Shown here in pieces: positions 1 through 64,000 of a stretch of 64,000 nt of DNA. Below the pieces are notes generated by a model. The model saw nothing but the letters and a program-made list of their open reading frames with translations. It searched no databases and was not told where the DNA came from. The position numbers were made by a program, and so were the translations under genes. Every line of letters begins with the position of its first letter. Position 1 is the stretch's first letter. Source of the stretch: Ancylobacter amanitiformis (lineage in GTDB: Bacteria; Pseudomonadota; Alphaproteobacteria; Rhizobiales; Xanthobacteraceae); the NCBI RefSeq assembly GCF_030814815.1, contig NZ_JAUSVR010000019.1, positions 1 through 64,000 on the forward strand, read 5' to 3'.

Positions 1-30
1 ACGCTCGCTCAGCAGGAACAAATCACCCAT
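1..30 (-). CDS. IS5-family transposase, N-terminal fragment (runs off window)
   Basis: An ATG on the minus strand at position 30 opens a frame reading MGDLFLLSER before the window ends. A strong GAGGAGG ribosome site lies about 6 nt upstream. From memory, MGDLFLLSE is the characteristic beginning of IS5-family (IS427-like) DDE transposases in Hyphomicrobiales. Only ten codons are visible, so the call rests on this short match, the good ribosome site and the neighbouring insertion-type repeat. Confidence 0.5.
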   Translation of the reverse strand, partial: MGDLFLLSER

Positions 31-89
31 GCCAGCCTCCTCAAGGGAGACTGTGAATCACAACTCAAGGCAGATTAATAGGTCCTGAG
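1..89 (-). mobile_element. Probable end of an IS5-type insertion sequence
   Basis: This covers the transposase start and the roughly 60 bp untranslated stretch that precedes it. The outer boundary is placed just before the CCTAGAGC palindrome arm at 90. The terminal repeat cannot be confirmed because the other end lies outside the window. Confidence 0.35.
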
Positions 90-198
90 CCTAGAGCTTT
101 TGCGGTGAATTCCGGTTCACCGGAAAAGCTCTAGGTTATTGTTCTGATGCATTTTCTTGACGCGAACCGGAATCCACTTCGCTCGAAAATGCTCTAGG
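90..198. repeat. CTAGAGC palindromic intergenic repeat
   Basis: A perfect 12-bp inverted repeat, CCTAGAGCTTTT (90-101) and AAAAGCTCTAGG (124-135), encloses a second palindrome GGTGAA-TTCCGG-TTCACC. A third copy of the terminal word, GCTCTAGG at 191-198, ends a related module containing CCGGAATCCACTTCGCTCGA. This modular style is typical of dispersed intergenic palindromes in Hyphomicrobiales. In RNA it would fold into a long hairpin and may stop transcription between the IS and the LysR gene. Confidence 0.7.
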
Positions 199-227
199 CC
201 GATGGACCTGCCGGCGATCGGTCCGCT

Positions 228-1106
228 TCACTCCTTCAGCGTCGCCAGCAGGGCATCGCCGATGCGGCTGCTGCGGCGCTGGCGGTGGCGCAGCACGTGA
301 AAATGCCGCTCGGGCAGCAGGAACGGCACATGCCGCAGCAGCCCCGCCTCCAGGCTGGCGGCGGCGACCGAGGCGGAGAGCGCGGTGGCGCCGAGACCGG
401 CCTCGACCGCGGCGCGGACCGCCTCGTTGGAGGGCAGCGCCAGGGCGACCCGCAGATCGCCCATCGAGAGCCGGTGCCCGGCCAGCGCCTGCTCGAAGGC
501 CGAGCGCGTGCCCGAGCCCTCCTCGCGCAGCACCCAATCGCTCTCGACGAGACGTTCCGGGGCGAGGGCCGGCGCGCCGGCCCATGGATGATCCGGCCCG
601 ACCAGCAGCACCAGCTGGTCGCGCGCGACCGGCCGGCTGGCAAGATGCTCGCTCTCGACGATGCCTTCGACGAAGCCGAGTTCCACCGCGCCGCTCTCGA
701 CGGCTTCCGCGACCTGCGCGGTGTTGCCGACGCTGAGGCGGATCTCGATGCCGGGATGGGCGCGGTGAAACGCCACGAGGTGGCGCGGCAGCCAATAGGA
801 GGCGATGGTCTGGCTGGCATGGACGGCCAGCGTGCCGCGCTGCAGCGTGCCGAACGCGCTCAGGGCCCGCTCGGCATGGGCCACCTCGGCAAGGATGGCG
901 CGGGCATCGACCAGCAGCCCGCGACCGGCCTCGGTCAGTTCCACCCGCCGGCCGACGCGGTTGAACAGGCGGGTATCGTGGCGGGTCTCCAGCGCGGCGA
1001 TGGCATGGCTGGCCGCCGACTGGGCGAGATTGAGCGACCGGGCCGCCTGCGTGACATGCTGGCGTTCCGCGACAGCGACGAAGATGCGCAACTGCTCAAG
1101 GGTCAT
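228..1106 (-). CDS. LysR-family transcriptional regulator
   Basis: The 292-residue protein has the standard LysR architecture. A winged helix-turn-helix covers about residues 1-60 (VTQAARSLNLAQSAASHAI is the helix-turn-helix). A substrate-binding effector domain of the periplasmic-protein fold covers about 90-290. The gene is divergent from a TDT-family membrane carrier 147 bp away, the usual arrangement in which a LysR protein controls its neighbour and itself. The inducer is unknown; an organic acid or sulfur/nitrogen anion is a guess from the carrier family. Length and start agree with the family. Confidence 0.9.
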   Translation of the reverse strand: MTLEQLRIFVAVAERQHVTQAARSLNLAQSAASHAIAALETRHDTRLFNRVGRRVELTEAGRGLLVDARAILAEVAHAERALSAFGTLQRGTLAVHASQTIASYWLPRHLVAFHRAHPGIEIRLSVGNTAQVAEAVESGAVELGFVEGIVESEHLASRPVARDQLVLLVGPDHPWAGAPALAPERLVESDWVLREEGSGTRSAFEQALAGHRLSMGDLRVALALPSNEAVRAAVEAGLGATALSASVAAASLEAGLLRHVPFLLPERHFHVLRHRQRRSSRIGDALLATLKE

Positions 1107-1253
1107 CCAGGTCTCATAAACGATCCATATATCAGATTATATCGAGACATATCATCTATTGGAATGATTGTGAGCCGACGCCTAGCTTCCACCTCGCCGA
1201 TCCCTGGATCGGCCGTGGCGCCCGGCGCGGAACCGGTGCGAGGAGGTATCTTC
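1107..1253. promoter_or_regulatory. Divergent promoter region, LysR gene / TDT carrier
   Basis: This short region contains the only AT-rich patch nearby (about 1125-1165), with repeated ATAT words such as ATATATCAGATTATAT, which could hold LysR sites. A consensus AGGAGG at 1241-1246 sits 7 nt before the carrier's ATG and fixes that start. Confidence 0.5.
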
Positions 1254-2426
1254 ATGGCCCATGCCCACACCCCCGTTGAACCGGCGGCCGTAGCCGGGAT
1301 GACGTCGCTCACCCGCATCGTGCGCAACTTCACGCCCAACTGGTTCACCGTGACCATGGGAACGGGTGCGCTCGCGCTGGTGCTGAACCAGTTGCCCATC
1401 GAGGTGCCCGGGCTGCATGCGGTGGCGTGCGGGCTGTGGATGCTGAATATCGGCCTGTTCGCCGGCTTCAGCCTGCTCTACCTCGCGCGCTGGGTGCTGT
1501 TTCCCGAGGAGGCGGCGCGGATCTTCCACCATCCCGTCATGTCGATGTTCTTCGGCGCGATCCCGATGGGGCTGGCGACCATCGTCAACGGTTTCCTCGC
1601 CTTCGGCCCGCCGCTGATCGGGCCGCAGGCGCTGGCGATCGCCCATGGCCTGTGGTGGTGCGATGCCGCGCTCGCGGTGGCCTGCGGGCTGGTGATTCCC
1701 TACCTCATGTTCACCCGGCAGGAGCACAGCATCGAGACGATGACGGCGGTCTGGCTGCTGCCGGTCGTCGCCTGCGAGGTCGCCGCCGCCAGCGCCGGGC
1801 TGCTGGCGCCGCATCTGCCGGCCACGGAGGGCTTTCTCGTGCTCGTGCTCGGCTACGTGCTGTGGGCCTGCTCGGTTCCCCTCGCCATGAGCATACTGGT
1901 GCTGCTGGTGCTGCGTCTTGTCCTGCACAAGCTGCCGCCCCGCGACATGGGCGCCTCCGCCTGGCTGGCGCTCGGGCCGATCGGTACCGGCGCGCTGGGG
2001 CTGCTGCTGCTGGGGGACGACGCGCCGTCCATCTTCGCGGCGAACGGGCTCGCCAGCGTGGGCGAGGTGGCGCGCGGGCTCGGCATCATCGGCGGCATCC
2101 TGTTCTGGGGCTATGGCGCCTGGTGGCTGGCCCTCGCGGTGCTGAAGACGCAGCGCTATCTGCGCGAAGGGATGCCGTTCAATCTTGGCTGGTGGGGCTT
2201 CACCTTTCCGCTGGCGGTCTACACGCTGGCGACACTGGCGCTGGGACGCATGACCGGGCTGGGCCTGTTCACCGTGAGCGGCATCGGGCTCGCCGTCTGC
2301 CTCAGCACGTTCTGGGTCATCGTCGCCGCCCGCACGCTGCATGGTGCGTGGATGACGACGCTGTTCGTCGCGCCGTGCCTGAAGGGGCAGAACGCGGTCG
2401 CCCGTTTCGAGGCCGATACGGTGTGA
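1254..2426 (+). CDS. TDT-family (SLAC1/TehA/Mae1-like) membrane carrier
   Basis: The 390-residue protein is almost entirely hydrophobic, with about ten membrane spans and the family-typical start NFTPNWFTVTMGTGAL. TDT proteins carry C4-dicarboxylates, sulfite, tellurite or other anions across the inner membrane. The subgroup with the FTPNWF...MGTG motif includes Mae1/SSU1-like exporters. The start was set by AGGAGG 7 nt upstream; an upstream open frame through the LysR gene is not coding. The substrate cannot be read from sequence. A second, more TehA-like TDT gene lies at 50499. Confidence 0.85.
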   Translation: MAHAHTPVEPAAVAGMTSLTRIVRNFTPNWFTVTMGTGALALVLNQLPIEVPGLHAVACGLWMLNIGLFAGFSLLYLARWVLFPEEAARIFHHPVMSMFFGAIPMGLATIVNGFLAFGPPLIGPQALAIAHGLWWCDAALAVACGLVIPYLMFTRQEHSIETMTAVWLLPVVACEVAAASAGLLAPHLPATEGFLVLVLGYVLWACSVPLAMSILVLLVLRLVLHKLPPRDMGASAWLALGPIGTGALGLLLLGDDAPSIFAANGLASVGEVARGLGIIGGILFWGYGAWWLALAVLKTQRYLREGMPFNLGWWGFTFPLAVYTLATLALGRMTGLGLFTVSGIGLAVCLSTFWVIVAARTLHGAWMTTLFVAPCLKGQNAVARFEADTV

Positions 2427-2483
2427 GAGCGCGGCTATCAGGGCGGGTTCCGGTTCACGGGAAGATGGCGGCTTGAAACACCG

Positions 2484-2524
2484 AGAGCCCCGGCGGTGAA
2501 TGGATGCTTCATCGCCGGGGCTCT
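2484..2524. terminator. Hairpin between convergent carrier and dctA
   Basis: Twelve perfectly paired bases, AGAGCCCCGGCG (2484-2495) and CGCCGGGGCTCT (2513-2524), form a stem. It sits between two genes whose 3' ends face each other. No T-run follows on either strand, so it may act as a weak or Rho-assisted bidirectional terminator. Confidence 0.6.
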
Positions 2525-2570
2525 TATGTCGTGTGTCGAATGCCGTGTATCCCGCGAGCGGGTCAGCCCG

Positions 2571-3908
2571 TCACTCCGCCGGCGCGCTGGCGGCGATGTC
2601 GGAGACGTCCTCCGGCAGCTTGCCGCCGAGCGCGGCCTGCAGCTGGGCGTGATCGAGCTCGCCCTCCCAGCGGGCGACGACGACCGTGGCGACGGCATTG
2701 CCGATGAAGTTGGTGACGGCGCGGCATTCGGACATGAAGCGATCAATGCCGAGGATCAGCGCCATGCCGGCCACCGGGACGGCAGGAACCACCGAGAGCG
2801 TCGCCGCCAGCGTGATGAAGCCGGCGCCGGTAATGCCGGCCGCGCCCTTGGAGCTGAGCATCGCCACCAGCAGCAGCAGGACCTGGTCGGCCAGCGACAG
2901 GTGGATGTCCATGGCCTGCGCGATGAACAGCGAGGCCAGCGTCATGTAGATGTTGGTGCCGTCGAGATTGAACGAGTAGCCGGTGGGAACCACCAGACCG
3001 ACCACCGAGCGCTTGCAGCCGGCGGCTTCCAGCTTCTCCATCAGGCTCGGCAGCGCCGCTTCCGAGGAGGAGGTGCCGATCACCAGCAGGATCTCTTCCT
3101 TGATGTAGCGGATCAGCGCGAAGATCGAGAAGCCGTTATAGCGGCAGACCGCGCCCAGCACGCCGAGGATGAACACCGCCGCCGTGAGGTAGAAGGTGGC
3201 GATCAGCATGGCGAGATTGGCCACCGAGCCGATGCCGTATTTGCCGATGGTGAAGGCCATCGCGCCGAACGCGCCGATCGGCGCCGCCTTCATCAGGATG
3301 GCGACCAGCTTGAAGATGGGCGCCGAAAGCGCCTGCATGAAGTCCAGCACCGGCTGGGCGCGCTCGCCGACAATGGAGAGCGAGAGGCCGAACAGCACCG
3401 AGAAGAACAGCACCTGCAGGATGTCGCCTGAGGCGAAGGCGCCGACAATGGTGTCGGGAATGATGTTCTGCAGGAAACCGATGATGCTCGTCTCATGCGC
3501 CTTGGTGGCATAGGTCTGCACCGCCTTGGCATCGAGGCTGGCGGGATCGATATGCAGCCCGGTACCCGGCTGCACGACATTGCCGATGATGAGGCCGACG
3601 ATGAGCGCGAGGGTGGAGAAGGTGAGGAAGTAGATCATCGCCTTGCCGGCGACGCGCCCCACCTTCTTCATGTCGCTCATGCCGGCAATGCCGGTGGCGA
3701 CGGTGAGGAAGATCACCGGCGCGATGATCATCTTCACCAGCTTGATGAAGGCGTCGCCCAGCGGCTTCAGCGAGGCGCCGAAATCCGGCCAGCAATGGCC
3801 GATCAGGATGCCCGCGGCGATCGCCACCAGCACCTGGACATAGAGCTGCTGGTAGAACTTCTTGGGGCGAACGGGCACGCCCGTCACGGGCGCGGAAATC
3901 GTGGCCAT
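2571..3908 (-). CDS. dctA: C4-dicarboxylate:proton/sodium symporter DctA
   Basis: The 445-residue DAACS-family symporter imports succinate, fumarate and malate across the inner membrane. Visible hallmarks are the serine-rich re-entrant loop [17 protein letters not shown], the transport core [19 protein letters not shown], and [18 protein letters not shown]. The ATG at 3908 is preferred over a longer frame because GGAGGAAA lies just upstream and the protein then begins MATISAP, close to known DctA length. Divergent dctBD and a textbook sigma-54 promoter (3969-3983) indicate induction by DctD when dicarboxylates are sensed. Confidence 0.95.
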
Positions 3909-3968
3909 GGCTTTCCTCCGAGGGACTGGTCGGCTTGTTTGTCTTGGCAAGATCGCGCCAGCCCTTCC

Positions 3969-3983
3969 GCAAGCCCTGTGCCA
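3969..3983 (-). promoter_or_regulatory. Sigma-54 (-24/-12) promoter of dctA
   Basis: On the minus strand this reads TGGCAC-AGGGC-TTGC. That is a perfect match to the RpoN consensus, with GG and GC separated by 10 nt. It lies about 60 bp before the dctA start codon, with no other gene between. Confidence 0.85.
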
Positions 3984-4056
3984 GGGCGCGTGACGTGCGA
4001 TAAGTCATTGTACAAACAGGATTTAAGCGAGATGGCAGATCGATGTCATCGTGATG

Positions 4057-4076
4057 CCGTGCGGAACTCCGCACGG
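4057..4076. promoter_or_regulatory. DctD-type upstream activator site 1
   Basis: Perfect inverted repeat CCGTGCGG-N4-CCGCACGG. It resembles the GTGCGG/CCGCAC palindromes bound by DctD in rhizobia. It lies about 110 bp upstream of the dctA transcription start implied by the sigma-54 promoter. Confidence 0.7.
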
Positions 4077-4091
4077 AAAATCATTGCCTCA

Positions 4092-4107
4092 TGCGAAATT
4101 CCGCGCA
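4092..4107. promoter_or_regulatory. DctD-type upstream activator site 2
   Basis: Imperfect palindrome TGCGAAATTCCGCGCA. Its centre is 33 bp (three helical turns) from site 1, as expected for two DctD dimers on one DNA face. It lies 10 bp before dctB, so DctD might also affect dctB. Confidence 0.6.
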
Positions 4108-4116
4108 ATATGAACC

Positions 4117-5970
4117 ATGGCTTTTGCGAGTTTCCCAGCCGAGACGCGTACCCCCGACCGGGCGGGGCGGCGCCTCTGGCTGGCCTTTGCGCTGGTCTCG
4201 GTGCTGGCCACCCTCGCGGCCTTCGTGGTGGCCGCCGATCTCGGCCGTAGCCACGCCATCGCCTCGGTGCGGGCGGCCGGGGGCAGCGCCTCCACCCTCG
4301 CCATTGCCGTTTTGCGGGGGGAACTGGAGAAACAACGCGCGCTGCCGCTGATCCTCGTGCGCGATCCCGATGTCGAGGCCGCGCTCGACGGGGCCGATAC
4401 GCATGAACTCGATGCCAAGCTGGAGGATATCGCCCGCGAGACGCGCACGGCGGTGATCTACCTGCTCGACCGGTCGGGCCGGGCCATCGCCGCCAGCAAC
4501 TGGCGCGAGCCGACCAGCTTCGTCGGCACCGACTATGCCTTCCGCGACTATTACCGCGAGGCGATGGCCCGCGGCAGCGCCGAGCAGTTCGCGCTGGGCA
4601 CGGTCAGCAACCGGCCGGGGCTCTACATCACCCGGCGCGTCGACGGGCCGGAGGGAGCGCCGGAAGGAGCGCTGGGCGTCATCGTCGTCAAGGTCGAGTT
4701 CGACCGGGTGGAGGATGACTGGCGCGCGCTTGGCGGGCAGACCCTTGTCACCGACGGGCGTGGCGTGGTCCTGCTCTCCACCGTGCCCGCCTGGCGCTTT
4801 CATGTGGAGGAGCCGCTGGCGCCCGCGGCGGCGGCCGAGATGCGCCGCACGCTGCAATTCGGCGACGCGCCGCTGCGGCCTCTGCCCTTCACGCGGGAGG
4901 ACGACATGGTCACGGTCACCGGTGCCGCGGCGGGGCGCTATCTGGTGACGCGCACCGGCGTGCCGACGACGGACTGGCAGCTGGATCTGCTGCTGCCGGT
5001 GGAGCGCGCCATTCGCAGCGAGCGGGGCGACCTGCAGGCCATCGCCGCGCTGGCGCTCATGCCCGCCATCGCGCTCGCCGGCTTCCTGCTGCGCCGGCGC
5101 CGGCAGGCCGCCGCGCAGCGCCGGGCCGACGCGCGCATCAAGGCCGAGCTTGAACTGCGCGTCGAGGAGCGCACCGCGGCGCTGGCCGGGGCCAATGCCC
5201 GGCTGGTCGAGGAAATCGCCGAGCACGGCCGGGCGCAGGAGCGCCTGTCCGATGCGCGCGAGGAACTGGGCAAGGCCAACCGGCTGGCCACGCTCGGCCA
5301 GGTCACGGCCGGCGTCGCCCATGAGATCAACCAGCCGCTCGCCGCCATCCGCACCTATGCCGAAAATGCCCGCGCCCTGCTGAAGCGGCGCGAGGATGCC
5401 GCGACCGACATGGCGCTGGACAAGGTGGTCGCGCTCACCGAGCGGATCGGCCTCATCACCGAGACGCTGCGCGGCTTCGCCCGCCGGGGCGACGGGGCGC
5501 TGGAGCCGGTGCGGGTGGCGGATGCGGTGGCCGGCGCCCTGATGATCCTCGACGCGCCGCTGCGCCAGGCCGGGCTGGTTCTCGCCGTGGAACCGGTGCC
5601 GCCGGGACTGAAGGTGATGGCGCGCCGGGTGGAACTGGAACAGGTGCTGGTCAACCTGATGCGCAACGCCATCGAGGCGCTGGGCACCGTGCCGCCCGCC
5701 GGCTCCGCCATCGATGCCCCACCGCTGCGTCTGTGCCTCGACGCCGGCGCGGACAGCGTCACCCTCACCGTGGCCGATCGCGGGCCGGGCATGACGGCGG
5801 CGGAGGTCGCGGCACTGTTTACCCCGTTCCGCTCCTCGAAGCCGAAGGGCCTCGGGCTCGGCCTCGTCATCTGCCACGACATTGTCAGCCGGTTCGGCGG
5901 CACGCTGGGAGCGGCCTGCCGCCCGGGCGAGGGCTGCGCTTTCACCATCGTTCTGAAGAGGGCCCCATGA
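4117..5970 (+). CDS. dctB: C4-dicarboxylate sensor histidine kinase DctB
   Basis: The 617-residue membrane sensor has a first transmembrane helix (about 15-35), a periplasmic double-Cache-type region (about 50-290), and a second helix (about 300-325, [18 protein letters not shown]). A coiled linker follows, then a HisKA domain with phospho-His in [20 protein letters not shown], and a HATPase domain with DRGPGMT and [13 protein letters not shown] motifs. It senses periplasmic C4-dicarboxylates and phosphorylates DctD. The stop overlaps the dctD start as ATGA, so the two are translationally coupled. No clear ribosome site precedes the ATG. Confidence 0.93.
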
Positions 5971-7349
5971 CCACGCGCCCGCCCGATCTCGCCGCCGCAC
6001 ATCTGGCCATTCCGGAGGTTGCCTTCGTCGACGACGATGCCGACCTGAGGGATGCCAATGTGCAGGCGCTGCAGCTGGCCGGCTTCCGGGCGACGCCCTA
6101 TGGCGGCGGGGCGGCGCTGCTGGAGCGGATCGGCCCGGATTTTCCCGGCATCGTCGTCACCGATGTGCGCATGCCGGGCATGGATGGGATCGAGCTGTTC
6201 CGCCGCCTGAAGGCGATCGATGCCGATATTCCGGTGGTGCTGATCTCCGGCCATGCCGACGTCGCCATGGCGGTGGAGGCGATGAGCGAGGGCGCCTATG
6301 ACTTCCTCGCCAAGCCCTATGCCGGTGCCCGCCTCATCGAAACGCTGCGCCGGGCCAGCGAGAAGCGCGCCCTCATTCTGGAGAACCGCCGGCTGCGCGC
6401 CATGGCGGGCGGCTCGGAGGAGGAGGGCGCGCTGATCGGGGTGACGCCGGCCATGGTGCGGCTGCGCCAGACCATCCGCGACCTCGCCGATATCGATGTC
6501 GACGTGCTGGTGCTCGGCGAGACCGGCAGCGGCAAGGATGTGGTGGCGAGCCTGCTGCACAAGCTCAGCCGCCGCCGCGCCAAGCCCTTCGTGGCGCTCA
6601 ATTGCGGCGCGCTGCCCGACAGCGTCATCGAGAGCGAATTGTTCGGCTATGAGCCCGGCGCCTTCACCGGCGCGCAGAAGAAGCGGGTGGGGCGCATCGA
6701 ACATTCCAGCGGCGGCACGCTGTTTCTCGACGAACTGGAGAGCATGCCCCTGACCGCGCAGGTCAAGCTGCTGCGGGTGCTGGAGACGCGCGAAATCGCC
6801 CCGCTCGGCTCGAACGATCTGCGGCGGGTCGATCTGCGCGTGGTCGCCGCGACCAAGATCGATCTCGGCGATCCGGCCGGGCGGGGCGATTTCCGCGAGG
6901 ACCTGTATTACCGGCTGAACGTGGTGACGCTGCGCATCCCGCCGCTGCGCGAGCGCCGGCGCGATATCCCGCTGCTGTTCACCCATTTCCTCGCCCGCGC
7001 GGCCCAGAAATATGGCCGTTCGTCCCCCCGGCTCGACCGGGCGGTGGAGCGCCATCTGGTGGAAAATGACTGGACCGGCAATGTGCGCGAGCTCTTGCAT
7101 TTCGCCGAGCGGGTGGCGCTGGGCCTGCCCGAACCGGCGCCGGCAAGCGCCATGGCGGCGGATGGAGAGCCCGCCAGCCTGCCGGAGCGGCTCGGCGCGA
7201 TCGAGGCCAATCTCATCCGCGAGGCGCTGGAAGCCCATGGCGGCGACGTTCGCGCCACGGTGCAGGCGCTCGGCATTCCCCGCAAGACTTTCTACGACAA
7301 GCTGGCGCGCTACGGCATCGAGCGGGCCGCCTATGAGCGGGGGAAGTGA
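5967..7349 (+). CDS. dctD: Sigma-54-dependent response regulator DctD
   Basis: The 460-residue activator has three parts. The receiver domain (about 15-135) has the acidic pocket VDDDAD and phospho-Asp in [11 protein letters not shown]. The AAA+ domain (about 155-385) has Walker A GETGSGKD, the sigma-54 contact loop GAFTGA and Walker [12 protein letters not shown] Fis-type helix-turn-helix lies at the C-terminus ([21 protein letters not shown]). After phosphorylation by DctB it should act at 4057-4107 on the sigma-54 promoter of dctA. It overlaps dctB by 4 nt. Confidence 0.95.
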
Positions 7350-7350
7350 A

Positions 7351-7381
7351 CGCCGGAGGAGGCATCCCGGCCCCTCCGGCG
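7351..7381. terminator. Hairpin between dctD and etfA
   Basis: CGCCGGAGG (7351-7359) pairs perfectly with CCTCCGGCG (7373-7381). It lies 2 nt after the dctD stop and 14 nt before the etfA stop on the other strand. It could serve both convergent units; no long T-run is present. Confidence 0.6.
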
Positions 7382-7394
7382 CTGTTCTGTCAGG

Positions 7395-8324
7395 TCACAG
7401 GCGCTCGACCAGCTCCGGCACCGCCTGGAACAGGTCGCCGACCAGGCCGTAATCGGCGATTTGGAAGATCGGCGCGTCCTCGTCCTTGTTGATGGCGACG
7501 ATGAGCCTGGAATCCTTCATGCCGGCCAGATGCTGGATCGCCCCGGAAATGCCCACCGCGACATAGAGCGCGGGCGCCACCACCTTGCCGGTCTGGCCGA
7601 CCTGCCGGTCGTTCGGGGCGTAGCCGGCATCCACCGCCGCGCGCGAGGCGCCGACCGCCGCGCCCAGCTTGTCGGCCAGCTGCTCGATGAGCGCGAAGTT
7701 CTCCTTCGACCCGACGCCGCGTCCGCCCGAGACCACGATGCCGGCGGAGGAGAGTTCCGGCCGGTCGGCGAGGCTGAGCCGGTCCTCCACCCAGTGCGAG
7801 GCGGCGGAGGTGGAAACCGTCACCTCGATCGGCTCGATGGGGGCGCCGCCGCCGCGCGGGGCGGGCGCGAAGGCGGCGGTGCGGATGGTGGCGACTTTGA
7901 TGGAATCGGCCGAGCGCACGGTCTGGATGGCGTTGCCGGCATAGATCGGCCGCTCGAACGTGTCGGCATCCAGGATGGCGGTGACATCCGACAGGATCAT
8001 CACGTCGAGCCGCCCGGCCACGCGCGGCAGGATGCTCTTCAGGCCGGCGGTGGCCGGCCCGATCACATGGGTGTAGCGCGCGGCCAGCGTGGCGATCAAT
8101 TCCGCCATCGGCTCGGCGAGCTGGCGGCCCAGCACGGCGTGGTCGGCGACGAGCACGCGGGCGACGCCGGCGAAGCTGGCCGCCGCGCTGGCCGCCGCGC
8201 CGACGCCTTCGCCCGCGACGAGGATATCGACCGCGCCGAGCGTGGCGGCGGCGGCGAGCGCCTTGGCGGTGGCGTCAGCCTGCAGGTTGGCGCCGTTGAT
8301 CTCGGCGATGAGAAGAACCGTCAT
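7395..8324 (-). CDS. etfA: Electron transfer flavoprotein subunit alpha
   Basis: The 309-residue subunit carries the FAD-binding C-terminal region. It is recognised by [15 protein letters not shown], the stretch [25 protein letters not shown] and the late motif [16 protein letters not shown]. With EtfB it takes electrons from acyl-CoA dehydrogenases and passes them to ETF:quinone oxidoreductase. The gene is 2 nt downstream of etfB and ends the gcdH operon, so it probably serves glutaryl-CoA oxidation as a dedicated copy or together with other acyl-CoA dehydrogenases. Confidence 0.95.
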
Positions 8325-8326
8325 GG

Positions 8327-9082
8327 TCAGAGCACTCCCGCTTCGTCCTTGAGCTTCGACACCAGCTCGGCGACCGAGCCAGCCTTGACCCCGCCCTTGC
8401 GGGCCGGCGGCTCCACGGTCTTCACCACGGTGAGCCGGGGCGCGATATCGAGGCCGAATTCGCCGGCCGGCCGGATGGCGAGCGGCTTCTTCTTCGCCTT
8501 CATGATGTTGGGCAGCGAGGCATAGCGCGGCTCGTTGAGCCGGAGGTCCACCGATATCACCGCCGGCAGGGCGACGCCGATGACCTGAAGGCCGCCATCG
8601 ACCTCGCGCGTCACCTGCGCCGCGCCGGCCTCGATGCGGATCTCGCTGGCGAAGGTCGCCTGCGGCCAGTCGAGGATGGCCGCCAGCATCTGGCCGGTGG
8701 CGTTCATGTCATTGTCGATCGCCTGCTTGCCGCACAGCACGAGGCCGGCCGCTTCCTCCCGCGCGACGGCGGCGATGAGCTTGGCCACCGCCAGCGGCTC
8801 GACATCCTCGCCCGGCGCCGTCTCGACGAGGATGGCGCGATCCGCGCCCATGGCCAGCGCGGTGCGCAGCGTCTCCTGCGCCGGGGCGGCGCCGATCGAC
8901 AGCGCGACCACTTCCGACGCCGCGCCCTTCTCCTTCAGGCGGATCGCTTCCTCGAGCGCGATCTCGTCGAACGGGTTCATCGACATCTTCACATTGGCCA
9001 GCTCGACCCCGCTGCCGTCGGGGCGCACGCGGATCTTCACGTTGTAGTCGACCACGCGCTTGACGGGCACGAGTATCTTCAT
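8327..9082 (-). CDS. etfB: Electron transfer flavoprotein subunit beta
   Basis: The 251-residue subunit begins [19 protein letters not shown], as EtfB proteins do. It carries the AMP-site region [15 protein letters not shown] and the recognition-loop sequence [20 protein letters not shown] that docks on acyl-CoA dehydrogenases. It forms the cytoplasmic EtfAB heterodimer with the next gene. It follows the CoA-transferase gene by 46 nt on the same strand, consistent with one transcript from gcdH to etfA. Confidence 0.95.
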
Positions 9083-9128
9083 GGCCTGACAATCCCAGGA
9101 TGTGAAAACGGAGGTTTGCGAGAGAGAG

Positions 9129-10307
9129 TCATGGCGGGCCGCCGGCCGGCCGGTCGTCGCGAAAATGCCAGTCGCCGGTGCCCAGCGCCGGCCCGGCGCG
9201 GTCGAGCGCCAGCGGGCTGCGCGAGAAGACCAGCGGGGTGCGCAGGCCCGGAATGCCCTCGGGCCGGATCACCAGCCCCCGCGCGGCGAGCTGGGGCTCG
9301 CCGATCGCCTCCGCCACCGTGTTGATCGGCCCGCCGGGAACGCCGGCGTCTTCCAGCGCGGCGATGAGATCGGCGCGCGTGCGGGTGCTCGTGCGCTCGG
9401 TGATGCGGGCGGTGAGCGTCGCGCGGTTGCGCACCCGCTCGGGATTGGTCGCGTAGGCGGGGTCGACGGCCACGCCCTCCAGCCCCAGCACGCCGCACAG
9501 GGCGGCGAACTGCCGGTCATTGCCGCAGGCGATGATGAGATGGCCGTCGGCGGCGGGAAACACCTGGTAGGGCACGATATTGGGATGGGCGTTGCCCATG
9601 CGGTGGGGCACGGTGCCGCCCGCCAGATAGTTCATCGCCTGGTTGGCCAGCACCGCGACGCTGGTGTCGAGCAGCGACAGGTCGACCTGCTGGCCGCGCC
9701 CCGACACCGCCCGCTCCGCCAGCGCCGCCTGGATGCCGATGACGCCATAGAGGCCGGTGAAGATGTCGATCCAGGCGACACCCACTTTCTGCGGCTCGCC
9801 CGAGGGCTCGCCGGTCAGGTCCATGATGCCGCCCATGCCCTGGATCAGGAAATCGTAGCCCGGCTGGCGCGCGCGCGGGCCGTCCTGTCCGAAGCCGGTG
9901 ACGGAGACGTAGACGAGGCGCGGATTGGCGCTTGCAAGGCTCGCATAGTCGAGGCCGAAGCGGGTGAGGCCGCCGACCTTGAAATTCTCGATGACGACGT
10001 CGGCCTCTCCGATCAGCGCCTTCACCCGGGCGAGGTCGTCCGGCTCGGTGAAATCGCACATGACCGAGGTCTTGCCGCGATTGGCGGCGTGGAAATAGGC
10101 GGCGACCGTCTCCGTGCCGCCGCGCCCGTTCGGCCGCTCGATGAAGGGCGGGCCCCAGGTCCGCGTGTCGTCGCCCTCGGGGCTTTCCACCTTGATCACC
10201 TGCGCGCCGAGATCAGCCAGGGTCTGGCCGATCCACGGGCCGGCCAGGATGCGGGCGAGTTCGACAACCTTCAGCCCGTGGAGCGGCGGCAGCGCGTTCG
10301 TCGTCAC
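9129..10307 (-). CDS. Class III (CaiB/BaiF) CoA-transferase, probably glutarate-specific
   Basis: The 392-residue protein shows the class III signature near the N-terminus ([31 protein letters not shown]). The presumed catalytic Asp is in [14 protein letters not shown]. These enzymes move CoA between acyl-CoA and a free acid. Placed 29 nt after glutaryl-CoA dehydrogenase, the likely reaction is glutarate plus succinyl-CoA to glutaryl-CoA, as in the SUGCT-type pathway. That specificity is inferred from context only. The N-terminal residues [11 protein letters not shown] give a normal family length. Confidence 0.88.
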
Positions 10308-10336
10308 GTCTCGGCATCCTTATGCGAAGGGCGCGG

Positions 10337-11536
10337 TCAGAACGCCTGGATTCCGGTCTGCGCCCGCCCGAGAATCAGCGTGTGAATGTCGTGCGTGCCC
10401 TCGTAGGTGTTCACCGTTTCGAGGTTCTGCGCATGGCGCATCACGTGGAATTCCTCGCTGATGCCGTTGCCGCCGTGCATGTCGCGCGCGAGGCGGGCGA
10501 TGTCCAGCGCCTTGCCGCAATTGTTGCGCTTGATGAGCGAGATCATCTCCGGCGCCATGCGTCCCTCGTCGAACAGGCGCCCGACGCGCAGCGCGGCCTG
10601 CAGCCCCAGCGCAATCTCGCTCTGCATGTCGGCGAGCTTCTTCTGCACCAGCTGGTTGGCGGCCAGCGGCCGGCCGAACTGCCGGCGGTCGAGCGTGTAC
10701 TGGCGGGCGCGGTGCCAGCAATCCTCCGCCGCGCCCATCACCCCCCAGGCTATGCCGTAGCGGGCCCGGTTGAGGCAGCCGAACGGGCCCTTGAGCCCGG
10801 AGACATTGGGCAATAGCGCGCTTTCCGGCACCTCGACGCCGTCGAGCACGATCTCGCCGGTGAGCGAGGCGCGCAGCGAGAGCTTGCCGCCGATCTTCGG
10901 GGCCGAGAGCCCCTTGGTGCCCTTTTCGAGCACGAAGCCGCGGATCTCGTCGCCATGCGCGGCCGACTTCGCCCAGACGATGAACACATCGGCGAAGGGC
11001 GCGTTGGAAATCCACATCTTGGAGCCGGTCAGCCGGTAGCCGCCGTCTATCCTTTCGGCGCGCGTGCGCATGCCGCCGGGGTCGGAGCCGGCATCCGGCT
11101 CGGTGAGGCCGAAGCAGCCGATCCACTCGCCGCGCGCCAGCTTCGGCAGGTAGCGCGTGCGCTGCGCCTCGTCGCCATAGGCGTGGATCGGGTACATGAC
11201 GAGCGAGGACTGCACGCTCATCATCGAGCGGTAGCCGGAATCCACCCGCTCCACCTCGCGCGCGACCAGCCCATAGGACACGTAACTCGCGCCCGCCCCG
11301 CCATAGGTCTCGGGCACGGTGATGCCGAGCAGGCCCAGTTCGCCCATCTCCGCGAAGATGGCGGGGTCGGTCTTCTCCTCGCGATAGGCCTCGATGATGC
11401 GCGGCAGCAGCTTTTCCTGCGCATAGGCCTGGGCGGTATCGCGGATCAGCCGCTCCTCCTCGCCGAGCTGGTCCTCGAAATGGAATGGATCGGCCCAGGC
11501 GAAGGGCGCGCGGCTGGAGGCGGCGGTGGCGGACAT
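10337..11536 (-). CDS. gcdH: Glutaryl-CoA dehydrogenase
   Basis: The 399-residue acyl-CoA dehydrogenase-fold flavoenzyme has the substrate-pocket segment [12 protein letters not shown], the FAD-site motif [17 protein letters not shown] and the catalytic base in [13 protein letters not shown]. Together these mark the glutaryl-CoA branch, which oxidises and decarboxylates glutaryl-CoA to crotonyl-CoA. The ATG at 11536 (MSATAASS) was chosen over an upstream TTG frame. It is the first gene of a gcdH / CoA-transferase / etfB / etfA unit and is divergent from a GcvA-like LysR gene that probably controls it. Confidence 0.94.
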
Positions 11537-11602
11537 GAGGCTCTCGACGGTTCGCAGCCGGAGGGCTGCCAAAAGGCTTCATGTCGATATCAAATGGTTT
11601 AG

Positions 11603-11648
11603 ACGCCGAATAACCCGTTTTTGGCGTAGGTTGATGCATGTTATGCAT
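11603..11648. promoter_or_regulatory. Candidate LysR binding sites upstream of gcdH
   Basis: Two dyads lie in the gcdH/LysR spacer. ACGCCGA-N11-TTGGCGT (11603-11627) is a near-perfect inverted repeat of LysR type. ATGCAT-GTT-ATGCAT (11634-11648) lies immediately before the LysR start. Binding is inferred. Confidence 0.45.
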
Positions 11649-11653
11649 AAGCG

Positions 11654-12562
11654 ATGTCCCGCCCGCGCCGCTTCACGCCCTCGATCAGCCTGCTCTCCGC
11701 CTTCGAGGCGGTATTGCGCACCGGCTCGACCGCCGCCGCGGCACGCGAGCTGAGCCTCTCGCAGGGAACGGTGAGCCGGCTGGTCAAGACGCTGGAGGAG
11801 CAGCTCGGCCGCGAGCTGTTCGACCGCAAGCGCCAGCGCCTCATCCCGACCGAGGCGGCGCGCAGCTATGGCCGCGATATCAGCCGCGCGCTCGACCTCA
11901 TCCAGCGCGCCGGCATGGAACTGATCGCCAACCCGGAAGGCGGCGCGCTATCGCTGGCTATCCTGCCGGCCTTCGGCACGCGCTGGCTGGCGCCCCGGCT
12001 CGGCCGCTTCGCCGGCGCGCATCCCGGCATCGCCATCAACCTCGCCACACGGCTGAAGCGCTTCAATTTCGACGCCGAGGGTTTCGATGCCGCCATTCAC
12101 TTCGGCACCGACGACTGGCGCGAGGCGGATCACATGAAGCTGTTCGACGAGAGGCTGACCGCCTGCATCGCGCCCAGCCTGTTCGCCACCCATCCGGTGC
12201 GGGCCATCGAGGACATGCGCGGCCTGCCGCTGTTGCAGCTGGAAACCCGGCCGACGGCCTGGAGGCGCTGGTTCGAGGTGCAGGGCGGCACCGCGCCGCA
12301 GGGGCGCGGCATGCTGTTCGACCAGTTCGCGCCGATGACGCAGGCGGCGATCGCCGGGCTCGGCGTCGCCCTGCTGCCGGAATATCTGGCCGATCCCGAA
12401 CTGGCGGAGGGGCGGCTGATGCCGGTGCTGGAGCACCCGGTCGCCGGGACCGGCTCGTACTGGCTGGTCTGGCCGAGCGCCCGCGCCAACCACCCGCCGC
12501 TGGCCGCCTTTCGCAACTGGCTGGCGGGCGAGTTGAAGTCGCGCGAGGGGGAGGGAGGATGA
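11654..12562 (+). CDS. GcvA-like LysR-family regulator (GcdR candidate)
   Basis: The 302-residue protein begins MSRPRRFTPSISLLSAFEAV, the form seen in GcvA/GcdR-type LysR proteins. The helix-turn-helix is at about residues 25-45 (STAAAARELSLSQGTVSRLVK) and the effector domain at about 95-295. It is divergent from gcdH with 117 bp between the starts, so it most likely regulates glutarate/glutaryl-CoA use and may respond to one of those compounds. The ribosome site is weak, and the ATG lies just after the ATGCAT dyad, a layout that fits autorepression. Confidence 0.88.
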   Translation: MSRPRRFTPSISLLSAFEAVLRTGSTAAAARELSLSQGTVSRLVKTLEEQLGRELFDRKRQRLIPTEAARSYGRDISRALDLIQRAGMELIANPEGGALSLAILPAFGTRWLAPRLGRFAGAHPGIAINLATRLKRFNFDAEGFDAAIHFGTDDWREADHMKLFDERLTACIAPSLFATHPVRAIEDMRGLPLLQLETRPTAWRRWFEVQGGTAPQGRGMLFDQFAPMTQAAIAGLGVALLPEYLADPELAEGRLMPVLEHPVAGTGSYWLVWPSARANHPPLAAFRNWLAGELKSREGEGG

Positions 12563-12772
12563 GCCCTTCCGCGAGCGATCGCGCGCGCCGCGCTCACGAA
12601 GGGGCATTCGCCAATCGGGCGAGGGCATAGATAATGCGGCTTGCCGGGCCGGGGGCCATCGGCCGCGCTCATCTCGCGAGCGTCATCGGCGCCTTCGGCA
12701 GGCCATCTCGCACGTGAAGACCGCGCGGGAATTCCGCGCCTTTCGATCCTGCCGGCAATCGGGGAGACGCCA

Positions 12773-13767
12773 ATGTTCCGGGCCATCATCATCACCAAGG
12801 ACGCCGACCTCACCCGCGCGGATCTCACCGAGCTTGACGAGAGCGCCCTGCCGGACGCCGACGTCACTATCGCCGTCGATCATTCCACGTTGAACTACAA
12901 GGACGCGCTGGCCATTGCCGGCCGGGGGCCGGTGGTGCGGCGCTTTCCCATGGTTCCCGGCATCGATCTGGCCGGTACGGTGCTCGCCAGCCGCGCGCCC
13001 GGTGTTGCGCCGGGCCAGAAGGTGCTGGTGAACGGCTGGGGCCTGGGCAGGTGCATTGGGGCGGGCTGGCGGAGCGGGCGCGGGTGAAGGCGGAATGGCT
13101 CGTGCCGCTGCCGCCACGCTTCACCACGCGTCAGGCGATGTCCATCGGCACGGCCGGCTACACCGCCATGCTGTGCCTCATGGCGCTCGAACGCCATGGC
13201 GTGACGCCCGACCGCGGCGAGATCCTGGTGACGGGCGCGTCGGGCGGCGTCGGCAGCTTCGCGGTCGCCCTGCTCGCGGCGCGCGGCTACACGGTCGCCG
13301 CCGCGACCGGGCGGGCCGAGGAGGCCGGCTATCTCGCGCGCCTCGGCGCCGGCCGGATCGTCCCGCGCCGCGACCTGGAGGCGCCCGGCCGGCCGCTGGG
13401 CAAGGAGATGTGGGCGGGCGTCATCGACAGCGTCGGCGGCATCGTGCTGGCCAATGCCTGCGCCTCCACCCGCTATGGCGGCACGGTGGCGGCCTGCGGG
13501 CTGGCCTGCAGCATGGATCTTCCCCTTACCGTGGCGCCATTCATCCTGCGCGGGGTCACGCTCGCCGGGGTCGACAGCGTCTATTGCGATGCGGCGACGC
13601 GGCGAATCGCCTGGGACCGGCTGGCGGACGAACTGCCGGAAGGGGTGATCGAGCATATCGCCCATGTCGTGCCGCTCGACGCGGTGATCGACCTCGCCGG
13701 CGATCTGCTGGCGGGAACCATTCGCGGGCGGCGGGTGGTGGAGATCGGCACCGCCGCCACGCGCTAG
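12773..13767 (+). pseudogene. acuI: AcuI/YhdH-type acryloyl-CoA reductase, frameshifted
   Basis: Two adjoining frames together make one MDR-family NADPH oxidoreductase. The first (12773 to about 13048) begins MFRAIIITKDADLTRADL and carries LNYKDALAIAGRGPVVRRFPMVPGIDLAGTV. The second (from about 13051) carries HWGGLAERARVKAEWLVPLP, the Rossmann motif TGASGGVGSFAVALLAARGY, and the rest to residue 330 or so. At the junction family members read GWGLGExHWGGLA. Here one G is missing between 13048 and 13049 (GGC-AG-GTG instead of GGC-GAG-GTG), shifting the frame. Both halves are otherwise intact, so this is a recent mutation or a sequencing error. A working gene would reduce acryloyl-CoA to propionyl-CoA. 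Confidence 0.85.
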
Positions 13768-13791
13768 GGCGGATCCGGGGCGCGGGCGGGG

Positions 13792-13808
13792 GCCCGGCAT
13801 CGCCGGGC
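13792..13808. terminator. Short hairpin after the acuI-like gene
   Basis: GCCCGGC-ATC-GCCGGGC forms a 7-bp stem 24 nt after the stop of the acuI frame. It is followed by only a short GTTTTG run, so it is a weak terminator candidate ahead of amiC. Confidence 0.4.
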
Positions 13809-13920
13809 GAACTTGCGTTTTGCCGGGCGGCGCGCCAATAGACAATCGATGCCGGGTTGGCGTGGCCGCGGCGCCGCGCGCGCGATCCGGGGCGACAGGG
13901 CGTAGCAGCAGGCAGCAGCG

Positions 13921-15078
13921 GTGAGCGATCTCGACCACGAGGAGAGCGGTGCGGGCGCGGCGGCTGCGGCCTGGCGGATCGGCGTCCTGTTCTCCCGCAA
14001 GGGGCATATGCAGGTGCCCGAGACCGAGCATTTCCGCGGCACGGCGCTCGCCGTCGAGGAAATCAACCTGGCGGGCGGCGTGCGCGGCCGGCCGATCGAG
14101 CCGGTGTGCTACGATCCGGAATCGAGTTCCGAACTCTATCGCCGCTATGCCGAGCGCCTGCTGACCGAGGACGGCATCAGCACCATTTTCGGCTGCTGCG
14201 CCTCCTCCAGCCGCAAGGCGATTCTCGCCGCGGTGGAGCGCCGCAACGCGCTGCTCTGGTACCCCTCGCTCTATGAGGGCTTCGAATATTCACCGAACGT
14301 GATCTATACCGGCGCGGCGCCGAACCAGAACAGCCTGCAGCTCGCACGCTATCTCTTTGCCGGCTATGGGCGGCGTTTCTACCTTGTCGGCTCGGACTAT
14401 ATCTACCCGCGCGAATCCAACCGCATCATGCGCGATGTGGTCGGCCGCGAGGGCGGGGAGGTGGTGGCCGAGGCCTATGTGCCGGTCGCCCCGCACGAGG
14501 ACCAGATCCGGCGCGTGGTGGAAGACATCCGCCGCAGGGCGCCGGACGTGGTGTTTTCCACGGTGGTGGGGACGGGCGGGCAGGCCTTCTACCGCATCTT
14601 CCGCGAGGCCGGGCTCGACCCGCGCACCATGCCGATCGCCAGCCTCACCATGGCGGAGGGCGAGGTGCTGGCCATCGGCCCGGAACTGTGCGCCGGCCAC
14701 ATCACCGCCGCGCCCTATTTCTCCACCCTCGACACGCCGGCGAACCATCGCTTCGTCGCGGCCTATCGCGCCCGTTTCGGCCGTGAGGCGCCGGTGACGA
14801 TGTATGCCGAGGCCGCCTATTTCCAGATCCACGTCTTCGCCGATGCCCTGCGGCGGACCGGCTCGCTGGATACCCAGCGCCTCGTCGACGCCGCGCTGGG
14901 CACCGAATATGAGGCGCCGCAGGGCCGTATCCGCATCGACCCGGACAATAACCACACGCTGCTGCATGCGCGCATCGGCATGGTCAACGCGCACGGGACC
15001 TTTGACGTGGTGTGGGAGGCCAAGGCGCCGGTGAAGCCCGATCCCTACCTTGTCGACCATGTCCACGACCATGTCTAG
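13921..15078 (+). CDS. amiC: AmiC-like amide sensor (negative regulator of AmiR)
   Basis: The 385-residue protein has the periplasmic-binding-protein fold of the FmdD/AmiC family but no signal peptide, so it is cytoplasmic like Pseudomonas AmiC. Family stretches include GVLFSRKGHMQVPE, CASSSRKAILAAVERRNALLWYPSLYEGFEYSPNVIYTGAAPNQN (quoted in parts) and EAAYFQIHVFADAL. AmiC binds AmiR and releases it when a short amide is bound. It starts at GTG 13921 and is 39 nt ahead of amiR. The alternative, an unsecreted transporter receptor, is unlikely given the ANTAR gene next to it. Confidence 0.88.
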   Translation: MSDLDHEESGAGAAAAAWRIGVLFSRKGHMQVPETEHFRGTALAVEEINLAGGVRGRPIEPVCYDPESSSELYRRYAERLLTEDGISTIFGCCASSSRKAILAAVERRNALLWYPSLYEGFEYSPNVIYTGAAPNQNSLQLARYLFAGYGRRFYLVGSDYIYPRESNRIMRDVVGREGGEVVAEAYVPVAPHEDQIRRVVEDIRRRAPDVVFSTVVGTGGQAFYRIFREAGLDPRTMPIASLTMAEGEVLAIGPELCAGHITAAPYFSTLDTPANHRFVAAYRARFGREAPVTMYAEAAYFQIHVFADALRRTGSLDTQRLVDAALGTEYEAPQGRIRIDPDNNHTLLHARIGMVNAHGTFDVVWEAKAPVKPDPYLVDHVHDHV

Positions 15079-15117
15079 AAGAGGTGGGGTGGGAATGAGT
15101 CCTGCGGGGGCGGTGGC

Positions 15118-15729
15118 GTGAACGCGGCGCTTATCCAGAACCTGCGCAACACGCGCATCGCCGTGGTTCACCCGCGCGACCAGGATGGCGATGATCTGGT
15201 GCGCCAGTTGCAGCGCATCGGCTGCCAGGTGCAGGTCGTGTGGCCGCCGCCCGCGCAATTGCCCCAGCCGCTCGACGCCGTGTTCTTCCTGCTCGACCGC
15301 GACACCCGCAGCTCGATGCCCTGGCGCATGGCGGATCTGAACATCGCGCACATCGCCATCGTCGACTACGAGAACCCGACCGTGCTGAAGGCGCTGCTGG
15401 ATTCCAGCGCGTATGGCGTGCTGGTGCGCCCGATCCGCGCCTCCGGCGTGCTGGCCAATCTCGTCCTCGCGCTGTCCATGCGCGGCTATGAAAGCCGCCT
15501 TCTGGCCAAGATCACCAAGCTGGAAGACACGCTGCGCACCCGCCGCGACGTGGAGAAGGCGACGCGGCTCTTGATGAGCCTGCGCAATCTGAGCGAGGAC
15601 GAGGCCTACCAGTTCATCCGCAAGCAGGCCACGGCCAAGCGCGTGCCGATCGGCACCATTGCCGGCTCCATCATCAACGCCCACGCCATGCTGGCCGAAC
15701 TCGGCCGCGACGAGGGGAAGGACCGCTGA
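15118..15729 (+). CDS. amiR: AmiR-like ANTAR antitermination regulator
   Basis: The 203-residue protein has an N-terminal pseudo-receiver domain (about 10-125) that lacks the usual phosphorylation Asp context, a coiled-coil linker, and a C-terminal ANTAR domain (about 140-195; EKATRLLMSLRNLSEDEAYQFIRK). ANTAR proteins bind paired hairpins in nascent RNA and prevent termination. The gene starts at GTG 15118 and is coupled to amiC. A 232-nt leader with a P2-like hairpin and terminator follows, ahead of the amidase and transporter genes, so its target is probably within its own operon. Confidence 0.9.
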   Translation: MNAALIQNLRNTRIAVVHPRDQDGDDLVRQLQRIGCQVQVVWPPPAQLPQPLDAVFFLLDRDTRSSMPWRMADLNIAHIAIVDYENPTVLKALLDSSAYGVLVRPIRASGVLANLVLALSMRGYESRLLAKITKLEDTLRTRRDVEKATRLLMSLRNLSEDEAYQFIRKQATAKRVPIGTIAGSIINAHAMLAELGRDEGKDR

Positions 15730-15842
15730 TCCGCCCATAATATGGGCATTTCACGCACTGCCACTCTCGTCGGCAGATCGCGCTTGACTTGGCCGGCGCA
15801 CTGCGCTTCCCTGATGGCCGATCGCTTCCCTGGGGGAGCGGC

Positions 15843-15920
15843 GCGGCAGCGTTGCCGTTTCACATTCAGGCTGTGCAGCCCTCGATGGCGTCGGAAGACG
15901 CTGCCGGGGGCTTTTTGTTT
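15843..15920 (+). promoter_or_regulatory. ANTAR-type attenuator leader ahead of the amidase gene
   Basis: A hairpin GCGGC-AGCGTT-GCCGT (15843-15858) has a hexaloop with A at position 1 and G at position 4, the ANTAR signature. Its bases GGCAGCGT (15845-15852) are also perfectly complementary to ACGCTGCC (15898-15905), which precedes GGGGGC and a T-run (15912-15920). The two pairings exclude each other, so one is a terminator and the other an antiterminator state. Inside lies a second hairpin, GCGTC-GGAA-GACGC. The partner hairpin P1 was not clearly found. Confidence 0.65.
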
Positions 15921-15961
15921 CGCGACGCGGGCGACCGCGGCGCTCGGAGAGGTGTGCCCAG

Positions 15962-16831
15962 ATGCCGAGTTCCAGTCTTGTCCGCGTCGCCTGCATCCAG
16001 ATGGAGCCGCGCCTCGGCGACACCGCCGCCAATGTCGCCCATAGCCTCGATCTGATCGGAAAGGCGGCGGATGGCGGGGCCACGCTCATCGTGCTGCCCG
16101 AACTCGCCAATACCGGCTACGTGTTCGAGACCCGCGCGGAGGCCTTCGCCCTCGCCGAGACCATTCCCGATGGCCCCACCTCCATCGCCTGGATCCGGAT
16201 CGCCGCCGCGCGCGGCCTGCACATCGTGGCCGGCATCACCGAGCGCGAGGGCAACGCGCTCTATAACAGTGCCGTGGTGATCGGTCCCGACGGGTATGTC
16301 GGCACCTATCGCAAGATGCACCTATGGGGCAATGAGCACCTGTTCTTCGAGCCGGGCAATAACGGCTTCCCGGTGTTCCAGACCGCGCTGGGGCGCATCG
16401 GCGTTGCCATCTGCTATGATGGCTGGTTCCCCGAGACCTACCGCCTGCAGGCGCTGCAGGGCGCCGACATCGTCTGCGTGCCGACCAACTGGGTGCCGAT
16501 TCCCGGCCAGGCCGAGGGACGCGAGGCGATGGCCAACATCCTCGCCATGGCCGCCGCGCATTCCAACTCGCTCTACATCGCCTGCGCCGACCGCATCGGC
16601 ACCGAGCGCGGCCAGCCCTTCGAGGGCCAGAGCCTGATCGTCGGGCATACCGGCTGGCCCGCCGCCGGTCCCGCCAGCCGCGACCGTGAGGAAATCGTCT
16701 CCGCCGAGATCGACCTCGGCGCCGCGCGGCGCGACCGCAACTGGAACGCCTTCAACCAGGTGCTGCGCGACCGTCGCACCGACGTCTATGCCGAGATGCT
16801 CGGCGCCGACATCACCCGCGGCTGGTACTGA
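15962..16831 (+). CDS. Nitrilase-superfamily amidohydrolase
   Basis: The 289-residue carbon-nitrogen hydrolase has the full catalytic set: Glu in VLPELANTGY, Lys in YRKMHLW and Cys in AICYDGWFPE. A second Glu is probable in AEGREAM. Such enzymes hydrolyse aliphatic amides, carbamoyl compounds or nitriles to acid and ammonia. Its position after amiC-amiR and the attenuator, and before an amide-type ABC importer, marks it as the catabolic enzyme of the system. The exact substrate is unknown. GAGAGG upstream supports the ATG at 15962. Confidence 0.88.
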   Translation: MPSSSLVRVACIQMEPRLGDTAANVAHSLDLIGKAADGGATLIVLPELANTGYVFETRAEAFALAETIPDGPTSIAWIRIAAARGLHIVAGITEREGNALYNSAVVIGPDGYVGTYRKMHLWGNEHLFFEPGNNGFPVFQTALGRIGVAICYDGWFPETYRLQALQGADIVCVPTNWVPIPGQAEGREAMANILAMAAAHSNSLYIACADRIGTERGQPFEGQSLIVGHTGWPAAGPASRDREEIVSAEIDLGAARRDRNWNAFNQVLRDRRTDVYAEMLGADITRGWY

Positions 16832-16882
16832 ACCCGCCGCGGCTTCCTCCACAACAACGATAACCTTCCGGAGAACAGAGCC

Positions 16883-18052
16883 ATGTCCACATTGCGCATC
16901 CCGCATCGTCGCCTGCTGATGGCCGGTGCTCTCGCGGCCGGCCTCCTCGCCGGCCCGGCGCTCGCCGCCGACACCGTCACCATCGGCATCCCGGTCGGCC
17001 TGTCCGGCGCCAATTCGGTGGTGGCCCCCTCGGTCGTCCAGTCGGCCGAACTCGCGGTCGAGGAGATCAACGCCAAGGGCGGCATCCTCGGCAAGAAGGT
17101 CGTGCTGGAAGTGGCGGACGACGCGTCCGGCGCCGCCGGCGCGCAGAAGGCGTTCGATTCGCTGATCTTCCAGAAGAAGGTCGACGTGCTGATCTCGATG
17201 GAGACCTCGGCGGCGCGCAATGCCGGCCTGCCGATCGTCAATCGCGGCAAGGTACCCTACATCTACACGTCCTTCTACGAGGGCCGCTCCTGCTCGCCGT
17301 TCATGTATGTCAATGCCTGGGTGCCGGACCAGCAGGTCGCCCCCATTGTCGACTTCTTCAAGAAGGAAGGCGCCAAGACCTATTTCCTGATCGGCTCGGA
17401 CTACGCGTTCGGCCGCGGCATGCTGGCCTTCACCAAGGATTATATCGAGAAGACCGGCGGCAAGATCGTCGGCGACGAATATGCCCCGATGGACGCCACC
17501 GACTGGACCGCCATCCTCTCCAAGGTGAAGGCCGCCAACCCGGATGCCATCATCACCTCGACCGCCGGCGGCGCGCCCAATGTGACGCTGACCAAGCAGC
17601 TGCGCGCGGCCGGCATCAAGGCGCTCTACGGCAACCTCGCCGTCGATGAGGGCACCGCCAAGAGCATGGGCGCCGATGCCGAGGGCATCTACATTTCCGG
17701 CTCCTACTTCACCAATATCGACACGCCGGCCAACAAGGCTTTCCTCGCGGCGATGGAGACGAAGTTCGGCAAGGACCTGAAGACCCCGAACGACCTGTCG
17801 GTGCCGGAATACGAGGCCGTCTATGCCTACAAGGCCGCGGTCGAGAAGGCTGGCACGACGGCCGCCGACAAGGTCATCCCCGCGCTCGCCGAGGTTGCCG
17901 TGGAAGGCCCGCGCGGCACCATCGTCATGAACAAGCAGCGCCACGCGCCGCTGACCATGTATCTCGGACAGGTGAAGGCCGACGGCTCGGTGGCGATCAT
18001 GTCCAGCTTCAAGGATGTCGATCCCGGCGACCAGTGCCCGAAGCTGAAGTGA
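16883..18052 (+). CDS. ABC transporter substrate-binding protein, amide/urea/branched-chain type
   Basis: The 389-residue protein has a signal peptide (MSTLRIPHRRLLMAGALAA, cleavage near ALAADT) and a type I periplasmic-binding fold (VTIGIPVGLSGANSVVAPSVVQ as the first strand region). It should collect the amide or amino-acid-like substrate in the periplasm for the permeases that follow. GGAGAA lies upstream of the ATG. It is 51 nt after the amidase and in the same operon. Confidence 0.9.
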   Translation: MSTLRIPHRRLLMAGALAAGLLAGPALAADTVTIGIPVGLSGANSVVAPSVVQSAELAVEEINAKGGILGKKVVLEVADDASGAAGAQKAFDSLIFQKKVDVLISMETSAARNAGLPIVNRGKVPYIYTSFYEGRSCSPFMYVNAWVPDQQVAPIVDFFKKEGAKTYFLIGSDYAFGRGMLAFTKDYIEKTGGKIVGDEYAPMDATDWTAILSKVKAANPDAIITSTAGGAPNVTLTKQLRAAGIKALYGNLAVDEGTAKSMGADAEGIYISGSYFTNIDTPANKAFLAAMETKFGKDLKTPNDLSVPEYEAVYAYKAAVEKAGTTAADKVIPALAEVAVEGPRGTIVMNKQRHAPLTMYLGQVKADGSVAIMSSFKDVDPGDQCPKLK

Positions 18053-18168
18053 CACGGCTGACGTTCAGCCGGATCTGACGCGGCACGCCGGGCTGGCGCG
18101 GTTCATCCGCCCGGCCCGGCGGGTGTCCGCTTCGGAGAGGACGTGCCTTTGGCTCCCAAGGACATCCG

Positions 18169-19005
18169 ATGATAGCCCAGACGCTCGACATCGTGACCAC
18201 CGCGGCCATCCTCTATGCGGTGGCGACCGGGCTGCTGCTCGTGTTCGGGGTGATGAAGATCATCAACTTCGCCCATGGCGGGCTGATGACGCTCGGCGGC
18301 TATGCCGCGCTCGTCACCACGCAGGCAGGGTGGAATCCCTGGCTCGCGATTCCCGTCGCGGCGCTGTTCGGCGGCGTCGCCGGCATGGCCATCGAGCGTT
18401 TCGTGGTGCGCCCGCTCTATGCCCGCCCGCTCGATGCCATCCTCGCCACCTGGGGGCTGTCGATCATCATCGGGCAGGTCATCACCATCGCCTTCGGACG
18501 CGGTGTGCAGTTCACGCAGGCGCCGCTCTCGGGCACGCTCGATCTGTTCGGCGAGAGCTATTCCGCCTATCGCCTCGCGCTGGTGGGCATCGCCGCCGCG
18601 CTCGGCCTCGCGCTTACCGCCTTGCTGCAGGGCACGCGGCTGGGGCTGGAGACGCGGGCCGTGATCATGAACGAGGATCTGGCGCGCGGCCTCGGCATCA
18701 ACAGCGCGCTGGTGCGCTTCCTCACCTTCACGCTCGGCGCGGCACTGGCCGGGGTGGCGGGGGCGCTCATCACGCCGCTCTCCAGCGTCGATCCGAACAT
18801 GGGCGTGCCCTGGCTGGTGAACGCCTTCATGCTGGTACTGGTGTCCGGCGCCTCGCTGCTGAGCCTGCTGGCCGCCTGCCTCGTGCTGGGCGGGGCGCAG
18901 GTGCTGGTGGCCACCCATTTCAGCCCGGTGCTCGGCGGGCTCACCATCGCCGTACTGGCCGCTGTCATCCTGCGCATCCGCCCGAAGGGGTTCGCCCGTG
19001 ACTGA
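18169..19005 (+). CDS. livH: Branched-chain-type ABC permease (LivH-like)
   Basis: The 278-residue protein has about eight membrane spans and the family motif GLLLVFGVMKIINFAHGGLMTLGGYAAL near the N-terminus. The ABC-contact region GINSALVRFLTFTLGAALAG follows later. It forms the transmembrane channel with the permease half of the next gene, and overlaps that gene by 8 nt. The symbol refers to the family, not to proven leucine transport; the operon context suggests amides or related compounds. Confidence 0.9.
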   Translation: MIAQTLDIVTTAAILYAVATGLLLVFGVMKIINFAHGGLMTLGGYAALVTTQAGWNPWLAIPVAALFGGVAGMAIERFVVRPLYARPLDAILATWGLSIIIGQVITIAFGRGVQFTQAPLSGTLDLFGESYSAYRLALVGIAAALGLALTALLQGTRLGLETRAVIMNEDLARGLGINSALVRFLTFTLGAALAGVAGALITPLSSVDPNMGVPWLVNAFMLVLVSGASLLSLLAACLVLGGAQVLVATHFSPVLGGLTIAVLAAVILRIRPKGFARD

Positions 19006-20833
19006 AGCGCGCCGCCTCTCCCTCATCCTCGCCGCCGCCCTGCTGGCGCTGGCCGCCATCTTCGCCGGGCCCACTGTGCTCGACACCTATTCGGTGAACG
19101 TGCTCACCCGCTCGCTGCTCTATGCCGCGGTGGCGCTCACCGTGGACCTGTTGTGGGGGTATCTCGGCATCCTCACCTTCGGCCAGTCGGTATTCTTCGC
19201 CTGCGGCGCCTATGCCGCCGGCCTCGTCTTCACCCATATGGACTTCACCCCCGGCAATGCGGCCCTCGCGCTGGCGCTGGGCATCGGCGCGGCCCTCTTC
19301 ACCGCGGCAATCGTCGGCTGGCTGGCCTTCTGGCACGGCGCCTCCGCGCTCTATGCCTCGGTCATCACGCTGGTGCTGCCCATCGTGGCGACGCAGCTGC
19401 TCTATTCCGGCGGCACCTTCACCGGCTCGTCGAGCGGGCTGTCCGGCTTCACCAGCTTCGATCTCTCGACCGAGGCCTGGTTCTGGCTGGCGGGCAGCTT
19501 CCTCGTCGCGATGACGACGCTGGCCTATATCGTCGTGCAGAGCGATGCCGGCCGCCTGCTGGTCGCCGTGCGCGAGAACGAGCAGCGCTGCAAATATCTC
19601 GGGCTGAACACCTCCCGGCTGAAGATCCGGGTCTATCTCGCCTGCGCGGTGATCGGCGCGGTCGCCGGCTATATCTATGCCGCCTACGCGATGGTGGTGG
19701 CGCCCGAGCTCGCCGGCTTCGTGTTCGGCACCGAGCTGGTGATCTGGACCGCGCTGGGCGGGCGCGGCACGCTGCTGGGGCCGGTTTTCGGCGCGCTGAT
19801 CGTCGATTACGAGAGCGCCCAGCTGTCGGGCAACTTTCCCTTCGTCTGGCAGCTCATCATCGGCACGGTGTTCGTTCTGGTCATCGTCGCCTTTCCGCGC
19901 GGCCTGCTGCCGATGCTGTTCGACCTGCCGCGCCGGCTGCTGGGTCTGCTGCGCCCGCGCGCGGCGGTGGCGCGGCCGGCCCGCGTGGCGCTCGCCACCC
20001 TCGATGCCGCGCAGACGCAGGGCGCGGAAGTCGGCAACGGGCCGGCGCTGGCGGTTACCGGCGTCGCCAGGCGCTTCGGCAGCCTCACCGTGCTGGACGG
20101 CATCGACTTCAAGGCCCGTGCCGGCGAACTGGTCAGCCTGGTCGGCCCCAATGGCGCCGGCAAGACCACGCTGATGCGCTGCATCGCCGACGGCGCCGAG
20201 CGCAGCGCGGGAACGATCATCGTCAACGGCCACGATATCGGCCGCCGGCCGCCGGAGGCCTGCGTCGCGCTCGGCGTGGGACGCAAGTTCCAGATGGCCA
20301 ACGTGTTCGAGACGCTCACCGTCGCCGAGTGCCTGCAGATCGCCCGCGCCCGCCATTCCCGCCCCTCGCTCTGGCGCCGGGCGCAGAGGCTGCCGCTGCC
20401 GGAGGCGGCGATGCACGTCATCGCCACGACGGGGCTCGACCGGCAGCTCTCCACCCCCGCGCACCTGCTGTCGCACGGGCTGAAACAGGCGCTGGAACTC
20501 TCCATGGTGCTGGCGCTGGAACCGCGCGTGCTGCTGCTCGACGAGCCGACCGCCGGCCTCACCAAGACCGAGCGCATGCAGATCGGCGCGATCCTGATCG
20601 ACCTCGCCAAGAAGCAGGGCCTGTGCGTGCTGCTGGTCGAGCACGATCTCGATTTCGTGCGTGAGATTTCCTCGCGCGTCATCGTGCTGCACCAGGGCCG
20701 CATCGTGCTCGACGGCTCGGTGGAGGAGGTGGTCGCCTCCGAACTGGTGAAGCAGGTCTATGCCGGCTCCGGCCATGCCGGCATCGCGCATGAAACCGCC
20801 CCGAAGACCGGCGGCCAGGAGGTGCCGGCATGA
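18998..20833 (+). CDS. Fused ABC permease (LivM-like) and ATPase (LivG-like)
   Basis: The 611-residue protein joins two normally separate subunits. Residues about 1-310 are a LivM-type permease (VDLLWGYLGILTFGQSVFFACGAY motif, quoted in part, about eight spans). Residues about 345-595 are a LivG-type ATPase with Walker A GPNGAGKTT, a modified signature LLSHGLKQALELSM, Walker B VLLLDEPTAGL and the H-loop HDLDF. In the ATPase the usual LSHGxxxxLE signature of this family is kept. It overlaps livH by 8 nt and the LivF-like gene by 4 nt. Confidence 0.92.
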   Translation: MTEARRLSLILAAALLALAAIFAGPTVLDTYSVNVLTRSLLYAAVALTVDLLWGYLGILTFGQSVFFACGAYAAGLVFTHMDFTPGNAALALALGIGAALFTAAIVGWLAFWHGASALYASVITLVLPIVATQLLYSGGTFTGSSSGLSGFTSFDLSTEAWFWLAGSFLVAMTTLAYIVVQSDAGRLLVAVRENEQRCKYLGLNTSRLKIRVYLACAVIGAVAGYIYAAYAMVVAPELAGFVFGTELVIWTALGGRGTLLGPVFGALIVDYESAQLSGNFPFVWQLIIGTVFVLVIVAFPRGLLPMLFDLPRRLLGLLRPRAAVARPARVALATLDAAQTQGAEVGNGPALAVTGVARRFGSLTVLDGIDFKARAGELVSLVGPNGAGKTTLMRCIADGAERSAGTIIVNGHDIGRRPPEACVALGVGRKFQMANVFETLTVAECLQIARARHSRPSLWRRAQRLPLPEAAMHVIATTGLDRQLSTPAHLLSHGLKQALELSMVLALEPRVLLLDEPTAGLTKTERMQIGAILIDLAKKQGLCVLLVEHDLDFVREISSRVIVLHQGRIVLDGSVEEVVASELVKQVYAGSGHAGIAHETAPKTGGQEVPA

Positions 20834-21588
20834 GTATGCCCCCTACGAGCACGCCCCCTACGAGCATGCCCCGCATGAGCCCGCATCCCGCGCCGGCGCT
20901 CGGCGTCGTCGGCCTTTCCAGCGGCTATGCCGGCGCGGTGGTGGTGCGGGAGGTGAACCTTGCCATCGGCGCGGGCGAGATCCTCGCCGTGCTCGGCAAG
21001 AACGGCATGGGCAAGTCGACCCTGCTCAAGGCGGTGATGGGCTTCCTGCCCAAGATGGCCGGCAGCGTCACCATTGCCGGCACCGAGGCGACGCGGCTGT
21101 CCCCGCACCGGGTGGCGCGGCTGGGGGTCGGCTATGTCGCGCAGGAAAAGGCGCTGTTCCAGGATCTCACCGTGGAGGAGAACCTGAAGCTCGCGGTGCG
21201 CGGGCGCGATTTCGCGGCGGCGCTGGCCGAGGTGGAGGCCTCCTTCCCCTTCCTGCTGCAACGGCTCAGGCAGCGCGCGGGCACGCTCTCGGGCGGCGAG
21301 CAGAAGATGCTGCTCATGGCCCGCTCGCTGGCGACGGGAGCGCGGCTGCTGCTGGTCGACGAGATTACCGAGGGGTTGCAGCCCTCGGTGATCGACCGGC
21401 TGGCCGGTGTCATCCGCAGCGCTCGCGAACGCCATGGCACGACCATGCTCTTGGTCGAGCAGCACCTGCCCTTCGCGCTGGCGGTGGCCGATCGCTGGGC
21501 GGTGCTCGACCGCGGCGAGATTGCCGAAGCCGGCGCGTCGATCGAGACGGGCGCGCGCGAGCGCGTGCTAAAGCATCTGAGCGTGTGA
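20830..21588 (+). CDS. livF: ABC transporter ATPase, LivF-like
   Basis: The 252-residue ATPase has Walker A GKNGMGKST, signature LSGGEQKML, Walker B LLLVDEITEGL (DE present, with ITEG where DEPTEG is usual) and H-loop QHLPF. It pairs with the ATPase half of the previous gene to drive import. It starts within an ATGA overlap. Its first 16 residues are low complexity (MSMPPTSTPPTSMPRM) and come from a 15-bp tandem repeat, so a start further inside the gene remains possible. Confidence 0.9.
   Translation: MSMPPTSTPPTSMPRMSPHPAPALGVVGLSSGYAGAVVVREVNLAIGAGEILAVLGKNGMGKSTLLKAVMGFLPKMAGSVTIAGTEATRLSPHRVARLGVGYVAQEKALFQDLTVEENLKLAVRGRDFAAALAEVEASFPFLLQRLRQRAGTLSGGEQKMLLMARSLATGARLLLVDEITEGLQPSVIDRLAGVIRSARERHGTTMLLVEQHLPFALAVADRWAVLDRGEIAEAGASIETGARERVLKHLSV
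20836..20880 (+). repeat. 15-bp tandem repeat at the livF start
   Basis: Three consecutive 15-bp units related to ATGCCCCCTACGAGC (20836, 20851, 20866; the third diverged) encode the Pro/Thr/Ser-rich N-terminus of the LivF-like protein. Confidence 0.8.
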
Positions 21589-21604
21589 GCGCGGGAGCGG
21601 GATC

Positions 21605-22336
21605 GTGACCTTTTCCATCGTCGCCCGCTGCCCCCGAACCTTCCGCCTCGGCGTCGCGGTGGCCACCGCGGTGCCGGCGGTGGGCTCCATGTGCCCGTTC
21701 GTGCGGGCCGGGGTTGGTGCCGTCTCGACGCAATCCTGGGTCAATCCCTATCTCGCCCTTGACGCGTTGGAGCACATCAAAGGCGGCCTGCCCGCGCCCG
21801 AAGCGCTCGCCGCCGTGATGGCGCGCGATGACGGGCGGGAATTGCGGCAGGTCGGCATGGTCGATGCCGCCGGCGGTGCCGCCGCCTGGTCGGGGACGGC
21901 ATGCACGCCGTGGTTCGGGCATGAGGTCGGCGACGGGTTCACGGTGCAGGGCAACATGCTCACCGGACCGGAGGTGATCGCCGCCATGGCCGGGGCCTAC
22001 CGGGCCTCGAACGGCGCGCCGCTCGACGAGCGGATGATGCGCGCGCTGGAAGCGGGCGACGCCGCCGGCGGCGACCGGCGCGGCCGGCAGTCGGCCAGTC
22101 TGTGCCTCTACGATACGGAGCTTTATCCCGCCCTCGATCTCAGGGTCGACGAGCATGCCGCGCCGGTGGCCGAGCTGCGCCGGATATTGGAGATCGCGCG
22201 GCTGCAGCTGGTGCCCTTCGTGGACGGCATGCCGCGGCGTGGCGCTTCGCCCGGCCCGGCGCCGGCGGCCGTCACCGCCATGCTCGCGCTGCCTCCGCCC
22301 GCCCGGCCGGGTGGCGGCGGCAGCGGTCCCGCGTAG
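21605..22336 (+). CDS. DUF1028-family (Ntn-hydrolase-like) protein
   Basis: The 243-residue protein matches the DUF1028 family by its start MTFSIVARCPRTFRLGVAVATAVPAVGSMCPFVRAGVGAVSTQS (quoted in parts) and the motif GNMLTGPEVI. The family has a four-layer Ntn-hydrolase-like fold, but its reaction is not established. It often neighbours amide and amino-acid importers. It is 16 nt after livF, so it probably acts in the same pathway, perhaps on the imported amide or peptide bond. The tail after about residue 225 is Pro/Gly-rich. Confidence 0.85.
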   Translation: MTFSIVARCPRTFRLGVAVATAVPAVGSMCPFVRAGVGAVSTQSWVNPYLALDALEHIKGGLPAPEALAAVMARDDGRELRQVGMVDAAGGAAAWSGTACTPWFGHEVGDGFTVQGNMLTGPEVIAAMAGAYRASNGAPLDERMMRALEAGDAAGGDRRGRQSASLCLYDTELYPALDLRVDEHAAPVAELRRILEIARLQLVPFVDGMPRRGASPGPAPAAVTAMLALPPPARPGGGGSGPA

Positions 22337-22357
22337 CGGGCGAGCGCATCGCCGTGG

Positions 22358-25237
22358 TCACGCCGGCGGGTGCTGACCCAGCCCGTCGAGCACGTGCTGC
22401 GCCGCGCGATAATCGGGCTTGGCATGGCTCTCGCTGAACTCCGCGAGGGTCTCGCTCAGGCGCTGCCCGAGGCGGCGCTCCTGGGGCGCCAGCCGCGCCG
22501 CCGCCGTCGCGGCGCGCAACGCCCAGGAGCGCAGGCCGGTTCGCTGCGCGAGGTTCCAGGCCTCGTCGAGGCTTGCCAGCGCTGCCTGCGGCCGCTCGAT
22601 GGCGTCGATGCCGGCGCGGATGCGCAGCAGTTCCGGCAGGATCCATCCCTCGCCCGTGGCCCGGCTGAAGCCGATCGCTTCCTCGACGCGGGCCCGCGCC
22701 TGCGCACCGCGCCCAAGCCGGTGCAGCGCCTGCGCATGAAGGCCGAGGAACATCGCCCGGCGGATGGGCCAGCCGGTCTGCTCCAGCGCCTCGATTCCCG
22801 CCGCCAGATCCTCGGCGGCCGGGGAAAATGCGCCATGCAGGAGATGAAGCGAGCCGCGATAGCACCGCCACCAGGCGCGCCACGGGCCGAATGGATGCCG
22901 GCCGGAGACGTCGGCCAAGAGGTCCAGCCGCTCCGCGAGGGCATCGGCCTCGCCGCAATAGAAGGCGACGGGACAGCCGGAATCCACGAGGTTGAGCGCC
23001 AGCGTCGTGGCATGGCCGCGGGCGCGGGCATCGGCGGTGTTGCGGCTGGCGAGCGCCGACGCCTGATCCTGCAGGCCGAGCAGATAAAGGTTCGCCGAAT
23101 AGAAGGCGCGCCCGTTCATCTCCTGATCATACTGCATGCGCACGATCGCATTGGCCGTCGTGCCGCCGCCAAGCGCCGCCTCCAGCGCCACCCGCGCCTC
23201 CTCGACACGCCCGAGGAACAGCAGCGAGACGCCGGCGAGGCGGTTGGCAATGATGAGGTCGGCGGCTTGCGTCACATCCCCGACCGTGGCGGCGAGCGCG
23301 GCGAAATCGCGGGCGATCTCCAGCGCGGCGGCGTAGCGGGCGGAACAGAATGTCAGCGCCCACAGCGCCCAGGCCGCCCGCAGCTGCAGCTCGACCCCGC
23401 CATTCGCGCGCGCGATGCTGCAGGCCTTTTGCAACGGCTCTTCCGCCTTCGGACCGGGCCCGATCGTGTAGACCAGAGCGGTGCCGAGCGTGGTGAGCAG
23501 CGCCACCTCGCGGGGGGCATCGAGCGGCGGGCCGTCGTCGAGGCTGGCGAGCGCGTGCTCGAAGCGGGCGCGGCATTCGTTCAGCAGCGACAGCTGGAAC
23601 CACAGCGTCGCCGAGGAGATGATGAGCGCGGTGCCGATCTCGCGGTCGCCCTTCGGTCCGAAGCTCCAGTCCAGCGCGGCGCGCACATTGTCCAGCTGGC
23701 CGGCATAGGTGGCGAGCCACTGGGTGGGCTGCGCGCGCGGCCATTCCTGCTCGGCGGTGGCGATCAGTTCCTTCATGTAGGCGGCATGGCGCCGGCTCAG
23801 CCGGTCGAGGCCGCCCGCCTCCTTCAGCCGTTCCAGCGCGTAGGCGCGGGTGATTTCGAGCAGGCGATAGCGCGGCACCGGCTGCGAGAAATCGGCGGCG
23901 ACGAGCGATTTCGCCACCAGACTGGTGAGGTTCTCGATGGTCTCCCAGCTCGCCTCCTCGATCGAGGCGACCTTGCCGGCGGCATCGAGCGAGAAATGAC
24001 CGGCAAAGATGGCGAGCCGCCCCAGCGTCGTCTGCTCGCCCGGACTCAGATGGTCGTAACTCCAGCCCAGCATCGCCTGCAGCGTCTGGTGGCGGGGCAG
24101 CGCGGTGCGTCGACCCGCCACCAGCAGGCGGAAGACATCGCCCAGCCGCTGCGCCAGGCCCTTGACGCCGAATGCATCGACCCGCCCGGCGGCCAGTTCG
24201 ATGGCGAGCGGCAGGCCGTCGAGGCGACGGCAGATCGCGACGATATCGGCGATCTCATCCGGCGCCGGCATGTAGCTGCCCAGCGTGGCGGCCGCGCGTT
24301 CCACGAACAGGCGCGCGGCGGGATAGCGCAGCAGGTCGGCGCGCGCGCCGACGGCCTCGCGCGGGGGCACTTCCAGTCCCTGCAGCCGGTAGACGTGCTC
24401 GCCCTGCGCCCGGAGTGGCTCGCGGCTGGTGACGAGAAGCTTCAGGCCGGGATTGGCGGCGAGCGCCAGTTCGGCGAGGGTGGCGGCCGCGGCTACCACA
24501 TGCTCGCAATTGTCGAGGATCAGCAGCCCGCGCTCGAAGGGCAGCGGCTCGCCCAGCCGCAGCGGCCCGGTTCCCAGCGTCATGCCGATGGCGGATGCCA
24601 CCGCGTTTTCCACCAGCGCCGGGTCGGTGATCGGCGCCAGCTCCACCAGCACCACCGCCTCCAGCGCCTCCGCGCCGTCCCGCGTCAGCGCGGCACGCGC
24701 CACATCGAGCGCGACCGTGGTCTTGCCGACCCCGCCCGGGCCGACCACGCTCACGAAGCGTGATCGGGCAAGCTCCTCGCCGATCGCCGACACGGTAGCC
24801 TCGCGCCCCAGCACCGTCGTCAGGTTGAACGGCAGGTTCTGGTGGATGACCGGATCACCCGTGGCCTCGCGCGCGCCGGCATTGGTGGAGGCGATGTCCG
24901 GGGAGGCAATATCCGTGAAGATGACATCGGCCACGAAGCTGTAGCCGCGGCGCGCGATGTTGGTGATGAAGTGACGCCCGTCCTGGCCGTCGCCGAGCAC
25001 GCGCCGCAGCGCGGTCATCTGCACCCGCAGATTGGCTTCTTCCACGAACAGGTCCGGCCAGGCGCGGGCCAGAAGTTCCTGCTTGGAGACAACCTCCCCG
25101 GCATGCTCGATCAGGGCCACCAGCAGTTCGAGCGCCCGCCCGCCCATGGGGACGTGCACGCCCTCCCTGTGAAGCTGCCTGGAGGACAAGTTCAGTCGGA
25201 AGGAGCCGAACTGCGCGGCGCGGGAGACAGGTTTCAT
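22358..25237 (-). CDS. Winged-helix / NB-ARC-like ATPase / TPR giant regulator
   Basis: The protein is about 959 residues. An OmpR/CadC-type winged helix spans about 1-105 (GGRALELLVALIEHAGEVVSKQELLARAWPD, quoted in part; wing RRGYSF). A STAND-type ATPase spans about 140-480, with Walker A GPGGVGKTT and Walker B LLILDNCEHV, plus a sensor segment LLVTSREPLRAQGEHVY. An alpha-helical TPR-like region rich in Ala and Leu follows to the end. Proteins of this layout act as signal-dependent DNA-binding switches. The ATG at 25237 is preceded in frame by a TTG. It is divergent from an MFS gene, its likely target, and convergent with DUF1028. Confidence 0.85.
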   Translation of the reverse strand: MKPVSRAAQFGSFRLNLSSRQLHREGVHVPMGGRALELLVALIEHAGEVVSKQELLARAWPDLFVEEANLRVQMTALRRVLGDGQDGRHFITNIARRGYSFVADVIFTDIASPDIASTNAGAREATGDPVIHQNLPFNLTTVLGREATVSAIGEELARSRFVSVVGPGGVGKTTVALDVARAALTRDGAEALEAVVLVELAPITDPALVENAVASAIGMTLGTGPLRLGEPLPFERGLLILDNCEHVVAAAATLAELALAANPGLKLLVTSREPLRAQGEHVYRLQGLEVPPREAVGARADLLRYPAARLFVERAAATLGSYMPAPDEIADIVAICRRLDGLPLAIELAAGRVDAFGVKGLAQRLGDVFRLLVAGRRTALPRHQTLQAMLGWSYDHLSPGEQTTLGRLAIFAGHFSLDAAGKVASIEEASWETIENLTSLVAKSLVAADFSQPVPRYRLLEITRAYALERLKEAGGLDRLSRRHAAYMKELIATAEQEWPRAQPTQWLATYAGQLDNVRAALDWSFGPKGDREIGTALIISSATLWFQLSLLNECRARFEHALASLDDGPPLDAPREVALLTTLGTALVYTIGPGPKAEEPLQKACSIARANGGVELQLRAAWALWALTFCSARYAAALEIARDFAALAATVGDVTQAADLIIANRLAGVSLLFLGRVEEARVALEAALGGGTTANAIVRMQYDQEMNGRAFYSANLYLLGLQDQASALASRNTADARARGHATTLALNLVDSGCPVAFYCGEADALAERLDLLADVSGRHPFGPWRAWWRCYRGSLHLLHGAFSPAAEDLAAGIEALEQTGWPIRRAMFLGLHAQALHRLGRGAQARARVEEAIGFSRATGEGWILPELLRIRAGIDAIERPQAALASLDEAWNLAQRTGLRSWALRAATAAARLAPQERRLGQRLSETLAEFSESHAKPDYRAAQHVLDGLGQHPPA

Positions 25238-25393
25238 GAACAATCCGGGGGAGGCCTGTTCGGCAACCGCATCCTTATCATACTGGTATCGGGATCAACG
25301 GGGAAACAAACCGCGCCACCGGGCTTTGGCACGGGGGGTGATCTGGTCTATCGACGGGACGATGGATCGGGGCACATCCGGAGAGTGGCGGCA

Positions 25394-26584
25394 TTGACGG
25401 ACTTCACCTCCTCGGCACCCGGGGGCCGGCCGGAGCAACGGCCGGGCGGGCTGCGCGTCGCGATGCTGCTGGCGCTGCTGGCCATGGCCGGGCCCTTGTA
25501 TATCGACATCATGCCCTCGATCGTGGCCGCGCTGCGGGCCGAATACGGGCTCGATGCGATGCAGGCCGGCTTCGTCGCCGCCAGCAACGGCTATGGCTCG
25601 ACATTCGGCGCGCTGCTCGCGCTGTTCATCGTGCCGCGCCTGCCCTGGCGGCCGCTGGCGGTCGGCCTGCTGATCGGGCTGATCGCCGCCGACGTGGCCA
25701 CGACCGGCGTGCGCAGCTATGAGGCGCTGGTGATGGTGCGGGCCGTGCACGGGGTGATCGGCGGCCTGCTGGTCGGCCTGTGCTACGGGCTGATCGCCCG
25801 CAGCGCTGATTCGCGCCAGGGTTTCGGCGTGCTGTTCCTGTTCCATTTCGGCTTTGGCGGCATCGGCGTCTTCGCCTCCACCTTCCTCGCCCCCTACATG
25901 ACGCACGGCATGGTGTTCCTGGTGCTCGCCGCCTTCGGGGTGCTGGCGCTCGCCGTGGTGCCGTTGCTGCCGGCATTCGAGGCGCCGGGGCCGGGCGCCC
26001 GGCCGGCGAACGCGGGCGGGGGAATACCCGCACGCATCCCCGCGCGCAATCTGCTGTGCATCGGCGGCCTGTTCCTGTTTCAGGCGGCCAATCTCGGTCT
26101 CGGCGCCTTCCTGATCGGCATCGGCGCCGATTTCGGCCATGCCGCGAGCTTTTCCGGTGGCGCCGTCGGGTTCGGCCTCTGGGCCGGCGTGCCGGGTGCC
26201 CTCGCCATGCTGCTGCTCAGCCGGTTGTTCGGCTGGCGGCCTCTCGTGGCGGTGGTGCTGGCCGCGGGGCTGAGCAAGGCGCTGATCGGGCTGGGGCAGG
26301 ATCCGGCGCTGTTTGCCGGCGCCATCGCGGTGGTGTTCTTCACCATGGCGATGGCGCTGCCCTATGCCTTCGCGCTCTGCGCCGAGGGCGACGCGAGCGG
26401 GCGCTCGGCGGTGCTGGCGGGCTTTGCCTCCAAGCTCGGCCTTTCCACCGGGCCGGCGCTCGGCGGGCTGATCTATGCGCATGGCGCCGGGGCGCTGATC
26501 GCGGCGGCCATCGTCACGGTGCTGGCCGCGGCGGCGCTGTTCGGCTGGTCGCTGGCGCTGCAAAGAGGCCAGCGGCGGGCGTGA
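25394..26584 (+). CDS. MFS transporter
   Basis: The protein is about 396 residues with twelve predicted membrane spans, split by a cytoplasmic loop near residues 195-215 (Pro/Gly/Ala rich). The region between spans 2 and 3 lacks the classic GXXXDRxGRR motif, so assignment to a subfamily is not possible; many members are drug or sugar/aromatic-acid exporters. GGAGAG 8 nt before a TTG at 25394 supports this start; a GTG at 25385 is the alternative. It is divergent from the giant regulator. Confidence 0.8.
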   Translation: MTDFTSSAPGGRPEQRPGGLRVAMLLALLAMAGPLYIDIMPSIVAALRAEYGLDAMQAGFVAASNGYGSTFGALLALFIVPRLPWRPLAVGLLIGLIAADVATTGVRSYEALVMVRAVHGVIGGLLVGLCYGLIARSADSRQGFGVLFLFHFGFGGIGVFASTFLAPYMTHGMVFLVLAAFGVLALAVVPLLPAFEAPGPGARPANAGGGIPARIPARNLLCIGGLFLFQAANLGLGAFLIGIGADFGHAASFSGGAVGFGLWAGVPGALAMLLLSRLFGWRPLVAVVLAAGLSKALIGLGQDPALFAGAIAVVFFTMAMALPYAFALCAEGDASGRSAVLAGFASKLGLSTGPALGGLIYAHGAGALIAAAIVTVLAAAALFGWSLALQRGQRRA

Positions 26585-26643
26585 CCGGAGATTTTACAGT
26601 TTTTAACACCGGTTGCGTCCCGGCATCGGTTACTTCCTGTCGT

Positions 26644-26657
26644 CCGTCATGTGACGG
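26644..26657. promoter_or_regulatory. CCGTCA-TG-TGACGG palindrome
   Basis: A perfect 6-bp dyad lies 15 bp before the start of the small hypothetical gene, just ahead of its GAGGGGAGGG ribosome site. It could be an operator or an RNA hairpin. No regulator can be assigned. Confidence 0.4.
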
Positions 26658-26672
26658 CGAGGGGAGGGTGTC

Positions 26673-27185
26673 ATGGCCCGGGCGATCGCACCTGAACTAT
26701 ATGGCGGGCTGACACTCAGCGACGCGCAGGCGAGCCTGCTCGACCCCAGCGAGTTCGAGCTGATCCGGCAGGCCGCCACCTCCGCCCTCGCCAGCGGGGA
26801 CGATTGCGAGATCGAGCAGATGATGCGGCTGCGCGGCATGCTGCCGGTGCGTCGGCGCATCCAGGCGCGGCCGGAGCGCGCGCGCGATGGCGCGATCACG
26901 GCGTTGCGCATCGTCGTCGAGCGCGACGGCGACCCCGTCCTCGACTGGCGGCTGGATCGCGGCGACGTGCCTCGCGGAGAGAGCGAGAGTCTGGCCCTCG
27001 CGGCGGTCGAAGCCATCAACGCGCTGACGGCCGTCGTGCTCCATGCGGAAGCCGTGAAGCGGCATGCCGACCGTGGCCGCTCGCCCGACATCGCCGATTC
27101 CGCCGACCATATCCTCGCCAACGTGCACCGCGCGTGGCGGCATGTGGGAAGCTTCTGCCGCAAGCACGCCGTTCTGGCTCCGTAA
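26673..27185 (+). CDS. Hypothetical protein
   Basis: I do not recognise this 170-residue frame. A purine-rich GAGGGGAGGG lies just upstream, and the reading frame has the third-position G/C bias of its neighbours, both favouring a real gene. The predicted protein is soluble, with an Arg-rich middle (RRRIQARPERARDG), an acidic strand region (VVERDGDPVLDW) and a long Ala-rich helix near the C-terminus (ESLALAAVEAINALTAVVLHAEAV, quoted in part). No signal peptide or known motif was seen. Confidence 0.5.
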   Translation: MARAIAPELYGGLTLSDAQASLLDPSEFELIRQAATSALASGDDCEIEQMMRLRGMLPVRRRIQARPERARDGAITALRIVVERDGDPVLDWRLDRGDVPRGESESLALAAVEAINALTAVVLHAEAVKRHADRGRSPDIADSADHILANVHRAWRHVGSFCRKHAVLAP

Positions 27186-27511
27186 CCGGCGACGCGTGGG
27201 CGCGGCCGTATCCGTCGCGAGATCTTCGCCGGGCGGATCCACAGACACCATCTTGCCGCCGGACTGGGCCCGTGCCGCTCCCGCGCGCCGGGCGTTTTCG
27301 CCGGGCATCCGCCGGGTCCGCGCCGGGTCCGCGCCGGGTCCGCGCCGGGTCTCGGCGACGTGAAGCGCGTCCCTGCCGCTTAAAGTCGTCTTTCATTGCA
27401 CCAAGTCGAGGGTTCGTACGTAGTGGGTGCGGGTGGCGCGCCCGCACCGGTCCATCTTGCCGGCGTGGGCGCGGGGCCTATGTGCTGAAGATCGAGCTGC
27501 GGGAGCTTCTC
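27186..27511. other. Spacer with no gene; contains an 11-bp repeat array
   Basis: No convincing reading frame was found here. It holds the GC-rich repeat at 27300-27354, and a less GC-rich stretch around 27385-27425 that may hold the promoter of the RibD-type gene. Confidence 0.5.
27300..27354. repeat. 11-bp tandem repeat array
   Basis: Five consecutive 11-bp units. The central three are identical GCCGGGTCCGC (27311, 27322, 27333), flanked by diverged copies at 27300 and 27344. The array lies in non-coding sequence. Confidence 0.85.
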
Positions 27512-28237
27512 TTGAATCGACGCGAAGTACCGATCGATCCGCTTTCCGCCCTCTATGAGCCGATCCTCCAGCATGGGCGGTCGACCTTCGTCATCGCCCA
27601 GCTGGGGCAGTCGCTGGATGGGAGGATCGCCACGCCGACCGGAAAATCGCGCGATATCAACGGGTGCTCGGGGCTCGATCATCTGCACCGGCTGCGGGCG
27701 ATGGTCGATGTGGTGGTGGTCGGTGTCGGCACCGTGCTGGCCGACGATCCCCAGCTCACCACGCGGCGGGTTCCGGGCCGCAGCCCGGTGCGCGCCGTCA
27801 TCGACCGTACCGGCCGCTCGCCGCGCGATTCCAAATGGCTGCAGGCCGATGGTTGTCACCGCATTGTGTTCTCGGAAAATGCGGCGGGATGGCCGGATGA
27901 GGTCGAGCGCATCTGCACCGGGGACGATCCCGACCTGTTCGAGCCGACCCGGCTGCTCGCCGCCCTGACGGCGCGCGGCCACCGCACCATTCTGGTCGAG
28001 GGCGGGGCGTCGACCATCTCGCGGTTCATCGATGCCGGGCTGGTCGATCGCCTGCATGTGTGCCTCGCCCCGATCATCCTCGGCTCTGGCCGGCCGGGCC
28101 TCGACCTCCGGCCCATCGACGAACTTGACGACGCGCTGCGCCCGCGGGCCCATGTCTATCTTCTCGACGACGGCAACATCCTCTACGATTGCGATCTGCG
28201 CAGCGCCGCCCGAGGAGGGACGCATGTCGGTCTCTGA
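27512..28237 (+). CDS. RibD C-terminal-type (DHFR-fold) reductase
   Basis: The protein is about 241 residues and consists only of the reductase half of RibD. Visible motifs are FVIAQLGQSLDGRIATPTGKSRDI (quoted in part), MVDVVVVGVGTVLADDPQLTTR, TILVEGGASTISRFIDAGLVDRL and LAPIILGSGRPG. The deaminase domain is absent, so it is not a complete riboflavin enzyme; it may reduce a pyrimidine or pterin with NADPH. The TTG at 27512 has GGGAG at good spacing; GTG at 27482 is an alternative. It overlaps the cytochrome b561 gene by 14 nt and faces the PTPS/GT cluster. Confidence 0.85.
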   Translation: MNRREVPIDPLSALYEPILQHGRSTFVIAQLGQSLDGRIATPTGKSRDINGCSGLDHLHRLRAMVDVVVVGVGTVLADDPQLTTRRVPGRSPVRAVIDRTGRSPRDSKWLQADGCHRIVFSENAAGWPDEVERICTGDDPDLFEPTRLLAALTARGHRTILVEGGASTISRFIDAGLVDRLHVCLAPIILGSGRPGLDLRPIDELDDALRPRAHVYLLDDGNILYDCDLRSAARGGTHVGL

Positions 28238-28796
28238 TGGCTTTGGTGCCCGGCCCGGCCAGGCCCGCTACAGCCTCGCCGCGCGGCGGCTGCACTGGCT
28301 GATCGCCGCCTTCATCCTGTGCCTCGTTCCTCTCGGGCTCTACATGGTCGCCCGTGGCGAGGCGACCAATTTCGATGCCGTCACCGGCTCGCTCTACAGC
28401 CTGCACAAGTTGCTCGGCTTCCTCGTGCTCTGGCTTGTCATCCTGCGCGTGCTGGTGCGGCTTCGACGGGGGGCGCCGCCGCCCGTGGCCACGCTGACGC
28501 CGTTCGAGCGTACCGCCTCGCACGCGGTGCATGGCGCGCTGTATCTGCTCCTCCTCATCGTGCCGCTGCTGGGCTGGGCCGGGGTCTCCGCCTATCCCGC
28601 GCTCGACGTGTTCGGCCTGTTCAACCTGCCGGCCATCCTGCCGCCCGACGAGGCGCTGGCGAACCGCATCCTCGGGGTCCACAAGCTGCTGGCATTGCTT
28701 CTGGCCGCCGTGGCCGGCCTGCACATCGCCGCCGCCCTGCGCCACCGCTTACTCAAGCAGGATGGCGTGATGGCGCGCATGTGGCCGCCGGGCTGA
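28224..28796 (+). CDS. Cytochrome b561 family protein
   Basis: The 190-residue protein has four membrane spans and the His residues expected to hold two b hemes (RRLHWLIAAF in helix 1, LHKLLGF in helix 2, HAVHGALYLLLL in helix 3 and VHKLLALLLAAVAGLHIAAAL in helix 4, quoted in part). Such proteins pass electrons between the quinone pool and a periplasmic partner. It overlaps the RibD-type gene by 14 nt, so the two are co-translated, which is an unusual pairing. Confidence 0.9.
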   Translation: MSVSDGFGARPGQARYSLAARRLHWLIAAFILCLVPLGLYMVARGEATNFDAVTGSLYSLHKLLGFLVLWLVILRVLVRLRRGAPPPVATLTPFERTASHAVHGALYLLLLIVPLLGWAGVSAYPALDVFGLFNLPAILPPDEALANRILGVHKLLALLLAAVAGLHIAAALRHRLLKQDGVMARMWPPG

Positions 28797-28821
28797 CGCC
28801 GCGCCGGCCTCGCTGTCGGCT

Positions 28822-29658
28822 TCAGGCGCGCGCGAACACATCCTGATGGCCGATCGTCACCCCCTTGGCCGCCGCCCGCGCCATTGCCCAATCGGCAAAG
28901 GCGGCGCCGCGCTCTGGCTCGATCTCGCCCGCCGCAGACGCGATGCCGGCGGCGAGGGCGGCGATCAGCGGGGCATTCTCCTTTTTCAGCCGCCATGGGC
29001 TGTCGCCCGACCATGTGGCGTAGCCGTGCCGCGCCGCGATCTGCATCAGTGTCTTGCCGGCAGCCGGGCCCAGCGCGGGACCAAACCCCTTGTCGCCGCG
29101 CTGGTGGCGGTTGAACGCGGCTTTGACCGTCGCGTCGAGCGGATCGGCGGGCTGCCATCGCGCCGCGCCGTCATAGTTCAGCACGCCATAGAGCGGCACG
29201 CGCCGGCCGGCGAGGGCGGCCATGAGGCGCTCCAGCCACTCGCGCGAGACGAGGTCGAACAGCGCGGCCGCCGTCACCAGGTCCGCGCCGTCGGCGCCGA
29301 AATCGAGGCTGCGCGCGGTCAGGTCGGCGCATTCGAAACGCACCTCGATACGGCGGCCATCCTTTTCCAGCGTCAGGCCGTTGCCGCTCGGGCGGGCGCG
29401 GTCGGCCCAGTCCGCGAGGCATTGGCGCGCCTGCGCCAGCAGGTCGCGATCGCCGTCGATCAGGTGCCAGCGCTGGCCCTGTGGCAGCGAGGGTGACAGC
29501 GCGCGCAGGTTCGAGCCGGTGCCGCAGCCGAGATCGACGACGGTGAGCGAGGAACGGCTGTTGAAATACTGACCGACCCGCGCGGCGATTTCCGGGTTGC
29601 GCGATGCGCCATCGACAGGCTCGCGCAGCGCCAGCCACTCGGCCGAGAAGCCGCTCAT
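28822..29658 (-). CDS. Class I SAM-dependent methyltransferase
   Basis: The 278-residue protein has SAM motif I VVDLGCGTGSNLRAL at about residues 46-60 and an acidic post-I residue in WHLIDGDRDLL. The acceptor-binding region (GVLNYDGAARWQPADPLD) is unlike common families I can name. The ATG at 29658 has AGGAGA upstream and overlaps the stop of the glycosyltransferase gene as ATGA. It is the last gene of the four-gene coupled set, and its substrate is probably the product of that set. Confidence 0.85.
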   Translation of the reverse strand: MSGFSAEWLALREPVDGASRNPEIAARVGQYFNSRSSLTVVDLGCGTGSNLRALSPSLPQGQRWHLIDGDRDLLAQARQCLADWADRARPSGNGLTLEKDGRRIEVRFECADLTARSLDFGADGADLVTAAALFDLVSREWLERLMAALAGRRVPLYGVLNYDGAARWQPADPLDATVKAAFNRHQRGDKGFGPALGPAAGKTLMQIAARHGYATWSGDSPWRLKKENAPLIAALAAGIASAAGEIEPERGAAFADWAMARAAAKGVTIGHQDVFARA

Positions 29659-30773
29659 CGGGATGTCTCCTGTCGGGACGGCTCGCGCCCGGATATGTTC
29701 TGCAAGGTCGCCAGGATGATCGCCGCCGTCTGCGGCCATCGGGGGAGCGCTTGCGCGTGGCTCCAGGCGCTCTCCGCCATCTGGCGTCGCCGCTCCGGCG
29801 CGTCGAGCAGCGCACCGAGCGCGCCGGCGAGGCCCTCCGTGTCACCGGGGGGGACCAATAGTCCCGCCGCCGCCGGCACGGTGTCCGGAATGGCGCCGGC
29901 GCGGCTCGCGACGATCGGCAGGCCGCGGGCGAGCGCCTCGCTCAGGCCCATCCCATAGCCCTCGAACAGCGACGCTGAGACGAAGATGTCGGCCGCGTCG
30001 AACTGCCCGGCGAGCGCGTCCGGCGGGATCGATCCGGTCAGCGTGATGCGCCCGCCCAGCCCATGCGCGGCAATGCGCGCCTGCACGGCGTGCGTCTCGA
30101 TGGCGTCGCGGTCGGTGGCGCCGACGATGTGGCAGGTCCAGTCCCGCATCGCCAGCCGGGCCAGCGCGTCGACCAGCACGCCATGAGCCTTGCGCGGGAT
30201 CACGGCGCCGACACTGAGCAGCCGCACCGGCCGGCCCGTCCCGCGGGAAAATGTCTCGTGGGAAAATGTCCCGCGCGCGCGGGGAGCGGGATCGGTGCCG
30301 GGCCGTGCGACGGTCAAACGGTCGGGCGCGACGCCATAGTCCTGCGCCAGCAGGCGGGCGGTCGCGGGGCTGGTGGCGATCACGGCGCTCGCCAGCGCCA
30401 GCGCGCGCCGCTCGCTGATGTGAAGCGCCGCGCGTTGCCCCTCGCCCAACCCGGCTTCCAGCGCCAGCGGATGATGCACCAGCGCGGCGATGGGGTGGCG
30501 CAGGCCGCGCAGCAGGTCGGCGGGCAGCGCTCCCATGGCGAGCCCGTCGATCAGCACGGGCTGCCCGTCCGGCACGGCCGCCAGCATCTGCGCGCTGCGG
30601 TGCAGTTCGGCCGAGGAGGGAAATGGAAACCCGCCGGGCAGCGCGAGATGCGTCACCGCGTGGCCCGCGCGCCGGCATTCGGCGATCACCCGCCGGTCAT
30701 AGGCATAGCCCCCGGTGGGGAGATCGAGCGCGCCGGGAATGGCGAAGGCGAAGCCGCTCATCGCGAGGCTCAA
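29655..30773 (-). CDS. GT4-family glycosyltransferase
   Basis: The 372-residue GT-B glycosyltransferase has the nucleotide-sugar site in SLFEGYGMGLSEALARGLPIV, followed by a loop DTVPAAAGLLVPPGD, as in group 1 transferases. The acceptor is unknown. The TTG at 30773 overlaps the PTPS stop as TTGA. I prefer it because every other junction in this set is a 4-nt overlap; ATG at 30761 is the alternative. Residues near 190 contain a small duplicated stretch (GTFSHETFSRG) from a 15-bp repeat. Confidence 0.87.
   Translation of the reverse strand: MSLAMSGFAFAIPGALDLPTGGYAYDRRVIAECRRAGHAVTHLALPGGFPFPSSAELHRSAQMLAAVPDGQPVLIDGLAMGALPADLLRGLRHPIAALVHHPLALEAGLGEGQRAALHISERRALALASAVIATSPATARLLAQDYGVAPDRLTVARPGTDPAPRARGTFSHETFSRGTGRPVRLLSVGAVIPRKAHGVLVDALARLAMRDWTCHIVGATDRDAIETHAVQARIAAHGLGGRITLTGSIPPDALAGQFDAADIFVSASLFEGYGMGLSEALARGLPIVASRAGAIPDTVPAAAGLLVPPGDTEGLAGALGALLDAPERRRQMAESAWSHAQALPRWPQTAAIILATLQNISGREPSRQETSR
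30242..30271 (-). repeat. 15-bp tandem duplication inside the GT4 gene
   Basis: Two units, CGCGGGAAAATGTCT and CGTGGGAAAATGTCC, lie head to tail and are in frame. They add five residues to the glycosyltransferase. Confidence 0.75.
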
Positions 30774-31183
30774 TCGAGGCCAGCCTCAAAGCTGGCGCGG
30801 GCGAGGTCGGTTTCGTGCAGGGTGACGCGGATCGCCGACAGGCCGTGCCCGTCTTCGCCCAGCGCGCCGTCCCGCGCGGCGGCGGCCATGGCGTCGAAAA
30901 TGTACCGCGCGAGGAATTCGGTCGTGGTGAGCTGGCCGGCAAAGGCCGGCAGCGTGTCGAGATTCTGGTAGGCGAGCGGCTTGAGCGTCTTGTTCAGCAC
31001 GTCGAGCGCGGCGCCGATATCCACCACCACGTTCTTCGCCGTGAGGGTCTCGCGCAGAAAGGCGACATCGACCACGAAGGTCGCGCCGTGCAGGCCCTGG
31101 GCGGGACCGAAGAACGGATCGGGCAGCGAATGGGCGATCATGATGCGATCGCGGACTTCGACACAATACATGGCTTTCCTCAT
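30770..31183 (-). CDS. Divergent PTPS/QueD-family protein lacking catalytic residues
   Basis: The 137-residue T-fold protein aligns with 6-pyruvoyl-tetrahydropterin synthase / QueD. It keeps the first zinc His (IAHSL), one His of the HGH pair (LHGA, where the second His is replaced by Ala) and the pterin-anchoring Glu (LHETD). It lacks the catalytic Cys before HGH and the Asp-His of the triad (AYQNLD where DHxxLN is usual). It is therefore unlikely to be a normal PTPS or QueD and may bind or process a pterin differently. It overlaps its neighbours by 4 nt on both sides. Confidence 0.8.
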   Translation of the reverse strand: MRKAMYCVEVRDRIMIAHSLPDPFFGPAQGLHGATFVVDVAFLRETLTAKNVVVDIGAALDVLNKTLKPLAYQNLDTLPAFAGQLTTTEFLARYIFDAMAAAARDGALGEDGHGLSAIRVTLHETDLARASFEAGLD

Positions 31184-32166
31184 TGGTAATCGAGCAGGAT
31201 CGCCAGCGCGTCCTCCCCGTCGCCCAGCAGGTGCGGCAGCTGCGCGGGCGCCTGCGCGAACGGGACGACATGCGTGACCAGTTGGTCGAGGCGCGCATCG
31301 TCCAGTAGCGCGAGCGCCTTGGCCAGCCGGCGTTCATGCGGCCAGCGCGGCCGCCGCACAGGAGATACGGCGCCGACCTGCGAGCCGATCAGTTGCAGGC
31401 GCCGGCTGTGGAAACTTTCGCCCAGCGGAATGGCTGGCGCGCGGTCGCCATACCAGCTCACCTCGACGATCCGCGCCTCGAAGCCGCCCGCCGCCAGCGC
31501 GGTGTTGAGGCCGGCGGCGCTGGCGCTGGTGTGGAACACGATGTCGGCATCGTCGCTCACCTGCGCCGGGGTAGTGAAGGTGGCGCCGAAGAGATGCGCC
31601 AGCGCGGCCCGGCCGGGCTCGACGTCCACCAGCGTCACGTCCGCGCCGGGCAGGCCGGCGGCGAGGGCGGCGAGCAACAGGCCGACCACGCCGCCGCCGA
31701 CAATGGTGATGCGATCGCCCGGGCCGGCGCCGGCATCCCACAGGGCGTTGAGGGCGGTCTCCATGTTCGCCGCCAGCGTGGCGCGCTGGGGAGGGATGCC
31801 GTCCGGCACCAGCATGGCCGCCGCGAGCGGCAGCAGATAGACATCCTGATGCGGGTAGAGGGCGAAGATGGTGCGGCCGAGCCACTCGCCGGGACCGGCC
31901 TCGACCCTGCCCACGCTCTGGTAGCCGTACTGGACGGGGAACGGGAAATCGCCCTGCTGGAACGGCGCGCGCATGCGCTGGTGCTCGCTCGCCGGAATTC
32001 CGCCGCGCAGCACCAGCCGCTCGGTGCCGCGGCTGACGGCGGAGGCGAGCGTGCGCACCACCAGCCGGTCCGGCCCCGCGTCGTCGAGGCGCGCGCTCCT
32101 CATCTCATAGCGACCGGGCGACGCGCACCAGAGCTGCCGTGCCGATGGCCCAGACGGATGTGGCAT
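31180..32166 (-). CDS. BchC-like medium-chain dehydrogenase
   Basis: The 328-residue MDR-fold oxidoreductase has a Rossmann motif at about 150-165 (ITIVGGGVVGLLLAALA) and a GroES-like N-terminal half. In the N-terminal half the catalytic zinc Cys is replaced (SAVSRGTERLVLRGGIP), and the usual GHE is YGYQSVG, features shared with BchC-type dehydrogenases. It probably uses NAD(P)H without a conventional catalytic zinc. The ATG at 32166 (MPHPSGPS) gives a normal length. It is the first gene of the coupled dehydrogenase / PTPS / GT4 / methyltransferase set and is divergent from opgH. Confidence 0.82.
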   Translation of the reverse strand: MPHPSGPSARQLWCASPGRYEMRSARLDDAGPDRLVVRTLASAVSRGTERLVLRGGIPASEHQRMRAPFQQGDFPFPVQYGYQSVGRVEAGPGEWLGRTIFALYPHQDVYLLPLAAAMLVPDGIPPQRATLAANMETALNALWDAGAGPGDRITIVGGGVVGLLLAALAAGLPGADVTLVDVEPGRAALAHLFGATFTTPAQVSDDADIVFHTSASAAGLNTALAAGGFEARIVEVSWYGDRAPAIPLGESFHSRRLQLIGSQVGAVSPVRRPRWPHERRLAKALALLDDARLDQLVTHVVPFAQAPAQLPHLLGDGEDALAILLDYQ

Positions 32167-32317
32167 TGCGGACCCTGCTCCCGTGCCGCACTGTCCCTCC
32201 CGACAGGGGTGGACGGCGGTTTGATCCGAGACGGCGTGAACCGTCGGCGTCCGGCTGCGTACAAGCACCGACAGGCTTCCCGCAAGGGATTGGTCTGCAC
32301 GGATCAGAGTGGCCGGC

Positions 32318-34129
32318 ATGAGCGTGAATGAAAAGCCCGTAGAACGCCTGTTCGCCCGTGCCGGTGCCGCCGGGGACCTGACGCCGACCGGCGCGCAGTC
32401 CCGCCGGCAGCTCTTCCGTCGGCGCCTGCTGGTCGCGGTGCTCAACGCGGCGACCTTCCTCGCCCTCGTCGCGCTGTTCACCCGCCTGCTGGCCCATGGC
32501 GGCTTCACCCCGCTGGATGGGCTGCTGCTGCTGGCCTTCTGCCTCTCCACCCCGTGGACGATCCTCGGCTTCTGGAACGCGGGCATCGGCCTCTGGCTGC
32601 TGCACGGCCCGGGCGATCCGCGCCTTTCGGTCTATCCCTATGCGGCAAAGGCGGCGGAGGACGCGCCGATCACCGCACGGGTCGCGGTGGTGATGACGCT
32701 GCGCAACGAGGATCCCGCGCGCGCCATCGCCCGCCTGCGGGTGATGCGGGAGGATCTTGCGCGCGCCGGCGCCGGCGGCGATTTCGCCTGGTTCGTGCTG
32801 TCCGACACCACCCGCGCCGACATCGCCGCGCAGGAGGAAGCGATTGTCGCGGCCTGGCGGGCGGAGATCGGCGCGGGCGCGCCGCTGCACTACCGCCGCC
32901 GCAGCGACAATCAAGGCTTCAAGGCCGGCAATATCCGCGATTTTCTCGAACGCTGGGGCGATGATCACGATCTGATGCTGGTGCTGGATGCCGACAGCCT
33001 GATGGGGGCTTCCAGCGTCCTGCGGCTGCTGCGCATCCTGCAGGCCAATCCGCGGCTCGGCATCCTGCAGAGCCTCGTCGTGGGCCTGCCCTCGGCCTCG
33101 CCCTTCGCGCGCATCTTCCAGTTCGGCATGCGCCATGGCATGCGCTCCTACACGATGGGGGCGTCGTGGTGGGCGGGGGATTGCGGACCCTATTGGGGGC
33201 ACAATGCGGTGATCCGCATCGCGCCGTTCAAGGCGCACTGCGCCTTGCCCGTGCTGCCGGGGCGCGGCCCGCTCGCGGGTGACGTTCTGTCGCATGACCA
33301 GATCGAGGCGGTGCTGATGCGCCGCGCCGGCTATGAGGTGCGGGTGCTGCCGGAGGAAGGCGAGAGCTATGAGGAGAATCCGCCGCACCTGACCGAGTTC
33401 ACCCGCCGCGACCTGCGCTGGTGCCAGGGCAACATGCAGTACTGGCGGCTCCTCGCCATGCCCGGCCTGCTGCCGATGAGCCGCTTCCAGATCGCCTGGG
33501 CGATCCTGATGTATGTCGGCGCGCTGGCCTGGATCGCCTTCATGGTTCTCGCGGCGCTGAAGGCCTTCGACACCGAGCGGTTCGATGAGCCGTTCCCGGC
33601 CGGGCTCGGGCTCACGCTGTTCGCCATCACCTTCCTGATGAGCCTTGCGCCGAAGATCGCCGGGCTGATCGACGTGCTGCTGCGGCCGGGGGAGCGACGG
33701 CGCTATGGCGGCGGCGGCCGGCTGCTCGGCGGCGCGCTGGTGGAATTCGTCTTCTCCGTGCTGCTCGGCCCCGTCGTCGCGCTGCGGGTGGCGATCTTCA
33801 TGGTGGGCCTCGCCTTCGGCCGGACGGTGACGTGGGACGCGCAGGCCCGCGATGCCGTGCGGCTGTCGTGGCGCACCGCCCTTGCCGGGCTATGGCCGCA
33901 GCTGGTGTTCGGCGCGGCCATAGCCGGCATTCTCACCGCCGCCGTGCCGGCCGCCCTCGTGTGGGCGCTGCCGGTGCTGGTCGGCCTTGTCAGTGCCGTG
34001 CCCTTCGCGGTGCTGACTTCCGAGCCGGCGCTCGGCCGCTGGCTCATGCGGCGCGGCCTGTGCGCGACGCCGGAGGAGCGGGCGCCGTCGCCCTGCCTGG
34101 CGGCGCTCGATGGGCAACAGCTTCCGTAA
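32318..34129 (+). CDS. opgH: Glucans biosynthesis glucosyltransferase OpgH (MdoH)
   Basis: The protein is about 603 residues. Two N-terminal membrane spans precede a cytoplasmic GT2 domain with VVMTLRNEDPARAI, the metal site LVLDADSLM, LSHDQIEAVLMRRAGYEVRVLPE (quoted in part) and the RRDLRWCQGN motif. About five more spans follow. OpgH links glucose units into the periplasmic glucan backbone and exports them. It is usually encoded with opgG; no opgG is adjacent here. The ATG at 32318 lies three codons after an alternative GTG. The gene is divergent from the BchC-like dehydrogenase. Confidence 0.92.
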   Translation: MSVNEKPVERLFARAGAAGDLTPTGAQSRRQLFRRRLLVAVLNAATFLALVALFTRLLAHGGFTPLDGLLLLAFCLSTPWTILGFWNAGIGLWLLHGPGDPRLSVYPYAAKAAEDAPITARVAVVMTLRNEDPARAIARLRVMREDLARAGAGGDFAWFVLSDTTRADIAAQEEAIVAAWRAEIGAGAPLHYRRRSDNQGFKAGNIRDFLERWGDDHDLMLVLDADSLMGASSVLRLLRILQANPRLGILQSLVVGLPSASPFARIFQFGMRHGMRSYTMGASWWAGDCGPYWGHNAVIRIAPFKAHCALPVLPGRGPLAGDVLSHDQIEAVLMRRAGYEVRVLPEEGESYEENPPHLTEFTRRDLRWCQGNMQYWRLLAMPGLLPMSRFQIAWAILMYVGALAWIAFMVLAALKAFDTERFDEPFPAGLGLTLFAITFLMSLAPKIAGLIDVLLRPGERRRYGGGGRLLGGALVEFVFSVLLGPVVALRVAIFMVGLAFGRTVTWDAQARDAVRLSWRTALAGLWPQLVFGAAIAGILTAAVPAALVWALPVLVGLVSAVPFAVLTSEPALGRWLMRRGLCATPEERAPSPCLAALDGQQLP

Positions 34130-34191
34130 CGGTCGAGCCCTGCGCCGCCTGCCGTGGCCGGCGACGCCGGGTCGGGTCTCACTCCAGTCGC

Positions 34192-34259
34192 GCCTCAGTC
34201 CAGGTGGTGTCTCACTCCAGGTGGTGTCTCACTCCAGGTGGTGCCTCACTCCAGGTGCC
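34192..34259. repeat. 17-bp tandem repeat, 3' of cytochrome c gene
   Basis: Four 17-bp units related to GTCTCACTCCAGGTGGT begin at 34192, 34209, 34226 and 34243; the middle two are identical. The last unit holds the stop codon and last codons of the cytochrome c gene, and a further diverged partial copy lies near 34176. Confidence 0.9.
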
Positions 34260-35583
34260 GGAAGCGGGCGATATCCGCCGCTGTCAGCGTCGAGGCTTCG
34301 CTTCCGAAACGCGCGGTGACGTAGTTGGCGACGGCGGCCACCTCCGCATCCGAATAGGCGCGGCCGAAGCCGGGCATATAGGGATGTGTGGCGGCCAGCG
34401 GGCCGGAACCGTTGAGGACCATCAGCGCGACATTGGCGCCGCTCGGGTCGTTGACGGCGCGCACGCCGGTGAGCCCGGCCTGCTCGCGCACCGCGCCGGC
34501 ACCGCTCCAGGCATGGCAGCTGGCGCAATTGCCCTCGAACATGCGCTGGCCCAGCGGATTGTCGAGGCCCGCGACCTGCGGCGTGGCGGGGGCCGGGCCG
34601 GCGAGCCGGGGCAGGTTGCTGGCAACCGGGGGCACGCTCTTCAGATAGGTGACGATCGCCTGGATATCCGAGGGCACCAGCTGCGACAGGCTGAGCGCGA
34701 CGGCCTCGCCCATCGGCCCGGAGGCGACGCCCCGGCCCGTCGCATGGCCGGCGGCGAGATAGGCGGTGAGCTGCTCCACCGACCAGTCACCGATCCCGCT
34801 CACCCCGTCGCTGGAGATGTTGTAGGCGTTCCAGCCCTCGGCGACGCCTCCGGCGAATTTGCGCCGCTGGTCCATCGCCTGCATCAGGTTGCGCGGGGTG
34901 TGGCACTCGCCGCAATGGCCGGCCGCCTCCACGAGATAGGCGCCGCGGTTCCATTCCGGCGACTGTTCGGGCACCGGCTCGAAGCGGGTGTCCGAATTGA
35001 ACAGCGTCGCCCAGATCGCCATCAGCCAGCGCTGGTTGAAGGGAAAGGCGAAGCTGTTCGGCCGGTTCGGCTGCTTCACCGGCGCGAGCGCGAACAGATA
35101 GGCCTTGATCGCCAGCGCATCCGCGTCGGTCAGCATGGTGTAGGACGGATAGGGGAAGGCCGGATAATAGCGCGAGCCATCCGGCGCGATGCCGCGATGC
35201 ACGGCGTCGAGGAACTGGGCGTCCGTCCACTTCCCGATGCCGGTCTCGGGATCGGGCGTGATGTTCGGCGTGTAGATGGTGCCGAAGGGCAGCACGAAGG
35301 GTCGCCCGCCGGCGAAGGGCTGGCCGCCCTTGGCGGTGTGGCAGGCCTCGCAATCGGCCATGCGGGTGATGTAGGCGGCGCGGGTGGGCTGATCGGCGCC
35401 GGCCAGCTCGGCCGGCACGCCGGTCGGCGAGGGGCGCGCATCCTCGGCCAGCGCCACTGGCGTGCCCGTGGCGAAGCCGTAGGGGCCGGGCTGGAACACC
35501 ATCCAGCCGATGACGCCGAGCGCGGCGACACCGACAACCACGAGGATGCCGGCGAGGGAGAGGAGGACGGTTCTTTTCCGCAT
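34246..35583 (-). CDS. Triheme cytochrome c
   Basis: The 445-residue protein has one N-terminal membrane helix (about 8-30) and three c-heme sites: CEACH (about residue 78), CGECH (about 225) and CASCH (about 360). This is the layout of the cytochrome subunit of membrane alcohol/aldehyde dehydrogenases. It accepts electrons in the periplasm from the molybdenum hydroxylase encoded 2 nt upstream and passes them to the respiratory chain. Its final codons lie within a 17-bp tandem repeat. Confidence 0.93.
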   Translation of the reverse strand: MRKRTVLLSLAGILVVVGVAALGVIGWMVFQPGPYGFATGTPVALAEDARPSPTGVPAELAGADQPTRAAYITRMADCEACHTAKGGQPFAGGRPFVLPFGTIYTPNITPDPETGIGKWTDAQFLDAVHRGIAPDGSRYYPAFPYPSYTMLTDADALAIKAYLFALAPVKQPNRPNSFAFPFNQRWLMAIWATLFNSDTRFEPVPEQSPEWNRGAYLVEAAGHCGECHTPRNLMQAMDQRRKFAGGVAEGWNAYNISSDGVSGIGDWSVEQLTAYLAAGHATGRGVASGPMGEAVALSLSQLVPSDIQAIVTYLKSVPPVASNLPRLAGPAPATPQVAGLDNPLGQRMFEGNCASCHAWSGAGAVREQAGLTGVRAVNDPSGANVALMVLNGSGPLAATHPYMPGFGRAYSDAEVAAVANYVTARFGSEASTLTAADIARFRHLE

Positions 35584-35585
35584 GG

Positions 35586-37775
35586 TCAGACCGCCTTTGC
35601 CAGGAGCGCCGCGTCGACCGGCATGCGGGTCAGCTGCACGCCGGTGGCCGCGAAGATCGCGTTGGCGACCGCCGGCTGCACGATCACCGTGCCGGGCTCG
35701 CCGATGCCGCCGGGTTTTTCGGTGCTGGCGACCAGTTCGACCTCGATGGCGGGCATCTCGTCGATGCGGATCAGCCGGTAGTCGTGGAAATTGCTCTGCT
35801 CGACCCGCCCGTCGGCGATCGTGACCTTGTCGTGCAGCACGGTGGTGATGCCGAAGGTGACGCCGCCCTGGATCTGCGCCACCACCGTGTCCGGATTGAT
35901 GACGCGCCCGACATCGGCGGCGACCACGATACGGGTCACGCGCACGTCGCCTTGATCGCTCACCGCGATATCGGCGATGCAGGCGAGATAGCTGCCGAAG
36001 GCATGCATCAGCGCGACGCCCCGGCCGGTGCGGGCGCCGAAGCGGGAGGCGGGTGCCGGCGTGCCCCAGCCGGCTTTCGCCGTCGCGGCATTCAGCACCC
36101 CGAGCGCGCGCGGGTTGTCCGCCAGGAGGCCGCGCCGGAAGGCGACGGGATCGACCGAGGTATTCCGGGCGATCCGATCGAGGAAGCTCTCGATCGAGAA
36201 GACGCTGCTATTGGGCCCGACGCCGCGCCAGAAGCCGACCGGCACCACGCTCTCGTGGCGGATATATTCCACCAGAATGTCGCCGACGGCGTAGGGCGGA
36301 TCGATGGCGCCGTCCACCGCATCGCCGTCAATGCCGTCCTTGAAGGCCGGCGGCAGCCAGCGCGCCAGGATCGAGGCGCCGGTGACACGGTGGTGCCAGG
36401 CGGTGATGCGCCCGTTCTCCACCCGCGCCTTCAGCCGGTCGTGATAGAGCGGGCGGAAGATGTCCTGCTTGATGTCTTCCTCGCGCGACCAGATCACCTT
36501 GACCGGCCCGTCCACCTTGGCGGCGATGCGGGTGGCGGTGACGACATAGTCGGCTTCCAGCCGCCGGCCGAAGCCGCCGCCGATAATGTGGTTGTTGATC
36601 GTCACCTTCGAGGGATCGATGCCGAGCACCTTGGCGGCGCCCATCTGGGAGAAGCCGGGCACCTGCGTGCCCACCCACACCTCGCAGGCGCCGTCCTGCA
36701 CATGCACGGTGCAGTTCATCGGCTCCATCGGCGTGTGCGCGAGGAAGGGCAGTTCATAGGTCGCCTCGAACAGCGTGCCCTCGCCGAGCTTCGCCAGCGC
36801 GTCGCCCTGCTTCTGGGCGGCGACGCCGGGGCCTTTCGATGCCGTCTCGATATCGGCCCAGAGCTGCGCCTGGGTCAGCGTGGCGTTCGGCCCGGGCGAC
36901 CAGTCGACCTTGAGCGCGGCGAGGCCCTGCTGGGCGGCCCATGTGTTGTCGGCGACCACCGCCACGAGATCGTCCAGCACCACCACCTGCCGCACGCCCG
37001 GCTGGACCAGCGCCGGGGCCTCGTCGACATGGGCGACCGTGCCGCCGATGACCGGCGATGCCATCAGCGCGGCGAATGCCATGCCGGGGCGGATGACGTC
37101 GATACCGTACACCGTCTTGCCGGTTGCCTTGTCCGGCGTGTCGATGCGGTGCGCGGGCGTGCCGATGAGGCGAAACTGGTCCGGCGACTTGAGCGTCACT
37201 TCCGCCGGGGGCGGCAGCACGGCGGCCCGGTCGGCGAGGGCACCGTAGGTCCATGTCCGCCCGCTGGCGGGATCGGTGACGATTCCCTTGTCGGTGACGA
37301 GGCCGGCCGGGTCGACACCCCCTTCGGCCGCGGCCGCCGCCACCAGCAGGGCGCGCGCGGTGGCGCCGGCCTTTCGCAGCGGCTCGGTCCACGCCATGGT
37401 GGTGGTGGAGCCGCCGGTGGCCTGCACGACGAAGAGCGGGTTGCCGTACTTGGCCTGATCGGCCGGCGCATGGACCGCGACGATCTGGTCGAGCGTGATG
37501 TCGAGTTCCTCGGCAAGGCACATGGCCTGCGAGGTATAGACCCCCTGTCCCATCTCCACGGCCGGCATGATGAGGCGCACCGGCCCCTCCGCCGGCACAT
37601 GCACGAAGGCGTTGAGCGGCGCGCCGGCCGGGGCGGGTTCGTCGGCCCGGGCGACGCGCATCGGCAGTTCGATGCCGATGACCAGCCCGCCGACGAAGGC
37701 GGCTCCCCCGCGCAGCAGCGAGCGACGCGTCAGCACTGGACGGCCGAGGCGTGTGTTTTCAGGATCGTGCCGCAT
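35586..37775 (-). CDS. Molybdopterin-binding oxidoreductase large subunit (IorB-like)
   Basis: The 729-residue xanthine-dehydrogenase-family subunit is of the isoquinoline 1-oxidoreductase/aldehyde dehydrogenase type. It begins with a twin-arginine signal ([20 protein letters not shown]). Cofactor motifs include [16 protein letters not shown] and the catalytic Glu in [19 protein letters not shown]. The twin-arginine signal, and a partner without one, mean that the folded complex is exported together. GAGGGG precedes the ATG at 37775, and the gene overlaps the iron-sulfur subunit by 17 nt. Substrate (aldehyde or N-heterocycle) is unknown. Confidence 0.92.
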
Positions 37776-38211
37776 GCTTGATCCCCTCGCGAATGCGCAC
37801 ATAGGTGCCGCAGCGGCACAGGTTGCCGGCCATTGCCGCGTCAATGTCGGCATCGTCCGGCGCGGGATTGGCGGCGAGCAGGGCCGCCGCCGACATGATC
37901 TGGCCGGGCTGGCAATAGCCGCACTGGATGACTTCGAGATCGAGCCAGGCTTTCTGGATCTTCGTGCCCTCGGGCGTCGCGCCGATACCCTCGATGGTGG
38001 TGATCGCCTGCGTGCCGACATCGCCCACGGCGAGCTGGCAGGAGCGCACGGCGACGCCCTCGAGATGCACCGTGCAGGCCCCGCACTGGGCGATGCCGCA
38101 GCCGAACTTGGTGCCGGTCATTCCCAGCACGTCGCGCAGCACCCACAGGAGCGGCGTCTCGGCCGGAACATCCACGCTGTGAGGCGCGCCGTTAATGGTG
38201 AGATCGGTCAT
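37759..38211 (-). CDS. [2Fe-2S] small subunit (IorA-like)
   Basis: The 150-residue protein has a plant-type ferredoxin domain (about 1-75, [16 protein letters not shown]) and a helical domain with the second cluster ([16 protein letters not shown] and CRCGTYVRI). It passes electrons from the molybdenum site to the cytochrome c. It has no signal peptide and probably leaves the cell with the large subunit. It is the first gene of the three-gene unit. Confidence 0.93.
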
Positions 38212-38721
38212 GGTGCCTCCTCAACTACAGTCGCCGCGCGCGTGTAAAGCGGCGGACCTATGTCGTCCTGGCCTGTCGGGTTGAAGTATTCGGGTAGTCA
38301 TTCCCGGCGTATTTCAGCTGCGAGGCTATGCCGGCGCCTCCGGAACAACAATGTCGGGTGTCCGTCGTTTTGTGCCATTCCAATGTGAAACGCACGGAAC
38401 TTTCCGATTCGCAGGATGCATGTCGCGCCGAGCCGCGGCCCACCGCCGCTGCTTCGACCCGCGGGGGCGGTTCGGTGTCGATCAGACGCCCTGTGGCGCG
38501 GCGGTGCACGCGCGATTCCCGGCGGCGAAGGAGTGGCATTGGTGCATGAGATCCGAGGCCCTCAGGGCTCGGCGATCAAGCCAGACGCGACGCGGCGGGA
38601 TCGTGCCTGCACCACGCGCCGATCGGATCGCCGCGCAATCCGATCGGGTCACGCGTGCGCTAGGACATGGATTAGAGGCGGATGGACCGATCCGGTTGGT
38701 TCAACCTCATCGGATCCGGCT
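38212..38721. other. Non-coding spacer between IorA-like gene and recombinase
   Basis: No supported gene was found in these 510 bp. It contains the presumed promoter of the hydroxylase unit and, next to the recombinase end, a dyad at 38687-38713. Base composition is less GC-rich around 38270-38410 than in neighbouring genes, which may be foreign or merely non-coding sequence. Confidence 0.5.
38687..38713. repeat. Palindromic element downstream of the recombinase
   Basis: CCGATCCGGTTG-GTT-CAACCTCATCGG pairs except at two central positions. It lies 9 bp after the recombinase stop and can serve as its hairpin terminator. It also resembles dispersed GATCCGGTT intergenic repeats of Hyphomicrobiales. 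Confidence 0.5.
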
Positions 38722-39822
38722 TTAGAGCCCCGCCGCCTTGGTGAGGTTGACCCGGAAGCGGTCGCGCCGGCGCTGGTAGCGGCGCGTCATCTCGGCGGAG
38801 GCGTGGCCGAGTTGCTTCTGCACGTGGCGCTCATCCACCTCGGCGGAGGAGGCGAGGCCCGCGCGCAGCGAATGCCCGGCGAATTTCATTTCGCGCTCGC
38901 CCTCGCCGAGATCGCCGCGTACGCCGGCAGCCAGTGCCGTGCGCTTGACGAGGCGCGCCACCTCGCGGTCGTTCAGCCGTTCCGCACCCACATCCTTGCC
39001 CTGTCCGGTCACGCGCCGGAACAGCGGGCCATGGCCGATGCGGGCGAGCTTCAGCCAGGTCTGCAACGCCACCACCGGACAGGTGGCGTCTGCCGAGCCG
39101 CGCCCGATCTCCACCTCGCGCCAGCCGGTCTTGCCGCGCAGCGTGACCAGAAGCCCCTTGTCCAGCATCTCGATCCAGCCGCGCCCGTCCCGTGTCTGGT
39201 CGCGGCCGACATCAAGCCCGACGATTTCCGAGCGGCGCAGGCCGCCGGCGAAGCCGATGAGCAGCATCGCCCGATCGCGCAGACCGCGCAGGGTGCCGCG
39301 GTCCAGCGTCTCCAGCATGGCAATGAGGTCTTCGGGCAGCACGGCCTCTTTCTGGCGCGGCGGGGCAGCATGGGTGTTGCGGATGCCGGCGAGCACGGTG
39401 GCGATATGCCGGTCGCGGCGGTCGAGCGGCGTGCCGCGCTGGGTATAGTTCCAGGCGATGGCCGATAGCCGCCGCTCGATGGTGGCGACCGCGTTCGGCC
39501 GTCCTCCGGGGATCGCCGCGCCGGACGCGCAGGCCGTGATGTAGAGCCCAACCAGCTGGGGAGAGGGGGGCAGCAATTCCAGCCCCTGCCGTCGGCACCA
39601 GCCGGAGAAATGCGCCCAGTCGGACGCATAGGCGCGCCGCGTGTTCGCCGAGCTTGCCGCGTCGACGTAATCGCGCGCGCGGTCCACCAGGCGCTCGAGA
39701 TGCGCGGGCAGCGCGGCTTTTGTCTCTGCCTGGGGCGTGGCGACAGGCTGCCCGGCGGCAGGGGCGGGTGCCGCGGGCTCGCGGGCGTGATTTTCGAGGC
39801 TCTCGGGGGCCGATTCGATCAT
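38722..39822 (-). CDS. Tyrosine recombinase / integrase
   Basis: The 366-residue protein has an N-terminal SAM-like core-binding region (about 55-170, ANTRRAYASDWAHFSGWC) and a catalytic domain with the R-H-R-H-Y set: Arg in GGLRRSEIVGL, His and Arg in HSLRAGLASSA, His in QLGHASAEM and Tyr in TRRYQRRR. It should cut and rejoin DNA at a specific site. The ATG at 39822 is preceded by GGAGG at very short spacing, so ATG at 39873 is an alternative. No cargo genes, excisionase or direct repeats were found nearby. Confidence 0.88.
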   Translation of the reverse strand: MIESAPESLENHAREPAAPAPAAGQPVATPQAETKAALPAHLERLVDRARDYVDAASSANTRRAYASDWAHFSGWCRRQGLELLPPSPQLVGLYITACASGAAIPGGRPNAVATIERRLSAIAWNYTQRGTPLDRRDRHIATVLAGIRNTHAAPPRQKEAVLPEDLIAMLETLDRGTLRGLRDRAMLLIGFAGGLRRSEIVGLDVGRDQTRDGRGWIEMLDKGLLVTLRGKTGWREVEIGRGSADATCPVVALQTWLKLARIGHGPLFRRVTGQGKDVGAERLNDREVARLVKRTALAAGVRGDLGEGEREMKFAGHSLRAGLASSAEVDERHVQKQLGHASAEMTRRYQRRRDRFRVNLTKAAGL

Positions 39823-39847
39823 GCCTCCATATAGATGAGCAACATCC

Positions 39848-39862
39848 GATAATGCAATTATC
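39848..39862. promoter_or_regulatory. GATAAT-GCA-ATTATC palindrome at the recombinase start
   Basis: A perfect dyad lies in AT-rich sequence 26 bp before the ATG at 39822. It resembles an operator overlapping a -10 element and could mark autoregulation of the recombinase. If the gene starts at 39873, this would be coding instead. Confidence 0.4.
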
Positions 39863-40346
39863 CGACTTTGCATGCGGCGGACGGCACGTGCGGTGAGCGA
39901 GCTGTTCGGCCGCCTCAAGCGCACATCCCTTCCAAAGGGGGGGGGCGCCGGACGATCTGTGGCGGGGCCGCACCGCGACACGTCGGCCTGCGCCCGGGCT
40001 TCTCGTTTGGCCGAACCGATCCGGGTCGCCTTCATCGTCCCCCCTGTTCCACGGCCCCAGAAATTGCCGCCGCTCTGCACGCGGTCCGGCGCAAGCCCCG
40101 GAGGGGGGAGCCGGTGGCCGCCACCGGCACCGACAGCATCGCCGCGCCGGGCCGTCGCGCGCGCCGGCTCATTGCCCGCGGGCCTTGGCCAACCCCGGCG
40201 GGGCGTCCGTGCCCGTGCCCGTGCTTGCGCCTCGCGTGCAGCAGGAAAGGTGCCCACGCAGGCGCCCGAAGCCCAAGTGCCGGGGGGGCAGGCGGACAGG
40301 CGGGCAGGCGGGCGGGAAATTTCGCCGGATGGCCCGCTCAAGCGTA

Positions 40347-40358
40347 TTGCCTAGACAA
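40347..40358. promoter_or_regulatory. GntR/UTRA operator, site 1
   Basis: TTGCCTAGACAA is a near-palindrome of the HutC/DasR-type GntR operator form. It is identical, on the opposite strand, to the site in front of the gntR gene at 49166-49177. Confidence 0.7.
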
Positions 40359-40379
40359 TAAATTGCGGCTAGCTTTTTA

Positions 40380-40391
40380 TTGTCTAGTCAA
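40380..40391. promoter_or_regulatory. GntR/UTRA operator, site 2
   Basis: TTGTCTAGTCAA lies 33 bp centre to centre from site 1 (three helical turns). The two sites are embedded in a larger perfect 12-bp inverted repeat, CTAGACAATAAA (40351-40362) and TTTATTGTCTAG (40376-40387). It lies 56 bp before the first ABC gene. Confidence 0.7.
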
Positions 40392-40446
40392 AAGAGCCGC
40401 ACCTTCCGGCCGCCAGACTTTCGACAGCCAGACAAGGGGAACATCG

Positions 40447-42021
40447 ATGAAGACCACCCGGCGTACCATTCTCAAGGGAATGGCCGGACTTCCGGCCATG
40501 TTCGCGGGGCTCTCGCCCCTCGCTGCGCTGGCCCAGCAGGGCGGCGGCGATACGTTGCGCGTCGCGGCGGGCAAGCCGGCCGGCGATCTCGATCCGCACA
40601 AGTACAAGGGCCTGTGGGCCATCCAGGATCTCATCTTCGAGCCGCTGATCCGCTACGGCCATGGCGGCAAGATGGAGCCGGCGCTCGCGACCGACTGGCA
40701 GGTCGAGGATGACGGCAAGCTGTTCCGCGTCCATCTGCGCAAGGGCGTCACTTTCCAGGACGGCACGCCATGGGATGGGGCGGCGATGGCCTGGAATCTC
40801 GACCGCTGGATCGGCAAGGAATCCAACAGCTGGATGAACGCCTCGCGGCTGTTCGCCAATTACAAGGTGGTCGACGGCCACACCGTCGAGATCCATTTCA
40901 AGGAGCCGGTGCTCGGCCTGCTCAATGAATTCGCCTATGTCCGCCCGGTGCGCTTCCTCAGCCCGAAATCGGTCGGGGCGGATGGCGCCTATGCCAAGCC
41001 GGTCGGCACCGGGGCGTGGATCGAGGCGAGCGCCGACAATAATGGCAGCACCTTCACCCGCTTCGACGGTTATTGGGGCGACAAGCCCGACTTCAAGCGC
41101 ATCGAGGTGAAGGTCCTGCCCGAATCGCGCAGCCGCATGGCGGCGCTGCGGGCCGGCGAGATCGACCTGACCGGCGGCGATTTTCTCGCCCCGATCAAGG
41201 CGACGGAGGCCAAGACGCTGGAGAAGGCCGGCATCCCGGTCTCGGTCGAGCTTGGCACCACGACCGTGGTCATCGGCTTGAACCCGGATCGCAACAGCGC
41301 GCTCAAGGACCTCGCCGTGCGCCAGGCCATCAATATCGGCTTCGATCGCAAGGCGATCGGCCAGGTACTCTATCAGGGCCTCGCCGAGCCGGCCGGCAAC
41401 CTGTTCCCCGCCAGCGTGCCGCTCGCCGGCAAGCGCTTCCCGGTGCCGGCGCGCGATCCCGTCGCGGCGAAGAAGCTGTTGGAGGACGCGGGCTGGAAGG
41501 GCGCGCCGATCCGCGAGAAGGACGGCAAGCCGCTCAAGCTGGAAATCGTGGTCAGCGAGGAGCAGATCGCCGGCTCGCGTTCGCTGGCGGAAATCCTCCA
41601 GGCCCAGCTTGGCGAGATCGGCATCGGGCTCACCATCCGCTCGGTCGATCACGCCTCGCGCCATTCCGACATTCCCGCGCGCACGTTCGACATGGCGCTG
41701 TTCACCACTTTCGGCGCGCCCTATGAGCCGTTCGGCACCATTGTCGGCCTCTTGCTCTCCACCTATGACAATGGCGTGGACGGCAAGCTGGTGATTGATC
41801 CGGCCAAGCTCGATCCGCTGGTGCTCGCCGCCACCTCGGCGCCGCAGGACAAGGTCGATGCCGCGGTGCAGGCGATCTACGACCAGATGCATGCGGATGT
41901 CTCGATGCTGCCGCTGTTCTACAGCCCCGCCATCTGGGCGCACACCAAGCGGGTGAAGGGTTTCACGGTTCCGGCCACCGAGTACGACCTGCCCTATCGC
42001 GGCATCCGCCTCGAATCCTGA
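40447..42021 (+). CDS. ABC substrate-binding protein, peptide/nickel (DppA/NikA) type
   Basis: The 524-residue protein has a twin-arginine-like signal (KTTRRTILKGMAGL) and a class C periplasmic-binding fold (LTGGDFLAPI, SRMAALRAGEIDL, GWKGAPIREKDGKPLKLEI). It resembles NikA-type receptors in the segment VRPVRFLSPKSV and in AKPVGTGAWIE, so nickel-chelate or small-peptide/opine ligands are all possible. AGGGGA precedes the ATG. It heads the five-gene importer operon below two GntR-type operators. Confidence 0.9.
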   Translation: MKTTRRTILKGMAGLPAMFAGLSPLAALAQQGGGDTLRVAAGKPAGDLDPHKYKGLWAIQDLIFEPLIRYGHGGKMEPALATDWQVEDDGKLFRVHLRKGVTFQDGTPWDGAAMAWNLDRWIGKESNSWMNASRLFANYKVVDGHTVEIHFKEPVLGLLNEFAYVRPVRFLSPKSVGADGAYAKPVGTGAWIEASADNNGSTFTRFDGYWGDKPDFKRIEVKVLPESRSRMAALRAGEIDLTGGDFLAPIKATEAKTLEKAGIPVSVELGTTTVVIGLNPDRNSALKDLAVRQAINIGFDRKAIGQVLYQGLAEPAGNLFPASVPLAGKRFPVPARDPVAAKKLLEDAGWKGAPIREKDGKPLKLEIVVSEEQIAGSRSLAEILQAQLGEIGIGLTIRSVDHASRHSDIPARTFDMALFTTFGAPYEPFGTIVGLLLSTYDNGVDGKLVIDPAKLDPLVLAATSAPQDKVDAAVQAIYDQMHADVSMLPLFYSPAIWAHTKRVKGFTVPATEYDLPYRGIRLES

Positions 42022-42029
42022 GGTTGGTC

Positions 42030-42971
42030 ATGTCGACGCTGATCGCGATCCGCCTGCGCAACGCGGTGGTGCTGCTCGTCCTCGCCACGATGCTGTGCTT
42101 TGCGCTGGTGGTCTCCGCGCCGGGCAATGTGGCGGTGCTCATCGCCGAGCTGCGCACGCCGAAGGCAAGCTTCGAGCAGATCCGCCTGGTGGAGGAGGAA
42201 CTCGGCCTCAACCAGCCGCTGGTCCTGCGCTACGCAAGCTGGCTGAACGGCGCGCTGCACGGCAATCTGGGCGTGTCCTACAAGACGGGCGACGCGATCG
42301 GGCCGGCGCTGGCCAGCCGGCTGCCCATCACGCTCACGCTGGTCGTGGGCGGGGCGGCGTTCGCCATGCTGCTGAGCTTCGCGCTCGGCTTCCTCGGGGC
42401 GCTCTGGCCAGGGCGGCTCGGGGATGCGGTGAGCCGCGTCATCGCGCTGCTCGGCGCCTCGATGCCGTCCTTCTTCGTGGGCGCGCTGCTGATCTACGGG
42501 CTGGCGGTGGAACTGGGCCTGTTTCCCACCTTCGGCACGGCCGGGCTGTCGAGCTGGGTGCTGCCGTGGATGACCATCGGCCTTCTCCCCGCCGCCGTGC
42601 TCAGCCGCGTGGTGCGGGTGGGGCTGGAAGAGGCGATGGCGCGGCCCTTCGCGCTCACCGCCTCGGCCAAGGGGCTGTCGCGCCGCGCCATCCTGTTCCG
42701 CCATGCGCTCCCCAATATCGCGCCGACCTATATCAACGCGCTCGGCGCGCAGGGCGGCGCCATGGTGGTGGGCGCGGTGGTGGTGGAACCGCTCTTCGCC
42801 CTGAAGGGCGTCGCCGACCTGTTCCTGCAGGGCGTGCTGTTCCGCGACTTCATGGTGGTGCAGGCCTGCCTGCTGGTCTTCCTCACCTCGTTCATCCTGC
42901 TCAACCTCATGGTCGACATCGGCATGATGTTCACCGATCCGAAACTGCGCCGGCAGGGAGCGAACGCATGA
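42030..42971 (+). CDS. ABC permease, DppB/NikB type
   Basis: The 313-residue protein has six membrane spans, and a periplasmic loop after span 1 (LRTPKASFEQIRLVEEELGLNQPL, quoted in part) typical of DppB-like permeases. The ATPase-docking EAA region is MARPFALTASAKGLSRRAILFRHALPN. GAGG overlapping the stop of the receptor gene serves as ribosome site for the ATG at 42030. It overlaps the next permease gene as ATGA. Confidence 0.92.
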   Translation: MSTLIAIRLRNAVVLLVLATMLCFALVVSAPGNVAVLIAELRTPKASFEQIRLVEEELGLNQPLVLRYASWLNGALHGNLGVSYKTGDAIGPALASRLPITLTLVVGGAAFAMLLSFALGFLGALWPGRLGDAVSRVIALLGASMPSFFVGALLIYGLAVELGLFPTFGTAGLSSWVLPWMTIGLLPAAVLSRVVRVGLEEAMARPFALTASAKGLSRRAILFRHALPNIAPTYINALGAQGGAMVVGAVVVEPLFALKGVADLFLQGVLFRDFMVVQACLLVFLTSFILLNLMVDIGMMFTDPKLRRQGANA

Positions 42972-43858
42972 GACGGCTCCGGGACCTTTTCCAGGCGCTG
43001 GCCCAGCTGCCGCGCCTCGCCTTCCTCGCGGTCGGCCTGTTCGTGCTGCTCGGCGTGCTCGCCCCCTGGCTCGCGCCCTATGACCCGAACGCGCAGGACC
43101 TGCTGGCCACCCATGCCGATCCCTCCTGGCAGCACTGGCTGGGCACCGATCATCTCGGGCGCGACACGCTCTCCCGGCTCATCGTCTCGGCCCGGACCTC
43201 GCTGGTGGGCATGAGCCTCGTGCTGCTCATCGCCCTGTCGGTCGGCATCACCATCGGCACGGTTGCCGGCTATCGCCGCGGCTGGGTCGAGGAAGTGCTG
43301 ATGCGCATTGTCGATGTCGGGCTGGCCATGCCCAGCCTGATCGTCGCGCTGGCCGTGATCGGCATTTTCGGTACCGGCTACTGGAACATGATCCTCGCTC
43401 TGGCGCTGGCCTGGTGGCCGGGCAGCGCCCGCATCAGCCGGGCGGTGGCGGTGGGGGTGATGAACCGCCCGCATATCGAATCACTGCGCGTGCTCGGCGC
43501 CAGCCCCGGCCGCATCTACTTCCACCACCTCCTGCCCTCCACCATCGGCGCGGTGCTGGTCTATGCGACGGCCGATGCCGGCGCGGTGGCGCTCTCCATC
43601 GCGACGCTGAGCTTCCTCGGCCTCGGCATCCAGCCGCCCACCCCGGAATGGGGGCAGATGCTGGTGGACGCGCTGCCTTATCTGGAAAGCGCGCCATGGC
43701 AGGTGATCCTGCCGGGCCTCGTGCTGACGCTGGTGGTGATCGGCTTCAACCTGCTCGGCGAATCCATCGCGCTGAACCGCGTGCCGACGCCGCTGCCCCG
43801 CCGCATCCTGCTCAAGCGCCGGGCGATGGCGGCCGACTGGAGAAAGGCCGCGCCATGA
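42968..43858 (+). CDS. ABC permease, DppC/NikC type
   Basis: The 296-residue partner permease has six membrane spans. It shows the family stretch HWLGTDHLGRDTLSRLIVSART and the EAA region NRPHIESLRVLGASPGRIYFHHLLP. It forms the channel with the previous gene product. ATGA overlaps at both ends couple it to its neighbours. Confidence 0.93.
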   Translation: MRRLRDLFQALAQLPRLAFLAVGLFVLLGVLAPWLAPYDPNAQDLLATHADPSWQHWLGTDHLGRDTLSRLIVSARTSLVGMSLVLLIALSVGITIGTVAGYRRGWVEEVLMRIVDVGLAMPSLIVALAVIGIFGTGYWNMILALALAWWPGSARISRAVAVGVMNRPHIESLRVLGASPGRIYFHHLLPSTIGAVLVYATADAGAVALSIATLSFLGLGIQPPTPEWGQMLVDALPYLESAPWQVILPGLVLTLVVIGFNLLGESIALNRVPTPLPRRILLKRRAMAADWRKAAP

Positions 43859-44880
43859 TGGCTCCCGAGACCTCGTCCGACCTGCTCCAGGTAAGCCATT
43901 TCTCCGTCGACCTCTACACCGCCCGCGCCGCGCTGCGGCCGGTGGACGGGGTGAGCTACTCGGTGGCTCCCGGTGAAACCCTCGCCATTGTCGGCGAAAG
44001 CGGCTCGGGCAAGACGGTGCTGAATTTCGCGCCGCTCGGCCTCATGCCGACCGGCGTCGTCACCGATCTCTCCGGCTCGGTCCTGTTCGACGGCCAGCAG
44101 CTCGTGGGCCTGCCCGAGCCGGCCCTGCGCCGGATCCGTGGCGGAAAGATCGGCACCATCTTTCAGGATCCGATGAGCGCGCTCAACCCGGCGCTGCGCA
44201 TCGGCCGGCAGATCGCCGAAGTGGCGGAGCTTCATCTCGGCATGACGCATGCGCAGGCCGAGGCCCGCGCGCTCGACCTGCTCAAGCTGGTGCGCATGTC
44301 CGACCCGCAGGCGCGGCTGCGGCAATACCCGCATGAATTGTCGGGCGGCCTGCGGCAGCGCGCGATGATCGCCATCGCCATCGCCGCCGAGCCCAGGCTG
44401 CTGATCGCGGACGAGCCGACCACCGCGCTGGACGTGACCGTGCAGGCGCAGATCATCGGCCTGCTGAAAGACCTGCAGCGCCGGCTCAATACCGCGATCG
44501 TGCTCATCACCCACGACATGGGCGTGGTGGCCAGCATCGCCGCGCGCGTGGCGGTCATGTATGCCGGCCGGCTCGCCGAGTATGGCCCGGTCGAGCAGGT
44601 TCTGCTGACCCCCCGCCATCCCTATACGCGCGGCCTGATCGCCGCCCTGCCGAGCGTGGATGACGCGCCCGGCTCGCCCTTCCGCGGGCTTCCCGGCACG
44701 CCACCGGTGCTCGGCGCGCCGCTGCCCGGCTGCGCCTTCGCGCCGCGCTGCCCGCAGGTGATCGATATCTGCGCGCGGCAATATCCGCCGCTGCGGGGCA
44801 GCGGGGGCCCGGGACCGGGCGCCGCCGTCGCCTGCCACGTCGTCAACGCGCGTCCGTCCAAGGAGCAGGCCCATGCATGA
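43855..44880 (+). CDS. ABC ATPase, DppD/OppD type
   Basis: The 341-residue ATPase has Walker A GESGSGKT, signature LSGGLRQR, Walker B LLIADEPTTALD and the H-loop ITHDMGV. The C-terminal extension carries the Cys-rich motif CAFAPRCPQVIDIC plus a further Cys, which in this family binds an iron-sulfur cluster or structural element. It works with the DppF-type ATPase from the next gene, with which it overlaps by 8 nt. Confidence 0.93.
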   Translation: MMAPETSSDLLQVSHFSVDLYTARAALRPVDGVSYSVAPGETLAIVGESGSGKTVLNFAPLGLMPTGVVTDLSGSVLFDGQQLVGLPEPALRRIRGGKIGTIFQDPMSALNPALRIGRQIAEVAELHLGMTHAQAEARALDLLKLVRMSDPQARLRQYPHELSGGLRQRAMIAIAIAAEPRLLIADEPTTALDVTVQAQIIGLLKDLQRRLNTAIVLITHDMGVVASIAARVAVMYAGRLAEYGPVEQVLLTPRHPYTRGLIAALPSVDDAPGSPFRGLPGTPPVLGAPLPGCAFAPRCPQVIDICARQYPPLRGSGGPGPGAAVACHVVNARPSKEQAHA

Positions 44881-45889
44881 GGCCGAAGACCTGCTGCGGG
44901 TCGAGAACCTCGTCACCCGCTTCAAGAGCGTCGAGCGCGGCAAATGGGTCACGGCGGTCGATGACGTCTCGATCCGCCTCGCCCCCGGCGAGATGGTCGG
45001 GCTGGTCGGCGAATCCGGCTGCGGAAAGTCGACGCTGGGCCGTTCCATTGTCGGGCTGGAACGCCCGCAATCGGGTCGCATCCTGCTGGATGGCGTCGAC
45101 CTCTCCAGCCTGCGCGGCCGTGCATTGCGCGAGACGCGGCGGGCGATCCAGTACGTGTTCCAGGACCCCTATGCCTCGCTCAACGATCGCCAGACCATCG
45201 GCGAGACGCTGACGGAGGCGCTGATCATCATCGGCATGACGGACCGTGAGGCCCAGCGGCGGCGGGTCCATACGCTGCTGGATCAGGTCGGACTGCCGGA
45301 CGCGCTGGCCGAGCGCTACCCGCGCGAACTCTCGGGCGGGCAGCGCCAGCGCGTCGCCATCGCCCGCTCGCTGGCGGTGGAGCCGCGCGTGCTGATCTGC
45401 GACGAGCCGGTGAGCGCGCTCGACCTGTCGATCCGCGCGCAGGTGATGAACCTGTTCCTCACGCTGCACAAGGATCTCGGCGTCGCCTGCCTGTTCATCG
45501 CTCATGATCTCGCGCTGGTGCGGCAGGCCACCAGCCGCACCTATGTGATGTATCTCGGCAAGATCGTGGAGGATGCGTCCTCGGCCGAACTCTACGCCCG
45601 GCCGAGCCATCCTTATACGCAGGCGCTGCTCGGCTCGATCCCGAGCGCCGATCCGCGCGTCGAGGCGCATCGCGAACCGCCGCCGATCTTCGGCGACATT
45701 CCCAGCCCGACCAATCCGCCCTCCGGCTGCCGTTTCCGCACCCGCTGCCCGCGCGCGATGGAGGTCTGCGCGAGCGGCCCGCCGCCGCGCCTCGCTCTCG
45801 CGCCGCGCCATCACGCGAGCTGCGTGATCGCCGGCGATCTCTACGCCCACAGCCATCCCGAACCGCACCGCCTGCCGATGCCGGCCTGA
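44873..45889 (+). CDS. ABC ATPase, DppF/OppF type
   Basis: The 338-residue ATPase has Walker A GESGCGKST, signature LSGGQRQR, Walker B VLICDEPVSALD and H-loop IAHDLAL. The C-terminal oligopeptide-transporter domain has CRFRTRCPRAMEVC. It completes the importer. Its stop is 49 nt before the class V PLP enzyme. Confidence 0.93.
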   Translation: MHEAEDLLRVENLVTRFKSVERGKWVTAVDDVSIRLAPGEMVGLVGESGCGKSTLGRSIVGLERPQSGRILLDGVDLSSLRGRALRETRRAIQYVFQDPYASLNDRQTIGETLTEALIIIGMTDREAQRRRVHTLLDQVGLPDALAERYPRELSGGQRQRVAIARSLAVEPRVLICDEPVSALDLSIRAQVMNLFLTLHKDLGVACLFIAHDLALVRQATSRTYVMYLGKIVEDASSAELYARPSHPYTQALLGSIPSADPRVEAHREPPPIFGDIPSPTNPPSGCRFRTRCPRAMEVCASGPPPRLALAPRHHASCVIAGDLYAHSHPEPHRLPMPA

Positions 45890-45938
45890 GCGACACGCTC
45901 GCCGCATCCCGCGTACGGCCTTCAAGAAGGACGCCCCC

Positions 45939-47186
45939 GTGACAACACAGACCACGCCCCAGCGCCCGCCCCATCTGAAGACCGCTCCCGACGACGAGGC
46001 CTACTGGCTCGCCATCCGCGCGACCATGGAGCCGATGTATGTCAACACCCAGCTGGTCAACACCCGGCGCGGCGCCGCCCCCCGCGTGGTGCGCGACCGG
46101 GTGCGCGAACTGGTCGATCTCTCGCTGTCCTATGAGCTCGACGAGTATGAGCCGATGCGCGACTTGAAGGAAAGCGGCTCCTCGCTCGCCATCCGGCAAC
46201 TGCTCGGCGATTATTTCGGCGCGGATGCCGATGAGGTGGCGCTGACCCGCAACGCGATGGAGGGCATCGTCACCGTGCTGAACGGGGTTGCCCTGAAGCC
46301 GGGCGACGAGGTGCTGGCCACCCGGTTCTGTTATGATTCGAACCTCGCCATCATCCGCCAGCGCGCCTTGCGCGAGGGCATCGTGCTGCGCTTCGTCGAG
46401 CTGCCCTTCGGCATCGCCACCGACGCGGAGATCGTCGCCGCCTTCGCCGCGGCCATTACCGGGCGCACGCGGCTGATCAGCTTTCCCCATGTCGTCGCCA
46501 ATACCGGGCTGGTGATGCCGGTGCGCCAGATCGCGGCTCTGGCCGCCGCGCACGGCGCCTTCACCGTGGTGGATGGCGCCCACTCGGCCGGGCATATCGT
46601 GTTCCGGCTCGATGAACTGGGCTGCGATGCCTATGCCACCTGCCTGCACAAATGGATGTACGGGCCGCGCGGTACCGGCTTCCTGCATGTGCGGCGCGAG
46701 AAGATCGCCGATGTCTGGCCGCTTTTCGCCAGCTGGTCCGGCAAGCCGGTCGATTCGATCGAGAAATTCGAGGAGGTCGGCACGGTGTTCAAGGCGCTGC
46801 CCGCCTCGATCCCCGAGGCCATCGCGTTCAATCGCGGCATCGGCCAGGCGGAAAAATCCGCCCGCCTGCGCTATCTGCGCGACCGGTGGGCGGGGCGCCT
46901 GGGCGAGCACGAGCGCATCCGCCTGCTGACCGACATCGCCGCCGATCCCGGCACCGGCTTTGGCGGCTTCGTCATCGATGGGCTGGACGGCGAGGACTTC
47001 GCCCGCACGCTGCGCGAGGAATTTGCCATCAACGTGCGCGCCTTCGCCATGGACGAGGATCCCGCCATGCGGGGCATCCATCTCTCGCCGGGCCTGCCCA
47101 ACACGGTGGAGGAGGTGGACCGCTTCGTGGAGGCGACCTTCGCCATCCTCGCGCGCAGCCACAACTCGCTCATGCGGGCAGGATGA
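45939..47186 (+). CDS. Class V aminotransferase-fold PLP enzyme (isopenicillin N epimerase-like)
   Basis: The 415-residue fold type I PLP enzyme has the cofactor Asp-His (VVDGAHSAGHI) and the Schiff-base Lys in ATCLHKWMYGPRGTGFLHV. The family includes racemases/epimerases, cysteine-S-conjugate lyases and desulfurases; the reaction here is unknown. A GTG at 45939 follows AAGAAGG at good spacing. As the last gene of the importer operon it likely acts on the imported compound. Its 3' end overlaps the convergent M24 gene by 17 nt. Confidence 0.87.
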   Translation: MTTQTTPQRPPHLKTAPDDEAYWLAIRATMEPMYVNTQLVNTRRGAAPRVVRDRVRELVDLSLSYELDEYEPMRDLKESGSSLAIRQLLGDYFGADADEVALTRNAMEGIVTVLNGVALKPGDEVLATRFCYDSNLAIIRQRALREGIVLRFVELPFGIATDAEIVAAFAAAITGRTRLISFPHVVANTGLVMPVRQIAALAAAHGAFTVVDGAHSAGHIVFRLDELGCDAYATCLHKWMYGPRGTGFLHVRREKIADVWPLFASWSGKPVDSIEKFEEVGTVFKALPASIPEAIAFNRGIGQAEKSARLRYLRDRWAGRLGEHERIRLLTDIAADPGTGFGGFVIDGLDGEDFARTLREEFAINVRAFAMDEDPAMRGIHLSPGLPNTVEEVDRFVEATFAILARSHNSLMRAG

Positions 47187-48360
47187 GCAGCCCGGCGTCG
47201 AGCGTCGTCAGGCGATCCGTGCCGTCCTCGGTGATGACGAGCGTGTCCTCATACATGAGGCCGCCCCAGCCGGGGCGGTAATAGGGTGTCTCGACATTGA
47301 TGACCATTCCCGGCTCGAGCGCCACCGGCTCTGCCGGGCCGAGAGTCGGGTATTCGTGAGAATCGAGCCCGAGCCCGTGGCCGACATGGTGCCGGCGATA
47401 GTGCGGCAGGCCGGCCGCGCGCACCGCCTCGACCGTGGCATGGAACAGCGCGTCGCTTCTCACCCCCGGCCCTACAAGGGCGAGGGCGGCACGCTGCCCC
47501 GCGACGATGGCGGTATCAACCCCGCATATCTCCGCCGAGGGTTCGCCGACCACCGCGCTGCGGGCTGTGTCCGACCAGTAGCCCTGCAACGATCCGCCAA
47601 TGTCGATGCGCAGCAGATCGCCCGGCGTGAGGCGGCGCGGGGCGGCATGCGCGTCGGCGAAGGCCGCGCGTGGTCCCGAGGTGACGGCGATGAAGCCCGG
47701 CCGGATGCCGGCGCGGATCATCCATGCGGAAATCTCCGCCGCCAGGTCCAGCTCGCTCACGCCGGCGCGGGCCTGGGCCAGCGCTGCAGCCAGCGCATTC
47801 TCGGTCTCCCGCGTCGCGTAGCGCAGCAGGGCGATTTCATCCGCATCCTTGATCATACGCGCACGGCGGAACAGCGCGGCGGTGTTCTCCGGCGGCAGCA
47901 CGGCGAGGTCGGCGGGAAGCGTGGCGGGTGGCGGTCCTTCGATCGCCAGCGCCCGGCGCGCGCCGGCCAGCGCCGCGATGGCGGCGGCGAGCGCCTCCTC
48001 ATACGTGGCGAACGAGATGACCCGCGTGGCCGTCGCCTCCCGCGCCTCGGCATCATCGAAGAAAAAGGTCCGGTAGGCGAAATAGCGCAGGCCGTATTGC
48101 GCGACCGGATGCCCGCTCGCCTCCTGCGCGGCCCACAGGTCCGCCGTCGGCCCGACCAGGATCCACTCGTCGTTCGTGAACACGGCGGCCATGCGCTGGG
48201 CCGGATCGGTGTCATAGCCCATGCTGCGATAGCCGCTGCAATAAACCACGTTGGGCGGCGAGGTCGCGACCATGAGGCGTTCCTCGCCCGCAAGCGCGAG
48301 AACGCGCGCGCGATGGCGCCGGGCGAGGCTGGCAAGGTTGATGGCGGGAATCGGGCTCAT
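47170..48360 (-). CDS. M24 metallopeptidase-family hydrolase (Xaa-Pro peptidase/creatinase fold)
   Basis: The 396-residue pita-bread enzyme has an N-terminal creatinase-like domain (about 1-165) and a C-terminal domain with the full metal set: Asp in RIDIGG, Asp in SDTARS, His in HHVGHGLG and Glu residues in NVETPYYRPG and YEDTLVITEDG. It probably cuts an X-Pro-like or C-N bond in the imported substrate. The ATG at 48360 overlaps the gntR stop as ATGA, so the two are co-translated, and it converges on the PLP enzyme gene. Confidence 0.88.
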   Translation of the reverse strand: MSPIPAINLASLARRHRARVLALAGEERLMVATSPPNVVYCSGYRSMGYDTDPAQRMAAVFTNDEWILVGPTADLWAAQEASGHPVAQYGLRYFAYRTFFFDDAEAREATATRVISFATYEEALAAAIAALAGARRALAIEGPPPATLPADLAVLPPENTAALFRRARMIKDADEIALLRYATRETENALAAALAQARAGVSELDLAAEISAWMIRAGIRPGFIAVTSGPRAAFADAHAAPRRLTPGDLLRIDIGGSLQGYWSDTARSAVVGEPSAEICGVDTAIVAGQRAALALVGPGVRSDALFHATVEAVRAAGLPHYRRHHVGHGLGLDSHEYPTLGPAEPVALEPGMVINVETPYYRPGWGGLMYEDTLVITEDGTDRLTTLDAGLLILPA

Positions 48361-49112
48361 GGCTGCAACGGGTTGAATTCGCCGACGAATTCGTTGCGGT
48401 CGGCGGGGTAGATCAGGCGTACCCAAGTGACGGGCAATTCATCCGCCCATGTCTGGCGCAGCGAGACGAGGAGCGGGGAACCGGCGACCACGTCGAGCCG
48501 CTCGGCATCGGCGGCACCGGCGGCCTCGGCGCGAATGGTGTGGCGCAGCCGGGTGCAGGGCAGGCGCGCCAGCAGCCATGTATTGGGCATGTCGGCCTCG
48601 AAATCGGCCTCGATGGCATCCGGCGCCGCGTCGAGGTTGATGAAGCGTTCCTCCAGCACTTCCGGCTTGCCGAAGCCGCAATGGGCGGCCGTCAGCATGA
48701 GCAGAGGCGTGCCGGCGGCGACCGCCGGCCAGAAGGGCGTGCTCTTGCCGGCCACCAGCTCGCGCTTGCGCAGCACCTTGTAGCTGTAGGTGCGGCCCCG
48801 CCCCTCGATTTCCTCGCGAATGTCGAGGAAGCCGATGACCGCATGGGTCTCGGTGGTGAGGGCCACCCGCGTGCCCTGCTTGCGGCGGCGCTCCAGCAGG
48901 CCGGCCTCGGTGAGCTTGGAGAGCGCCTTGCTCACCGTGGCGCGAGTGGTGGAGAGGGTCTCCATCAGGCTGTGCTCGGAGGGGATGCGATGCCCCGCCG
49001 GCCAGCGGCCGCTCATGATTTCCGAGCGCACGGCGCGTTCGATCTGCTTGTAGAGCGGGCCTTGACCGTCAAGCGCGATGGTCGAAACGCTCGCGTCCTC
49101 ATTCTCGTCCAT
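48357..49112 (-). CDS. GntR-family regulator, HutC/UTRA subfamily
   Basis: The 251-residue protein has an N-terminal winged helix (about 15-85, PSEHSLMETLSTTRATVSKALSKLTEAGLL, quoted in part) and a C-terminal UTRA effector domain (about 95-250, ending LVSLRQTWADELPVTWVRLIYPADR). The operator TTGYCTAGNCAA found at its own promoter and twice before the ABC operon fits this subfamily, whose sites are GTNTANAC-like or GTCTAGAC-like. It likely represses both transcripts until the imported compound or a product binds. Confidence 0.92.
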   Translation of the reverse strand: MDENEDASVSTIALDGQGPLYKQIERAVRSEIMSGRWPAGHRIPSEHSLMETLSTTRATVSKALSKLTEAGLLERRRKQGTRVALTTETHAVIGFLDIREEIEGRGRTYSYKVLRKRELVAGKSTPFWPAVAAGTPLLMLTAAHCGFGKPEVLEERFINLDAAPDAIEADFEADMPNTWLLARLPCTRLRHTIRAEAAGAADAERLDVVAGSPLLVSLRQTWADELPVTWVRLIYPADRNEFVGEFNPLQP

Positions 49113-49165
49113 GGCGCCGCTTCCACCTTGTGGCTCGGGTGAGAAGTGCCATGGCTGCCCGCCTT

Positions 49166-49177
49166 TTGTCTAGGCAA
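49166..49177. promoter_or_regulatory. GntR/UTRA operator, site 3 (autoregulatory)
   Basis: TTGTCTAGGCAA, the exact reverse complement of site 1 at 40347-40358. It lies 54 bp before the gntR start codon. Confidence 0.7.
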
Positions 49178-49256
49178 TTACGCGGGCAGGGCGCGGCGCC
49201 GCCTCCTGTCCCGCAGGGCATGGAGCCGGCGGGCGCCGCCGTCGCGGCCGGAGGGC

Positions 49257-50060
49257 TCAGGTCGCGGGCTGGAGGATATAGCGGGGGGCGACCGTCGCGT
49301 TGGACAGGTGTGGCAGCATGGCCTGCCGGGCGGTCTCATAGGCTTCCAGTTGCTCGCCCGCCTGCAGCGAGGGAAGGGTGATGAACTCACCCCGATCGAA
49401 GCCCAGCAGCGCCGCATCGACAAGGTTTTCCGGCGTCATCACCCAGCTGCCGGGAAGGTTGTCGATCGGCACGCCGGCGGTGTCCCAGAACTGCGTCGCG
49501 GTCACGCCGGGAAGAACCACCTGCACCCGCACGCCCTTGTCGGTGAGTTCCTTCCGCAACGACTGGCTGAAGGCGAGAACGAACGCCTTTCTGCCTCCAT
49601 AGACGCCGTTGAGCATCTCCGGCCCGATCGCCACGATGGACGAGATGTTGATGATCGCCCCGGCGCCGCGCGCAACGAAGCCGGGAGCCGCGGCATAGGT
49701 CAGGCGCATCACCGCGGTGACGTTGATGTCGATCATCTCTTCCATGCGGTCGACATCGGACTGCAGAAGCTCGCTCGCGCCGCCGAAGCCGGCATTGTTG
49801 ACGAGCACCGAGATGGACGTGTCCGACGCGAGGACGTCCTCGACCTTGCGCAGCGCGTCGTGTTGCGTGAGATCGGCGACGATAACCCGCGCCGTCACGC
49901 CATGCCGCGCCGCCAGCCGCTCGGCCTGCTGGGCGAGGCGCTCGGCATCGCGCGCAATCAGCAGCACATCATGGCCGCGCGCGGCGAGCCGGTCGGCATA
50001 GATGGCGCCGATCCCGGATGAGGCGCCGGTCACGACGGCGGTACCCTTGTCATTCATCAT
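49257..50060 (-). CDS. Short-chain dehydrogenase/reductase (SDR)
   Basis: The 267-residue protein is a classical SDR. The NAD(P) motif TGASSGIG is at about 11-18, the NNAG motif in LVNNAGFGG, the catalytic Ser in NISSIVA and YxxxK in YGGRKAF. In this last motif Tyr and Lys are both present. GGAGAAG precedes two adjacent ATG codons at 50060 and 50057. The substrate is unknown; its isolated position gives no pathway. Confidence 0.92.
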   Translation of the reverse strand: MMNDKGTAVVTGASSGIGAIYADRLAARGHDVLLIARDAERLAQQAERLAARHGVTARVIVADLTQHDALRKVEDVLASDTSISVLVNNAGFGGASELLQSDVDRMEEMIDINVTAVMRLTYAAAPGFVARGAGAIINISSIVAIGPEMLNGVYGGRKAFVLAFSQSLRKELTDKGVRVQVVLPGVTATQFWDTAGVPIDNLPGSWVMTPENLVDAALLGFDRGEFITLPSLQAGEQLEAYETARQAMLPHLSNATVAPRYILQPAT

Positions 50061-50498
50061 CTTCTCCTCATGCCTCGCCGACCGGCGGTTCCAGAAGAGC
50101 CGTACTAGCGAGGGATGCCGAATTCCCGAATGACGTAGGCGCGGCGATTCAGGACAGGGCGGGTTTTCGGCCCTGGCGCTTTCGAAATGGCCCTGTTCCG
50201 TCATCGTCATGCGTTCCGGCAAGGATGGCCGGAATCGATGGGTTGCCGACATTCGCAAGGAGGAGCGGGTGTCGTTATCTCTCCCCATGCGTCAACCGGC
50301 GCTGTCCGGCATGATGTCGCGCTTGATCGATTTCCACCGGGCCGCGGAAGATGGTGCCGGGACGCAGGAGGTCCCTCGGCATTGCCACGCCCGGGGATCG
50401 TGCGAACCTGATCGTTCCTCTCAAGGCCCGGGCGCCGCGGCAACACCCGGGTCCGGCTTCCACCTGTTATAATTGCCGACTAAACAATAGGTATCGAC
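50061..50498. other. Non-coding spacer between SDR and TehA-like gene
   Basis: This 438-bp divergent spacer has short open frames on both strands, but none has a ribosome site or recognisable product. It should contain the promoters of both flanking genes. Sequence around 50470-50498 is AT-richer (TAATTGCCGACTAAACAATAGG) and probably holds the promoter of the TehA-like gene. Confidence 0.5.
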
Positions 50499-51482
50499 AT
50501 GAGCAGCAGCGCCCGTCTTCCCCTTGTTCCCGCATCGTTCTTTGGCATGGTGCTGGGGCTCGCCGGGCTCGGCGGCAGCTGGCGGGCGGCGCATCTCGCC
50601 TGGGGCGTGCCCGCCCTGCCGGGTGAATTCCTCATGCTGAGCGCGGGAATCGTCTGGGCGGTGCTCGTCATTCTCTATGCCGGCAAATGGTTGATGGCCC
50701 GCGAGACGGCACTGGCCGAAATGGCCCATCCGATCCAGTGCTGCTTCGTCGGGCTGATCGGGGTCGCCACCCTGCTGGTCGCCGGCGGAGCCGCCCCCTA
50801 TGCCCATGACGTGGCGCTGGCGCTCTATGTCGTGGGCGCCCTGTTCACGCTGGGCTTCGCGGTGTGGCGAACCGGGGGGCTCTGGCTCGGCGAGCGCGCG
50901 CCGGAACATTCGACCCCGGTGCTCTATCTGCCCACGGTGGCCGGTAGCTTCGTGTCGGGCACGGTGGGCGCGGCGCTGGGCTATGCCGATCTCGGGCAGT
51001 TCTTCTTCGGCGCCGGGCTGTTCGGCTGGCTCGCCATCGAATCCGTGCTGCTGCACCGCATGCTCACCAGCCCGGCCATGGCGAGCGCGCTGCGTCCGAC
51101 ACTCGGCATCCAGCTGGCGCCGCCAGTGGTGGGGGCCGTCACCTTGATCGCCGTCGCGCCCTCCGCTCCGCCGCTCTTCGCCCACGCGATGATCGGTTAC
51201 GGTATCCTGCAGGCCCTGATCATCCTTCGGCTGCTGCCGTGGATCCTGCGCGAACCGCTCACGCCCTCCTACTGGGCCTTCACCTTCGGTGTGACCGCGC
51301 TGGCCACCGCGCCGATCCGTCTCGTTGCCCTGGGGGATGCAGGAACCGTGACGGTTCTGGCACCAATCCTGTTCGTGTTCGCCAATGTCGTCGTGTTCAT
51401 CGTCGCGGCCGTGACGCTCTACCGGGCGGTGCAAGGCAGGCTGCTGCCGGCGCCCCCGGTTGCGGCGAGCCCGGCGAAGTGA
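50499..51482 (+). CDS. TehA-like TDT-family membrane carrier
   Basis: The 327-residue integral membrane protein has ten predicted spans and begins LPLVPASFFGMVLGLAGLGGSW, the TehA/SLAC1 signature, with the pore Phe-containing region further on (YWAFTFGVTALATA). Members conduct anions or expel tellurite and dicarboxylates. It differs clearly from the TDT protein at 1254. No specific context; the downstream isochorismatase-family gene is separated by 131 bp. Confidence 0.87.
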   Translation: MSSSARLPLVPASFFGMVLGLAGLGGSWRAAHLAWGVPALPGEFLMLSAGIVWAVLVILYAGKWLMARETALAEMAHPIQCCFVGLIGVATLLVAGGAAPYAHDVALALYVVGALFTLGFAVWRTGGLWLGERAPEHSTPVLYLPTVAGSFVSGTVGAALGYADLGQFFFGAGLFGWLAIESVLLHRMLTSPAMASALRPTLGIQLAPPVVGAVTLIAVAPSAPPLFAHAMIGYGILQALIILRLLPWILREPLTPSYWAFTFGVTALATAPIRLVALGDAGTVTVLAPILFVFANVVVFIVAAVTLYRAVQGRLLPAPPVAASPAK

Positions 51483-51506
51483 ATGCAGGCCTGCCTTGGC
51501 AGGTCG

Positions 51507-51551
51507 CTTCCGCGCAGGCCTCTTCCGCGCAGATCTCTTCCGCGCAGATCT
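51507..51551. repeat. 15-bp tandem repeat
   Basis: Three 15-bp units of form CTTCCGCGCAGATCT (51507 slightly diverged, 51522 and 51537 identical), followed by a partial copy. It fills the spacer between the TehA-like and isochorismatase-family genes. Confidence 0.85.
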
Positions 51552-51613
51552 CTTCCGCCTCGGCCCCGCAGCGGAGGGCGGTATTCCCAACAAGCCCATC
51601 GGGAGGAAAATCG

Positions 51614-52342
51614 ATGAAGCCGAACTATTCCCCACGCTCGGCGGCGCTTTACGCCGACACCGCGACCCCGGTTCTGCCGAGGACGGACATGGTGCTGGAC
51701 CTCACGCGCACCGCGCTGGTCGTCATCGATCCGCAGGTTGACGTGATGAGCCCGAACGGCCTCGCCTGGGCGGCGGTCGGCGAGAGCGTGACCGAGAACA
51801 ATCTGGTGCCGAACCTCATCGAGCTGTTCGCCGCCGCCAAGAAGGCCGGAATCGTGGTGGCTGTCTCGCCCCACTATTATTACTGCTGGGATCACCACTG
51901 GCGCTGGCAGGCCCCGCTGGAAAAATTCCAGCACGATGTCGGCGCCTTCGACCGCAAGGGGCCCTACACGGTGGAGGGCTTTCGTGCCTCGGGGGCGGAC
52001 TTCATGGAGGAGTTCAAGCCCTATATCGAGGACGGCAAGACCATCATCTGCTCGCCGCACAAGCTCTATGGCCCGCAGGCAAACGACCTGAAGCTGCAAC
52101 TCGGCAAGCAGGGTATCAACCAGGTGATCCTCGCCGGGATGCTGGCCAATATGTGTGTGGAATCGCACATGCGCGATCTGCTGGAGGCCGGTTTCGAGGT
52201 CGCCGTGGTGCGCGATGCCGTGGCCGCCCCGAAACTGCCGGACGGCGACGGCTATCTCGCCGCGCTCATCAATTTCCGCTTCATGGCCAATGGCGTCTGG
52301 TCCACCGACGAGACGGTGCAGCGGCTCGAAACGCCGGCCTGA
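51614..52342 (+). CDS. Isochorismatase-family cysteine hydrolase
   Basis: The 242-residue alpha/beta hydrolase has the triad of this family: Asp in ALVVIDPQVDV, Lys in SPHKLYG (about 155) and Cys in MLANMCVESHMRDLLEAG. Members hydrolyse isochorismate, nicotinamide, N-carbamoyl compounds or other amides. GGGAGGAAA before the ATG at 51614 fixes the start. It is followed on the same strand by a GlxA-type regulator, an arrangement common for amidohydrolases under such control. Confidence 0.9.
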   Translation: MKPNYSPRSAALYADTATPVLPRTDMVLDLTRTALVVIDPQVDVMSPNGLAWAAVGESVTENNLVPNLIELFAAAKKAGIVVAVSPHYYYCWDHHWRWQAPLEKFQHDVGAFDRKGPYTVEGFRASGADFMEEFKPYIEDGKTIICSPHKLYGPQANDLKLQLGKQGINQVILAGMLANMCVESHMRDLLEAGFEVAVVRDAVAAPKLPDGDGYLAALINFRFMANGVWSTDETVQRLETPA

Positions 52343-52501
52343 CACCATCGGCGCAGAGGCGGGCGAGGCGGTAGAGACCCCGGGCCCGTCTCAACCGACA
52401 TCGCCGTCTGCGCGGGCGCCGGCTTTGGCGTGCCTTGCCGGAGCGTCATGTCCGAATTACATTGACACCGTAATTTTCGGTCATGAGGTTGGCAATCCAT
52501 C

Positions 52502-53488
52502 ATGCGCCAGGTCGGCTTCATTCTGGAAGATGGCTTCCAGGTCATGGGCATGGCCGCCCTCTCGGCGTTTGAACTTGCCAATGTCACGCTCGGTCGCGAG
52601 GCCTATGGTCTCACCGTGATGTCGGAGCGGGGCGGCACGGTTCGCTCCTCCCTCGGCATACGGATCGAGACCGGGGTGCTGACGGATTTTCCGGATACGC
52701 TCATGGTCATGGGCGAACTGGTGCCTCGCCAACTGTCCTCGGGCCTGCGCGACTATATCGCCCGCGCGGGACAGCACAGCCGCCGCGTCGCCGGCGTGTG
52801 CACGGGGGCATTCCTGCTCGGCGAGGCCGGCCTGCTGGACGGCCGTCAGGTGACGACGCACTGGGCGCATGCGCGCGACCTGCAGCAGCGTTTTCCCAAT
52901 GCCAGGGTCGACGAGGAAAGGATCTTCGTCTCCGACGGCAATATCTGGACATCGGCCGGCATGAGCGCGGCGATCGACCTGACGCTGGCGCTCATCGAGG
53001 ATGATCATGGCGCGGCGCTCGCCCGGACGGTCGCCCGCAAGCTGGTGGTCTATCATCGTCGGCCGGGTGGCCAGTCGCAGTTCTCCGCCCTGCTGGAACT
53101 CGAGCCCCGGTCGGATCGCGTGCGCCGGGCGCTGATCTACGCCAAGGAGAATCTGCGCAATCCGCTGACGGTGGAAGAACTGGCAGAGGCGGCCAACCTG
53201 AGCCCGCGCCAGTTCAGCCGCATCTTTCGCGAGCAGACGGGGCAATCGCCGGCCAAGGCGGTGGAACGCCTGCGGCTCGAGGCCGCCAAGCTCATGCTGG
53301 AGGAGGGGTGGCACGCCATGGACGTGGTTGCGCGCGATACCGGCTTCGCCGACCGGGATCGCATGCGCCGGGCCTTCCTGCGCTTTTTCGGCCATCCTCC
53401 GCAGAGTATGCAGCGCAGCCTGCGCCTCATCAGCAAGGATGACGACACGAAGGATGACGACGACGCCAAGGCCGCCGGCGTCGGGTGA
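52502..53488 (+). CDS. GlxA-type AraC-family regulator with DJ-1/PfpI domain
   Basis: The 328-residue protein has a DJ-1/PfpI-like amidase domain (about 1-165), with the nucleophile-elbow Cys in RVAGVCTGAFLLGEAGLL. An AraC double helix-turn-helix domain follows (about 215-310, TVEELAEAANLSPRQFSRIFREQTG, quoted in part). The tail is acidic (DDDTKDDDD). Such regulators respond to amines or amino-acid derivatives. A TTGACA at 52462-52467 and a loose inverted repeat (TCCGAATTAC / GTAATTTTCGG) lie just upstream. Confidence 0.9.
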   Translation: MRQVGFILEDGFQVMGMAALSAFELANVTLGREAYGLTVMSERGGTVRSSLGIRIETGVLTDFPDTLMVMGELVPRQLSSGLRDYIARAGQHSRRVAGVCTGAFLLGEAGLLDGRQVTTHWAHARDLQQRFPNARVDEERIFVSDGNIWTSAGMSAAIDLTLALIEDDHGAALARTVARKLVVYHRRPGGQSQFSALLELEPRSDRVRRALIYAKENLRNPLTVEELAEAANLSPRQFSRIFREQTGQSPAKAVERLRLEAAKLMLEEGWHAMDVVARDTGFADRDRMRRAFLRFFGHPPQSMQRSLRLISKDDDTKDDDDAKAAGVG

Positions 53489-53586
53489 CAGTCCCGCGGC
53501 GGGCATTCGTGCGGATGGGAGGATCGCTTCGCGATGGCCTTCGCCGTCGCGCGCGCCGTGGGTGACTGGAGCGGCTTGAGCCCGGC

Positions 53587-53991
53587 TTAAGCGGGCGATC
53601 CGCCGGGCCCCACGATGCGGGCGAAGAGCGCCGCGCTGCGGTCGCGGGCGGCACGGGGCGCCGGGGCAGCGGCGGGCGCCGCAGGCGGAGACGGAGCCGC
53701 CACGCCCTCACTGAACTGCGCCTCGATGCTGCGCACGCACTGCGCCACGCCACTATCCGCCAGTCGGTAGTACACCTGCTTGGCGGCGCGGCGGGTGGCC
53801 ACCAGGCCGGCGCGTCGCAATTCGCCGAGCTGCTGGCTCAGGGCGGGCTGGCCAATAGCCGTGGCGGCGTCGATCTCGCCGACGGTCATCTCGCCGGACT
53901 GGAGATGGGAGAGGATCATCAGCCGCTGCGGCTGGCCATAGCTCCGCAGCTTCTCCACCGCCCGGTCGGCCTCCTCGCGGGTCAGCGGCAT
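53587..53991 (-). CDS. ArsR-family repressor (BigR/SqrR-like)
   Basis: The 134-residue protein has an ArsR winged helix (about 10-90, LMILSHLQSGEMTVGEIDAATAIGQPALSQQLGELRRAGLVATRR, quoted in parts). The surrounding persulfide genes suggest the BigR/SqrR sulfide-sensing group. However, the first sensor Cys, in LMILC in that group, is Ser here (LMILS); only one Cys remains (VAQCVRSI). A Pro/Ala-rich tail follows. Its start codon is part of a 14-bp tandem repeat; AGGGGG upstream is its ribosome site. Confidence 0.87.
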   Translation of the reverse strand: MPLTREEADRAVEKLRSYGQPQRLMILSHLQSGEMTVGEIDAATAIGQPALSQQLGELRRAGLVATRRAAKQVYYRLADSGVAQCVRSIEAQFSEGVAAPSPPAAPAAAPAPRAARDRSAALFARIVGPGGSPA

Positions 53992-54044
53992 GGTTTCAGC
54001 CCCCTGGTTTCAGGTTCATGGTTTCAGCTTCATGGTTTCAGCTT
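53989..54044. repeat. 14-bp tandem repeat carrying the arsR start codon
   Basis: Four consecutive 14-bp units related to CATGGTTTCAGCTT start at 53989, 54003, 54017 and 54031. The last two are identical. The first contains the ArsR ATG, and the last overlaps the peroxiredoxin stop (54038). Confidence 0.9.
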
Positions 54045-54691
54045 CGGTCGAGCGGCCGACAGAACCATGCCGGGTCGTCGTTTGACACCAGCGTCTCGTC
54101 GGTGAGCGGACGCAGCACCGGGTCGCCGGGCTCCCAGCCTTCCGGCGTCACCGCGTCCCCCGCGGCGGCGCGCTTGAGCGCGGCGGCAAGGCGCAACATC
54201 TCACGCGCCGAACGCCCGACCGACATCGGGTACCAGCTGATGGCGCGGACAATGCCGTCCGGGTCGATGAAATAGCTCGCCCGCACGGTGGAGGAATCCT
54301 GCGCCGTCTCATCCAGCATGCCATAGGCGCGGCTGATGACGAGCGAGGTGTCCTCCACCACGGGAAACGGCACCTCGACATTGAAGGCGCCGCGGATCGC
54401 CCGCAGCCAGCCCATGTGGGAGAACAGGCTGTCCACCGACAGCCCCAGCAGCGCCACGCCGATTTCGTCGAATCGCGGTGCCAGCCGGGCCAGCGCGATG
54501 AATTCGCTGGTGCAGACCGGGGTGAAATCCGCCGGGTGCGAGAACAGCACGAGCCACCGGCCGCGATAATCGCCGAGGTGAACCTGCCCCTGTGTCGAGC
54601 GGGCGCTGAACACGGGCGCGGTATCGCCGATGCGCAGCGGGCGCGGCGCGGCGGAGGCCGATCGGGTGTCGGAATGGAGTTCCCCTGTCAT
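54038..54691 (-). CDS. Peroxiredoxin (AhpC/TSA, 1-Cys Prx6-like)
   Basis: The 217-residue thioredoxin-fold peroxidase has the active-site motif HPADFTPVCTSEF (peroxidatic Cys about 60) and no resolving Cys in the usual place. A second Cys lies only near the C-terminus (WFCRPL). The ending VSNDDPAWFCRPLD is typical of the Prx6-like group. It is divergent from the persulfide dioxygenase and upstream of arsR on its own strand, suggesting shared control by sulfide/persulfide. Confidence 0.92.
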   Translation of the reverse strand: MTGELHSDTRSASAAPRPLRIGDTAPVFSARSTQGQVHLGDYRGRWLVLFSHPADFTPVCTSEFIALARLAPRFDEIGVALLGLSVDSLFSHMGWLRAIRGAFNVEVPFPVVEDTSLVISRAYGMLDETAQDSSTVRASYFIDPDGIVRAISWYPMSVGRSAREMLRLAAALKRAAAGDAVTPEGWEPGDPVLRPLTDETLVSNDDPAWFCRPLDRS

Positions 54692-54731
54692 GCCCTCTGA
54701 TTGCCCTTACCGAGAAAGTGATGCAATACGG

Positions 54732-54758
54732 ATTTACAATTACACACATTATGTAAAT
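54732..54758. promoter_or_regulatory. Candidate ArsR operator ATTTACA-N13-TGTAAAT
   Basis: A perfect 7-bp inverted repeat lies in the only AT-rich patch between the peroxiredoxin and the persulfide dioxygenase. AT-rich dyads of this sort are bound by BigR/SqrR-type ArsR proteins. Binding is inferred. Confidence 0.55.
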
Positions 54759-54791
54759 ATGAAATTTATGAAGATGGCTGGAGGAACGCCA

Positions 54792-55733
54792 ATGTCCGAT
54801 CCGACCTTCCTGAACGACGTGCCGCTTGAAAAAGCCGCCGCCCAGATCCGGGCTGCCGGCGCGCGCGAGAACCGCCTGGCGGTCGAGGCTTTCTTCGACG
54901 AGCCAACCAACACGGCGAGCTATGTCATTCATGATCCCGCCACCCGGCAGGCGGCGATCGTCGACAGCGTGCTCGATTTCGACGCGGCTTCGGGGCGCAC
55001 CTCCACCGCTTCGGCGGACGCGATCATCGCTTACGTGAAGGCGCATGGGCTGACGGTCGATTGGCTGCTGGAGAGCCACGCCCATGCCGACCACCTCTCG
55101 GCCGCGCCCTATATCCAGCGCGAACTGGGCGGAAAGCTCGCCATCGGGCGCGAGATCATCACCGTCCAGAACGTGTTCGGGAAGATCTTCAACTTCGGCA
55201 CCGAATTCGCCCGCGACGGCTCCGAGTTCGACCGGCTGTTCGAGGATGGCGACACGTTCAGCGTCGGCTCCATCCCTGCCATGGTGCTGCATGTTCCCGG
55301 CCACACGCCGGCCGACATGGCCTATGTCATCGGCGACGTGGTGTTCACCGGCGATACGCTGTTCATGCCGGATTTCGGCACCGCTCGCGCCGACTTCCCC
55401 GGCGGCGACGCCCGCCAGCTTTTCCACTCGATCCGCCGCCTGCTGGCGCTGCCGGACGAGACCCGCCTGTTCCTCTGCCACGACTACAAGGCGCCCGGTC
55501 GCGACACCTATGCGTGGGAGACCACGGTCGGCGCCGAGCGGGCGGAAAACATCCACGTGCGCGACGGGGTGGACGAGGCCGCTTTTGTGGAGATGCGCAC
55601 CACGCGCGACGCCACGCTGGCCATGCCCAAGCTGATCCTTCCCTCGGTGCAGGTGAACATGCGGGCGGGCAACCTTCCCGAGCCGGAAGAGAACGGCCGC
55701 CGCTACCTGAAACTGCCGCTCGACACGCTCTGA
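54792..55733 (+). CDS. Persulfide dioxygenase (ETHE1/BLH-like metallo-beta-lactamase fold)
   Basis: The 313-residue enzyme has metal ligands in ESHAHADHLSA (HxHxDH), HVPGHTPADM, FTGDTLF and CHDYKAPG. The ETHE1-like iron subgroup is marked by FGTARADFPGG and AWETTVGAERAENIHV. It oxidises glutathione or protein persulfide to sulfite in the cytoplasm. GGAGG before the ATG at 54792 sets the start. The gene is followed 70 nt later by SQR, and a 9-bp hairpin lies between. Confidence 0.93.
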   Translation: MSDPTFLNDVPLEKAAAQIRAAGARENRLAVEAFFDEPTNTASYVIHDPATRQAAIVDSVLDFDAASGRTSTASADAIIAYVKAHGLTVDWLLESHAHADHLSAAPYIQRELGGKLAIGREIITVQNVFGKIFNFGTEFARDGSEFDRLFEDGDTFSVGSIPAMVLHVPGHTPADMAYVIGDVVFTGDTLFMPDFGTARADFPGGDARQLFHSIRRLLALPDETRLFLCHDYKAPGRDTYAWETTVGAERAENIHVRDGVDEAAFVEMRTTRDATLAMPKLILPSVQVNMRAGNLPEPEENGRRYLKLPLDTL

Positions 55734-55739
55734 AGCGGC

Positions 55740-55767
55740 GCCGGCCGGTGCGCCAATGCCGGCCGGC
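55740..55767 (+). other. Intercistronic hairpin between persulfide dioxygenase and SQR
   Basis: GCCGGCCGG (55740-55748) pairs perfectly with CCGGCCGGC (55759-55767) across a 10-nt loop. No T-run follows, so it is more likely an mRNA processing or stability element, or weak attenuation, than a full terminator. Confidence 0.5.
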
Positions 55768-55803
55768 AGCGGTCGCCCCTTCCACGAGATGGAGGAAACT
55801 CCC

Positions 55804-57495
55804 ATGACGTCGAAACAGATCGTGCCGGAATTTCACGTGCACGGCGCATTGGACGAGCCGGGCCTTGCCGAAGCCGCCGCCGCTGGCTACCGCGCCATCA
55901 TCTGCACACGTCCCGATGGGGAGGATCCCGGCCAAATGGAAGCCGCGGAAGCGGCCGTGCTGGCCGAGGCCCTCGGCATGGCCTTCGTGCACATCCCGGT
56001 GACGCCGGGCACTTACAGCGACGCCGATGTGGCGACGATGCGCACCATGCTCGACCGCCTGCCCAACCCGATCCTCGGCTATTGCCGCAGTGGCACGCGG
56101 GCGGCGACGCTGTGGGCGCTGGCCGAGGCGGGGCGGCGGAGCCCGGACGAGATACTGGCGCTAAGCTCCGCCGCCGGCATCGACCTTTCCGGCCAGCGCG
56201 CCCGCCTTACGGCCCTGGACAGGGGGATCCGCCCCGGCGCACCGAAGACCTATGACGTGGTCATCGTGGGAGGCGGCGCGGCCGGCATCGCCACCGCCTC
56301 CAGCCTGCTCAAGCGCCGACCCTCGCTCGACATCGCCATCGTCGAGCCGGCGGAGTGCCATTACTACCAGCCGGGCTGGACCATGGTCGGGGCCGGCGTG
56401 TTCCAGCCGGATACCACCCGCGTGCCGATGGGCGCGGTGATGCCCGATTCCGTCACCTGGATCCGGCAGGCCGCCGCCGGCTTCCTTCCCGAGGCCAAGG
56501 AGGTCGCTCTCGCGGACGGCTCGTCCGTGCGCTACCGCGTGCTGGTCGCCGCGCCCGGCCTGCGGCTGGCGTGGGAGGCCATTCCCGGCCTGCCCGAGGC
56601 GCTCGGCCGCAACGGCGTCACCTCGAATTACCGCTTCGACCTCGCCCCCTACACGTTCCGCCTCGCCAGCACGGTGAAGTCGGGCCGCGCGCTGTTCACC
56701 CAGCCGGCCATGCCGATCAAATGCGCCGGCGCGCCGCAGAAGGCGATGTACCTGTCCTGCGACATCTGGCGCGGCGCCGGCGTTCTGCCGCGCATGAAGG
56801 TGGAGTTCCATAATGCCGGCGGCGTGCTGTTCGGCGTGCCGGCCTATGTTCCCGCGCTGATGGAATATGTCGAGCGCTACGGCATCGACCTCAATTTCGC
56901 CTCCACGCTCGTCGGCGTCGATGGCGATACGCAGGTGGCGACCTTCGAGCGCCGGGGAAGCGACGGCGGCACCGAGCGGGTGGAGCGCTCCTTCGACATG
57001 CTGCACGCCGTGCCACCGCAAAAGCCGCTCGACGTCATCGCCGCCAGCCCGCTGGCGGGCGCGGGTGGCTGGATCGAGGTCGATCCGGCGACGCTGCGCC
57101 ATGTTCGGTACCCGGACATTTTCGCCCTCGGCGACGCCACCAACACGCCGAACGCCAAGACCGCCGCCGCCGCGCGCAAGCAGGCGCCTGTCGTGGCGGT
57201 GAATGTGCTCGCGGCGCTGGAGGGCAAGGCGCCCGCCGCCCAGTATGACGGCTACGGCTCCTGCCCGCTCACGGTGGAGCGCGGCAGGATCGTGCTGGCC
57301 GAGTTCGGCTATGGCGGCGCGCTGATGCCCACCTTTCCGCGCTGGATCCTCGACGGCTCGCGTCCCACGCGCCTCGCTTGGTTCCTCAAGGACCGCATGC
57401 TGCCGCCCATCTACTGGCACGCCATGCTGAAGGGCCGGGAGTGGCTGTGCCGGCCCGAGCCGATCGCGGCCGGGCCGAGCCGCGAGGCCGCGTGA
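55804..57495 (+). CDS. sqr: DUF442 sulfurtransferase/phosphatase-like domain fused to sulfide:quinone oxidoreductase
   Basis: The 563-residue protein has two parts. Residues about 1-145 are a DUF442 domain with the PTP-like loop GYCRSGTRAA. Residues about 153-555 are an SQRDL-type sulfide:quinone oxidoreductase with FAD motif VVIVGGGAAGIATAS, CHYYQPGW, and the redox Cys set in IKCAGAPQK, YLSCDIW and YGSCPLT. It oxidises sulfide to a persulfide at the membrane and passes electrons to quinone; the fused domain may hand the sulfane sulfur on. GGAGG precedes the ATG. The next gene, a sulfite exporter, overlaps as TGATG. Confidence 0.92.
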   Translation: MTSKQIVPEFHVHGALDEPGLAEAAAAGYRAIICTRPDGEDPGQMEAAEAAVLAEALGMAFVHIPVTPGTYSDADVATMRTMLDRLPNPILGYCRSGTRAATLWALAEAGRRSPDEILALSSAAGIDLSGQRARLTALDRGIRPGAPKTYDVVIVGGGAAGIATASSLLKRRPSLDIAIVEPAECHYYQPGWTMVGAGVFQPDTTRVPMGAVMPDSVTWIRQAAAGFLPEAKEVALADGSSVRYRVLVAAPGLRLAWEAIPGLPEALGRNGVTSNYRFDLAPYTFRLASTVKSGRALFTQPAMPIKCAGAPQKAMYLSCDIWRGAGVLPRMKVEFHNAGGVLFGVPAYVPALMEYVERYGIDLNFASTLVGVDGDTQVATFERRGSDGGTERVERSFDMLHAVPPQKPLDVIAASPLAGAGGWIEVDPATLRHVRYPDIFALGDATNTPNAKTAAAARKQAPVVAVNVLAALEGKAPAAQYDGYGSCPLTVERGRIVLAEFGYGGALMPTFPRWILDGSRPTRLAWFLKDRMLPPIYWHAMLKGREWLCRPEPIAAGPSREAA

Positions 57496-58280
57496 TGCTG
57501 GAGCCGCTGCAATACGGGCTCGGTGCCAGTGCGGGGGTGCTCGTCGGCTTCACGCTCGGGCTGGTGGGCGGTGGCGGCTCCATCCTCGCCGTGCCGCTGA
57601 TGGTCTATCTCGTCGGGGTGCGCAATCCGCATATCGCCATCGGCACCAGCGCCTTCGCCGTTGCGATCAACGCGGCCGCCGGCCTGCTCAGCCATGCCCG
57701 CGCGGGCACGGTGAAATGGCGCTGCGGCGGCATGTATGCCACGGCCGGCATATTCGGCGCCTTTGCCGGATCGAGCCTGGGCAAGCTGGTCGGAGGCGAG
57801 AAACTGCTCTTCCTGTTCGCGCTGCTCATGCTCGTTGTCGGCGCACTGATGCTGCGCGGGCGCGGCAATCCCGGCGAGCCGGGTGCCGAGTGCAATCGCG
57901 AGAAGGCGCCGAAAGTGCTCGGCTTCGGCCTCGGCACCGGCGTCTTTTCCGGCTTCTTCGGCATTGGCGGCGGTTTCCTCATCGTGCCCGGCCTGATCGG
58001 CTCCACCGGCATGCCGATCCTGAACGCGGTCGGCACCTCGCTGGTGGCGGTGACGGCCTTCGGGCTGACCACCGCCTTCAATTATGCGCTGTCGGGGCTG
58101 GTGAACTGGGCGCTGGCCTTCACCTTCATCGCCGGGGGCGCGCTTGGCAGCGTCGCCGGCATGAAACTCGCCCGGCGCCTCGCCGGGCGCACCGGCCGGC
58201 TGACCACGGTGTTCGCGACGCTGATCTTCGTGGTGGCGAGCTACATGCTGTTCAAGAGCGCCTCGGCCCTGCTGGCCTGA
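57495..58280 (+). CDS. TauE/SafE-family sulfite/anion exporter
   Basis: The 261-residue membrane protein has about eight spans and the two family repeats (GFTLGLVGGGGSILAVPLMVYLVG near the N-terminus, quoted in part, and TGVFSGFFGIGGGFLIVPGLI near residue 150). It probably exports the sulfite made by the persulfide dioxygenase. Its start overlaps the SQR stop (TGATG), which supports a common transcript. Confidence 0.9.
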   Translation: MLEPLQYGLGASAGVLVGFTLGLVGGGGSILAVPLMVYLVGVRNPHIAIGTSAFAVAINAAAGLLSHARAGTVKWRCGGMYATAGIFGAFAGSSLGKLVGGEKLLFLFALLMLVVGALMLRGRGNPGEPGAECNREKAPKVLGFGLGTGVFSGFFGIGGGFLIVPGLIGSTGMPILNAVGTSLVAVTAFGLTTAFNYALSGLVNWALAFTFIAGGALGSVAGMKLARRLAGRTGRLTTVFATLIFVVASYMLFKSASALLA

Positions 58281-58355
58281 ACTCTCAGGTGGCGGCGAGG
58301 GCCACGACCTTCGCGCCGTCGGGGATGCGCTCGCAAAGGCCGATCACGTCCTGGT

Positions 58356-58976
58356 TCACTCCGCCGCCTGGCGACGGCGCGCTTCCGCGAAGGCTTCCTT
58401 GAAGCCGGCATAGTCCAGCGTCGAGGTGCGGAACGGGCCGATCAGATAGGTCGGCGTTCCCTGCAGGCCGATCGATTCGGCCTGCGCCAGATTGCGCTTC
58501 AACAGTGTGCCGATGTCTTTCGCGTGGGCTTGGAGATCGGCATCCAGCCGGGCAAGGTCGATGCCCGAGCCCTGTATCGCCTTCAGCATCTGCTCCTCGC
58601 TGACGCCGCGTCCGGGGATGGCCATCAGCGCGTGATGCACCTTGTCGTAGCCGCCCTGATATTTGGCGGCGAGGGCCATCTGCGCGCCATAGACCGACGC
58701 CTCGGTGAGGATCGGCCAATCCTTGTAGACGAGGCGGATCCTGCCATCTTCTCTGACGGCGCGCTCCAGATCCGGGGCGGACTTCTTGCAGTAAGGGCAG
58801 TTGTAATCGAGGAAGGCGACGACGGTGACGTCGCCCTTCGGGTTGCCGGCCGTGGGCGCGGCCGGGTCCCGCAGGATCGCGTCGACATCGACGCCCTGCG
58901 CAAGGAGCGGTGATCCCGCGAGGCCCATGCCGACGGCGAGGAGGCCGGCAAGCGTGAGGAAATGGCGGCGCTGCAT
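58356..58976 (-). CDS. Periplasmic DsbA-family thiol protein (ScsC/BdbD-like)
   Basis: The 206-residue protein has a signal peptide with twin Arg (MQRRHFLTLAGLLAVGMGLAGSP), the thioredoxin-fold active site CPYC in FLDYNCPYCKKSAPDLE and the cis-Pro loop LQGTPTYLIG. The form GNPKGDVTVVAFLDYNCPYC is typical of ScsC/DsbG-like disulfide proteins of Alphaproteobacteria. It is 33 nt after dsbD, so DsbD may keep it reduced, as ScsB does for ScsC in copper tolerance systems. Confidence 0.9.
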   Translation of the reverse strand: MQRRHFLTLAGLLAVGMGLAGSPLLAQGVDVDAILRDPAAPTAGNPKGDVTVVAFLDYNCPYCKKSAPDLERAVREDGRIRLVYKDWPILTEASVYGAQMALAAKYQGGYDKVHHALMAIPGRGVSEEQMLKAIQGSGIDLARLDADLQAHAKDIGTLLKRNLAQAESIGLQGTPTYLIGPFRTSTLDYAGFKEAFAEARRRQAAE

Positions 58977-59009
58977 GAGAACTCCTGAACGTTCAAGGGT
59001 GAAGGGGGG

Positions 59010-60908
59010 TCATGCGCCGGCGGCGTCGAGCCGGCGGAGGATGGCGTCGACGGTCACGGGGCCGACGATGCGGGAGCCGGGAATCTCGCGCCCCTGCGCA
59101 TCAACGAGGAACAGGGCGGGTGGCCCGACCACGCGGAACCGCTCCATCAGGGCGCGGGTCGTGGCGTTGTAGTCGGTGACATCGGCGGTGACCTGCGGCA
59201 CGGCGGCGAGCCGCGCGCGCAATTCCGGCGCTGCCATCACCCTCGCATTGGCTTTGCAGACGGTGCACCAGTCAGCCGTGAAGTCGACGAGGATGGGGCG
59301 ATTGGGCACGGCACTGTCGGCGGCACCGTCGGCCGCAGCGGCGACCGCGCGGTCGAAGCTGGTCGAGGAGGTGACGGTGGCCGCGGCCTGCGCTGCCGGC
59401 CGGCGGGCATCCGCAACGGCCTCGAAGGCCAGCGGGCGGAGCGGGTCCTGCGCGCCGCCGGCGGCGCCGACGATGAGCGTCGCGCCGTAGAGCGCCGCCG
59501 CCATGCCACCGCCGCGCGCGAGGCGGGCGGCTGGGCCGCTCGATGCGGTGAGCCGGTCGAACCCGCCGAAGAACGCCGCCGCCCCTAGCAGAAGCACGCC
59601 GAACATGGCGAGACTTGCCGGCGCCGGCAGCAACCGGCCGGCCAGCAGAATGGCGACGGCGAGGAAAACCGTGCCGAAGGCCTGCTTCGCTCGTTCCAGC
59701 CAGGCGCCGCCACGCGGCAGCACGCTCGGGCCGAACAGGCCGACCAGCATCAGCGGCAGGCCCATGCCGAGGCCGAGCATGAACAGCGCGCCCGCCCCGG
59801 TGACGACGTCGCCGGTGGTCGCGGCATAGAGCATGGCGCCGGCCAGTGGCGGGGTCACGCAGGGCCCGACGATCAGCGCCGAGCCGAAGCCCAGCAGCGC
59901 CGCGCCACCCAGCGAACCGCTACCGCCACGTCCAGCCAGCCGGGCGGAAAGACCCGCCGGCAAGGCGAGATCGAACAGGCCGAACATGGAGAGCGCCAGC
60001 AGGACGAAGATCGTCGCCGTCACGCCCAGCGCCAACGGTGTCTGCAGCGCGGCCTGAAGGTTCGCTCCCGACCCGCCGGCCACAGCACCGACCAGACCAT
60101 AGGCGCCGGCCATGGCGAGCACATAGGCACCGGTCAGCGCCAGGCTGCGCCGCCGCGTCAATGTCTCGCTCGAGCGGGTCAGCATGCCGGCGAGAATCGG
60201 GATCATCGGGAAGACGCAGGGGGTCAGCGCCAGCAGCAGGCCGAAGCCGAGAAAGGCCAGCAGCGTCCAGCCGAGACTGCCGGCGAACAGCGCGGCGATG
60301 CCCTCGCCGTCGTCCACGGCACCTTCCGTTGATAGCGCCGCCGGTTCCATCGTCGCCGGAGCCGGGCCGCTCCGAGCCGATATGTCCGCCGTGGCGGAGA
60401 TCCGACCGGGCGGTGCGACCCTTGTATCGAGGGTCGAGAGGTCGACGAGGCGCGCCTGCGGGGGGAAGCAGATGCCTTTTTCCGAACAGCCCTGATAGGC
60501 GACCTTCAGCTCGCCGGTGCGGGGGAGCGCCCCGGCGCTGGCTTCGACATCCCGATGGAAGACCTGCACGACGCCGAAATTGGGATCGTCCTTGGCCTCG
60601 CCAACGGGCCGTTCCAGCGGCACGGCCCGGCCGTCCAGTGAGGCGCCGAGACTGTCGCGGTAGAGATAATTGCCCGGCTCGACCATCCAGCGCAGCACCA
60701 GCGCGCCGTCGGGCGAGCGCGCCGCCTCCAGCGTGAAGGGGACCCTGGGTGCGGAGGCGGCGAAGAGCGGTGCGAGGTCCGGATCCTCGGTGGCGGAGGC
60801 GCTGAACGGCGACAGGCACGCAAATGCCAAGGCTGCCGCCCGCATGCCGTTCGCCCGGGAATGTCCCGTCTTCCAGAAGTGCCCCGTCTTCCAGGAGTGT
60901 CCTGCCAT
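59010..60908 (-). CDS. dsbD: Thiol:disulfide interchange protein DsbD
   Basis: The 632-residue protein has a signal region, an N-terminal periplasmic domain with the Cys pair in YQGCSEKGICFPPQ (about 100-180), eight membrane spans with the conserved Cys in LALTPCVFPMIPIL and in GPCVTPPLAGAM, and a C-terminal thioredoxin domain with WCTVC. It carries electrons from cytoplasmic thioredoxin to periplasmic partners. ATG 60908 has AAGGAG about 12 nt upstream; a GTG at 60956 would overlap a regulatory box. The N-terminus holds a repeat GHSWKTGHFWKTGHS. Confidence 0.92.
   Translation of the reverse strand: MAGHSWKTGHFWKTGHSRANGMRAAALAFACLSPFSASATEDPDLAPLFAASAPRVPFTLEAARSPDGALVLRWMVEPGNYLYRDSLGASLDGRAVPLERPVGEAKDDPNFGVVQVFHRDVEASAGALPRTGELKVAYQGCSEKGICFPPQARLVDLSTLDTRVAPPGRISATADISARSGPAPATMEPAALSTEGAVDDGEGIAALFAGSLGWTLLAFLGFGLLLALTPCVFPMIPILAGMLTRSSETLTRRRSLALTGAYVLAMAGAYGLVGAVAGGSGANLQAALQTPLALGVTATIFVLLALSMFGLFDLALPAGLSARLAGRGGSGSLGGAALLGFGSALIVGPCVTPPLAGAMLYAATTGDVVTGAGALFMLGLGMGLPLMLVGLFGPSVLPRGGAWLERAKQAFGTVFLAVAILLAGRLLPAPASLAMFGVLLLGAAAFFGGFDRLTASSGPAARLARGGGMAAALYGATLIVGAAGGAQDPLRPLAFEAVADARRPAAQAAATVTSSTSFDRAVAAAADGAADSAVPNRPILVDFTADWCTVCKANARVMAAPELRARLAAVPQVTADVTDYNATTRALMERFRVVGPPALFLVDAQGREIPGSRIVGPVTVDAILRRLDAAGA
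60862..60897 (-). repeat. 18-bp tandem duplication near the dsbD start
   Basis: Two 18-bp units, TGTCCCGTCTTCCAGAAG and TGCCCCGTCTTCCAGGAG, plus a partial third, give the in-frame repeat WKTGHFWKTGHS just ahead of the DsbD signal helix. Confidence 0.8.
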
Positions 60909-60956
60909 CGGATTCGCCGCTCCTTCATCGTCGCGGCGCAGCGCTCTTATCCTCAC

Positions 60957-60973
60957 CTTAAGCCAGCCTTAAG
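60957..60973. promoter_or_regulatory. PmrA/QseB-type box CTTAAG-N5-CTTAAG
   Basis: Two identical CTTAAG half-sites are spaced by five bases, an exact fit to the direct-repeat box of the PmrA/QseB clade of OmpR-type regulators. It lies between dsbD and the QseB-like regulator gene, so both may be controlled by that regulator. Confidence 0.7.
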
Positions 60974-61024
60974 CTGGCGATGGACCATGGCGAGCAGCGA
61001 CAATGCGGAGATGAACAGGGCGTG

Positions 61025-61687
61025 ATGCGTATTCTTCTGGTCGAGGACGATCCGGTTCTGGCGGACGGCGTGCGCGCCGGCCTTGTTCTCGCCGGCCTGA
61101 CCGTCGATGCCGTGACCACCTGCGCGGATGCTCACGCCGCGCTGGGCATCTGCCGGTTCGATGCCGTCGTCCTCGACCTCATGCTGCCGGACGGCTCCGG
61201 TCTCGACGTGCTGGCGAGGCTCCGCGCCCGGCAGGATGCGACGCCCGTGCTTGTGTTGACCGCGCTGGACGAGACACCGGACCGCATACGCGGGCTGGAT
61301 GCCGGCGCCGACGACTATCTCGGCAAGCCGTTCGACCTCGATGAGCTGGCGGCCCGCCTGCGCGCGCTCGCGCGGCGCGGCGGCGGCCGGGCCAGTGCGT
61401 TGATGCATCACGGCCCGATCGCGATCGATCCAGCCACGCTCGCCGTCAGCCTGGAGGGCTCCCCCGTGCCGGTGTCGCGGCGGGAATTCGCGGTGCTGTC
61501 CATGCTGATGGAGCGGCCGGGCGTGATCCGGTCCAGGGGCGAGCTGGAGGAGCGACTTTATGGCTGGCAGGAGGAGGTCGAGAGCAACACGATTGAAGTC
61601 TATGTGCACAATCTGCGCGCCAAGCTCGGCCGGGACCTGATCGAGACGGTGCGGGGGATCGGCTATCGCCTGCGGGTGCCGGCATGA
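61025..61687 (+). CDS. OmpR-family response regulator (QseB/PmrA-like)
   Basis: The 220-residue regulator has a receiver domain (about 1-118) with LVEDD, phospho-Asp in VVLDLMLPDGSG and Lys in YLGKPF. The winged helix follows (about 125-218; ESNTIEVYVHNLRAKLGRDLIETVRGIGYRL, quoted in part). Its clade binds CTTAAG direct repeats, one of which lies 52 bp upstream. The gene is divergent from dsbD and overlaps the kinase gene by 4 nt. Confidence 0.93.
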   Translation: MRILLVEDDPVLADGVRAGLVLAGLTVDAVTTCADAHAALGICRFDAVVLDLMLPDGSGLDVLARLRARQDATPVLVLTALDETPDRIRGLDAGADDYLGKPFDLDELAARLRALARRGGGRASALMHHGPIAIDPATLAVSLEGSPVPVSRREFAVLSMLMERPGVIRSRGELEERLYGWQEEVESNTIEVYVHNLRAKLGRDLIETVRGIGYRLRVPA

Positions 61688-63009
61688 TCTCGCTGCGCCG
61701 CCGCCTCTTTCTCATCCTCCTGGCGGCCACGGGGCTGATCTGGCTGTGCGCGGTGGCGTGGATCAGCATTGGCAGCCGCAGCGAGCTGGAGCGCGTGCTC
61801 GACACAAGGCTGCAGGAGGCGGCGCGCATGGTGCACTCGCTGGTGATGACAGGCGAACGCATGCAGGGCGCGCCAGAGATGGGGCCTGCCAGCATCCTGC
61901 CCTCCGCTGCGGGGGGCTATGAGCGTCAGCTCTCCTGCCAGATCTGGTCCTTCGATGGCCGGCTGCTCGCCCGGTCCTCCGGTGCGCCCGAGGCCGTGCT
62001 GGCCGGTGAGCGCGAGGGTTTCACCGACCGCGAGGTCGATGGCGAGACCTGGCGCGTCTACACCATCGTGGACCCGCAAAAGGATGTCCGGGTGGTGGTC
62101 GGCGACCGGATCGGGCTGCGCGACAAGCTGGTGCGCGATCTCGTCGCCGGCCTCGCCGCCCCGGCGCTGCTCGCCATGCCGCTGCTGGGGCTGCTGATCT
62201 GGTGGAGCCTCGGGCGTGGGCTTCGCCCTCTCAACAAGGCGGCGGAAGAGATCGCCGCACGCGAGGGCGAGGACATGCGTCCGGTGCCCCCGGACGGCGC
62301 GCCTTCGGAAATCCAGCCCTTGATCGGCGCCCTCAACGGGTTGTTCGCCAAGGTGGAAGCCGCGCGGGCCCATGAGCGCGATGTCACCGCCTTCGCCGCG
62401 CATGAATTGCGTACGCCGCTGGCGGGACTGAAAACACAAGCGCAGGTCGCTCTCGCGGCTGGCGAGGCTCAGGTGCGGGAGAACGCCCTGCGGCAGATCA
62501 TCGTCTCCGTGGATCGAGCCAGCCGCCTGGTAAAGCAGCTTCTGGCGCTGGCGCGTCTCGATGCGGGAGCCGCCGGCGCGGCAAGAGAGACGTCCATTGG
62601 CGCGTTGATCCGCGATATTGTTGCAGCGGTGCCGCATCCGCCGAATGTGAGGACCATCATCGACCCCGCGCTTGGCCCTCTGGTACGGCAGCTGGACCCC
62701 GACACGCTGTCTCTCGTGCTGCGCAATCTTCAGGAAAACGCGGTCCAGAACATGACCGCCGGTACGATCCGTTGGTTCGCGGAAGGGCCGGACAAACTTG
62801 TGATCGAGGATGAAGGTCCGGGAATTCCCGGTGAGGAACTTGGCCTCGTTCGCCAGCGTTTCTATCGCGGGCGCGCCGTGGCAGGGGCTGGCTCGGGTCT
62901 GGGTCTTGCCATCGCCGACACGGCCGCAACCCGGATCGGCGCCCATCTCGACCTCGCCAATCGCGAGGACAGGGCTGGACTGCGCGCCGTCGTCCAACTC
63001 TCCCCTTGA
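61684..63009 (+). CDS. Sensor histidine kinase (QseC/PmrB-like)
   Basis: The 441-residue kinase has two membrane helices (about 8-28 and 155-180), a periplasmic sensor between, and a HAMP linker. A HisKA domain holds the phospho-His in FAAHELRTPLAGLKTQAQ. The HATPase domain has NLQENAV, EDEGPGIP and GSGLGLAIADT motifs. It phosphorylates the regulator encoded just upstream. The signal may be metal or redox stress, judged from dsbD and the copper-related genes nearby. Confidence 0.92.
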   Translation: MISLRRRLFLILLAATGLIWLCAVAWISIGSRSELERVLDTRLQEAARMVHSLVMTGERMQGAPEMGPASILPSAAGGYERQLSCQIWSFDGRLLARSSGAPEAVLAGEREGFTDREVDGETWRVYTIVDPQKDVRVVVGDRIGLRDKLVRDLVAGLAAPALLAMPLLGLLIWWSLGRGLRPLNKAAEEIAAREGEDMRPVPPDGAPSEIQPLIGALNGLFAKVEAARAHERDVTAFAAHELRTPLAGLKTQAQVALAAGEAQVRENALRQIIVSVDRASRLVKQLLALARLDAGAAGAARETSIGALIRDIVAAVPHPPNVRTIIDPALGPLVRQLDPDTLSLVLRNLQENAVQNMTAGTIRWFAEGPDKLVIEDEGPGIPGEELGLVRQRFYRGRAVAGAGSGLGLAIADTAATRIGAHLDLANREDRAGLRAVVQLSP

Positions 63010-63042
63010 TTGGAAGGCCGGCGGCGCTGATTGGGGCGAGCG

Positions 63043-63570
63043 TCATTTGGTCGGCATTGTCGGGAGGCTCGGTCGTCGGGAAGCGTGAAAAAACTGGTCC
63101 AGACTGAGGCTGCCCCCGCCAAACACCATGAGGGCGAGCGCCATGGCGGCCCAGGGCAAATGGAAATTCGCCCAGCCCTCGGGAATGGTGAGCTGGATGA
63201 TCGCGGTCATCGCCAGCAGGCCGAGCGCGGCGAAACGCGTGCCGAGGCCGAGTACCAGGAGAACCGGCAACGCGATCTCGCCGATCCCGGCCGCGGCCGC
63301 CATCACCAGAGGGAATGGATAGGCATACTCGCCGCCAAGAATGTGGAGCCGGAACTCCTCCTCGAACAGGAAGCGCGCGCCGGTCGAGAGGTGCAGAAAG
63401 CTGTCCCATTTGGTCAGGCCGGACAGGAAGAACGGCACCGCCAGCGCAAAGCGCAGGGCCAGTAGCGGCAGCGATTGCGGGATCGAGGCGAGCAGGCGAT
63501 CGGCCTGTCGGACAAGCCCCGCCAGCGAGGCTCGGCCGTGTTGCGGCGCGTGCGCGGTCTCGAGGCTCAT
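63043..63570 (-). CDS. DoxX-family membrane protein
   Basis: The 175-residue protein has four membrane spans of the DoxX/DoxD type (ALRFALAVPFFLSGLTKWDSF as the first span region, quoted in part, and EIALPVLLVLGLGTRFAALGLL). Its start overlaps the stop of the DUF2063 gene as ATGA. In bufferin/Hvf operons a DoxX protein follows the DUF2063 gene, so this may be the last gene of such an operon. It converges with the kinase gene. Confidence 0.88.
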   Translation of the reverse strand: MSLETAHAPQHGRASLAGLVRQADRLLASIPQSLPLLALRFALAVPFFLSGLTKWDSFLHLSTGARFLFEEEFRLHILGGEYAYPFPLVMAAAAGIGEIALPVLLVLGLGTRFAALGLLAMTAIIQLTIPEGWANFHLPWAAMALALMVFGGGSLSLDQFFHASRRPSLPTMPTK

Positions 63571-64000
63571 GGCACGTCCCCTTGATGAATGCCGGCAAAC
63601 GCGCCCAGCGCATGCAGGCCGACCAGTGCGGCGCCGAAATCGAACGCCGGTTCATGGGCGAAGGCGGCCTCGGCGGCCTCGCCCAGCGGAGCGCCGCCAA
63701 ACAGCGCCTGTGCGAAAATTCCGTCCTGTGCCGGAACGATATGGACGTTGACGTCCATGTCCGGCCGCACCACGAGCACCGTCTCGGCGTCCCACGCCTC
63801 CATCGGCGGCACGGTCGCGCTCTGATGAGCGCCCCAGATCGAGCCGACCGGATGCGGCGAGCGAATAAGAGCCGCCGAGGGATGCGCGGCCAGCCGGAGG
63901 TTCGGCAGCGCGTCGGGCGCCATGGCGGCCACCGCCGAAAGATCGGGCAAGGCGGCGTCGGCGGCGTGATAGGCCCGGGTCCACGCGGCTTCCAGCCTTG
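63567..64000 (-). CDS. DUF2063-family protein (BufC/HvfC-like), C-terminal part, runs off window
   Basis: At least 144 residues are visible, with the N-terminus beyond position 64000. The segment EAAWTRAYHAADAALPDLSAVAAM, quoted in part, followed by LPNLRLAAHPSAALIRSPHPV and SIWGAHQ, is characteristic of the DUF2063 domain. DUF2063 proteins recruit the precursor peptide to the DUF692 enzyme that makes copper-binding thiooxazole/oxazolone bufferins. The DUF692 and precursor genes would lie outside the window. Confidence 0.8.
   Translation of the reverse strand, partial: RLEAAWTRAYHAADAALPDLSAVAAMAPDALPNLRLAAHPSAALIRSPHPVGSIWGAHQSATVPPMEAWDAETVLVVRPDMDVNVHIVPAQDGIFAQALFGGAPLGEAAEAAFAHEPAFDFGAALVGLHALGAFAGIHQGDVP

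Follow-up and report, generated by a model that had tools for sequence, protein, structure and literature searches.

A gene set around a PTPS-IV protein in Ancylobacter amanitiformis as the probable core of a pathway to a methylated pterin-type molecule

Genes for a medium-chain dehydrogenase/reductase (MDR), a PTPS-IV tunnel-fold protein, a SAM-dependent methyltransferase (MT) and, mostly, a reductase-only RibD form one unit across phyla and occur together beyond chance. The set is represented in the window, as we call the whole 64,000-nucleotide stretch of A. amanitiformis DNA analysed here. It quite probably belongs to a single pathway, to a pterin or pyrimidine derived from GTP. We lean towards seeing in these genes the heart of a dedicated pathway, probably transferred between phyla en bloc, which would lead from GTP to an O-methylated, usually glycosylated pterin-type molecule. 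The pathway-level reading is well supported; the chemistry and the product we infer.

The operon and its gene products

The first-pass annotation had described four minus-strand genes at 28822-32166, of MDR, PTPS-fold, GT4 and SAM methyltransferase type, facing a RibD-type reductase and a cytochrome b561. Pfam and NCBIfam profiles bear out the four types, with a weak Pfam match for the MDR, and the two facing genes, also correctly typed, lie just outside this interval:

31180..32166, minus strand: MDR, NAD(P)-type medium-chain dehydrogenase/reductase, forming a dedicated family (profile searches and AlphaFold2)
30770..31171, minus strand: PTPS-IV, tunnel-fold protein with FGPAQxxHGA replacing CxxxHGH (PF01242 and motif; start from relatives)
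29655..30761, minus strand: GT4 family glycosyltransferase (PF13692/PF00534)
28822..29658, minus strand: MT, class I SAM-dependent methyltransferase, forming a dedicated family with N-terminal FSxxWLxLREPxD (PF13649)
about 27482..28237, plus strand: reductase-only RibD (RibD_C); GTG 27482 taken as start, start codon uncertain
28224..28796, plus strand: prokaryotic cytochrome b561 (PF01292, 98.5 bits), overlapping the end of the RibD gene
32167..32317, no strand: divergent intergenic region of ~150 bp separating the MDR operon from the GT2 gene
32318..34129, plus strand: MdoH/OpgH-like membrane GT2, divergent from the MDR (ATG 32318; GTG 32309 possible too)

Whichever starts hold, the four minus-strand genes form a tight operon that is very likely co-transcribed, and the region 32167..32317 is likely to be the promoter region of this operon and the divergent GT2 gene. 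Three 4-nt overlaps had been claimed within the operon, and the junctions were read in the window and in relatives. The overlap of GT4 and MT is well supported (ATGA at 29655-29658, with AGGAG in front). At the MDR/PTPS junction, ATG 31183 is present, but the family sequence begins at a second ATG, 31171, which is preceded by AGGAAA and lies 8 nt past the MDR stop; of the five Ancylobacter relatives compared, just two (L073 and L083) have the upstream ATG in frame, whereas L072 has it out of frame and L074 and L076 lack it, so this overlap is doubtful. The PTPS query used in the searches was the version starting at the in-frame upstream ATG 31183. At the PTPS/GT4 junction, TTG 30773 is present, and the start in relatives matches ATG 30761 of the window, 8 nt past the PTPS stop. 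At the corresponding site, L072, L073 and L083 have no open TTG start for GT4 but a GTG start instead, and the GT4 start overlaps the PTPS stop in L074 (GTGA), L076 (TTGA) and Methylosinus L155 (ATGA).

By its sequence, the window PTPS is a member of the PTPS-IV subfamily of COG0720: it matches PF01242 at 70.4 bits (cut-off 22.4) and carries the FGPAQ signature of the subfamily. This signature is found in 120 of the 123 motif-bearing members, with FGPAR in two and FGPGQ in one; the 124th protein, L153, has FGSAQ. The catalytic Cys, the third zinc His and the Asp-His pair of ordinary PTPS are missing in all 123, while PTPS-IV keeps the tunnel fold and the C-terminal Glu, which is the pterin anchor in PTPS. 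The nearest solved chain is 3d7j (E 2.3e-58, profile positions 1-132 of 134), itself apparently a PTPS-IV member, judged by its FGPAQ in the alignment; with PTPS-IV, SCO6650 and 3d7j, the window protein shares the signature and a near full-length match. Its AlphaFold2 model has a mean pLDDT of 94.3. The FGPAQ signature, the subfamily and its FolE2 neighbours are in print (PMC5445326), and PTPS-IV is also named in PMC5041015, with a remark, from unpublished work, on a role in archaeal F420 synthesis; the passages concerned treat the subfamily, motif, FolE2 and F420 and do not contain the present operon.

The "BchC-like" label given to the MDR holds at the superfamily level, as both proteins belong to the common MDR superfamily, and not for BchC itself. 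The bchC model (TIGR01202) is the best yet weak NCBIfam match, at 42.7 bits against an equivalog cut-off of 291.25, and BchC identity is therefore rejected; the best Pfam match, ADH_zinc_N, is likewise weak (30.2 bits, cut-off 31.8). Relatives are annotated as "zinc-binding alcohol dehydrogenase", and the window MDR has S-R-G-T-E and Y-G-Y at the sites where the zinc-ligand Cys and His are usual in MDR proteins. The AlphaFold2 model (mean pLDDT 93.1) is closest in fold to polyol and secondary-alcohol dehydrogenases, with matches including xylitol dehydrogenase 7y9p and TarJ 6xhk, a likeness that is superfamily-wide (600 structure matches at E<=0.001). For GT4, a D-inositol 3-phosphate glycosyltransferase ranks first among the four solved chains listed, and the MT matches PF13649 at 36.5 bits (cut-off 27).

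The RibD protein consists of RibD_C alone (143.5 bits; Pfam, E<=0.1), a part of the DHFR superfamily; the N-terminal deaminase domain was not found at E<=0.1, and a bifunctional RibD is thus rejected. Against the 2,5-diamino-6-ribosylaminopyrimidinone phosphate reductase model TIGR01508, it scores 99.5 bits (cut-off 186.45). Its nearest solved chains are 6p8c, which bears the name of this reductase (E 2.5e-26), and 2azn (2.4e-20), with chains named bifunctional RibD scoring lower (2hxv, 2.2e-16; 2o7p, 1e-14). The SLDGR and DDPxLTxR-type motifs typical of ribosylaminopyrimidine reductases are retained.

Conservation of the set and its neighbours

Among 289 genomes of the class, the window's own included, 36 (about one in eight) had PTPS-IV matches. 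MDR matches, counted with at most seven candidates scored per genome, fell in the identical 36 genomes and in none without PTPS-IV, and MT matches in 33, every one within the 36 (absent in G053, G246 and G277). At E<=1e-28, a limit set during the analysis and not beforehand, the RibD type was found in 32 genomes, 30 of the PTPS-IV genomes and two others; G278, with a weak match (1.3e-30), and G127, 74% complete, were both retained as exceptions. The Fisher p values for co-occurrence with PTPS-IV, which ignore kinship, were 9e-47, 3e-40 and 2e-32 for MDR, MT and RibD. Six of the 36 genomes, including one of just 68% completeness, gave no match to the RibD type, nor was it found within reach in the Streptomyces plasmid set L152; thus, it is either not obligatory or replaced.

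MDR immediately precedes PTPS in 110 of 124 loci, and the whole order MDR-PTPS-GT4-MT is present in 87, with recurrence in Alpha-, Beta- and Gammaproteobacteria and in Actinobacteria. GT4 is absent in 12 loci, short contigs among these. In Paracoccus L121 and L129, genes for an inositol-monophosphatase-family protein, GCHII (GTP cyclohydrolase II), MDR, PTPS, MT and RibD lie on one strand. In the genome_contigs collection, at least 583 confirmed stretches carry a gene of the set. Synteny is thus found well outside the species, in several classes and phyla, contrary to the absence elsewhere that had been named as grounds for abandoning the idea of one pathway; near-perfect co-occurrence and conserved order strongly support this idea. 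The methylated and glycosylated pterin proposed together with it would be what the enzyme types most naturally suggest, although the Paracoccaceae sets have no GT4. The deazapurine-like product suggested as an alternative finds no support: no QueC, QueE or QueF type was recognised by eye among the 34 largest neighbour clusters, in a listing whose clustering included shadow frames and lumped FkbM together with CDP-alcohol genes.

The neighbour families were counted by profile searches, some of them built from one or two seeds. GCHII lies near PTPS in 50 of the 124 loci, or 46 without L054, L077, L091 and L114, which look different. At >=150 bits, a cut chosen after the scores were known, GCHII was present in 28 of 33 cluster genomes (the 36 without G000, G053 and G064) vs 19 of 44 others (p 3e-4), a weak contrast, as some of the 44 cluster-free genomes are small or <90% complete. 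Clustered GCHII is absent in the window strain, whose two GCHII-like proteins are without the usual zinc motif or of an other-looking type. In L096 and others, the cluster GCHII has an N-terminal region that we read as resembling a degenerate RibB. Creatininase-family genes occur near 8 of the 124 PTPS-IV sets. A creatininase is expected to accompany a GCHII that does not remove the formyl group, and the Met variant of Streptomyces coelicolor GCHII reportedly gives a formylated product. A Tyr/Met switch in GCHII as the reason for the creatininase fits only partly: L152 combines a GCHII with a RAM motif and a creatininase, but L039, L060 and L061 have a creatininase near a GCHII with the ordinary RAY motif.

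Within 9 kb of PTPS, an MdoH-like GT2 is found in 64 of the 124 loci and a CDP-alcohol phosphotransferase in 23, never both together (0/124); neither is present in 37 loci, short contigs among these, and neither was seen in the Paracoccus operons. Cytochrome b561 occurs at the same distance in 53 loci, and FkbM methyltransferase, flippase-like and sulfatase-annotated genes are recurrent, although the L154 "sulfatase" has no Pfam match. The window GT2 has one match in this genome, and one relative is annotated mdoH. Ordinary OPG (OpgGH periplasmic glucan) synthesis was rejected for it, since the OpgG/MdoG partner (PF04349) has no match in this 99.98% complete genome. An ABC exporter was dropped as a partner, as the single-sequence search matches any ABC ATPase.

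Proposed pathway and rival explanations

The pathway would start with the conversion of GTP to 2,5-diamino-6-ribosylamino-pyrimidinone 5'-phosphate by the clustered GCHII; in the window strain, this compound would come from the riboflavin supply. RibD_C would then reduce the ribosyl to a ribityl chain, the MDR would oxidise the C2' hydroxyl to a ketone, and the 5-amino group and C2' would condense on PTPS-IV, with ring closure to a 7,8-dihydroneopterin-type phosphate. We offer these three steps tentatively. The reduction and oxidation would jointly be a redox-neutral substitute for the Amadori rearrangement of GTP cyclohydrolase I, and the pterin is perhaps made without that enzyme. The phosphate would be removed in some hosts, the side chain methylated by MT and glycosylated by GT4, and the MdoH-like GT2 or the CDP-alcohol phosphotransferase may add further conjugation. 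A more far-reaching version strikes us as quite improbable: a pterin made without GTP cyclohydrolase I, by RibD reduction of the ribose, C2' re-oxidation by MDR and ring closure on a repurposed PTPS, whose methylated glycoside would be anchored in the envelope, on phospholipid by the CDP-alcohol phosphotransferase or on periplasmic glycan by the GT2, as mutually replacing modules, with cytochrome b561 supplying electrons. If true, the cell would hold a pterin in its membrane as a redox cofactor or light screen.

Is GTP cyclohydrolase I nevertheless the starting point? PTPS-IV would then turn dihydroneopterin triphosphate into a new 6-substituted pterin, the MDR would act on the side chain, RibD_C would be a dihydropterin reductase and GCHII a mere neighbour. 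The place of RibD_C in the DHFR superfamily would suit this route. PTPS relatives use dihydroneopterin triphosphate, and FolE2 occurs in PTPS-IV neighbourhoods, according to passages of PMC5445326. However, the recurrent neighbour here is GCHII, and the window RibD, with its SLDGR and DDPxLTxR-type motifs, is nearest to ribosylaminopyrimidine reductases. Both the published motif residues and the generally known catalytic residues of PTPS are lost in PTPS-IV, and we consider this start possible but doubtful. We also think it unlikely that the product is an 8-ribityl-lumazine, flavin-like or open diaminopyrimidine glycoside formed from the ribitylamino intermediate with no C2' ring closure; GCHII and RibD are riboflavin-type enzymes, and the degenerate-RibB-like region of the cluster GCHII would fit such a product, but the core holds a tunnel-fold protein with a C-terminal Glu, and no lumazine or riboflavin synthase was recognised by eye among the same 34 clusters.

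Far less credible is a QueD or folate enzyme standing beside sugar-related genes by chance, even though the window PTPS is the sole PF01242 match in the strain's genome and 14 of 20 plasmid records annotate PTPS-IV as 6-carboxytetrahydropterin synthase (the queuosine enzyme). This annotation is very probably wrong. QueD (PTPS-I) identity was rejected on a QueD model score of 27.9 bits (cut-off 89.25), on HGA in place of CxxxHGH and on the absent Cys; moreover, PTPS is accompanied by the MDR in 36 of 36 genomes and the MDR occurs in none outside. Finally, the genes could be part of a periplasmic-glycan or glycolipid system to which the pterin-like enzymes contribute a decoration or redox cofactor. 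The presence of one or the other membrane enzyme in 87 of the 124 loci, never together, and the recurrent FkbM, flippase-like and sulfatase-annotated genes speak for such a system, whereas the loci with neither enzyme (short contigs among them), the Paracoccus operons and the L154 "sulfatase" speak against it; a shared neighbourhood is no proof of a shared product, and this explanation is rather improbable in our estimation.

Known systems and significance

The set resembles the riboflavin branch (GCHII and the archaeal-type 2,5-diamino-6-ribosylaminopyrimidinone phosphate reductase) in its RibD_C type and in the GCHII neighbour of 46-50 of the 124 loci, but that branch has a deaminase and lumazine and riboflavin synthases where the present set has MDR, PTPS-IV, MT and GT4. 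Chlorobium CtPGT and the cyanobacterial pteridine glycosyltransferases act on tetrahydrobiopterin, and we know of no MDR, PTPS-IV, RibD and MT operon in these pathways. Their pterin glycosides (CtPGT, PMC5683033; cyanobacteria, PMC13259868) are the kind of product expected here. In Sinorhizobium and Brucella, the creatininase-family formamidase BrbF works for riboflavin synthesis (PMC9478397), and the likeness to this route lies in the creatininase-family genes near some PTPS-IV sets, whose function there is putative. In the literature searched, where the PTPS-IV subfamily itself is already named, no published pathway covering the gene set, or its product, was found; the first-pass annotation, too, could name no known pathway of exactly this make-up.

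About one in eight of the sampled class genomes (36/289) would harbor a gene belonging to a dedicated pathway with a product not found in the literature searched. The pathway includes a PTPS without the known catalytic residues. Through the operon, the role of PTPS-IV becomes open to direct test, and a second route to pterins could come to light.

Gene layout and co-occurrence across Alphaproteobacteria

The genes considered here are arranged in the window as follows:

31180-32166, minus strand: medium-chain dehydrogenase (MDR), first gene in transcription order
30770-31171, minus strand: PTPS-fold (tunnel-fold) protein, second, with an upstream ATG at 31183
29655-30761, minus strand: GT4 glycosyltransferase, third
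28822-29658, minus strand: SAM methyltransferase (MT), fourth
about 27482-28237, plus strand: reductase-only RibD, facing the MDR-PTPS-GT4-MT set and overlapping cytochrome b561
28224-28796, plus strand: cytochrome b561, facing the same set
32318-34129, plus strand: MdoH-like membrane glycosyltransferase (GT2), divergent from MDR

The first-pass annotation had joined the minus-strand genes by three 4-nt overlaps; the junctions in the window and its relatives give good support to the GT4/MT overlap alone. Two of five Ancylobacter relatives have the upstream ATG of the MDR/PTPS junction in frame; in another it is out of frame, and the remaining two lack it. The window's likely GT4 ATG lies 8 nt past the PTPS stop, although the GT4 start does overlap that stop in loci L074, L076 and L155. 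The window has two tandem repeats: a 17-bp unit GTCTCACTCCAGGTGGT (4.9 copies, 34176-34257) between the GT2 and cytochrome c genes, and an 11-bp unit CGCCGGGTCCG (3.8 copies at 27310-27351, within 27299-27351) upstream of the RibD gene. The window also encodes proteins of a xanthine-dehydrogenase-like enzyme at 34246-38211 (of cytochrome c, molybdopterin-binding and [2Fe-2S] type) and a pyridine-nucleotide-disulphide oxidoreductase domain fused to a BLH-phosphatase domain (55756-57495).

The sample comprised 289 genomes of the class, counting that of the window itself, and PTPS was matched in 36 of them (E<=1e-8). MDR matches (E<=1e-20, with at most seven candidates scored per genome) coincide fully with these 36 genomes, the other 253 having none, and MT (E<=1e-8) was matched in 33, every one of them PTPS-bearing, with no match in the PTPS-bearing G053, G246 and G277. 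At E<=1e-28, a limit chosen after an earlier RibD search result, the RibD type was present in 32 of the 289 genomes, namely 30 of the 36 with PTPS plus G127 and G278, and was not found in the PTPS-bearing G064, G096, G175, G231, G233 and G271. Fisher p values for co-occurrence with PTPS, uncorrected for the relatedness of the genomes, were 9e-47 (MDR), 3e-40 (MT) and 2e-32 (RibD). MDR, PTPS and MT, and in most cases the RibD type, occur as one unit. RibD lies ~62 kb from PTPS in G028 and MT ~63 kb from it in G233; therefore, the link is not purely positional. In the draft genome G035, MDR and RibD are on contigs other than that of PTPS.

Recurrent neighbours and spread of the unit

The species-genome scan yielded at least 583 confirmed relatives; most of those retained are from Alphaproteobacteria, and others are from Polynucleobacter, Burkholderiaceae and Alcaligenaceae MAGs and Xanthomonas sp. 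AmX2. Eighty of these loci were combined with those of 35 class genomes, eight plasmids and the window into a set of 124, some on short contigs. Within 9 kb of PTPS, the core neighbours were MDR (112/124), GT4 (112), MT (110) and RibD (77), followed by MdoH-like GT2 (64), cytochrome b561 (53), GTP cyclohydrolase II (GCHII; 50, or 46 after the odd matches in L054, L077, L091 and L114 were dropped), FkbM methyltransferase (39), CDP-alcohol phosphotransferase (23), a sulfatase-annotated gene (13), creatininase (8) and a flippase-like gene (8). The 'sulfatase' of L154 had no Pfam match. GT2 and CDP-alcohol phosphotransferase never occurred together (GT2 in 64 loci, CDP-alcohol in 23, neither in 37; Fisher p 4e-9, relatedness uncorrected); with loci carrying neither left out, the MDR tree requires at least four changes from one to the other. 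The CDP-alcohol proteins retain the catalytic motif of their family (25 aligned). Another protein (L096:6056-7144, no Pfam match) recurs near GT2-type clusters in 28 of the 124 loci. Two Paracoccus loci (L121, L129) have, one after another on a single strand, genes for an inositol-monophosphatase-family protein (PF00459), GCHII (PF00925 in L129), MDR, PTPS, MT and RibD, with no GT4.

MDR directly precedes PTPS in 110 of the 124 loci, and the complete MDR-PTPS-GT4-MT order is found in 87. This order occurs on annotated plasmids of Streptomyces fungicidicus, Microbacterium, Candidatus Thiodictyon (Gammaproteobacteria), Agrobacterium and Methylosinus, the fourth protein being annotated 'hypothetical' in the last; a Rhodobacteraceae plasmid has the same order without GT4. 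In a quick MDR tree (109 loci, midpoint root, 29 of 106 inner branches open), the closest relatives of the window's MDR are from Ancylobacter, and beta-, gamma- and actinobacterial copies are nested within the alphaproteobacterial spread. Such nesting suggests that the gene unit was transferred between lineages. Two Streptomyces plasmids carry homologues of the PTPS without the MDR operon (L153:12001-12426 and L157:10001-10399), each with a MEKHLA-domain gene and cupin genes nearby, a setting that is possibly a second use of the PTPS-IV fold.

The PTPS-IV protein and its partners

The PTPS is the sole PF01242 match in the window's own genome, and its AlphaFold2 model is confident (pLDDT 94.3). 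A solved PTPS-IV structure is 3d7j, named SCO6650, which from its tag is presumably from Streptomyces coelicolor. An FGPxx..HGA motif is present in 123 of the 124 PTPS sequences (L153 reads FGSAQ..HGA); these 123 have no Cys within 10 residues before HG, no HGH and no Asp-His pair, and the C-terminal Glu is retained in at least 90% of the aligned sequences. Together with the fold and this Glu, the motif losses mark the protein as a reprogrammed tunnel-fold protein. The name 6-carboxytetrahydropterin synthase is unsupported, given FGPAQ in the window's protein and the missing Cys, HGH and Asp-His pair. FGPAQ is described in PMC5445326 as the signature of subfamily PTPS-IV. PMC5041015 says that PTPS-IV serves F420, as unpublished work, and calls PTPS-V unclear.

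Among solved chains, RibD is closest to 6p8c (named for a 2,5-diamino substrate) and 2azn. In the alignment it retains motifs of ribosylaminopyrimidine reductases. The modelled MDR fold is closest to secondary-alcohol and polyol dehydrogenases, with xylitol dehydrogenase and TarJ, which acts on ribulose/ribitol 5-phosphate, among the 50 matches listed; on our reading of the aligned motif, the Cys and His that usually serve as zinc ligands are absent from MDR. GT4 is closest, among the solved chains listed, to D-inositol 3-phosphate glycosyltransferase, whose acceptor is a polyol phosphate. No close solved relative of MT was found in the structure-chain search.

A putative route to a pteridine

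The fold families and PTPS-IV are already known; a literature search without most subscription journals found no such pathway and no publication on this gene set or its product. We propose that the substrate would come from GCHII or the riboflavin supply. Several observations count against the RibD-MDR-PTPS-IV mechanism set out in the next paragraph: RibD is missing in 6 of the 36 genomes and was not found within reach of PTPS in the Streptomyces set (plasmid locus L152), GCHII is only moderately enriched (28/33 cluster genomes vs 19/44 others), and no ordinary GCHII is visible in the window's own genome (99.98% complete). Its two GCHII-like matches are at C9:111386-111829 (L068) and C14:37690-38115 (L069): a RibBA-like protein has a RibB part that looks intact but has lost the CxTGD/CxC zinc motif from its GCHII part, and the only other GCHII match looks like a different type, URC1. 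The substrate would need another route in this genome, for example that of BrbF, described in PMC9478397. The same genome holds two creatininase-family genes.

By chemical reasoning, a ribityl chain oxidised at C2' would be the compound that GTP cyclohydrolase I forms, as the triphosphate, in its Amadori step, and the C2' ketone would be placed for pteridine ring closure by the 5-amino group; RibD and then MDR would thus stand in for that step in a redox-neutral manner. PTPS-IV would then be needed for ring closure alone, in keeping with its having lost the residues that cleave the side chain, and a phosphatase, MT and GT4 would complete the product.
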